Shown: positions 1-33,829 of the stretch, piece by piece | Numbering within the stretch: the first letter of the stretch is position 1 | Layout: every line of letters starts with the position of its first letter | Source: a bacterium | GTDB taxonomy: Bacteria > CSSED10-310 > JAJRTK01 | Direction of reading: 5' to 3' | Assembly (NCBI GenBank): GCA_024278345.1 | Contig: JAJRTK010000137.1 | Span: forward strand, 1 to 33,829 | Length of the DNA: 33,829 nt | Position numbers and translations under genes: made by a program | Notes under the pieces: model-generated | The model's database searches: none | What the model saw: the letters and a program-made list of their open reading frames with translations, nothing else | What the model was told of the DNA's origin: nothing

Positions 1-144
1 AAATTGTCGTGTTTTTGCTTTACAATTTTCTTCGCCGAAACGGTGGCACCGGCATCTTGCCGGTGTAGCGCCCTCCGGGCTGCACGGAGCCGGGAAGGAG
101 GCCCGCCCCAGCGGTGAAGTTGTCAACCGGATCTGATAGGTTCC
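1..144 (+). mobile_element. MITE-like repeat, copy 1 (left end outside window)
   Basis: Bases 1-141 match 17566-17706 without gaps and with about three substitutions, so this is one copy of a dispersed repeat. The right end reads TGATAGGTTCC, the reverse complement of the GGGACCTATCA-type terminus seen at the left of copy 2. The left terminus lies beyond the window. Inside is a perfect hairpin (CACCGGCA-TCT-TGCCGGTG) and a second CTCCG/CGGAG stem. It ends 15 bp past the stop codon of the minus-strand histidine kinase, so that mRNA would run into it. No transposase is encoded. Short ORFs in it (20..226) are not taken as genes. Confidence 0.75.
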
Positions 145-159
145 GAACAGGGCAATCAT

Positions 160-3100
160 TCACCGTGGGATGGGGTCTTGGACGAGCTGTTCCCATCGGC
201 CTTCGGCGGGAACGGGGAAAATGCATTTCATGATCGTCCCTCTGCCGATCTCAGACTCGACTTGAACGTGGCCCCGGAGGGATTGGACCATGCGGTGGAA
301 GAGCCACAGTCCGACGCCAGCGGCGCCTGGTTTCGTAGTGAAGAAGGGATCGAAGACTCGACCGAGTTGATCGGGAGGAATCCCGACGCCGTGATCCTCG
401 ATCTCGATGACCACTTGGCCGCGAGCTGTCGCTTCCCCAAGCTCCGGTTTCACGTCCTTTTCGTACCGGCATTCAAAGCGGATCGATTGCCCCGGCGCAG
501 AGGCCGCAATTGCGTTTTGCAGCACCCCTTGCAAACCCTCCACCACCTGTTTCCGTTTCAAACACATCTTCGGCGCCGCGGGATCGATGGAGAGATCGAG
601 CTCTAGGTTTGCCCGGGCGATTTGCGTTGCGTTCGCCGAGGCCACTTCCTGGATCAGTTCCGAAATTCCCACGACCTCTTCTTCCGAGGAAGAACTGGAG
701 AAGTTGAGCTGCTCGTAGGTGTAGCTTTCAGCGCCTCCCACCACTCGTAGGATCTCATCGACGTACGTCGATTCCTCGGTGCCATCTTCGCATTCGCGGC
801 GGAGGCCCTGAGACAAGATTTTGATCCCGGACAGGAGATTCTTCATCCGGTGGGCGACCTGGGCTGCAAGCTGGCCCATGGCTGCCAGGCGTCGCGACAA
901 CTCGAGTTCGGCCCGCAGACGTTTCACCTTTGTCACCTCCTCGATGACAGCGGTGACTCCAATGGTTTCTCCGTAGCCATCGTGTAACAGGGAGGTCGTG
1001 ATATCGAGCCAGCCGCCCTGGACTTCTCCCGAGCGGCGGTAGGGAAGCTCCCGGTGAACTGTCTCGCCCCGGGCGAAGGTCGTGGCCAGCACCGACCCCA
1101 GCTCGGAGTGGGTCCGACGATCCAGCTCGGCCGCCGCCATTTGGCCCAGAATCTCCGACTCTGAGATCCCAAGGATCTTCTCTGCGTCGCGGGAAAAGTC
1201 CCGCACACGACCGCCATGATCCACAACGATGATTCCAACGCCGATCCCCTCCATGATACTTTTGTACCGCTCGTAGAGCCCCACATTCCGGAGAGCCACC
1301 GAAGCGTGGTTGGCAATGGCTGACAGAAGATCGAGATCCCGATCACAAAAGAGCTTTCCTTCGGAGCTGGAGGTCAAGTATAGGGCCGCCTCGCTTCTGT
1401 CTCCCACCGTGAGCGGAACGCAGAGCACGGAGTGGATGTCCAGGACCTCCAGGGAAAGCGTCGTGGCGAGAGGCGCCCCGTCCGTCTGCGTTGAGAGCAG
1501 AGGGCGGCCTTCTTCCAGGACGCGCCCCACGATGCTGCTGGAGAAGGCCTCGAGCTCTTCGTCCCGGTAGCCGTGGCTTGCCACGATTTCGTAGTTGCCA
1601 TCGACCCCAGCCGCCGAGATCAGAAGGCCGCGTTCGGCTTGCACGGACTCCAGGGAAAGCTCCAGGATTCGGGTCGTGAGAAGCTTGTAATCCAGAATGG
1701 GGGAGATGAGCTGACTAATCCGGTAGAGCTGGTAGATGTCCTCGGATGGATCTTCTGGGCGCCGCAGCTTGGTGGCCGTTTCTTCTTGGAGATTTGCTAC
1801 TCGCCGTTCCACGTCCTCCAAGAGGCTCGAAGCGCCTAGAGCCTTGAAAATATGTTCCGCCTTCTTCAGCGTCTCGATGGCTTGCCGGTTGTCGTGGGTT
1901 TGGCTGTAGTAGAGGGAGAGTGCCACGTAGACCTTTCCCAGCTCCGGCTCGCAACCTAGATCCTTGCCGATCCTCTCCGCGCGGCGGAGAAGGTCGAGCC
2001 CCGATCCGTGGCGGCCACTGGTCAGCTCCACCAGCCCTCGCAGGCGCAGAGAACAGGCGAGCTCTCGCATGTTATGACGGGCTTCGAAGGTTGGCTCGAT
2101 TTCGTCGAGCATCTTCGTCGTGTCCCCGATCTGCCCTGACATGAGCGAGACCTCGGCCTGGAGAAGCCGAGCCTCGCCTGCCGCACGCTCCAGACCGCAG
2201 TCGGAAAAAATCGTGTAAGCCTTTCCAAGCTCGGCCATCGCCGATGGCCATTCTCCCTGTCGGAGATGGGCGTAGCCCTGGCCGATATGGACATGGGCAA
2301 CCCAGCCCACCGAGCCCATCTTCTCCAGAGCCGTTCGGCAGCGAGCGAGCTGAGCGCGGCCATCCGCGATCAGCCCACGGTCCAGCAGCATGAGAGCCAT
2401 GAAGAGCTCTGCTTCACTCACCCCATGCTGGTCGCCAATCGATTTCGAGAGCTGAGAACCCTTGCTCAACAGATCCCAGGCCTTGTCCCAGTCCGACGTG
2501 AGGCGATAAAGGGCTGCGCCCCAGTTCGTGTAGACCGCCGCTTGGCCATACCGAAAGTTAATCCGTTCAAAAAGGCGGAGTGCCTTTTCCGAATAATCGT
2601 TGACCAACGCGCTTTGGCCCAGCACCTCGTAAGCCTGGCCAAAGATCCCAAGGGCTTTTCCGATATTCAGCAGATCATCGTGCTTTTCGAAAAGACGCAG
2701 GGCTTCTCGCACGTGCTCGATTGCCTCCGATGCCATCCCCAAGGCAACGTTGCAGAAGGCCATCAGCAGGTTCAGCTCGCCCACCTCATACGCGTCCGGT
2801 GTGTCGGAGAGAAGCTGGAGGGCGTGGACCGTGTTTTCCAGGCTGATCCGCACGTTGCCGCGGAATGCTTCGGCTCGGCCAATTTCCGTATAGAGGCGGG
2901 CGAGGTGTTCTGTTTCCCCTTGATCCGCCAAATCGTCAAGGCAGATCTTGAAATGGCGGAGCGCTTGCTCGAACTTAGAGCTCATCAGGTTGCAGCGGCC
3001 CACCTTGAGCTCGATCCTTGCCCGTTGGGTCAGCGGAAGCCGCTCCCGAAGCAGCTTTCCGTAGTGGAGGATCGCTTTTTTACTATCACCTCCCCGAGCG

Positions 3101-5439
3101 TAGATGTCCCCAGCTTTCTCCAGAACCTCCAGGTACTCTTCAAAATATCGTTCTCGCCCCTGCGCCTCGATCTCTTCGATGACCCGTTCATAGTAGTTGA
3201 TGGAGTTTTGGAAGGCGAACAGCTCCGCCGCTGTCCGAGCGGCGCGGATTCCCCACTCGATGGCACGCCTTGACAGCCGCCCCTCCAGACAGTGGTGAGC
3301 GATGGCGCCGAACCAGCCGGAGTCGCCTGAATGGCGTGAGATCAGGATCTCCGCAAACCGTACGTGCAAGAGGCGCCGCAGCATCGGGTCGAGCTTCTGG
3401 TAGATGACTTCGCCGATCTTGGTGTGGGAAAAGAGGTTTTTCGGGCTGTGAGAGCGATCCTCGACGGCAACCAGTTGTCGGTTCTGGAGCTCCAGAAGCG
3501 CCGATTGGAGCTGTTCCGGGTGGTGGCCCGAGACTTCGCTCAGAAGCTCGAGCTCGATGCCCTGGCTGAAAACCGCCATCGTTTTCAGGATCTCAAGCTC
3601 CAGCTCCTCAAGGGACTCCAAGCGCTTGGTGATCGTGTCGATGATGCTCCCCGGCACTTGAATCAAATCGAGATCCGGGAGCTGGAGATCCCAGTCATCA
3701 CCGCGCAGCTCGATGATCCGCTCGTCGGCCAGATACTTGATGAGCTCCTCCACGAAAAAAGGGTTTCCCTCCGTTTCCTGATGGATCATCTTCGTCATTC
3801 GGGGGGGCTGGTAGTTCAGTCCCAAGAGTGACTGGAGGAGTTGGCCCGTTTCATCCTTGGAGAGCCTGTCAAGCTCCACGGGGCCCGTGAGAGGGCCTTC
3901 CTTTGCCATCTCAAGGAGTGCCCCCAGTGCAGGAGACGCTTCTGTGCCGGCACCCTCAAAGACCAGGAGCAAGAGGATCGCGTGATTGTGCAGGCGGGCG
4001 GCAAGGCCGGTGAGAAACTCGATGGTCTCGTCATCTGCAAGCTGCAAGTCGTCAAGCGTGATCACATAGGGGTGCCCTGTGGAAAACTGGAGGAACACAT
4101 CCGTCAACTGCTCTAACACCTGGCGCTGGCTCGACGGAGAGACCGCCTCGGTGTCGGAGGAAGATCGCCCCGCGGCCAGCAGAGGCCCGAGCATCTCCTT
4201 CCGGTAGTTTTCGACGAGCTGTGGTTGGCTTTCTTCAAAGCGGTGCAAGAGTTGGCCAACCAGCTCGTTGATCTCTTGGTAAGGAGATCGAGCGCGGCGG
4301 AAACTCCGCGTGTGGAGGACGACTTCCCCCTCAAGCTGCAGGAAGAGGCGGAATTCCTCCAAAAGGCGCGTCTTCCCAATTCCCGCCTCACCGGTGACGA
4401 GAACCATGCTCCCCCGGCCCTGGCGATAGGCGCGGTACGCTTTTTCCAGGGAGCTGAACTCCTTTTTGCGGCCCACGAACTCGCTGGAAAAAACAAAGTT
4501 TGCCTGGAACGGCCGTGTCTGCTCGCCTATAATGTACGAGCTGACTTCCGAGAGGGCCGCAGCCACTTCATGGGCCGTTTGGTACCGTCTTGACGGACGT
4601 TTTTCCAAAAGCTTGAGGACGATATTCTCAAGCTCCAGAGGTACATCGGATCGGAGCTGCCGCGGCGGCGGCGGCGGTCGCCGCAGGTGTTGTTTCACCA
4701 GCTCAGTCGTCGTTTCCGCCTCAAAGGGCCTCGCCCCCGTCATGAGCTCGTAAAGGATGACCCCCAGCGAATAGAGGTTTGCCCGCAGGTCCACCGCCCT
4801 GCCCATGGCCGCCTCCGGCGGCAGGTAGTGGAGCCAAACCGGAACTTCCGTCTCGGTCAATTTCAGCTCGGTTTCCATCCCCAATGTGACAAAGCCAAGT
4901 CGGAGGTCTGTCGCTTCGTACGCCGCCGAATCAACCTCTTGGGGTGGCTCGGCCACAAGCATTGATCGAGGAGTCAGGTTGCCCAGAATGATGCCCCGGG
5001 AATGGATGAAGTCCAGGGTCTGGCAAATCTCCCACGCCACCTGGATAAGCTTTTTGAAATCACAAGGCTGGAAGTAGTTGTGGAGGAACTGCCCCGGGCA
5101 GAGGTCCATGGTGAAGAAATAGCAATCCCCCCGCACCACCTCGAAGTCGTGAACTCGGACGATATTGGGATGCCGGAGGTCCGAAAGCAGGCGAAACTCC
5201 TGCTTGAACCGGGCGATGGCTCGCTGATCTTCGGTCCAGTTTAGGAGCCGCAAAGCCAGGTCTTTCTCCAAGATCCTATCGCGAACCTCGAAGACATGGC
5301 TCTTCTGCTCGCCCCAAAGACGGCGCACCAACTTAAACCGTTTGCCGATCTTTTTCGGCGAAACCACCCCGGCGGCCGAGCGCCGAGTCTCCAAAGAGAA
5401 GGACAACTCCTGGGATACGCCTTTCGAGCTGCTCATCAT
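160..5439 (-). CDS. Pseudokinase-AAA-TPR-GAF-PAS sensor histidine kinase
   Basis: A cytoplasmic hybrid sensor of about 1759 residues. Domain order is a Ser/Thr-kinase fold (about 35-300), an AAA/NACHT-like ATPase (Walker A GEAGIGKT, Walker B VITLDD), a long helical TPR region (roughly 700-1200), GAF, PAS, then a histidine kinase with H-box AHRMKNLL (His near 1530), DHGVGI, FDPFFTTK and GVGLW. The kinase fold looks dead: the VAIK lysine is Arg (LALRLL), HRDLKPxN reads LGNLTPRSM and DFG reads GFV. The histidine kinase half looks intact and NtrB-like. No response regulator lies in the window. The track start (GTG 5484) has no ribosome site and overlaps a promoter-like sequence. ATG 5439 sits 9 nt after GGGAGG, and ATG 5436 is also possible. 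It lies downstream of the GST/GH113 pair on the same strand. Confidence 0.93.
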   Translation of the reverse strand: MMSSSKGVSQELSFSLETRRSAAGVVSPKKIGKRFKLVRRLWGEQKSHVFEVRDRILEKDLALRLLNWTEDQRAIARFKQEFRLLSDLRHPNIVRVHDFEVVRGDCYFFTMDLCPGQFLHNYFQPCDFKKLIQVAWEICQTLDFIHSRGIILGNLTPRSMLVAEPPQEVDSAAYEATDLRLGFVTLGMETELKLTETEVPVWLHYLPPEAAMGRAVDLRANLYSLGVILYELMTGARPFEAETTTELVKQHLRRPPPPPRQLRSDVPLELENIVLKLLEKRPSRRYQTAHEVAAALSEVSSYIIGEQTRPFQANFVFSSEFVGRKKEFSSLEKAYRAYRQGRGSMVLVTGEAGIGKTRLLEEFRLFLQLEGEVVLHTRSFRRARSPYQEINELVGQLLHRFEESQPQLVENYRKEMLGPLLAAGRSSSDTEAVSPSSQRQVLEQLTDVFLQFSTGHPYVITLDDLQLADDETIEFLTGLAARLHNHAILLLLVFEGAGTEASPALGALLEMAKEGPLTGPVELDRLSKDETGQLLQSLLGLNYQPPRMTKMIHQETEGNPFFVEELIKYLADERIIELRGDDWDLQLPDLDLIQVPGSIIDTITKRLESLEELELEILKTMAVFSQGIELELLSEVSGHHPEQLQSALLELQNRQLVAVEDRSHSPKNLFSHTKIGEVIYQKLDPMLRRLLHVRFAEILISRHSGDSGWFGAIAHHCLEGRLSRRAIEWGIRAARTAAELFAFQNSINYYERVIEEIEAQGRERYFEEYLEVLEKAGDIYARGGDSKKAILHYGKLLRERLPLTQRARIELKVGRCNLMSSKFEQALRHFKICLDDLADQGETEHLARLYTEIGRAEAFRGNVRISLENTVHALQLLSDTPDAYEVGELNLLMAFCNVALGMASEAIEHVREALRLFEKHDDLLNIGKALGIFGQAYEVLGQSALVNDYSEKALRLFERINFRYGQAAVYTNWGAALYRLTSDWDKAWDLLSKGSQLSKSIGDQHGVSEAELFMALMLLDRGLIADGRAQLARCRTALEKMGSVGWVAHVHIGQGYAHLRQGEWPSAMAELGKAYTIFSDCGLERAAGEARLLQAEVSLMSGQIGDTTKMLDEIEPTFEARHNMRELACSLRLRGLVELTSGRHGSGLDLLRRAERIGKDLGCEPELGKVYVALSLYYSQTHDNRQAIETLKKAEHIFKALGASSLLEDVERRVANLQEETATKLRRPEDPSEDIYQLYRISQLISPILDYKLLTTRILELSLESVQAERGLLISAAGVDGNYEIVASHGYRDEELEAFSSSIVGRVLEEGRPLLSTQTDGAPLATTLSLEVLDIHSVLCVPLTVGDRSEAALYLTSSSEGKLFCDRDLDLLSAIANHASVALRNVGLYERYKSIMEGIGVGIIVVDHGGRVRDFSRDAEKILGISESEILGQMAAAELDRRTHSELGSVLATTFARGETVHRELPYRRSGEVQGGWLDITTSLLHDGYGETIGVTAVIEEVTKVKRLRAELELSRRLAAMGQLAAQVAHRMKNLLSGIKILSQGLRRECEDGTEESTYVDEILRVVGGAESYTYEQLNFSSSSSEEEVVGISELIQEVASANATQIARANLELDLSIDPAAPKMCLKRKQVVEGLQGVLQNAIAASAPGQSIRFECRYEKDVKPELGEATARGQVVIEIEDHGVGIPPDQLGRVFDPFFTTKPGAAGVGLWLFHRMVQSLRGHVQVESEIGRGTIMKCIFPVPAEGRWEQLVQDPIPR

Positions 5440-5455
5440 TCCAGACATCCTCCCT

Positions 5456-5484
5456 ATACTATCCCGAAATCCAGGCTGTGTCAC
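5456..5484 (-). promoter_or_regulatory. Possible sigma70-type promoter for the histidine kinase
   Basis: On the minus strand GTGACA (5484-5479) is followed after exactly 17 nt by TAGTAT (5461-5456), a fair -35/-10 pair. Transcription would start close to the GGGAGG ribosome site, giving a very short leader. This is a pattern match only. The gene may also be read from the upstream GST/GH113 unit. Confidence 0.3.
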
Positions 5485-5615
5485 CCCTCTGAGCCTGGCT
5501 CCACAACGATTTTTTTCTTTTCTTGTGTCGATTTCCGCTCGCGTCGCTCACATCCGCTGCGCGCCACTCGCCCTCTTCTGCCTTCCAACCCCATTGTCTC
5601 AGCTCCGAATCCCCC

Positions 5616-6704
5616 TCAATCCTCTTTCCAGACTTTGCGGAGAAGGCGTTGCAGGCCTGGTGTTTCCAGGGAAAAATCCCTGGATCGCCCCGGGCCCGGG
5701 AACCATTTCCACAAGAAGGCTCCGACAACCGTCGGTTCTCTTTCGATGGCATTCAGGGCTGATTCCAGACAGGCGGCCTGGATAGCTTCGGCTTCTGGAC
5801 CATCCACCTGATACTCCCAGGGCGCAAAAGGCGCACGGAAGGCCTGGTTGTAGCCAAGCTCGGTGAAGACAATTCGCCGGCCTGTCTGCTTGGAGTATCG
5901 CTTCAGCCGGAGCAGGATGCGGCGCCAACCGGAATCGATGGCCTCTCGGGTCACCGGACTGGCGGCGCCAGCCTCCACAAGCGGGAAATAGGCTTGGATA
6001 CCCACGATATCCAGTGCATCCCAAAAGGGCACGCGCTCATAGTCGGTCCAGTTCGCGCCATAGGTCAAGGGGCCGCGAAAAACCTCCCGCACCCGCCGGA
6101 TGATTCGCCTCCATTCCTCCTCGTGTCCCAGGGTCTTGTCCAGCTCGGTTCCCACGACGAAACCGTCCGCCTGGCGGCAGATGCGGGCCAGGTTGACGAT
6201 CCAGGTCTCGTAATCTTCGAAGAAGCGGCGCCATTCCCGGTCGGTCTGAAACTCGATCTCGCCGCGCCACCGGAACCGGCTTCCCCAGTAGCCCAGGTGA
6301 GGCTTGATGAGCATCTTGAGGCCCAACCGGTGAGCTTCAACGATGGGCCGGGTGAGCCACCGGGGCGGTCGCTTTGGATCGTAGTGCTCCAGACCACCCA
6401 GCCCCGTGTCTCGACCGATCCAAGCGTAGGGATGGATGGCGATCCAGGTGGCGCCCAGTGCCTTGAGCTCGGTCATGGTCTCCACCATCTCGTCGGTTCC
6501 CCACTCGGGTCCCCAGGTGGGGCAGGAGACGGTGATTCCCCGAATCGGCGCCTTATTGGAGCTTTTCCCCGGGGAGATTTCCCCGGAGGCCACCGGAGAG
6601 TCCACTGGATCCCAGCGCGAGGAGCCGCCGGCCAAGGTCGTGGCCAGGAGTGCTATCAGGAAAAGCCCCCATCTTTGGCCGGCCAGCTTATGGGCGGGCT
6701 TCAT
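5616..6704 (-). CDS. GH113-like glycoside hydrolase, exported
   Basis: A 362-residue protein with a hydrophobic N-terminal segment (WGLFLIALLATTLAGGSS, about residues 12-29), so probably secreted or membrane-anchored. The rest reads as a TIM barrel of the GH113 (beta-mannanase-related) type: GATWIAIHPYAW, KPHLGYWG, VVGTELDKT (candidate acid/base Glu187) and RRIVFTELGYNQ (candidate nucleophile Glu282). Both glutamates fall where the family keeps them, so it is probably active on a beta-linked glycan; the substrate cannot be read from sequence. I moved the start from the track's 6749 to ATG 6704, because that codon overlaps the GST stop (ATGA) and the signal segment follows directly. This implies translational coupling with the GST gene. 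Confidence 0.85.
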   Translation of the reverse strand: MKPAHKLAGQRWGLFLIALLATTLAGGSSRWDPVDSPVASGEISPGKSSNKAPIRGITVSCPTWGPEWGTDEMVETMTELKALGATWIAIHPYAWIGRDTGLGGLEHYDPKRPPRWLTRPIVEAHRLGLKMLIKPHLGYWGSRFRWRGEIEFQTDREWRRFFEDYETWIVNLARICRQADGFVVGTELDKTLGHEEEWRRIIRRVREVFRGPLTYGANWTDYERVPFWDALDIVGIQAYFPLVEAGAASPVTREAIDSGWRRILLRLKRYSKQTGRRIVFTELGYNQAFRAPFAPWEYQVDGPEAEAIQAACLESALNAIEREPTVVGAFLWKWFPGPGRSRDFSLETPGLQRLLRKVWKED

Positions 6705-7402
6705 GGGGCTTGCGCCGGGGCCGTGCCCGCATCCACACGATCCATCCAAGCCTTCACTTGAGGTTTCGCGGCGATGAGTCTCGCTCCCTCGGGGGTCCCG
6801 CCAATACAGGAAAGTTGGGCAAAGACCGCGATGTCTCCAAGAGTCAGCCCATCACCCAGCAGCCAGTCGCTTCCGTCGAGCCATCCGGCGAGGCTTTGGA
6901 TGTGGCGCCTGAGATCGGCGAGGATAGCCTCTGGCGGCTTCTTTCCAAGACCTTGCGACTGGAGGATTTTGTCGATATATCGTGGAACTGCTTGCCGGGC
7001 GATGAGTTTAAAAAACCAGTTCTCCCGGGCCGCCAGGATCGGCAGCCAACGTTCCACATTCGCCGGAATCCCGAAGCGAAGCCACATTTCGTGGAAGTAG
7101 AGAGCCTCGTCAGCCCAATCCTCCAAGACATGGCATTGAGCGGCGAGCTTAGGTTCTTTGGGGATGAGGGGCGGATCTGGGTAGCGCTCTTCCAGATAGT
7201 GGGCGATATCGGTGGAATCGGTGATGAGCTTGCCTTCGTGCCGGAGGCAGGGCAGCTTGCCGATGGGGGTGATCTTTTTCAGCCGCCACAGCGTGTCGGA
7301 GGGGCTCAGGTTTTCCGCTTGATAGGGGACGCCCTTGACGTGAAGCACGCGCCTGATTTTGTCGCAAAAAGGGGAAAGCTCGTATTGGTAGAGGATGATC
7401 AC
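6701..7402 (-). CDS. Glutathione S-transferase family protein
   Basis: A 233-residue cytoplasmic protein with the two-domain GST layout. The N-terminal thioredoxin-like fold (about 1-78) has SPFCDKIRRVL at the first helix, the cis-proline segment GKLPCLRHEGKLITDSTDIAHYLEERYP and the DST glutathione-contact motif. The all-helical C-terminal domain ends with WLLGDGLTLGDIAVFAQLS, the conserved N-capping region. SPFC could supply a catalytic Cys or Ser, so conjugation, thiol transfer and a non-catalytic role are all open. It starts at GTG 7402; the ribosome site is weak. Its stop overlaps the glycosidase start. The start is only 48 bp from the divergent TonB receptor gene, so promoters must be packed in that gap. 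Confidence 0.9.
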   Translation of the reverse strand: MIILYQYELSPFCDKIRRVLHVKGVPYQAENLSPSDTLWRLKKITPIGKLPCLRHEGKLITDSTDIAHYLEERYPDPPLIPKEPKLAAQCHVLEDWADEALYFHEMWLRFGIPANVERWLPILAARENWFFKLIARQAVPRYIDKILQSQGLGKKPPEAILADLRRHIQSLAGWLDGSDWLLGDGLTLGDIAVFAQLSCIGGTPEGARLIAAKPQVKAWMDRVDAGTAPAQAP

Positions 7403-7450
7403 CGTCGTTACTTTCGCGTTGAGTTGCCTGTTTTCGGGAGAATCGAGTGT

Positions 7451-9556
7451 ATGGGAAGGATTTTGCGACGCGGAATCGCCGCGATGCTGCTTGTGCCATG
7501 CCTGGCCGGTGCGACGGAGCTCCTTGAGGGAACCGTGACCACCTCTACGGGGCTTCCCGTTGCTGGTGCCTGGGTGGGGCTTGCTGAGTCAGGTCTGGAA
7601 ACCCACACCGACAGCCGGGGCCATTTCCGGTTTCCCAAGTCGCTTTTTCCCTCGACCTTGACGGTTGTTCATCCCCGTTTTCTGGCGCGGACGTTGCTCT
7701 TGGACCGTCTTCCCAAAGAGCCCCTGGTCATGACTCTCACGGCGAAACAGCAGATGTTCGAAGAGATAGTGGTCTCGGCGGAACGCGCCAACAGCAGTTT
7801 TTCTCCGCCCAGCGGCGCCACGTCCTCCGTCCGTCCCGCCGAGCAGGCGGTGGAACCATCGACTCTCACCGAAGCACTTCAATCCGTGCCCGGCGTCGCC
7901 GAGAACGGCCAAGGTGGCCTATTCCAAACATACTCAATCCGTGGTGTTTCGCGCCAGCGCGTCTTGACCATGGTGGGGGGGGTTCAGCTTGTGGGCGAAC
8001 GCCGTGCCGGCGTCTCTGGCTCCTTCATCGATCCCCAGCTCATGGGGGATATCGAGGTCCTGCGGGGCCCCTCTTCCACTCACTTTGGATCGGGCGCCTT
8101 GGGCGGCGTGGTGCAGATATTCCCCAGCCAATTCACGGGATGGACCGCCAGCGCGGGTTACGATTCCAACGGCCATGAAGCCAACGCCACCCTTGGCTGG
8201 GGAGATCGCGTTTGGTCCGGAGGATTTGCTACACGGCGGGCTTCCAATGCCAGGGCTCCCGATAGCAGCGAGCTCAATTCGGGTTTCACGCAGCTTTCGG
8301 GCTTTCTGAACCGCAAGTTCGCGCTGGGTTCGGGACAGGCCGATCTTCTCATTGTGGGATCGTTGGGCAAGGATATCGGGAAATCCAACACCGATTTTCC
8401 CAAGAAGACCACAATCTACCCAAGGGAGCGCCATCTTATTGTTCGTTTCGAAGCGGAGTTTCCCGTGGGGCTTCGATTCAAGATCTTTTCTCACCCCAAC
8501 GACCTAGTGACGGAAAAGGTCTCCGACAAGAGTCTCAATCGCGTTGAAAACCAGGCCTTCGATTCCGGCGCCACGTTGGAACAGGAGTTGGAAATCGGGC
8601 AGTTCCTCAACTTGCAGGTGGGGGTCGATTGGTTTTCCCGCCGAGGGGTCACTGCTCGGGAGACCGGATCCGAGGTCCCTCCCGGCCTCGAAGAGCTCAG
8701 GACCCTGGATGGAGCATCTCGGGACGACATCGCACTCTTTGCCACCAGCCGTTGGAGCTTGGGCGGCGTTCAACTCCTGGCCGGTGGCCGACTGACTTAC
8801 CAAACGCAGGGCAATGCCGGCTGGTCGCGGCGCGCCGATACCGCCTGGAGCGGATTCGCCGGAGCGGTTCTTCCCGTGGGAAAAAGTATCGAGCTTGCCG
8901 CCAATGTGGGGACCGGCCTGAGGTTTCCTTCCTTGAGCGAGAGGTTTTTTAGCGGGTCCACCGGCCGGGGCGGTGTTGTCGGCAACCCCGACCTCGTTCC
9001 CGAACAGTCCCTCGACTTCGACTTCGGGATACGCTGGTTTGGAAAAAGTTTCTTTCTTGGGCTTTCCGCTTTTGACAAACAGGTGGAGCACTACATCGAG
9101 CGGATCGAAATCGATCCCGATCTGCTCACCTATGTCAACCTGACTTCGGGAACGATCCGTGGCCTGGAGCTGGAGGGAGCGTGGCAGCCGGCTCGCGGAT
9201 GGAACCTTTTCTGGGTGGGGCATCTTATGCGCGGCCGATCCGACGACAGCAAACCCTTGGCCGATCTCCCGGCCCATCGACTTCTTCTTGGAGCAAGTCG
9301 GGGAGCTGCGCGGTGGAAAGCTGATACCTCTCTTCAGATGAGGGCATCGAGACAGGAGCCTGCCAGCGGAGAAAAGCCGATACCAGCAGCCTATTTGTGG
9401 AATGTGGCCGCCAGGCTCCAAATGTCGGGCGACCTATGGCTGACCCTTAGCGGAGATAATCTCCTGAACCAGAGCTACTACAGCTCCGCCGACAGAAAGG
9501 CGCCGCTGGCGCCCGAGCGGAGCGTGGCCGTTGGCTTTCGCTGGACTGCCCGATGA
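7451..9556 (+). CDS. TonB-dependent outer-membrane receptor
   Basis: A 701-residue outer-membrane beta barrel for energised uptake, possibly of a metal chelate, cobalamin or carbohydrate; the ligand is not readable. Features in order: signal peptide (MGRILRRGIAAMLLVPCLAGA), a carboxypeptidase-regulatory-like domain (VTTSTGLPVAGAWVGLAES..), a TonB-box-like EEIVVSA near residue 100, a plug domain (TEALQSVPGVAENG, YSIRGVSRQRVLTMVGGV, IEVLRGPSSTHFGSGALGGVVQI), then the barrel with the typical NPDLVPEQSLDFDFGIRW segment and a C-terminal strand ending VGFRWTAR. The ORF track begins at 6650, but the real start is ATG 7451 with GGGAG about 10 nt upstream. The stop overlaps the next gene (ATGA), so the ATPase is probably co-translated. 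Confidence 0.95.
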   Translation: MGRILRRGIAAMLLVPCLAGATELLEGTVTTSTGLPVAGAWVGLAESGLETHTDSRGHFRFPKSLFPSTLTVVHPRFLARTLLLDRLPKEPLVMTLTAKQQMFEEIVVSAERANSSFSPPSGATSSVRPAEQAVEPSTLTEALQSVPGVAENGQGGLFQTYSIRGVSRQRVLTMVGGVQLVGERRAGVSGSFIDPQLMGDIEVLRGPSSTHFGSGALGGVVQIFPSQFTGWTASAGYDSNGHEANATLGWGDRVWSGGFATRRASNARAPDSSELNSGFTQLSGFLNRKFALGSGQADLLIVGSLGKDIGKSNTDFPKKTTIYPRERHLIVRFEAEFPVGLRFKIFSHPNDLVTEKVSDKSLNRVENQAFDSGATLEQELEIGQFLNLQVGVDWFSRRGVTARETGSEVPPGLEELRTLDGASRDDIALFATSRWSLGGVQLLAGGRLTYQTQGNAGWSRRADTAWSGFAGAVLPVGKSIELAANVGTGLRFPSLSERFFSGSTGRGGVVGNPDLVPEQSLDFDFGIRWFGKSFFLGLSAFDKQVEHYIERIEIDPDLLTYVNLTSGTIRGLELEGAWQPARGWNLFWVGHLMRGRSDDSKPLADLPAHRLLLGASRGAARWKADTSLQMRASRQEPASGEKPIPAAYLWNVAARLQMSGDLWLTLSGDNLLNQSYYSSADRKAPLAPERSVAVGFRWTAR

Positions 9557-10230
9557 CAATAGGAACGGAAACGGCGAGCAGCGGCAGGATGCGCACCCCA
9601 TGGAAGTGGAACCGGCCTCGGCCACCCTTTGAGCATCTGAACCTTCGGCGAAATCCCTTCGGAGAGATTCCACTGGACGAAAGGCCTGCTCTGGCAATTG
9701 TCGATGTGAAGCCTCTGCTAAAGTTGCTTTGGCCATCGCCGGTGGCGATCCAATTCATCGGGGAAGCAGGGCGAGGGAAGACGACCCACCTGCTGGCACT
9801 CCGGGTCCATTTTCCCCATGCTCCCTACGTCCATCTTCCAGAAGACGAACCTCTACCGCTTATCCCGCGGGCTCCCGTCCTGTTTATCGACGAGACCCAA
9901 CGCCTCTCTCCCTGGCGCCGGCGGCGGCTATTTCGTCAGGCGGAGATCCTTGTGATGGGAACCCATGAAGATCATTCCAGGGAGCTCCGGCGGGCGGGGA
10001 TTCGCTACCACTGCTTTCGCGTGGGCGGACTCTCTTCTGAGCGCCTGAGTGCCATCATCCGGCAGCGGATCGAGGCTGCCCGGCGAGGGCCGGGTCCCGT
10101 ACCGACCCTTGGCGGAAGCTCCGGACAGGCGCTATTGGCATGCTACAAAGATGATCTCCGAGCCATCGAGCACGATTTGTACGAACTCTTTCAGAAGATT
10201 GACGGCGTTGGAGAGATAACGATAGTCTGA
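9553..10230 (+). CDS. P-loop ATPase, ExeA/GspA-like
   Basis: A 225-residue soluble ATPase with FEHLNLRRNPFGE near residue 27 (the NPFG entry motif resembles ExeA/TniB-type AAA proteins), Walker A GEAGRGKT (70-77) and Walker B VLFIDE (109-114), followed by a GTHEDHSRELRRAG sensor-like segment and a helical lid. It is shorter than ExeA and has no peptidoglycan-binding tail or membrane segment. The start overlaps the TonB receptor stop; an internal ATG at residue 13 is also possible. The membrane-arrestin gene follows 51 bp later in the same direction. Its role is unknown; location suggests work connected with the receptor or the arrestin-like protein. Confidence 0.75.
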   Translation: MTIGTETASSGRMRTPWKWNRPRPPFEHLNLRRNPFGEIPLDERPALAIVDVKPLLKLLWPSPVAIQFIGEAGRGKTTHLLALRVHFPHAPYVHLPEDEPLPLIPRAPVLFIDETQRLSPWRRRRLFRQAEILVMGTHEDHSRELRRAGIRYHCFRVGGLSSERLSAIIRQRIEAARRGPGPVPTLGGSSGQALLACYKDDLRAIEHDLYELFQKIDGVGEITIV

Positions 10231-10281
10231 TGGAAGGCGTTGAGCTTTTTGTTGGCGAGATTCAGGCGAAAGGACTGACCG

Positions 10282-11874
10282 ATGGCCAAATGTGACTTGC
10301 GGATTGATATCGATGGGGATCGGCGGACCTACCACGGAGGCGAGAAGATCTCCGGAACGCTCACGGTCCGGGTCAACGCCAAGTGTCAGTGTAACGGGCT
10401 CACGCTCACGCGTCTTTGGCGCACCCATGGGCGAGGGAACAGGAGCCAGGGAAGCGAGCAGACCAAAGATCTCTTCAAGGGGGAGTGGCAGGCCGGCCAG
10501 ACTTTCGCTTATCCTTTCGAGTTCACGGTTCCTCACAGGCCCCTGACCTACCATGGGCACCTGCTGAATATCGACTGGTACATCGTGGCCCGAGCCGACA
10601 TTCCATGGGCCATCGATCCCAAGGCGGAAGAAGAGTTTTTTATTGAGCCGGAGGAGTGGGAGCCGAAAACCAAGGTGGAAGCTCTCCCGGGACAATCCTA
10701 TCGCCAGGAGTTCAAGACGCCTGGCCGGTATGAGTTTTGGATTCTGGTCTTTTTTATTGCCTTCCTTGCCTTGATGGGGCCCGTGGGTTGGGTGATCGCC
10801 GTGATCGGATTGATCATTGCCTTTGCCGGTTTCAACATGTGGAGCCGGTTTGCCCAGCGGAAGATCGGGAATGTGATCATTGAGGTGTCGCCTTCCTCAT
10901 TGTCGCCAGGAGAAACGCTGACCGCCAGGATCAGCTTTGTTCCACGGAAGAACCTGCGCCTCAACAAAGTTGTGGGCGTCCTCACGGCGAAGGAAGTCGT
11001 GGTCAGTGGCAGCGGAACCCACAAGACGACCCACACCCACACGCTGTTGGAAGAAGATGTGCGGTTTTTGGGCAAGGGGAACGTGGCGGCGAACCGGACG
11101 CTGCTCCTAGAGAAAGAAATTCGCCTTTCGTCAGAGGCCCCTCCCTCCTTTTCGGCACCTTCCAACAATCTGAACTGGTCCTTCGACTATCGGGTGGATA
11201 TTCCCCGCTGGCCGGACTGGACACGGAGCGTGGAGCTTCAGGTGTCCATTCCTCGTGCCGAAAGACCGGCCGGGAGCGGTGTAGAGGAAGCTGAAATGGC
11301 GTTGGAGGAAGTGCCTCAAGGTGTGTATCGAGGCGAGTCTCTCCCGGAGGAGATGTCGGAGCGGGTGGAACGCGTTGCTTCCACCAGTCTACAAACCTCC
11401 GCCCCCTCAAGGCTGGAGGAGCCCCGGGCTGTCGCTGCCGCATCAGTTTTGCCGCCGCCTTTCGTGGAAAAGGATCCCTTTGCCCCCCCGGAGCCGGAGC
11501 AGCCAGGCTCCGGGAAGGAGTCGGAACCCGATCTGGGAGCGATCCTCCAGGCGGTCCGCGACGCAAGTTCCTTTGGCGATGAGCGCCAGAAGCTCATTGC
11601 TTCCGCCATGGGCCAGAGTTTTTTTCTCACTCTCCGGGTGGGCCGAGTCGAGCGAACGACCTCTCTTGATTGCCCGGAGCATCTTCGGGGCGGGCAAACT
11701 GTTATCGGTCGTATGGAGGGGCTTTTCGGACAGGAGTTGGCGATTCGGTTTCCACAGGAACGCAAGGACGAGGCCAGGAAGATCAAGAGGGGTTCTGACG
11801 TCGAGTTCCGGGCAGTCTTGACTGGGTGGGACGACCTGTTCGAACGCGCCGAGCTGGAACTGATGCCATCCTAA
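10282..11874 (+). CDS. Membrane protein with two arrestin-like domains
   Basis: A 530-residue protein. Residues 1-135 look like an arrestin/Spo0M-type beta sandwich (GGEKISGTLTVRV, FAYPFEFTVPHRPLTYHGHLLNIDWYIVARADIPW). Residues 152-186 form a two-helix membrane hairpin (EFWILVFFIAFLALMGP / GWVIAVIGLIIAFAGF). Residues about 198-345 repeat the arrestin pattern (VSPSSLSPGETLTARISFVPRKN, YRVDIPRWPDWTRSVELQVSIP). A proline-rich linker (about 350-415) leads to a C-terminal domain ending near RGSDVEFRAVLTGWDDLFERAELELMPS. Both sandwiches should face the same side of the membrane if the hairpin spans it. A GAAAGGA site precedes ATG 10282. Function is unknown; bacterial arrestin-like folds are usually scaffolds or signalling adaptors. 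Confidence 0.8.
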   Translation: MAKCDLRIDIDGDRRTYHGGEKISGTLTVRVNAKCQCNGLTLTRLWRTHGRGNRSQGSEQTKDLFKGEWQAGQTFAYPFEFTVPHRPLTYHGHLLNIDWYIVARADIPWAIDPKAEEEFFIEPEEWEPKTKVEALPGQSYRQEFKTPGRYEFWILVFFIAFLALMGPVGWVIAVIGLIIAFAGFNMWSRFAQRKIGNVIIEVSPSSLSPGETLTARISFVPRKNLRLNKVVGVLTAKEVVVSGSGTHKTTHTHTLLEEDVRFLGKGNVAANRTLLLEKEIRLSSEAPPSFSAPSNNLNWSFDYRVDIPRWPDWTRSVELQVSIPRAERPAGSGVEEAEMALEEVPQGVYRGESLPEEMSERVERVASTSLQTSAPSRLEEPRAVAAASVLPPPFVEKDPFAPPEPEQPGSGKESEPDLGAILQAVRDASSFGDERQKLIASAMGQSFFLTLRVGRVERTTSLDCPEHLRGGQTVIGRMEGLFGQELAIRFPQERKDEARKIKRGSDVEFRAVLTGWDDLFERAELELMPS

Positions 11875-11958
11875 GTTCGGGCGCCAGCAGTCTGTCTGCC
11901 GCACCTCGCCACAGTGCCATTTGCGTTGTCGGCGGCGCCTGCACTATACCCTAGTGGC

Positions 11959-12711
11959 ATGCGTCAGATGGCACCTCATACAGGATTCAAGGCCAAGTGG
12001 CTTCCGTCGAAGGCAGAGACGTTTCGCTACCGGCTGACGCCGAGGCCAAAACCACTGTACAAGTCAGTGGTGGATGCCGTGCAGCTTTTCGGTGGAGTCA
12101 ATTTCGCCTGAACTCCCGCACTGTTCAAGACACGAACCGAAAAGGCGCCAGATGGGACGCGCCTTGTCTTTGATACAACATTGGAGCTCCAATACGGAAT
12201 CTCCCGAGAAGTTACCCGCTTCCGGGTGGATAACGGCGTACTTCAGACCGAGTTCTTCGATCGCACGGTTCACAACACCGATGGAGACCTGGTTCGAGAG
12301 GAAAAAGTCGTCTTTCACGAAGGCCCCTACCAGTTTCCCCGTGACCTCTACCCAGAGGTGTACGCTCCATTCCTCATGCGCTCGGAGCGTCTGCCCACCA
12401 GCAGGCGCAGCTTTCATGCCTGGATTAGTGATCGCTTTGTTGTCCGGATCTACTTCGAACTCCAGAAACGGTGTGTCAAGATCCGTTCCTCCGCTGGCTT
12501 GTACAACTGTAGCCAGCTCCTCATGTACCCGGACATCAATGACTGGGTCCCCTTGGGCAACCTGGTCATGGCCTTGGCCAAGCCGATTCTTCCACGGTAT
12601 CATATCTGGATCGCCAACGATCCTCCCTATCCCGTTGTCCGCTTCGAAGGAGCCTACGGCCCGCCAGGTGCTCCAGAGGTCGTCGTCGATCTCCTGAGTT
12701 TCGAGGCGTGA
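11959..12711 (+). pseudogene. Conserved hypothetical gene broken by an in-frame TGA
   Basis: One reading frame runs from ATG 11959 (or GTG 11914) to 12711 with a single interruption, TGA at 12109-12111. Before it: ETFRYRLTPRPKPLYKSVVDAVQLFGGVNFA. After it the same frame continues as TPALFKTRTEKAPDGTRLVFDTTLEL and then the 176-aa ORF of the track (12181-12711), which starts only at an unconvincing TTG. The C-terminal part (YHIWIANDPPYPVVRFEGAYGPPGAPEVVVDLLSFEA) has the look of a conserved uncharacterised family, though I cannot name it. No frameshift is needed. It is a recently inactivated gene, a sequencing error, or a gene using a weak downstream start. TGA is an ordinary stop elsewhere in the window, so recoding is unlikely. 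Confidence 0.6.
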
Positions 12712-12724
12712 TCTCTTGGCCTAG

Positions 12725-12744
12725 AAAAACCGGGGCCGCCGGTT
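12725..12744 (-). terminator. Candidate intrinsic terminator of the min-que operon
   Basis: Read on the minus strand, AACCGG-CGGCC-CCGGTT followed by TTT forms a six-base-pair stem with a short T tract that overlaps the queE stop codon. It lies in the 31-bp gap between the convergent broken gene and queE. Confidence 0.45.
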
Positions 12745-13438
12745 AAACGCCTCGGCGCCCTGCTCCCCAAACGACCTTGTGAAGCTGGAGCTGGAACCTG
12801 ACGGCCATGCGGTCTTCCAGGATCCATTCCGCCAGATCGCGAGGCTCCAGAACCCCGAAAACCACGCCCATGAGGACCGTGCAGCGCCCGTCCAATCCGT
12901 GCTCGCGGATGAGATCCCTGGCCCATTCATAGTCGCCTCGACTCGCGATAACGAACTTGACTTCGTCCCTTGGGCCAAGAAAACGGAGGTTTTCCAGGTG
13001 GTTGTGCTTGCACTCGCCGCTGTCGGGGCACTTGATGTCCAGAATCCTCACGACGCCAGCAGGCACGATGCGGATGTCCAGAGAGCCGCCCGTTTCCAGG
13101 ATGACGGTTTTGTCCTGGTCGAGGAGCTCCTGCATGAGGGGCCGGACGTTCCTCTGGAGGAGCGGTTCCCCGCCGGTGATGAGGACAAGCGATTCTCCCA
13201 ACTCTTCGATGCGGTCTAGGAGGTCTTTCACGGTCCATCTGCGGCCTTCGGCAAATGCATGGCCGGAGTCGCACCAGACGCAGCGGAGATTACAGCCGGT
13301 CAAACGGACGAGGACGCAGGGGATCCCGACCCAGGATGATTCGCCTTGGAGCGAGCGGTAGATCTCGTTCACCACCAGAGTCAGGTTCTGGATGGAGTGG
13401 GTTGCGTCAGGATTTGCCGGAGCGTTTTGCATACTCAA
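12743..13438 (-). CDS. queE: 7-carboxy-7-deazaguanine synthase
   Basis: A radical-SAM enzyme of 231 residues that converts 6-carboxy-tetrahydropterin to 7-carboxy-7-deazaguanine on the way to preQ0/queuosine. Visible: [35 protein letters not shown] with the CX3CX2C cluster motif, [21 protein letters not shown] and the C-terminal [12 protein letters not shown]. Length is typical. The annotated ATG 13438 overlaps queC by 32 bp; a later GTG (13375) just before [11 protein letters not shown] would avoid the overlap and match the usual short N-terminus, so the start is uncertain. It is last in the minC-minD-minE-queC-queE unit. QueD and the later queuosine enzymes are not in the window. Confidence 0.95.
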
Positions 13439-14120
13439 TTGGATCGGGGATTCCGACCTCCATAAAGCCCTTGAGCCGGAGCAGGCATGCGTCGCAAGTG
13501 CCGCAAGCGGTTCCCGCCGGTAGAGGGTCGTAACAGCTATGGGTCCAAGTGTAATCGATGCTTAGCTCTAAGCCTCGCCGGATGATCTCCGCCTTCGTCA
13601 TTCGGCTCAATGGAGTGTGAATCCTGAAGCGGCTCCCCTTTTCAGTGCCAGCTCGCGTTGCCAGGTTGGCCATTTTTTCAAATGCCGCGATGAATTCTGG
13701 CCGGCAGTCGGGGTAGCCGCTGTAGTCGATGGCGTTGACGCCGATGAAAATGTCCGCGGCTCCCAGGACTTCAGCCCAGGCCAAGGCACAGGAAAGGAAA
13801 ATGGTGTTCCGGGCGGGAACATAGGTGACGGGAATACCGAGCTCCACCTTTTCCGCCAAGGCGCGGTGGTGGGGTACGTCGAGATCGGTGGTGAGAGCGG
13901 AGCCTCCGATCTTTCCAAGGCTGATATCGAGAATTAGGTGTTGTCGTGCGCCCAACTCCCGGGCAACAGTTTTAGCGGATTCGATCTCCCGTTCGTGGCG
14001 CTGCCCGTACCGGAAGCTCAAGGCGTGGCACTCGTAGTCTTCGACTCTTCGCGCAATAGCCAGGACCGTGGCCGAATCCAGGCCCCCGCTGAGAAGGACG
14101 ACTGCTCTTTGGATACTCAT
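13407..14120 (-). CDS. queC: 7-cyano-7-deazaguanine (preQ0) synthase
   Basis: A 237-residue cytoplasmic ATP-dependent enzyme that turns 7-carboxy-7-deazaguanine into preQ0. The N-terminus carries the PP-loop SGGLDSATV (about 11-19), followed by [18 protein letters not shown]. The middle has [16 protein letters not shown] and [18 protein letters not shown], hallmarks of QueC. The C-terminus has the zinc ligands in [26 protein letters not shown]. Length is normal and no key residue is missing. It directly precedes and overlaps queE, the preceding enzyme of the pathway, so the two are likely coupled. The ribosome site ahead of ATG 14120 is weak; the gene starts 74 bp after minE. Confidence 0.97.
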
Positions 14121-14194
14121 GGGCGTAATGTTCAGACGATGAGGGTCGTTCGAGAAGGGGCAAAAGAGAAGGCCATGGTTGTCCGGTTGGATCG

Positions 14195-14482
14195 TCAGTT
14201 TCGCTTGGCTCGTCGTGCGATTCTGTGCCGAGATGGCGTGAGAATGGGAATCTCTGCCACCAGCCGGCTTTCCGTGGGAGTTCGCGTGATATGGATCTCC
14301 ACGGCATCGGCATCGATGGAGAATCTATCCACGAAGATCGCGATGATATCGTCCTTGATCTCTTCGATGAGTTGGGGAGAAATATTGAAGCGGTCGTGGG
14401 AGAGCACCATTTGGAGGCGGTTTTTCGCGACAGAAGCGCTCTGGTGACTTTTAGGATTCAGGATGTTTCGAAACCAGCCCAT
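14195..14482 (-). CDS. minE: Cell division topological specificity factor MinE
   Basis: A 95-residue protein that stimulates MinD ATPase and drives MinCD away from midcell. The N-terminus is [10 protein letters not shown], the membrane-targeting amphipathic start. Residues around [31 protein letters not shown] are the MinD-binding helix region, and [27 protein letters not shown] is the dimerising topological domain. AGGAG lies 7 nt before the ATG. It begins 10 bp after minD, so the pair is co-transcribed. Confidence 0.95.
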
Positions 14483-14492
14483 GCTCAGCTCC

Positions 14493-15296
14493 TCATTTCC
14501 CCCGCGAGGCCCAGGCGCGGAAACGTTTCAACAAGTTTTTCTTCTTGGTCAGGTCCTGGAAAGGCACGGGATTGCCGTCGAGGCGCTGGGCGATGTTTCG
14601 GAAGGCCATCTTCGCCAGGGACTCATTCTTGTCCATGACAACGGGAACGCCCTTGTTTGCGGACACGACGATGTTATCGTCCTCTGGGATGATCCCGATG
14701 AGCTCGATGGCCAGAATATCGAGAATATCGTCAATAGAGAACATGTCCCCCCGTGAAATCATGTCGGGTTTCAGGCGGTTGATGATCAGTTGTCCCGGCC
14801 CCTTCTCCTTCGCCTCGATGATGCCGATGATCCGGTCGGCATCCCGGACGGACGAGACTTCCGGATTCGTGACGACAATCACCTGGTGCGCCGGTTCGAT
14901 GGCGTTTCGGAAGCCCCCCTCAATGCCGGCGGGGCAGTCCAAAAAAACGTAATCGACTCTGTTTTTCAGATCGTCGCAGACCCTCACCATATCGTCTGGA
15001 GTGACAGCGCTTTTGTCTCGCGTCTGGGCAGCCGGAATGAGATGGAGCTCCGGGTGCCGCTTGTCGCGGATCATCGCTTGCCGCAAGCGGCAGCGGCCTT
15101 CCACGATGTCCACCAGATCATAGACGATGCGGTTCTCCAGCCCCATGATGAGATCGAGATTTCTTAGCCCGATATCGCAGTCTATCGCCACGACCTTTTT
15201 TCCGGCCATGGCCAAGGCAGTCGCCAAATTGGCCGTGACCGTGGTTTTCCCCACCCCTCCCTTTCCAGAGCTGACGGTGATGACTCGTGCGCTCAT
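14493..15296 (-). CDS. minD: Septum site-determining ATPase MinD
   Basis: A 267-residue membrane-associated ParA-family ATPase that recruits MinC to the membrane. The start is ATG 15296 (MSARVITVSSGKGG), not the track's 15392, because the deviant Walker A (KGGVGKTT, 11-18) must lie at the N-terminus and AAGGGAG precedes it. Other hallmarks are DCDIGLRNLDLIMGLENRIVYDLVDI, VDYVFLDCPAGIE, VTNPEVSSVRDADRIIG and the C-terminal amphipathic membrane-targeting helix NLLKRFRAWASRGK. All catalytic motifs are present. It lies between minC (121 bp upstream) and minE (10 bp downstream). Confidence 0.97.
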   Translation of the reverse strand: MSARVITVSSGKGGVGKTTVTANLATALAMAGKKVVAIDCDIGLRNLDLIMGLENRIVYDLVDIVEGRCRLRQAMIRDKRHPELHLIPAAQTRDKSAVTPDDMVRVCDDLKNRVDYVFLDCPAGIEGGFRNAIEPAHQVIVVTNPEVSSVRDADRIIGIIEAKEKGPGQLIINRLKPDMISRGDMFSIDDILDILAIELIGIIPEDDNIVVSANKGVPVVMDKNESLAKMAFRNIAQRLDGNPVPFQDLTKKKNLLKRFRAWASRGK

Positions 15297-15417
15297 GAAC
15301 AGGCTCCCTTGCTCTCTTTCTTGCTTTCCATTGATGACTTCGCCTCTTGTACCCCTGCTCCTCCCTCCCTCGCAATGACGGAAGATCCACAAGCAAAACC
15401 ATTCGCCCGCTGTCGGT

Positions 15418-16371
15418 TCAAGGTCTCACCGGCCATGGATCGGCGACGATCTGTCCTTCCCGGATCAACGCCATTTCTGGCACCGATTTCTTCCGCTTGT
15501 CGTTCGGCGTAATGGCCACTTTTCCCGAAATACGCAATTGGGTCGGCGTGAGCTCAAGTGCGCAGATGACGGCGCTGTCATCGCCATAAGCTCCGGCATG
15601 GACGAGCCCGCGCACCTTGCCCCACACGATGACATCTCCTCCGGCGATGACTTCGGCGCCCGCATTGACATCGCCGATGACAATGAGGTGGCCATCGTGG
15701 CGAAGCGAGCGTCCCGATCTCAAGGTCTCGATGCAGACATGGCCGCCTCCCATTTCAATCCTCTTGGGAGGTCGTTGCCGCTTCATCCTCTTCCCTTTCG
15801 GATCGACGGCGTGCCCAAGCTGCGTCGAGAAGGCCCCACCGGCCCCCCGAAATCCTGATTCGCGCTCTTGGCTTCGTTCCGGTTTGCTGGTGTAAGTCTC
15901 GTCATCATTGCCTTTACGGTTTTCCTCAGAAGCTCCCCGCGCTGGCATTCTCTTCCGTCCGGGCAGCCTTCCTTCCGGCTCCGGCGATTGAGCATCGCTT
16001 TTTGCGAGAGCTTCCGACGGGACTTCCCAGCGCCCCACCGAGTATCCACGTCTAGGAAGGTGTGTGGCAAAGCCGAGGTCTTCCGCGGCCAGCCGCGTCG
16101 TTTCCGACGCGGAAAGCACGGTCCGAAGTTCCAAGCCAAACCGTAGAAACAGTTCTTGCGCCCTAAGAAGCTCTCCCCGATCTACCACTCGACCGCCCAG
16201 TGCCAGAATGACCTCACCACCCCGCCAGAAATCTTTCTTTTTCCCAAACTCCAGAACCAGGGCCTCGACCCAGCCTTTTCCTCCAGACTCGTCTACCGAG
16301 ACCATGAGGCCATCTTGGGTACCTCGAATTCGAAAACACGGAGCTCCCAAAGGAGCGGAAGGCAAACTCAT
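15418..16371 (-). CDS. minC: Septum site-determining protein MinC, long linker
   Basis: An FtsZ-polymerisation inhibitor of about 317 residues. The N-terminal domain (about 5-115: CFRIRGTQDGLMVSVDE, ILALGGRVVDRGELLRAQELFLRFGLEL) and the C-terminal beta-helix (ETLRSGRSLRHDGHLIVIGDVNAGAEVIAGGDVIVWGKVRGLVHAGAYGDDSAVICALELTPTQLRI) are both clear. Between them is an unusually long, charged, low-complexity linker of roughly 80 residues (SPEPEGRLPGRKRMPARGASEENRKGNDDETYTSKPERSQERE...), which makes the protein longer than the usual 210-270 residues. ATG 16371 (MSLPSAP) is preferred over the track's GTG 16410, though neither has a good ribosome site. It heads the min-que unit. Confidence 0.92.
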   Translation of the reverse strand: MSLPSAPLGAPCFRIRGTQDGLMVSVDESGGKGWVEALVLEFGKKKDFWRGGEVILALGGRVVDRGELLRAQELFLRFGLELRTVLSASETTRLAAEDLGFATHLPRRGYSVGRWEVPSEALAKSDAQSPEPEGRLPGRKRMPARGASEENRKGNDDETYTSKPERSQERESGFRGAGGAFSTQLGHAVDPKGKRMKRQRPPKRIEMGGGHVCIETLRSGRSLRHDGHLIVIGDVNAGAEVIAGGDVIVWGKVRGLVHAGAYGDDSAVICALELTPTQLRISGKVAITPNDKRKKSVPEMALIREGQIVADPWPVRP

Positions 16372-16652
16372 TTCGTTCAACAACCTGCCGAAGAAAAATC
16401 CCCTAGACACCTGACTTTGCTAGCCCGCGCCCAAGAGTTCCCAACCCTCCCACTCAGGATCACCTCAGCTACCCCGTTCCGAGAGCCTAAGACCAGCAAA
16501 TACCAAAAAACCAGTACGCCAAGGTTCGGGAAATTGCAAGTGGCCACGTCAATCCACCATGCCATGGCCTCGGCACCAGGCGATCCGAGGATTCCCGCGA
16601 GTGTCATGCCGGTGCGGCGGAGCCATGGGACGTGTGACGTGAATCAGCTAGC
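16372..16652. other. Intergenic region between SDR gene and minC
   Basis: This 281-bp gap should hold the promoter for the minus-strand min operon. The only ORF (16377..16607, minus) has no database-like motif or ribosome site and an internal hydrophobic run (LGVLVFWYLLVLG), so I do not call it. No clear terminator for the SDR gene was found. Confidence 0.4.
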
Positions 16653-17489
16653 TCAGGAGGAGAGCTCTTTCTTGCTTCCGGCGAGCCGCCGCAAGTATGG
16701 ACCCACGGGTCTGTAAACCAAGCGCAGGACGAAACGAGGAGTCCAGCGACCACCCCAAATCGCCAAATTCATGGGCAAAGAAAAGGCATGGGTCAGGGCG
16801 CGTCCTCGCGAAAACCCCTTGAGCCCCATCCGGGCGCATTTCTCCGCACTGATCTCCGCCCAACCCGGAACAGCCTGCCCCGTGGGGTTGCCAGCCACAT
16901 CCTCGAACTCCGTGGCCACCGGACCGGGGCAGAGTTGGCTCACCACCACGCCCGTACCCACCAACTCCATTCGAAGTGACTCCGTGAAGGCTGTCACGTA
17001 GTGCTTTGTCCCCGCATAGGCTGCTGCACCCGGCATGAAGGTCAAACCGAATCCAGAGCTGACATTCAAGATCCCTCCACGGCCTCGATCCAACATCGAG
17101 CCCAAAACTCGGTGCGTCAAGTGGGTGAGGGAGACGACATTGATCTTCAGCATCCGGTGGAGTTTGTCCCAAGATGCCCCCTCGAAAAGTTCTGTAGAGC
17201 CCATGCCCGCATTGTTGACCAAAATGTCAATGCCTCCCAAAACCTCCCGGACCGACTGGAGCATCCCGTCCGCGGCCTCGAGATCCGTCAGATCGCACGC
17301 CTCCACTCGCACCGTCAGTGCGGGATACTTTCCCAAAAGCTCCCCCTTGAGATCCTCCAACCGCTCCTTTCTTCGAGCCACCAGCACCAGGGATTTCGCC
17401 CGAGGCGCAAGCTGACGCGCCATCTCCCGGCCTATTCCCGATGAAGTTCCCGTAATTAGAATGTTGCCCCCATCAATGGGTGGTTTCAT
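16653..17489 (-). CDS. Short-chain dehydrogenase/reductase
   Basis: A 278-residue NAD(P)-dependent oxidoreductase of the classical SDR type. Visible: the cofactor loop TGTSSGIG (13-20), the basic ARRKER after the second strand (favouring NADPH), the CDLTD adenine-contact motif, NNAG (92-95), the active-site Ser in NVSSGFG and YAGTK (Tyr158, Lys162). The C-terminal extension (RWTPRFVLRLVYRPVGPYLRRLAG) is basic and hydrophobic and may touch membrane, as in SDRs acting on lipids; the substrate is unknown. AGGGAGA lies 8 nt before ATG 17489. It stands alone on this strand, 65 bp downstream (in its own direction) of the complete repeat copy, whose insertion may have changed its promoter. Confidence 0.95.
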   Translation of the reverse strand: MKPPIDGGNILITGTSSGIGREMARQLAPRAKSLVLVARRKERLEDLKGELLGKYPALTVRVEACDLTDLEAADGMLQSVREVLGGIDILVNNAGMGSTELFEGASWDKLHRMLKINVVSLTHLTHRVLGSMLDRGRGGILNVSSGFGLTFMPGAAAYAGTKHYVTAFTESLRMELVGTGVVVSQLCPGPVATEFEDVAGNPTGQAVPGWAEISAEKCARMGLKGFSRGRALTHAFSLPMNLAIWGGRWTPRFVLRLVYRPVGPYLRRLAGSKKELSS

Positions 17490-17547
17490 GAAGGTGTCTC
17501 CCTAAACTTGTCGGAGATTTGCCAACAGATCACCAAAGGAAATATCT

Positions 17548-17716
17548 TTCGAACGGGGACCTATCAAATTGTCGTGTTTTTGTTTCACAATTTTCTTCGC
17601 CGAAACGGTGGCACCGGCATCTTGCCGGTGTAGCGCCCTCCGGGCTGCACGGAGCCGGGAAGGAGGCCCGCCCCAGCGGTGAAGTTGTCAACTGGATCTG
17701 ATAGGTCCCTTCGAAC
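17548..17716 (+). mobile_element. MITE-like element, complete copy 2 with flanking direct repeats
   Basis: The element itself is 17555-17709 (155 bp). Its ends are inverted repeats (left GGGGACCTATCA, right TGATAGGTCCC) and it is flanked by TTCGAAC at 17548-17554 and at 17710-17716, which looks like a 7-bp target duplication. Because TTCGAA is itself palindromic, the alternative is that these bases belong to longer inverted repeats. The core is about 98 percent identical to bases 1-141 and has the same hairpins. It lacks coding capacity, so it would need a transposase supplied in trans. It sits upstream of the SDR start. The ORFs 17519..17701, 17530..17721 and 17585..17776 only reflect the repeat. 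Confidence 0.75.
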
Positions 17717-18337
17717 GCCATAAATTCTCGTCCTTGGCCAAGCTCCCTTGGTCACTGCCCCTGGCGAGAGTTCCAAGTGAACAGACCAACACTAGGCGCT
17801 GGCCAAGGATGAAGGCAAGACAAACCCCGGGTTTTGTCGTTTCATGTTCCTCGGAAAGGCATCCTTGGGCTCATCTCTTCTCTTCTGTTGTTTTTTTCCG
17901 CTTGCGGCGGCACGACCCACGCCTACGGGGCGAGTTCCCCTCCCTCTCACTGTAATCGATCATGTTACCGCCAGAATCATGGAAAATCCTGCAATAGCAG
18001 TCGGTTGCCGATAATCCGAGGGGCAATCGCGGTGCGTTACTTCAAGAGAGTAAATCGTTTGGTTACACTGAGTGGCGCATGTCTAATGTATGGAATCCAC
18101 CTGAATCTAATGATTTATTTGATGTTTTTGGGTCGTTTTGAAGTTTGGCGTTTTTTTTGCTTGAACCTAGAACGGTCCAGTTCGGTGTCAGGGAGTGATC
18201 CGCCTTGACCAGGCACCGCGCCGTCACCGGCTGGAAGCCATGGAAAAGTCATCGACGAGTCTCCCTCTCCCAATGCCGGGAATCGCGGCAAAATCCGGCA
18301 AATTGACCGCACCCCAAGATCCCCAACGGTGAAGCCC
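17717..18337. other. Long gene-poor, partly AT-rich intergenic region
   Basis: These 620 bp separate the divergent SDR and exporter genes. CCTTGGCCA near 17732 and TGGCCAAGG near 17799 form a widely spaced inverted repeat. About 17950-18180 is clearly richer in A/T than the surroundings, with T runs (GTTTTTTTTGC near 18154). Two overlapping plus-strand frames around 17834-18010 each start like export signals: TTG 17834 gives GLISSLLLFFSACGG (lipobox-like) and ATG 17843 gives MFLGKASLGSSLLFCCFFPLAAA. Neither continues with convincing coding sequence or has a good ribosome site. This could be a decayed lipoprotein gene or chance. I call no gene here. Confidence 0.5.
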
Positions 18338-20785
18338 ATGTTCGAACGATTTTTGGAGTTCGTCTGCCGTAGCTCGCACCGCCGGCCTTTGGCTTGGCTT
18401 GCTCTCGCCTTTTTCCTTAGCCTTCCAGCCCTTTACGAGGTGACCACCGAGCTGCGCGTCAACACCGACCTGACGCGGCTTCTTCCCGAAGAGAGCCCCG
18501 CGGTTCGCTGGAGCGATGAACTACGCGACACGGTGGGCGACGGAGGCGTCTTCAGTATTCTTTTCCAAGGCGATGACCCAAAGGTTTTGCGGCGTGCCCT
18601 GGAGCTGACGGCGCCGGAGGTGGAGCTTCTGCCCGAAGTCCAGACCGTACAATACCGCTATCCAGTGAAATTCCTGGAGAAATACGCCTACCTGTTGGCT
18701 CCATCGGAGCTGCTTCAAGAGATGTTCGATCTCCTGGTCCAGTGGCGTTCCGCGGCAAGCCCTTTTGCCCTCGACCTTTCCAAGGATGCCAAGGAGGCGC
18801 TTCCATCGGAAGAGCAAAAGCGGTTGGAAGAGACGCTCTACCTGGCGACGAACCTGCCGGACATTCACCAGAGCCGTGATGGTCGCATCGTGGGGATGCT
18901 CGTCTATCCCAAGGATGCCGTGACGAACCTTGGAAAGGTGCGGGATCTTTACGAAAAGCTGGAGGTGATTGCTTCAAAGGCCGGGGAAGAGCTGGGGGTT
19001 TGGCACGGGGTCAGTGGCACGATGCGAAACAAGCTGACGATCTTCAAATTGGTGATGCGGGATCTGGGTCGTAGCGGGATTGTGGCGATTCCAGCGATCC
19101 TTTTGGCGCTGGTCATCACCTTTTGGTCGGTGCGGATTCTACCGGTGTTGCTTTGGCCTCTTGGCGTGGGTCTTCTTTGGGCTTTTGCCTTGGTTCCGTC
19201 CCTTGTGGGGGATCTCAATAGCATTACGGCCTTCCTGCTCATGATCCTTTTCGGGATGGGGGTCGATCACTCGATCCACCTTGTCAAGCGCTTCCAGGGC
19301 GAGCTCATGGTCCTCGATCCCGAATCCGCCCTCCTGGAAACCTACCGGTCCACGGGGCGCTCGGTGGCCACGTCGGGCTTGACGTCGGCACTGGCTTTGA
19401 CAATCCTGTCGCTGACGGGATTTCGGGGGTTTTCGGACTTCGGGATCATCAGTGGCTCCGCAATGCTGGTGGTGCTCGTCGCCATGTTCCTGGTCATGCC
19501 ATCCGCCCTGGCACTTGGAGTAAGGTGGGGTCTGGTCCTTCCCAGAAGCCCTGTCATGCACAAATGGTCGGTCGTTCCCAATCAGTGGTGGACGCTTGCT
19601 CTGGCTGCCGTTGTGGTGGCGGCGTTCCTGGCAAGCCCCTGGGGGCTGCGGTTCGACTATGATTTCCAGGAGCTGCAAACGGAGACAGCGGAAGCCGCTC
19701 AGGTCAAAACGCTCCACAGGCAAGTCTATTCCGCCTCGCTCACGCCGGCGGCAATCTATGTGGCAAAAGATATTGATGCGTTGGATCGAATGCTGGCTGC
19801 CTTGGAAGAGGCCAAGAGCCATGAACCAGGGTCCAAGCTCTTCGGTCGGTTGGCCAGTATCCGGGAACTGAGTCCACGGCCCGCGGAAGTCCAGAAGCGC
19901 AGGGAGATCCTGACCGAATTACAGGATCGTCTCAAGGGCCGTTGGATCCGACGGGTGAAGGACGAACGCAAAAAGGAACTGCTCCAGAAGGTTCGCGACT
20001 TCCAGATCCCGTGGGCCATGCCATCCCTCAAGGATCTTCCTGCCCAGGCCGAGCACGTTCTCAAGGCCCGCGATGGTTCTGGCGAGCTCGTTCTTGGCGT
20101 CTATCCCATCATCGAGCGAAGGAAGGGAAAAAAAGCCATCGCCTTCACCCGGGCTCTTTACGAGCTGGGGCGCCCGGCGGGAATCCGGGGGCCCACCGGC
20201 GAGACGATCATCTTTGCCGAGATCCTGGGCCTCGTGACGCGAGAAGGTCCCTGGATCATGGTTCTTACTCTCCTGGGGGTTTGGCTCCTTGTCCTGGTGG
20301 ATCGCCGTTCCTGGTGGCAGAGCCTCTGGGTTCTCTTCCCCCTGGGCGCCGGCCTGGGATTGACCGTGGGAGCCATGTTCCTTTTTGGCTGGAAGCTCAA
20401 TTTCTTCAACATGGTTGTTCTTCCGGCTCTCATGGGGATGGGGGTCGATCACGGGGTCCACTATCTCCGCCGCTGGCACGAGCTTGGGCGGGATACCGAA
20501 GCGACGCAACGAGAGCTTTTCGAGGCGCTGAGCAGCGCGTCCCTCACGTCGATGATGGGCTATGCCGGATTGTTGTTGGCCCATCACCAAGGGCTTCGAT
20601 CCATCGGTAATCTTGCCGTCATGGGTCTCTTCTTCTGTTGGCTCACGGCTCTGGTTCTCCTTCCCGGCTGCCTGCGCCTCGTGGAACGGCGTGGCCGCCC
20701 AGGAGCCATGAGGGGAATGGCTCCGCCGCGCCTGGCAAGGCCAGAGAAGAGGGGAGCGGCTCCGCTCCATATCAGTGCCGCCTAG
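18338..20785 (+). CDS. MMPL/HpnN-like RND exporter
   Basis: An inner-membrane protein of 815 residues from the HAE3/HpnN branch of the RND superfamily, which moves lipids or other hydrophobic molecules using the proton gradient. It shows the internal duplication: a TM helix near residue 15-35, a periplasmic loop (LRVNTDLTRLLPEESP), TM block 2-6 with FGMGVDHSIHLVKRF, then a second TM (WWTLALAAVVVAAFLASPWGL), a loop (LRFDYDFQELQ) and TM block 8-12 with MGMGVDHGVHYLRRW. Both GxGVDxxxH motifs are kept. Length is near that of HpnN. ATG 18338 with GGTGA upstream is preferred to GTG 18329. The last 30 residues (RGMAPPRLARPEKRGAAPLHISAA) are basic and repetitive. No hopanoid gene is nearby, so the substrate is unknown. 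Confidence 0.92.
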   Translation: MFERFLEFVCRSSHRRPLAWLALAFFLSLPALYEVTTELRVNTDLTRLLPEESPAVRWSDELRDTVGDGGVFSILFQGDDPKVLRRALELTAPEVELLPEVQTVQYRYPVKFLEKYAYLLAPSELLQEMFDLLVQWRSAASPFALDLSKDAKEALPSEEQKRLEETLYLATNLPDIHQSRDGRIVGMLVYPKDAVTNLGKVRDLYEKLEVIASKAGEELGVWHGVSGTMRNKLTIFKLVMRDLGRSGIVAIPAILLALVITFWSVRILPVLLWPLGVGLLWAFALVPSLVGDLNSITAFLLMILFGMGVDHSIHLVKRFQGELMVLDPESALLETYRSTGRSVATSGLTSALALTILSLTGFRGFSDFGIISGSAMLVVLVAMFLVMPSALALGVRWGLVLPRSPVMHKWSVVPNQWWTLALAAVVVAAFLASPWGLRFDYDFQELQTETAEAAQVKTLHRQVYSASLTPAAIYVAKDIDALDRMLAALEEAKSHEPGSKLFGRLASIRELSPRPAEVQKRREILTELQDRLKGRWIRRVKDERKKELLQKVRDFQIPWAMPSLKDLPAQAEHVLKARDGSGELVLGVYPIIERRKGKKAIAFTRALYELGRPAGIRGPTGETIIFAEILGLVTREGPWIMVLTLLGVWLLVLVDRRSWWQSLWVLFPLGAGLGLTVGAMFLFGWKLNFFNMVVLPALMGMGVDHGVHYLRRWHELGRDTEATQRELFEALSSASLTSMMGYAGLLLAHHQGLRSIGNLAVMGLFFCWLTALVLLPGCLRLVERRGRPGAMRGMAPPRLARPEKRGAAPLHISAA

Positions 20786-21147
20786 GTTGGCTGGGCTGCA
20801 CTGCCGCAACGGGCGGTTTCCAACACAGACAGTTTGCTCCATGTTGGCCATGGCCGTTGTTCTCCTCGAATCCCCTCGCGTGATCCACGACGGTGCGGGG
20901 GAAGCCGCCGACCTCTCCTTTGGCGGTTCATCGGTGCGGCTCGTGGTTGCTTGAATCATGTGTTGCGGGAATCTCAGGGGCGAGAGAGGCTTTAGGGGGG
21001 AGGCCGGTTCGAGGGGGAATAATAGGGGAGGGGCGGCGGACGGACTGCCGCCGACCCGACCGGAACCCAACCCAAAAGAAGCATCGTCGGTTGGGCTTTT
21101 TTCATGGCCTTGAGTTCAATCAGAGAGTGCAAGGAGACGGGATTTCC
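20786..21147. other. Intergenic region with hairpins
   Basis: The 362 bp between the exporter and the nucleotidase contain no convincing gene; the ORF track's start at 20893 is an upstream extension of the next reading frame. A GC-rich hairpin GGCGGC-GGACGGACT-GCCGCC lies near 21035-21055 and a terminator-like hairpin follows it (listed separately). The last 20 bp hold the AAGGAGA ribosome site of the next gene. Confidence 0.5.
21064..21102 (+). terminator. Candidate intrinsic terminator
   Basis: CCCAACC (21066-21072) pairs with GGTTGGG (21089-21095), and a CTTTTTT tract follows. The loop is about 16 nt, which is long, but the stem and T tract are good. It would end transcripts from the exporter gene or attenuate the nucleotidase gene, whose start is 46 bp further on. 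Confidence 0.55.
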
Positions 21148-22620
21148 ATGATTTCACACCAGGATTCTCCATTGGGGCAGCAGGATCACGTTGAGGCGAT
21201 TCCCCTTCGGAAGCAGCTTTTTTGCAACCGGACGCTCAATCTTCGGAGCATCGGAGCTATCGGCTATGACATGGATTACACCTTGATCCATTACCGGGTG
21301 GAGGAATGGGAGCGCCGCGCTTTCGAAACCACCAGGTGCAAGCTCATGGACGAAGGTTGGCCCGTTGGGAGCCTTCGTTTCGATCCCCACCTCATCATTC
21401 GTGGGCTGATCATTGACACGGAGCTTGGGAACTTGGTCAAGGCAAACCGTTTTGGCCACGTGAAGAGGGCATTTCACGGCATTCGGCCCTTAGATTTTCC
21501 GGAGCAGCGGGCCATCTATTCGCATCGGCCCGTGGATCTCACCAACCCGCGCTTCGTCTTCCTCAATACGCTGTTTGCTCTTTCCGAAGCCTGCCTTTAC
21601 GCGCAGCTCGTGGAGCTCCTGGAGAAGGGGCAGCTCCCTGGAGTCGTGGGTTATCCCGAACTCTACCGTCGGGTTCGTGCCGGGCTGGACGCCACCCATG
21701 TGGAAGGTCGCCTCAAGGCCGAGATTATCGCTGATCCAGAACCTTTTGTCGAACTGGATCCAGAGACGCCTCTGGCACTTCTAGACCAGAAAATGGCGGG
21801 GAAGAAGCTGCTGCTCATCACCAATTCGGAATGGAGCTACACCCATTCGATGATGAGCTTTGCCTTCGATCCCTTTTTGCCCGCTGGGATGGTGTGGCGG
21901 GATCTGTTTCAGATCGTCATCGTTTCGGCGCGAAAACCTGGATTTTTCACCGGCGGCGCTCCGATTTTTCAGGTGGTCGATGATTCGGGGCTTCTTCGTC
22001 CCGTGGCTGGGGATATCCTCGGAGACGGGATCTATCTAGGAGGAAATGCAGCGCAGGTGGAACGTTACCTGCGTCTTTCGGGGGATCAGATCCTCTATGT
22101 GGGGGATCATCTCTTCGGGGATGTTCACGTGTCAAAAAGGGTGCTCCAGTGGCGGACCGCCCTCATTGCACGGGAGATCGAGGGTGAACTGGAGGCTCTT
22201 GAAACGTTCCACACGCGCCAGAAAAAGATCCACGCTCTCATGGCGGAGAAAGAGAGGCGCGAGCTTCGGATCAACCGGCTCCAGCTTGCCAGGCTCCGGA
22301 AACGGCACGGTTATGGTCCCGCGCGGATCGGGCCCCCCGTAGATCTCGATATGGAATTGGCAAACGCCCGGAAGCAGCTTGTAGACCTCGACGCCGAAAT
22401 CGGGCCCCTTGCCAATGAATCAAGCAGATTGCACAATCCCCATTGGGGACCGCTCATGCGTGCGGGCAACGACAAGAGCTTCTTTGCCAGGCAGGTGGAG
22501 AGGCATGCCAGCATCTACACTTCCAGGGTCTCCAATTTCCTTCACCATACGCCGTTTGTCTATCTTCGTGCGCCCCGAGGCAGCCTGCCCCACGATTCTG
22601 GAGTTGCGGAGCTGGAGTGA
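21148..22620 (+). CDS. HAD-IG family 5'-nucleotidase
   Basis: A 490-residue cytoplasmic HAD hydrolase of the cN-II/HAD-IG type, expected to remove phosphate from nucleoside monophosphates. Motif I is IGYDMDYTLIHY (nucleophile Asp41, second Asp43), motif II is in KKLLLITNSEWSYTHSMM, the motif III Lys is in VSARKPGFF, and motif IV is QILYVGDHLFGDV. The family signature FRDLFDxVIV reads WRDLFQIVIV. A coiled-coil segment (about 355-430) follows the catalytic core and the C-terminus is FGSLFR-like: MRAGNDKSFFARQVERHASIYTSRVSNFLHHTPFVYLR. The track start at 20893 is replaced by ATG 21148, which has AAGGAGA about 10 nt upstream. It ends 22 bp from the convergent lipoprotein gene. Confidence 0.93.
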   Translation: MISHQDSPLGQQDHVEAIPLRKQLFCNRTLNLRSIGAIGYDMDYTLIHYRVEEWERRAFETTRCKLMDEGWPVGSLRFDPHLIIRGLIIDTELGNLVKANRFGHVKRAFHGIRPLDFPEQRAIYSHRPVDLTNPRFVFLNTLFALSEACLYAQLVELLEKGQLPGVVGYPELYRRVRAGLDATHVEGRLKAEIIADPEPFVELDPETPLALLDQKMAGKKLLLITNSEWSYTHSMMSFAFDPFLPAGMVWRDLFQIVIVSARKPGFFTGGAPIFQVVDDSGLLRPVAGDILGDGIYLGGNAAQVERYLRLSGDQILYVGDHLFGDVHVSKRVLQWRTALIAREIEGELEALETFHTRQKKIHALMAEKERRELRINRLQLARLRKRHGYGPARIGPPVDLDMELANARKQLVDLDAEIGPLANESSRLHNPHWGPLMRAGNDKSFFARQVERHASIYTSRVSNFLHHTPFVYLRAPRGSLPHDSGVAELE

Positions 22621-22642
22621 TGGCATGCCCGTGGATTGCGCT

Positions 22643-23038
22643 TCAGCGATTGTGGGGGTTTCTTTCCCGGAGCTCTTTCACGGCGTCGTGTTCCTCGCCA
22701 AATGGCGAATCTCTGGCGATTGCCTCTTTTCTGTCTTCCACCAGTCTTTCCATATCTTCGGCAGTCATGAAACGGGGAAGGGGCGTCACTTTCGCTTCCT
22801 TCGGATCGTTCGAGTCCAAAGCTTCGCCTGAATCGGCCAAGTCTTCGTTTTCGTCGTCTTCCTTGTTTTCGACGAGCTCGTCAGATTCATCCTGGTAGCT
22901 GGTTTCGGCGGTGCCCTTCCGGTTGCCGCCATGCTGGGCCGGCACCTTCGATTCTTCGGGAGGGGCGGGGGATCCGCATCCAAGAAGAGAGAGCAGGGCA
23001 AGAAGGAGGAAGGCTCGGAAGGAAAATAGGGTTTTCAT
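22643..23038 (-). CDS. Small acidic lipoprotein, unknown function
   Basis: A 131-residue protein with a lipoprotein signal: MKTLFSFRAFLLLALLSLLGCGSPAPPEES, lipobox LLGC with acylation at Cys21. The mature part is dominated by an acidic, probably disordered stretch (DESDELVENKEDDENEDLADSGEALDSND), followed by a helical C-terminus (TAEDMERLVEDRKEAIARDSP). No known domain is recognised. GGGGAA precedes ATG 23038. It is convergent with the nucleotidase and divergent from the Uma2 gene. Confidence 0.75.
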   Translation of the reverse strand: MKTLFSFRAFLLLALLSLLGCGSPAPPEESKVPAQHGGNRKGTAETSYQDESDELVENKEDDENEDLADSGEALDSNDPKEAKVTPLPRFMTAEDMERLVEDRKEAIARDSPFGEEHDAVKELRERNPHNR

Positions 23039-23220
23039 CGGTGAGTTCCCCGAGGTTTGAACTGCTCGCCGCGACCGGTTGGCCGGGGTCTAAAGGGCAG
23101 CAGCCCAAAAAGCCGCTGCCCGTTTGGCAAGTGTGCCACGATCCAGGTGAAATGGACAGCCCTAACAATTGTCAGCTATTCTCGATGATCAAGGAGTGAC
23201 TCTAAACCGGAGGATGTCCC

Positions 23221-23994
23221 ATGACTCGAGCCGTCCTGGAGAAGACCACGCCAGTTTTGCCCGAAGCCCAACCGCTTCAGGAGGTTCCTGGGGAAGAGAT
23301 CCAGTGCCCCCCCACGGAAGAAGAATTGCCCTACAGCGATGGAGTGCCCATGGAGAGCGAACGCCACTTCTTGCAGATGAGTTTGTTGCTCGAAAGCCTC
23401 AAGCTTGCTTGGAAAGATCGCGACGACTTCTATGTCGGTGGCGACATGTTCGTCTACTTCAGTATGGCCCAGGTGAAGGGCAAGGAGTTCCGTGGGCCAG
23501 ATGTTTTTGTTGTCCTGGATGTCCCCAAGCGGGAGCGAAAGAGCTGGGTGGTTTGGCAGGAAGAGAAGGGGCCGGACGTCATCATTGAGCTTCTTTCCGC
23601 AAGTACGGCGGCGGTGGACAAGGGAACGAAGAAGCGAGTGTACGAAACTCAGCTTCGGGTTCCAGAATACTTTTGGTACGATCCATTCACGCGGGAACTT
23701 GCAGGGTTTCGTCTTGGCGGGGGCCGTTATCGGCCGCTGAAAGGCGACGGGCGGACGGGTTTCGAGAGCCGGCGGCTCGGCTTGCGGCTGGTGGTGCGGG
23801 AAGACGTCTACCAGGGACTTCGCGTGCCCTGGCTCCGGTGGGCTACCCCTGAAGGGAAGGTTCTACCAACGGCGGAAGAGGTCGCCCGCCAAGCCGAAGC
23901 TCGGGCCGACAGATTGGCTCGCAAGCTCCGGGAGCTGGGAGTCGATCCCGATGCCCTTGACCATGAGGCCCAGGCCCGGAAGGGTTCCCTCTGA
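23221..23994 (+). CDS. Uma2 family (DUF820) endonuclease-like protein
   Basis: A 257-residue PD-(D/E)XK-fold protein of the Uma2 family, whose cellular role is mostly unknown. Visible motifs: FRGPDVFVVLDVPKRER (active-site Asp), GPDVIIELLSASTAAVDKGTKKRVYETQLRVPEYFWYDP (Glu and Lys of the active site, then the YxxxxVxEYW-type motif), so the active site looks intact. The C-terminal part (PTAEEVARQAEARADRLARKLRELGVDPDAL) is a coiled coil common in this family. GGAGG lies 7 nt before the ATG. It appears to be a single-gene unit; no partner or antitoxin-like gene adjoins it. Such genes are often present in many copies per genome. Confidence 0.93.
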   Translation: MTRAVLEKTTPVLPEAQPLQEVPGEEIQCPPTEEELPYSDGVPMESERHFLQMSLLLESLKLAWKDRDDFYVGGDMFVYFSMAQVKGKEFRGPDVFVVLDVPKRERKSWVVWQEEKGPDVIIELLSASTAAVDKGTKKRVYETQLRVPEYFWYDPFTRELAGFRLGGGRYRPLKGDGRTGFESRRLGLRLVVREDVYQGLRVPWLRWATPEGKVLPTAEEVARQAEARADRLARKLRELGVDPDALDHEAQARKGSL

Positions 23995-24344
23995 AGCTTC
24001 ATTTACCGTGAAATCGCCGTAAACAGATTTTTGTCTTTCATCTTTAGAGGGCTGGCCAGCGCCTCCATGAGCGTTGGGGCGTCTGTCTTCCCTTCCTTGC
24101 AGCCGCTGGTGGTGCCGCCTTTCTTACCTAAATTTGCCGTTTCACAGGAGTCTTGACCTTTCAAGAATTTTGGAACCGGAAGTGGGGGACCCGTTGTTCT
24201 GATTTTAGGTTATTGATTCTCCACATTTCGGTTGCCCTCCATCGAAAGGGTGGTCCGCTCACTGACAGACCGCAGCCACTCGGGTCGTGGGTCTCCTGCA
24301 ACCGCCATTCGAACCCCACGGTCCCTTTTCGTTGGGAAGCTGAT
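23995..24344. other. Intergenic region upstream of the efflux operon
   Basis: Within these 350 bp I see a HindIII-like palindrome GAAGCTTC at the Uma2 stop, a weak TTTAC/GTAAA hairpin followed by ATTTTT (about 24010-24038) that might end the Uma2 transcript, a GCTGGCCAGC palindrome near 24052, and an isolated TTGACC at 24153 that could be a -35 box without a clear -10. The ORF track extends the adaptor gene upstream to 24153, but that part has no coding character. Confidence 0.4.
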
Positions 24345-25781
24345 ATGAGTGCCATGAACCAAGGATCCAGCCCAACCGAATCCGAAGACTCTGTTGCGAA
24401 AGAAGTTTCGGCTGGACTTCCGGCGAAACAAGAGCCTAAAGCCCGAGACCCCGGTTCCGGTGGGCCTGGCCCTGGAGACCATCGGGCGTCCGGGCCTCCA
24501 GCGGAGCCTGGGCCTGGAGCCCGCGCCCCCGGATTCGTGGAGCCTGGATCTGGAGACCATCGGGCGTCCGGGGCCCGCCACAGCTTGGGTGAGCCTGCTT
24601 CCGCGGGCTCCGACGGTTCCCCGCGGGCTGGACTGATGGGCCGGCCTTGGCTGCGTGAATTGGTGGGGCTGGTGGTGGTCGTAGCCGTTCTGGGAGTCGC
24701 CATTGTGGGTTTTGGCAGGGCCATCCAGGGTCGAGCCGAGGCCATCGGGGCGGAGACGAAGGCGGCGCGGGGCAGCGTGGCCCTACCGGTGACCAATGTC
24801 GTGGTGATGGTCGTGGAGCCCACGGAGGTGAGGGATGTGATCCGTCTTCCGGGCCTTGTCCAGGCAAACCGCGAAGTGACGGTTTCGGCCTTCACATCCG
24901 CTCCCGTGGTGGCAAGAAAGGGTCTTCCCATCAAAGAGGGGACGGAAGTTCGGATGGGAACACCGTTGCTCCAGCTCGATGAGCGGGATTGCGGTTTGCC
25001 CTTCGCTCGGGCGAAGGAGGAGCTGGAACTGGCCCAGCAGAACCTGGAACGAAGCCGCTCTTTGGTGAAGCGAAAGGCGCGTCCCCAGTCCGTCCTGGAT
25101 GCGGACGAGAACGTTTATGAGCGGGCGCTCATCGAGGTCAAGGCGGCCAAACTGGGTTTCGAGCGCTGTACGATCCGGAGCCCCATCGATGGGATTGTCG
25201 ATGCAGTTTATCCGGAGTTGGGAGAACTGTTGAAGCGCGGCGACAAGGTGGCGACCATCGTTGACATTGACACAGTCCGGGTGGAGGTGGGAGTGCCGGA
25301 GAGAGATGTCGCCGAGATTCGGGATCTGAAAACCGCATGGATTACTGTCGCTGCCTTAGGCGAAGGCCGCCGGTTCGAGGGCCGGAGGACTTATCTCAGC
25401 CTGCGGCCTCTTGAGCAGGCCATGGTCTACCGTTTGCGGCTGAAGGTAGACAATCCGCGTCACGAGCTAAAGCCTGGAATGTTCGCCGAAGCGGAGCTTG
25501 TGAAGTCGGTTCGGGAGAACGGCTTTTTGGTTCCTCTGTTTTCCGTGGTGACCCGAGGAGAGGAGCGAGTCGTCTACGTAGTGGGCAAGGGGCCCAAGGG
25601 TGAACCGATAGCCATGCGCCGGTCGGTGGAGGTGGGCATCATCTCCGGTCGGGAGATTGAGATTCGGTCCGGCCTGACTGCGGGAGACCGCTTGATCGTC
25701 ATGGGCCACAGGTCGGTGTCAGATAAGGCCGGGGTTCGGGTCATGCGGACGGTCAAGGACGTGCTGGAGCTGCTCCGATGA
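24345..25781 (+). CDS. RND efflux periplasmic adaptor (MFP/HlyD-like)
   Basis: A membrane-fusion protein linking the inner-membrane pump to an outer-membrane channel. From ATG 24345 it has 478 residues: a Gly/Pro-rich cytoplasmic N-terminus (1-98) with GDHRASG at 44-50 and again at 70-76, one TM helix (105-124, LVGLVVVVAVLGVAIVGFG), then the standard order: beta barrel/lipoyl start (VSAFTSAPVVARKGLPIKEGTEVRMGTPLLQLDE), helical hairpin, second lipoyl half (FERCTIRSPIDGIVDAVYPELGELLKRGDKVATI), barrel and membrane-proximal domain (VGIISGREIEIRSGLTAGDRLIVMG). GGGAAG precedes ATG 24345. An internal ATG at 24636 would remove the repeat-rich part and give a more usual adaptor. The stop overlaps the pump start. 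No outer-membrane factor is in the window. Confidence 0.93.
   Translation: MSAMNQGSSPTESEDSVAKEVSAGLPAKQEPKARDPGSGGPGPGDHRASGPPAEPGPGARAPGFVEPGSGDHRASGARHSLGEPASAGSDGSPRAGLMGRPWLRELVGLVVVVAVLGVAIVGFGRAIQGRAEAIGAETKAARGSVALPVTNVVVMVVEPTEVRDVIRLPGLVQANREVTVSAFTSAPVVARKGLPIKEGTEVRMGTPLLQLDERDCGLPFARAKEELELAQQNLERSRSLVKRKARPQSVLDADENVYERALIEVKAAKLGFERCTIRSPIDGIVDAVYPELGELLKRGDKVATIVDIDTVRVEVGVPERDVAEIRDLKTAWITVAALGEGRRFEGRRTYLSLRPLEQAMVYRLRLKVDNPRHELKPGMFAEAELVKSVRENGFLVPLFSVVTRGEERVVYVVGKGPKGEPIAMRRSVEVGIISGREIEIRSGLTAGDRLIVMGHRSVSDKAGVRVMRTVKDVLELLR
24472..24572 (+). repeat. Degenerate 78-bp direct repeat in the adaptor N-terminus
   Basis: CTGGAGACCATCGGGCGTCCGGG occurs at 24472-24494 and identically at 24550-24572, spaced 78 bp (26 codons), with partly similar GCCTGG-rich sequence between. 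In the adaptor frame it encodes the repeated GDHRASG. Confidence 0.8.
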
Positions 25782-28700
25782 ACATCTATGGCCTGGCGGT
25801 TCGCAACCGTACGACGGTGCTTTTCTTGACGCTGCTCATCGTCATCGGTGGGCTCTATTCCTATTTCACGCTCCCCTTGGAGGCGGCGCCGGACATTACG
25901 ATTCCTAACGTTTTCATTACCACGAGTTACCGGGGAGCGTCGCCAGAGGACATTGAAAAGGGGATCACGATTCCCATCGAGGACGAGATCCAAGGGCTTT
26001 CGGGGGTGAAGGAGATCACCAGCGTCTCTTCGGAAGGGCAAAGCTCCATCAACGTCGAGTTTGTCACCGGCACGGACATTGACCAGGTGCTCACGAAGGT
26101 CAAGGACCGGGTCGATCGAGCAAAACAGGATTTGCCCAACGACCTCGAGGACGATCCCTTTGTTCAGGAGCTCAACATCTCCGAAATGCCCATCCTCGTG
26201 CTCATCTTGTCGGGCGATTGCGGGCTTCGGCAGCTCACGGAGTTAGCCGATGACTTGGCTGATGAGCTGGAGACGATTCCAGGCGTATTGGAGGTGGGGG
26301 TTTCCGGGAAGGTCGTCCGAGAGATCCAGATCCAGCTCTGGCCCGACCGGTTGGCGATGTACGGGATCTCATTCCAGGCCCTCCAAAGTGCCGTGGCAGG
26401 CGCCAACAAGAACACGTCAGCTGGATTCTTCCGGACAACGGAAGGCCGGTATCAGCTTCGGATTCCTGGAGAGATCCAGACGGTGGAAGAGCTGGAGGGC
26501 TTGGTGGTGGCCATGAGAAGCGGTTCTCCGGTTTACCTTCGAGACGTCGCTAGAATCGTTGACGGCCTCAAGGATCGCCGGAGCATATCCCGGACAAACG
26601 GCCGTGATTCCATCAATTTGGCCATCAAGAAGCGGGTGGGCGAAAATATAGTTCGGATCGTCGATGCCGTCGATGAAGTCGTCGATAAGCTCAAGCCAGC
26701 TTGGCCACCGGGAACGAAGGTCTACCGGCTCATGGATCAGGCCAAGAACATTCGCTCTATGCTTTCGGATCTGCAAAACAACATTTTGTCCGGTCTCATC
26801 CTGGTGGTGATCGTCGTCAGTCTGGTCATGGGATTTCGCAACGGCATCCTCGTAAGCCTCAGCATTCCCCTCTCCATGCTCCTCTCCTTCATGGTGCTCA
26901 AAGCTTTGGGCATTACGTTGAACATGGTGGTCCTTTTCTCCCTGACTCTTGCGTTGGGGATGCTGGTGGACAACGCGGTGGTGATCATCGAGAACATCTA
27001 CCGTTTCATGCAGCAGGGAGTGCCCGCGGAGGAAGCCGCTATCGCGGCGACGAGCGAGGTAGGGCTGCCCATTATCGGCAGCGCCTTGACCACCATTGGC
27101 GCGTTCGTGCCCCTCCTTGCTTGGACCGGCATCATGGGGGGCTTCATGGTTTTCTTGCCAAAGACGGTGATCATCACCCTGGCGAGCTGCCTCTTTGTGG
27201 CTCTCATCATCAATCCGGCGTCAGCGGCGATCTTCATGAAGGTCCACTATCAAGGCCCGCCCCGGTCGGCAGCGGACATCACCAGCGGCGGCGAGCATCC
27301 CATGCTGTCTGGCGGCGGTTGGCTGATCAGAGGCTATCGCAGAGTTTTGAGATTTGCCCTCCAGTTCCGGCTGGCCGTCGTGGCCACGGCCCTCTTGGTG
27401 ACGCTCCTTCTGGGGATGCTCTGGTTCTGGGCCGTGGGACTCCGCACTCCCCTGGAGTTCTTTCCCGCCGTCGATCCAGACGCGGTCTATGTCAACATCA
27501 CTCCGCCAGTTGGTGCCGACCTCGATTACTCCGACGCCCTCGTGCGCCGCATCGCCATGCACCTGTACGATCCAAGGGTTGGGACTCCCCAAGAAGCAGG
27601 GAATCCCGTCACCTACGGGGAAGCAATCCAACTCAAGTCTCACCGCTATTCGACGTCCGGCAAAACCTACCAAAGCCCCCTCTATCTGCCCGATGTGGAA
27701 TATGCTTACGAGAAGGCCGGTGCTGGCAGTGGGCTCGCCTCTTTCTTCGGTGGCAATTCCGCAACGCAGATCGGCCTCCAGTTCGTGGACTTGGCCGATC
27801 GCGAACGTTCCTCCAGCATGACGATGAACATGGTACAGGAACGCCTACGCGACATCGCCGGAGCCAAAATCCTGGTGGAGGCGCAGAAAGAAGGGCCTCC
27901 TACTGGAGCGCCCATCAGTATCGAGATCCGGGGCCACGATTTTCCAGTTTTGGGCGCCCTCGCCAAGAAGGTGCGGGAGCTTGTGCGGCGCGTTCCCTAC
28001 ACCCGAAACGTTCGCCACGATTTCGAGGAGGGAACTCCCACCATCCGAGTCATCGTCAATCGGAAGCGGGCGGGACTCTTCGGCCTCACCGTGGGCGATG
28101 TGGGATACGTTCTCAAGGCAGCCTTCAACGGGATCAACATCTCCACCTACCGTGAAGGGGAAGACGAACACGATATCGTCGCCCGACTTGTGGACGAAGA
28201 CCGCCGCGCCATCGACACACTCCGCCAATTGATGATCCCGACGCCACAGGGGAGACTCGTCCCCCTCACAACGCTTTGCGATATCCAATACGTCGGGGGC
28301 GTGGGGCGTATTACCCGCGTTGATCGACGACGCGTGGTCACGGTCAAGGCGGACGTCGATACGACAAAAACCACGGGAGTCACCGCCCGACTCATGGCTG
28401 AACAACTTTTGCGAACCACTTTTCAGACCATGGGAGAAGGGGAGCAGAGCGGAGGACTTTTGCCGCCCGGCTACAGCTACCAATTTACCGGCGAGCAGCA
28501 GGAGCAGCAGAAATCACAAGATTTCTTGAGCTGGGCCATGGGAGTGGCACTCCTGATCATTCTGTTCGTTCTTGTGGCGCAGTTCAATTCAGTGCTCTAT
28601 CCGCTCATCATTCTGAGCGCGGTGTTTCTTTCACTTTCAGGGGTATTTTTGGGGCTAGCGGCTTATAGAATGCCGTTTGGCGTCATCATGACCGGCGTGG

Positions 28701-29056
28701 GCGTGATCAGCCTCGCGGGAGTTGTCGTCAACAATGCCATCGTGCTCTTGGACTACATTCTCAAGCTGATGGAGCGGGGCATGGAGCTCAGGGATGCCAT
28801 CGTCGCCGCTGGCGCCACCCGCTTGCGGCCAGTCTTGCTCACCGCCATCACGACGATCCTTGGGCTCATTCCCATGGTCACGGGCGTCAGCTTCGATTTC
28901 GCCACCTTCCAAATCCAATGGGTCAGCGAATCCAGCCAGTGGTGGAGTTCCATGGCGGTGGCGGTCATTTTCGGGCTGGGCTTGGCCACCCTGCTCACAC
29001 TCTTTGTCGTGCCCGTCCTCTTTTCACTCAGCCAGGCGGTACGTCGGGCGAAGTAA
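25778..29056 (+). CDS. RND efflux inner-membrane transporter
   Basis: A 1092-residue AcrB-type pump that exchanges protons for export of toxic compounds. Features: TM1 (TVLFLTLLIVIGGLYSYFTLP), the first porter domain beginning EAAPDITIPNVFITTSYRGASPEDIEKGITIPIE, TM2-6 with LALGMLVDNAVVIIENIYRFMQQG in TM4, a second half after GMLWFWAVGLRTPLEFFPAVDPD, and TM8-12 with GVISLAGVVVNNAIVLLDYILKLMERG in TM10. TM4 has one Asp (VDN rather than the double Asp of AcrB) and the TM10 Lys position is Asn, a pattern known in a branch of RND pumps with a different relay. The insert around KSHRYSTSGKTYQSPLYLPDVEYAYEKAGAGSG makes it slightly longer than AcrB. ATG overlaps the adaptor stop. The CYTH gene follows after 59 bp. 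Confidence 0.96.
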   Translation: MNIYGLAVRNRTTVLFLTLLIVIGGLYSYFTLPLEAAPDITIPNVFITTSYRGASPEDIEKGITIPIEDEIQGLSGVKEITSVSSEGQSSINVEFVTGTDIDQVLTKVKDRVDRAKQDLPNDLEDDPFVQELNISEMPILVLILSGDCGLRQLTELADDLADELETIPGVLEVGVSGKVVREIQIQLWPDRLAMYGISFQALQSAVAGANKNTSAGFFRTTEGRYQLRIPGEIQTVEELEGLVVAMRSGSPVYLRDVARIVDGLKDRRSISRTNGRDSINLAIKKRVGENIVRIVDAVDEVVDKLKPAWPPGTKVYRLMDQAKNIRSMLSDLQNNILSGLILVVIVVSLVMGFRNGILVSLSIPLSMLLSFMVLKALGITLNMVVLFSLTLALGMLVDNAVVIIENIYRFMQQGVPAEEAAIAATSEVGLPIIGSALTTIGAFVPLLAWTGIMGGFMVFLPKTVIITLASCLFVALIINPASAAIFMKVHYQGPPRSAADITSGGEHPMLSGGGWLIRGYRRVLRFALQFRLAVVATALLVTLLLGMLWFWAVGLRTPLEFFPAVDPDAVYVNITPPVGADLDYSDALVRRIAMHLYDPRVGTPQEAGNPVTYGEAIQLKSHRYSTSGKTYQSPLYLPDVEYAYEKAGAGSGLASFFGGNSATQIGLQFVDLADRERSSSMTMNMVQERLRDIAGAKILVEAQKEGPPTGAPISIEIRGHDFPVLGALAKKVRELVRRVPYTRNVRHDFEEGTPTIRVIVNRKRAGLFGLTVGDVGYVLKAAFNGINISTYREGEDEHDIVARLVDEDRRAIDTLRQLMIPTPQGRLVPLTTLCDIQYVGGVGRITRVDRRRVVTVKADVDTTKTTGVTARLMAEQLLRTTFQTMGEGEQSGGLLPPGYSYQFTGEQQEQQKSQDFLSWAMGVALLIILFVLVAQFNSVLYPLIILSAVFLSLSGVFLGLAAYRMPFGVIMTGVGVISLAGVVVNNAIVLLDYILKLMERGMELRDAIVAAGATRLRPVLLTAITTILGLIPMVTGVSFDFATFQIQWVSESSQWWSSMAVAVIFGLGLATLLTLFVVPVLFSLSQAVRRAK

Positions 29057-29115
29057 AGAGAACTCCGGCGGACAGGCAGATTGCCAAGAGTCGCTCGACT
29101 CAAGGAGAGGCACCC

Positions 29116-29580
29116 ATGGCGAAAGAAATCGAACGAAAGTTCTTAGTGCTGGGGGACGCTTGGAAGGATCTCGGCGATGCCATTTTTTACCGGCAGGGCT
29201 ACCTTTTGGCGGGGAAAGGGACCACCGTCCGTGTCAGAACCATCGGGGCCAAGGCCTATCTCACAATCAAGGGACCCAGCGTGGGACTGTCCAGGCTCGA
29301 GTTCGAGTACAAGATCCCCCAGGCCGATGCCCTGGAGATGCTCCATAAACTTTGCGACAAGCCGCTGATCGAAAAATCCCGCACCACGATCCAGGTTGAA
29401 GGCATGGCCTGGGAAATCGACGAGTTCTACGGTGCCAACGTGGGACTGGTGCTTGCGGAAATCGAACTTGAAAGTGAGGGGCAGCAGTTTACAAAGCCTC
29501 CCTGGATTGGCAGGGAGGTGTCTGACGATTCCCGCTATTTTAACGCCAATTTAGCTCGCCGACCGTACACTCAATGGTGA
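29116..29580 (+). CDS. CYTH domain protein (triphosphatase-like)
   Basis: A 154-residue single-domain CYTH protein. The N-terminus MAKEIERKFLV holds the ExExK signature (Glu4, Glu6, Lys8) that binds metal and triphosphate. Further conserved pieces are YRQGYL, TTVRVRTIGAKAYLTIKGP, SRLEFEYKIP, IEKSRTTI, WEIDEFYGANVGLVLAEIELES and the final SRYFNANLA. Bacterial proteins of this length usually hydrolyse inorganic tripolyphosphate; adenylate cyclase activity is less likely. The ORF track begins at 28918 within the pump gene; ATG 29116 with AAGGAGAGG is the clear start. It may be read from the efflux operon. Confidence 0.95.
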   Translation: MAKEIERKFLVLGDAWKDLGDAIFYRQGYLLAGKGTTVRVRTIGAKAYLTIKGPSVGLSRLEFEYKIPQADALEMLHKLCDKPLIEKSRTTIQVEGMAWEIDEFYGANVGLVLAEIELESEGQQFTKPPWIGREVSDDSRYFNANLARRPYTQW

Positions 29581-29704
29581 TCCTCGGGCTTGCCTGGGGA
29601 GCGCCGCGCCTTTTGGGTTGCGCTCCGCGCAGGGCAGTCCGCCGAGCTTGCCAGTGTTCCTTACGTTCTGCTCCCCCGTCGGGTTGGCGCCGTGGAAGTC
29701 GCCG

Positions 29705-30109
29705 TCATGCGAGGCGTGCCTTGATGGCTCGAAGAATGTCGAAGCGAGTGATGGCCCCGATGAGCTCTCCATTTCTGACTACCGGGAAACGGCGGAAGGG
29801 CACACTGAGGAACTTGCCCGCTGCGTAGTAGATATCCACATCAGGATCGATGGTCTTGACGCCAGAAGTCATAAAATCGGAGGCCGTTCCCTTGGGCACG
29901 TCATAATCCGTGGAGGATCCGTGGGTGAGGAGTTTTAGGCAATCTGACTCGGTGATGATACCTACGAGTTTCCCATCTTTGTCCGTCACCGGAGCGCCAG
30001 TGACTCGCTTTTCCAGGAGGAAGCTCACGACATCCATGATGTCCATCTCCGGCGTCACGGCATCAACGTGAGAGTCCATGAACTCGCTGACTTTTGGAAG
30101 CTTGTGCAT
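29705..30109 (-). CDS. CBS-pair domain protein
   Basis: A 134-residue protein made of two CBS motifs: VSEFMDSHVDAVTPEMDIMDVVSFLLEKRVTGAPVTDKDGKLVGIITESDCLKLL and ASDFMTSGVKTIDPDVDIYYAAGKFLSVPFRRFPVVRNGELIGAITRFDILRAI. Such free-standing pairs bind adenosine nucleotides (AMP, ATP, c-di-AMP or NAD) and regulate partners; the partner here is unknown. The track start at 30523 is replaced by ATG 30109, which has AAAGGTGA about 8 nt upstream and leaves exactly the CBS module. It is convergent with the CYTH gene (124-bp gap containing a GGAGCG/CGCTCC stem) and divergent from the PilZ gene. Confidence 0.93.
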   Translation of the reverse strand: MHKLPKVSEFMDSHVDAVTPEMDIMDVVSFLLEKRVTGAPVTDKDGKLVGIITESDCLKLLTHGSSTDYDVPKGTASDFMTSGVKTIDPDVDIYYAAGKFLSVPFRRFPVVRNGELIGAITRFDILRAIKARLA

Positions 30110-30424
30110 CGCTTCTTCACCTTTCGTTGCTGGTTCTCTGCTGCAAGCGCCTGTAGGGTGATGGGCGCGGAAGAAAGTATTGTGCTTGGAAAGGTGGAAG
30201 AGGGCAACAGGAGAACGTTTTTTTGCAGGATCGTTGATCCGGAACCTCCCCAATGGACTTGTCGCGGTGGCCCATCCATCGTCCTCCGTGGTGTCGCCAT
30301 CGAATCCGATCCTCTCGTTTTCGGGTTTCTTGGCCGCGAGGTTGGCTTGGGTTTGGCCGGCGCCAGACTTTCCGGTACAGATGATCGTCGAGAGAGAGAA
30401 GGAGCGTTTGAGCAGGGGACAAAC
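30110..30424. promoter_or_regulatory. Divergent intergenic region, CBS and PilZ genes
   Basis: These 315 bp must carry promoters for both divergent genes. I see no clear -35/-10 pair or riboswitch. AGGGGA just before 30425 and AAAGGTGA on the other strand near 30117 are the two ribosome sites. Confidence 0.45.
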
Positions 30425-30772
30425 ATGAAAAAAAATGATGAGCGGCGTCGGGATCCACGTCTGAAAAGGCTGAACATGGTCAGCCTTTCGCGGTGCAATG
30501 AAATGGGCGTTTGGCTTGACCAAGCCGTGGGCAGGACCCTGGATATTTCACAAAATGGGATTCTCTTGGAGCTCGATCATTATTTGGAGTCTGGTGCTCG
30601 GGTTCGCCTTGAGGTGGCTCTCGCCGAAGATGTGATCGCGCTTGGCGGAGTCGTTTGCCACGTGGAGGTGATTGAGGGGCTGGAGAGATACACTGTGGGG
30701 ATTGAATTCCAGGAGCTGACCCCGAAGGCTCGGGCAACTCTTGAGGACTACATCGGTTGGACCAGTCCCTGA
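30425..30772 (+). CDS. PilZ domain c-di-GMP receptor
   Basis: A 115-residue single PilZ domain. The c-di-GMP-binding signature is complete: RRDPR (R8xxxR12) at the N-terminus and DISQNG (D40xSxxG45) in the barrel, followed by ILLELDHYLESGARVRLEVAL and YTVGIEFQELTPKARATLEDYI. It should therefore bind c-di-GMP and pass the signal by contact with another protein. ATG 30425 has AGGGGA upstream; the track start at 30068 is an artificial extension. No diguanylate cyclase or motility gene is in the window. The lipoprotein gene follows 92 bp later on the same strand. Confidence 0.93.
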   Translation: MKKNDERRRDPRLKRLNMVSLSRCNEMGVWLDQAVGRTLDISQNGILLELDHYLESGARVRLEVALAEDVIALGGVVCHVEVIEGLERYTVGIEFQELTPKARATLEDYIGWTSP

Positions 30773-30864
30773 GGGGGACAGTTCCGTTGCTTTCCGCGCC
30801 GTTTTTTTCCGGCGAGCTTTCAACGACTAGGCTGGTTGGCCCGGTCCCAACAACGAGTCGAATC

Positions 30865-31743
30865 ATGTTCAATTGTCACAAGAAGCTTGTGCTTGCCATT
30901 GCAATTCTCTTTCTTGGAGTGGGGTGCCAGCAGGAAAAGTCCGAATCATCCCAGCCATTCAAGGAAGGGCCCACCACTTCGATTCCCTCATCGCCTCTCC
31001 ACACTGCGGCTCCAGTTACCGCGCAATCCATTGGCGGGACCGTCGAGGAAACCATGAATTCAGGAGGCTACACCTACATGCTCCTAGATACGGGTTCGGA
31101 GAAAGTTTGGGCGGCGATTATCCAAGCGCCCGTGGAAGTAGGGCAGAAGGTGAACGTGATCAACGCTGCCATGATGGTGGGCTTTGAGAGCAAGACCCTG
31201 AATCGGAAGTTTGATCGGATCTACTTTGGAATGCTTCCTTCGCAAGGGGATCCCGGTGCGGCCCGGCCTTCCACACGACCCGCGACGAGTCAGAAACCGC
31301 CCCTGGGCTCCGAGGCGGTTGAACCGGAGGCGGCGGCGATGGCGTCGAGTCATTCTCCCGTGACCGCAAAAGAACCGCTTGAGGCTCCCATCGCCAAGGC
31401 CCCGGGAAAGCAAGGCCGGACCGTGGCGGAAGTCCACGCGCGGAAATCGCGTTTGGAACGGCGGCAAGTCACGGTGCGGGGGAAAGTGACGAAATATAAC
31501 GCGGGTATCATGGGGCGGAATTGGCTCCACTTGCAGGATGGGACTGGCAGCGCAAAAGGGGGGGACTTCGATCTTACGGTAACGACGATGCAAGAGGCCG
31601 CGGTGGGGCAGGTTGTGGAGATCACGGGCACCGTAGGGTTGGACAAAGATTTCGGCGCGGGTTATCGGTACCCGGTCATCGTGGAGGCGGCGGTGGTGAA
31701 ACCCGTGGCATCAGAGGAGGTCCCAGTGGCTTCGGAGCAGTAA
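30865..31743 (+). CDS. NrfJ-like lipoprotein with two OB-fold-like domains
   Basis: A 292-residue lipoprotein: signal MFNCHKKLVLAIAILFLGVGC with the acylated Cys21. Residues about 55-125 (GGTVEETMNSGGYTYMLLDTGSEKVWAAIIQAPVEVGQKVNVINAAMMVGFESKTLNRKFDRIYFG) match the pattern I associate with NrfJ-related proteins found next to multiheme cytochromes. A Pro/Ala-rich linker follows. Residues about 200-285 (RQVTVRGKVTKYNAGIMGRNWLHLQDGTG..VVEITGTVGLDKDFGAGYRYPVIVEAA) are a second OB-fold-like domain of the same group. It has no heme motif itself. The multiheme cytochrome gene starts 273 bp downstream on the same strand, which supports a periplasmic redox-accessory role. The track start (30757) is too early; ATG 30865 begins the signal peptide. 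Confidence 0.82.
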   Translation: MFNCHKKLVLAIAILFLGVGCQQEKSESSQPFKEGPTTSIPSSPLHTAAPVTAQSIGGTVEETMNSGGYTYMLLDTGSEKVWAAIIQAPVEVGQKVNVINAAMMVGFESKTLNRKFDRIYFGMLPSQGDPGAARPSTRPATSQKPPLGSEAVEPEAAAMASSHSPVTAKEPLEAPIAKAPGKQGRTVAEVHARKSRLERRQVTVRGKVTKYNAGIMGRNWLHLQDGTGSAKGGDFDLTVTTMQEAAVGQVVEITGTVGLDKDFGAGYRYPVIVEAAVVKPVASEEVPVASEQ

Positions 31744-32016
31744 TCCTGCCGCGAATCCGGTGTGCCTCGATGCGGTGTGCGGAATCATGCCCACGAGGCC
31801 CGCGCCTGAGCGGGAACCCGTACGGCCCTCTATGACCATTGGCGTGCTGAAAGCGGCGAAGCCTCTAGCGAATCAGGTCCCGTGCAACATACCGTCGCTC
31901 TCACAGGGCTTCCCATGTCGGAAACCCCGAGAAGCCGCTACCAATCTTGGCTTGATCATTGCCCACTACTGAAGGATGGCTTTTCTAGATCATTCTTCCA
32001 AGAATGTGGGCAATTC
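31744..32016 (+). promoter_or_regulatory. Leader region of the pentaheme cytochrome with a dyad
   Basis: CATTCTT-CC-AAGAATG at 31991-32006 is a perfect 7+7 inverted repeat ending 10 nt before the cytochrome ATG, where it could be an operator or an RNA hairpin covering the weak ribosome site. Further upstream a CCCGC/GCGGG stem lies near 31799-31815 without a T tract. No gene is called in the gap; the ORF track's 31882 start is an extension of the cytochrome frame. Confidence 0.35.
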
Positions 32017-32712
32017 ATGAAGCTATATTTGACTGTCGGCAGCCTTTTTTTTTGGTCGGCCTTGGCTTTTGGCGACAGCGTTTTGGGGTCTCTCCATGAC
32101 TTGAGCACCACGGGCGTCGATCCCTACTCAGATCGGGTTTGCGTCTTTTGTCACACACCCCACGGTGCGAACCCGGATATCCAGGCCCCCTTGTGGAATC
32201 GAGCGGTAGATACCTCCGCCGCGTACCAGATGTACCAAAGCTCAACGATGGACACGTCCGTTCCGGCGGGTCCAATGGATGTTTCCCTCATCTGCCTCGG
32301 TTGCCACGATGGGGTCAGTGCCTACGTTGTCGTAGCCGGCTACTCCGTGAGCACAAAGCACGACCTTTTGAACGCGCCGGGGCCGGGAGGAACTCCCGAC
32401 ACCACTTCCTACCCAAACTGTCGCCGGTGTCACGGGCCGATTTACGGGGATCCACCCTTTCCCGTGCTGGGCAATGACCTGAGGAATGATCACCCCGTCT
32501 CCATGATTTATCCCACGGCGGCTCAAGATCCGGATTTCAACATTCCTCCCGATTTGACCAACGGTTGGGGAGGCACCGGGCAGGATGTCAAGCTCTATTC
32601 GGGGCGGGTGGAATGCTCCTCCTGCCACGATGTCCATGACCCCGCCATACCACCCTTCTTGAGGAAATCGAACGACGGGAGTGCTCTCTGCTTGACTTGC
32701 CACATCAAGTAG
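32017..32712 (+). CDS. Exported pentaheme cytochrome c, doubled-CXXCH type
   Basis: A 231-residue periplasmic electron carrier. The signal peptide is MKLYLTVGSLFFWSALAFG. Five CXXCH sites follow: CVFCHTPHG, CLGCH, CRRCH, CSSCHDVHD and CLTCH just before the stop; the last two form the closely spaced doubled-CXXCH pair of this family. The N-terminal SVLGSLHDLSTTGVDPYSDRVCVFCHTPHG segment is typical of cytochromes in metal-reducing and respiratory bacteria. Additional His residues (for example HDLS, KHDLL, NDHPVS) could be distal ligands. ATG 32017 is chosen over the track's 31882 because the signal peptide begins there. It converges with the next cytochrome gene across only 35 bp. Confidence 0.92.
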   Translation: MKLYLTVGSLFFWSALAFGDSVLGSLHDLSTTGVDPYSDRVCVFCHTPHGANPDIQAPLWNRAVDTSAAYQMYQSSTMDTSVPAGPMDVSLICLGCHDGVSAYVVVAGYSVSTKHDLLNAPGPGGTPDTTSYPNCRRCHGPIYGDPPFPVLGNDLRNDHPVSMIYPTAAQDPDFNIPPDLTNGWGGTGQDVKLYSGRVECSSCHDVHDPAIPPFLRKSNDGSALCLTCHIK

Positions 32713-32747
32713 GCTTGCCGGTCCCCGGGCGGGGAGCGAAGGCTGTG

Positions 32748-33829
32748 CTATTGCTTGATTGGCTTGCCGATTGGCTTGGGAGGATCCGGCCAGCCGGGCC
32801 GATCCACACCTGGGCGGATACCCGGTGGCCGGAGGGGCACCATGTCCCCCATGCTTGTTGGCGCGGGGGGCAAGATTCCCAACGTGAGGCCGTACCCCAG
32901 AGGGTTATGATCGACGTCGTGGCAGATCAGGTAGCAGGCTCCGCTTCCCTGGCGAGGGGAGATGAAGGCCAGGCGCCCCGAGCTCGAGGGTTTTACTCCC
33001 GAGAGCTTTGTTTCTTCACCAAACCGGATCAACGCCCGGTTTCCGATGGATCCGTGAGGCGCGTGGCAGGTGGCGCAGGAGGTCTTGTCTTGGATGACAT
33101 GGCTTGAATGGAGGGGGAAAGGCGAGCTGCTGAAGATGGCCTTTCGGTTGTGGCACTCGTAGCAGAGGGTGTAGGTTTCGGGGGCTTCAGTGGCGCCGTC
33201 TGCCGTCTGGTAGTTCCAGCGGAGGATAGAGGCCACCGTGGAGCCGTGGGGACCCCTTGCGCCCCGCTTGGAGGCGTTTCCGTGGCAGTCGGTGCAGTTG
33301 ACCCGCCGGCCGGAGATCCGGCTCTTGACTGAGGGCGACAGCGTGCGGGCTGGAGCGTGGACCGGGTGAAACGAGGCGTTCTCCGGTGTGAGCAGCCGAC
33401 TGATGTCCCCAAGCGCATCCGCGGCGATCCCCTTTTTTCCGTGGCAGCTCTGACAGAGCTCGTATTCTTGTTGGGACGGGTCTCTTGGGGAAAGTCTGAC
33501 TTTCCCGTTTGGCTGACTCCGATTCTGCCCTCGGAGGGAGCGCCGATGAGGGGAATGGCAAGAGGTGCAGACCACCTCGTTGGATTTGCCAGAGACCACG
33601 GCTTTGCGGTTGAGGGGATGGAGGTAGGTTTGGCTGAGAGCTGTTTCCAAGAGCGGAGGACTGGCATCGCTGGCGATGTCGTTCGTCGCGATACGGCGGT
33701 TTCGGTCGGCTTCGTTTCCGTGGCAGGACAAGCAGACTTCGGCTTCGGATGTGGGCAACATGGGTGATTGGGACGTACCATGTCCCGCATGGCAGACGTT
33801 GCAGCCTCCGGTGGTGATTCTGGAATCAA
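32748..33829 (-). CDS. Multiheme cytochrome c, 5' end outside window
   Basis: An exported electron-transfer protein, partial at its N-terminus. The ORF track starts it at ATG 33761, but the same frame is open to the window edge and encodes GGCNVCHAGHG there, so the gene continues beyond 33829. Visible heme sites are CNVCH, CLSCH, CTSCHSPH, CQSCH, CTDCH, CYECH and CATCHAPHG (seven CXXCH), plus CYLICHDVDHNP, which is CX3CH. The final 50 residues are Pro-rich (RPPGIRPGVDRPGWPDPPKPIGKPIKQ) and heme-free. The spacing resembles doubled-CXXCH cytochromes that wire electrons across the periplasm; acceptor and donor are unknown. Ends with TAG, 35 bp from the convergent pentaheme gene. Confidence 0.9.
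   Translation of the reverse strand, partial: DSRITTGGCNVCHAGHGTSQSPMLPTSEAEVCLSCHGNEADRNRRIATNDIASDASPPLLETALSQTYLHPLNRKAVVSGKSNEVVCTSCHSPHRRSLRGQNRSQPNGKVRLSPRDPSQQEYELCQSCHGKKGIAADALGDISRLLTPENASFHPVHAPARTLSPSVKSRISGRRVNCTDCHGNASKRGARGPHGSTVASILRWNYQTADGATEAPETYTLCYECHNRKAIFSSSPFPLHSSHVIQDKTSCATCHAPHGSIGNRALIRFGEETKLSGVKPSSSGRLAFISPRQGSGACYLICHDVDHNPLGYGLTLGILPPAPTSMGDMVPLRPPGIRPGVDRPGWPDPPKPIGKPIKQ

Follow-up and report, generated by a model that had tools for sequence, protein, structure and literature searches.

A membrane-anchored arrestin-fold protein paired with an AAA+ ATPase gene, an apparently undescribed membrane machine of many environmental bacteria

In eukaryotes, proteins of the arrestin fold play a central part in the handling of receptors and cargo. 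In bacteria, Spo0M is soluble and carries no membrane segment, and the AAA+ ATPases of the ExeA/GspA type possess a C-terminal peptidoglycan-binding domain and have GspB as their partner. Spo0M was given as the prokaryotic branch in an arrestin phylogeny of 2008 (PMC2515105), while PspA/flotillin-YqiJ-AAA+ operons have also been described (PMC11237479). No paper that connects bacterial arrestins to an ATPase or to DUF3592 was found in the open-access literature, and, as far as this literature and the searched family libraries go, the ATPase-arrestin pair reported here is apparently an undescribed bacterial membrane machine of many environmental bacteria.

The DNA analysed here, 33,829 nucleotides in full and referred to as the window, had been covered by a preliminary description made from the sequence alone, which proposed that a TonB receptor, a small ATPase and a membrane-arrestin protein together form an undescribed system. 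The coordinates and the order it gave for the three genes are correct, and their features are as follows:

7451..9556, + strand: TonB-dependent receptor, an upstream neighbour in the window and not a conserved part of the ATPase-arrestin system
9553..10230 (start may be 9589), + strand: AAA+ ATPase of 225 aa, partner of the arrestin protein and found only in arrestin-bearing genomes
9760..9783, + strand: Walker A motif GEAGRGKT of the ATPase, with G73, G75 and K76 invariant in 50 sequences
9880..9894, + strand: Walker B motif LFIDE of the ATPase, with D113 invariant and E114 present in 41 of 50 sequences
10282..11874, + strand: membrane-anchored bilobed arrestin-fold protein of 530 aa (Pfam, AlphaFold, Foldseek)
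10291..10647, + strand: N-lobe arrestin sandwich, residues 4-122, with the motifs WRTHGRGN and YHGHxxNxDWYxxARADIPWA (AlphaFold)
10723..10845, + strand: hydrophobic hairpin between the lobes, residues 148-188 (AlphaFold, alignment of relatives)
10876..11244, + strand: C-lobe arrestin sandwich, residues 199-321 (AlphaFold, Foldseek, profile comparison)
11533..11871, + strand: accessory OB-like C-terminal domain, residues 418-530, in a subset of relatives only

The arrestin gene starts 51 bp after the ATPase gene. Its product scored 34.8 bits with Pfam Arrestin_N, above the cut-off of 24.9, and fell just below the cut-off with Arrestin_C (25.1 vs. 27.7), while at E<=0.01 the two models matched 59 and 53 of 60 relatives, respectively. 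An AlphaFold model based on a 60-sequence alignment (pLDDT 84) placed two sandwiches on either side of a membrane hairpin, with the N-lobe at residues 4-122, helices at 150-195 and the C-lobe at 199-321, followed by a disordered linker and a small domain at 418-530; the central hydrophobic block was present in all 60 aligned relatives, with a mean length of about 50 residues. In a Foldseek search against the PDB, Vps26 ranked at the top (E 9e-17 over both lobes), followed by ARRD-6, TXNIP, arrestins and Rgp1, and a profile of the relatives compared with solved structures retrieved TXNIP, ARRDC3 and VPS26C, as well as Spo0M weakly. Two arrestin-like sandwiches split by a membrane hairpin, as read from the sequence beforehand, are thus borne out, and the structure predictions that had been suggested as a check returned an arrestin fold for this protein and an AAA+ fold for the ATPase. 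In the libraries searched (Pfam, NCBIfam, PADLOC), the arrestin protein is covered solely by generic clan models.

Among solved structures, Vps26 of retromer, the alpha-arrestins ARRDC3 and TXNIP, and Rgp1 are the best structural and sequence matches, and they share with the bacterial protein two beta-sandwich lobes in one chain. The bacterial protein differs from all of them, however, in the hairpin between the lobes, in the AAA+ ATPase gene as its partner and in the existence of a split-gene version. Spo0M is likewise a bacterial member of the arrestin clan, and 43 of the 60 relatives matched its family PF07070 at E<=0.01; the window protein itself stayed below the cut-off (16.2 vs. 23 bits) and departs from Spo0M by its membrane hairpin and its ATPase partner.

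The OB-like C-terminal domain is a third domain of the arrestin protein that the preliminary description missed. Planctomycetota also encode this domain by itself or as part of other membrane proteins (L140-L145); it carries the motif VERVExTxGFDxPExLRDGRTV...WDDLFKRA and has no Pfam name. In Psychrobacter sp. I-STPA6b (L089, 8983-9959), the arrestin gene consists of two overlapping frames of 95 and 231 aa, which represent a frameshift, a sequencing error or a natural split.

The open frame of the ATPase, 9553-10230, overlaps the receptor stop via an ATGA. Since relatives of the ATPase begin close to an 'LNLRxNPFGE' motif, translation may truly start at the in-frame ATG at 9589, in which case the receptor and ATPase genes would not overlap as noted earlier. 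The AlphaFold model (pLDDT 93) matched AAA+ cores such as clamp loaders in Foldseek (E 3e-6); Walker A, Walker B and the AAA+ core fold are all present. Across 50 relatives, the NPF motif, R172 and Y210 are invariant together with the Walker residues listed above, with T137-H138 and R203 almost invariant. Weak similarity to NACHT, AAA_16 and AAA_22 was observed; no family in Pfam, NCBIfam or PADLOC reached its cut-off, and NCBIfam gave no match to the window ATPase at all.

The ATPase had also been called ExeA-like, a label of which the distant common ancestry stands (hhalign against ExeA-type ATPases, E 7e-8, probability 94.6%) and the family membership does not. With ExeA/GspA-type enzymes, including TIGR03015, it shares an NPF-like motif near the N-terminus, a Walker A motif and a Walker B motif of the form hhhhDE(A)Q, whereas it has neither the GQPEL and GIPR motifs nor the additional C-terminal domains, and an arrestin takes the place of GspB as its partner. 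TIGR03015 was not among the 25 families listed for the 50 ATPase relatives at E<=0.1, and neither a peptidoglycan-binding Pfam domain nor a transmembrane helix was found in the 225 residues. With distant homology alone and no model match among those listed, membership in the ExeA family was rejected, and profile comparison makes the ATPase a distant cousin of that family, outside it.

A single-protein scan of genome contigs found no close relatives. Scanning about 85,000 species genomes with a three-sequence profile gave 72 loci, mostly from Planctomycetota and also from Myxococcota, Gammaproteobacteria, Gemmatimonadota, Deinococcota, Lentisphaeria, Chlorobiales and Ca. Schekmanbacteria (taxon names are those of the records). 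The ATPase gene lies beside the arrestin gene in 61 of 72 non-redundant loci, the window included, and in the order seen in the window in 60 of the 61, the exception being one fused locus (L028) where the order is reversed. Reading frames of the two genes overlap at 44 loci, with overlap lengths clustering at 8, 14 and 26 bp, and are separated by 0-100 bp at another 14; three of the 11 loci that lack an adjacent ATPase gene are at or near contig ends. Rhodopirellula baltica, Stieleria and Rubripirellula are cultured carriers of the pair.

Whole-genome surveys tied the ATPase still more closely to the arrestin. Among 386 genomes of relatives, the ATPase occurred only in the three with a strong arrestin match, and in the 11 of 343 Planctomycetota genomes that encode it the arrestin was always present, 10 times as an adjacent pair and once (G517) on a separate contig. 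An ATPase without an arrestin was never encountered in the two surveys, while five genomes carry an arrestin with no detectable ATPase. Dependence thus seems to run in one direction, with the ATPase needing the arrestin, and the adaptor may sometimes act alone. The two proteins diverged in parallel (r 0.76 over 44 pairs, against a shuffle maximum of 0.18), a pattern that shared ancestry also yields. With adjacency across phyla, an ATPase confined to arrestin-bearing genomes and no library name or paper found, the proposal of an undescribed ATPase and membrane-arrestin system is strongly supported, and we are nearly certain that the system exists and that its genes are paired.

The receptor does not belong to this unit. 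It is an ordinary TonB-dependent receptor (Pfam Plug, E 1e-19; TonB barrel, E 8e-35) whose nearest models are of the heme/hemoglobin type, with scores far under their cut-offs, and no homologue of it was found near the arrestin genes at the other ~70 loci, the window being the sole case. It was therefore excluded from the conserved unit, which refutes its proposed role as a third component; of the three-gene co-occurrence that was to be looked for in other genomes, only the ATPase-arrestin part recurs.

Weak matches led to a second architecture, in which the arrestin lobes are encoded separately. The first gene codes for a membrane protein that combines transmembrane helices with the arrestin C-lobe and, in most cases, with one or two DUF3592 domains; the second codes for a separate N-lobe protein of 118-190 aa and the third for a divergent ATPase with the motif GPHGxGK[ST]. 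This order was observed in 17 of 20 fetched loci of the Planctomycetota survey, as well as in L092 and L093. Profile comparison of the split with the fused form (hhalign) gave E values of 4.7e-19 for the ATPase, 4.1e-22 for the N-lobe and 2.1e-26 for the C-lobe, and on these alignments the relationship of the two forms is solid. Fused or split, the ATPase gene is next to the coding sequence of the N-lobe, except in the reversed fused locus. The naturally split arrestins are L108-L127, L092 and L093, to which L090 and L091, with split lobes and no recognised ATPase, can be added. In L094 (2806-6339), a Band_7 (SPFH) gene stands among C-lobe/DUF3592 genes, and upstream of these lie protein-kinase genes in the opposite orientation.

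As to what the pair does, we tentatively favour, at somewhat short of even confidence, a membrane adaptor-ATPase in which the arrestin lobes hold a membrane-protein client and the AAA+ partner acts on the client or on the complex. No signal peptide was recognised in the arrestin protein (no dedicated predictor was used) and the hairpin reads as an insert that crosses the membrane twice; a cytoplasmic position is therefore expected for both lobes, a soft prediction given that the sequence around the hairpin has only a weak net positive charge. The two lobes would lie flat on the inner membrane, as Vps26 does in retromer, and would serve as the adaptor that recruits the client. That an arrestin scaffold ties the ATPase to the membrane, as had been suggested before, is a reasonable inference, and the position of the ATPase gene next to the N-lobe coding sequence in both forms suggests the N-lobe as the predicted docking side, so that the ATPase would probably dock there. 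The enzyme may then use ATP binding or hydrolysis to load the client or its complex, to release it or to remodel it, and where the lobes are split, DUF3592, which is likely periplasmic, may convey the condition of the envelope. Our best guess for the overall role would be the assembly or sorting of protein complexes of the inner membrane or envelope. It is possible, and rather doubtful, that this widespread arrestin/Vps26-type machine with its own AAA+ ATPase, fused or split, fulfils in prokaryotes the function of arrestin/retromer-style client capture, with ATP-driven remodelling at the inner membrane.

What makes a switch for envelope stress or signalling the main rival is that DUF3592, where the lobes are split, could sense the envelope. 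The ATPase would then be a regulatory (ATP-state) switch, and the membrane arrestin, joined in the split form to a periplasmic DUF3592, would sense envelope conditions and relay the state. The fusion of DUF3592 to the C-lobe through transmembrane helices, the small single-domain ATPase and its weak likeness to NACHT, AAA_16 and AAA_22 all agree with such a switch, but the pair carries no output domain (kinase, DNA-binding or nuclease), no regulator recurs nearby and the fused form has no periplasmic domain, and we consider it unlikely. A secretion or assembly pair resembling ExeA-ExeB (GspA-GspB), with an ATPase powering an outer-membrane complex through the wall, the arrestin as the membrane half and the TonB receptor as the client in the window, would draw on the distant homology to ExeA-type ATPases and on the gene contact with the receptor in the window genome. 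It appears improbable, as the ATPase lacks the wall-binding domain and the transmembrane helix, no ExeA-type family is among its listed matches and the other loci have no TonB receptor of the window kind.

Neighbouring genes bear on the remaining alternatives. The neighbourhood comparison found no third gene common to the loci, which suggests no single fixed pathway, and most of the other genes around the pair are housekeeping genes unrelated to it (PurQ, RIO kinase, SpoU methylase, PrmA etc.). Directly downstream of the pair in L007 lie genes for YqiJ_N and Band_7/flotillin proteins, and a Band_7 gene stands beside the C-lobe gene in L094, so SPFH/flotillin neighbours occur in two separate lineages and provide two separate hints at membrane organisation. 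An organiser of membrane microdomains acting together with flotillin/YqiJ-type proteins would fit these two loci and the known flotillin operons, which likewise combine a membrane protein with an AAA+ ATPase (PMC11237479); yet flotillin-type neighbours appear at just two of about 80 loci, no PspA was seen at the arrestin loci, and the published operons contain no arrestin and their description does not mention one, which leaves this reading quite improbable. Highly improbable is a pair serving anti-phage defence or a mobile element: distribution is patchy and an ATPase with a membrane partner would suit it, but PADLOC returned no convincing match (only marginal ones, which cover 21-25 residues of the hydrophobic segment at E about 0.006), the ATPase had no match in plasmids and the arrestin none in phages, and in Pirellulaceae the pair keeps a stable syntenic position beside PurQ.

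A membrane-anchored bacterial arrestin with a dedicated AAA+ ATPase, spread over several phyla and sometimes with split lobes, would represent a membrane machine of a new type, and it would bear on the origin of the arrestin/Vps26 fold and of its adaptor role.

Several candidate partners were discarded along the way. Flotillin/YqiJ was rejected as a regular partner, Band_7 being adjacent only at the two loci named above; a recurrent 266-aa downstream gene in Pirellulaceae, considered as flotillin/YqiJ-type, is PurQ (GATase_5), and a 564-aa neighbour gene was rejected as a flotillin. GH113-like glycoside hydrolase genes lie near the arrestin genes in the window (5616-6749, - strand) and in L092 (8492-9583, + strand), possibly by chance, and with only these two cases the glycosidase was rejected as a partner. 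The arrestin gene is followed in the window by an open frame of 176 aa (12181-12711, + strand) with no Pfam or NCBIfam match, and at 160-5484 (- strand) the window encodes a protein of 1774 aa in which a Ser/Thr kinase start, an ATPase, repeats, and GAF-like and histidine-kinase-like parts can be discerned by eye.
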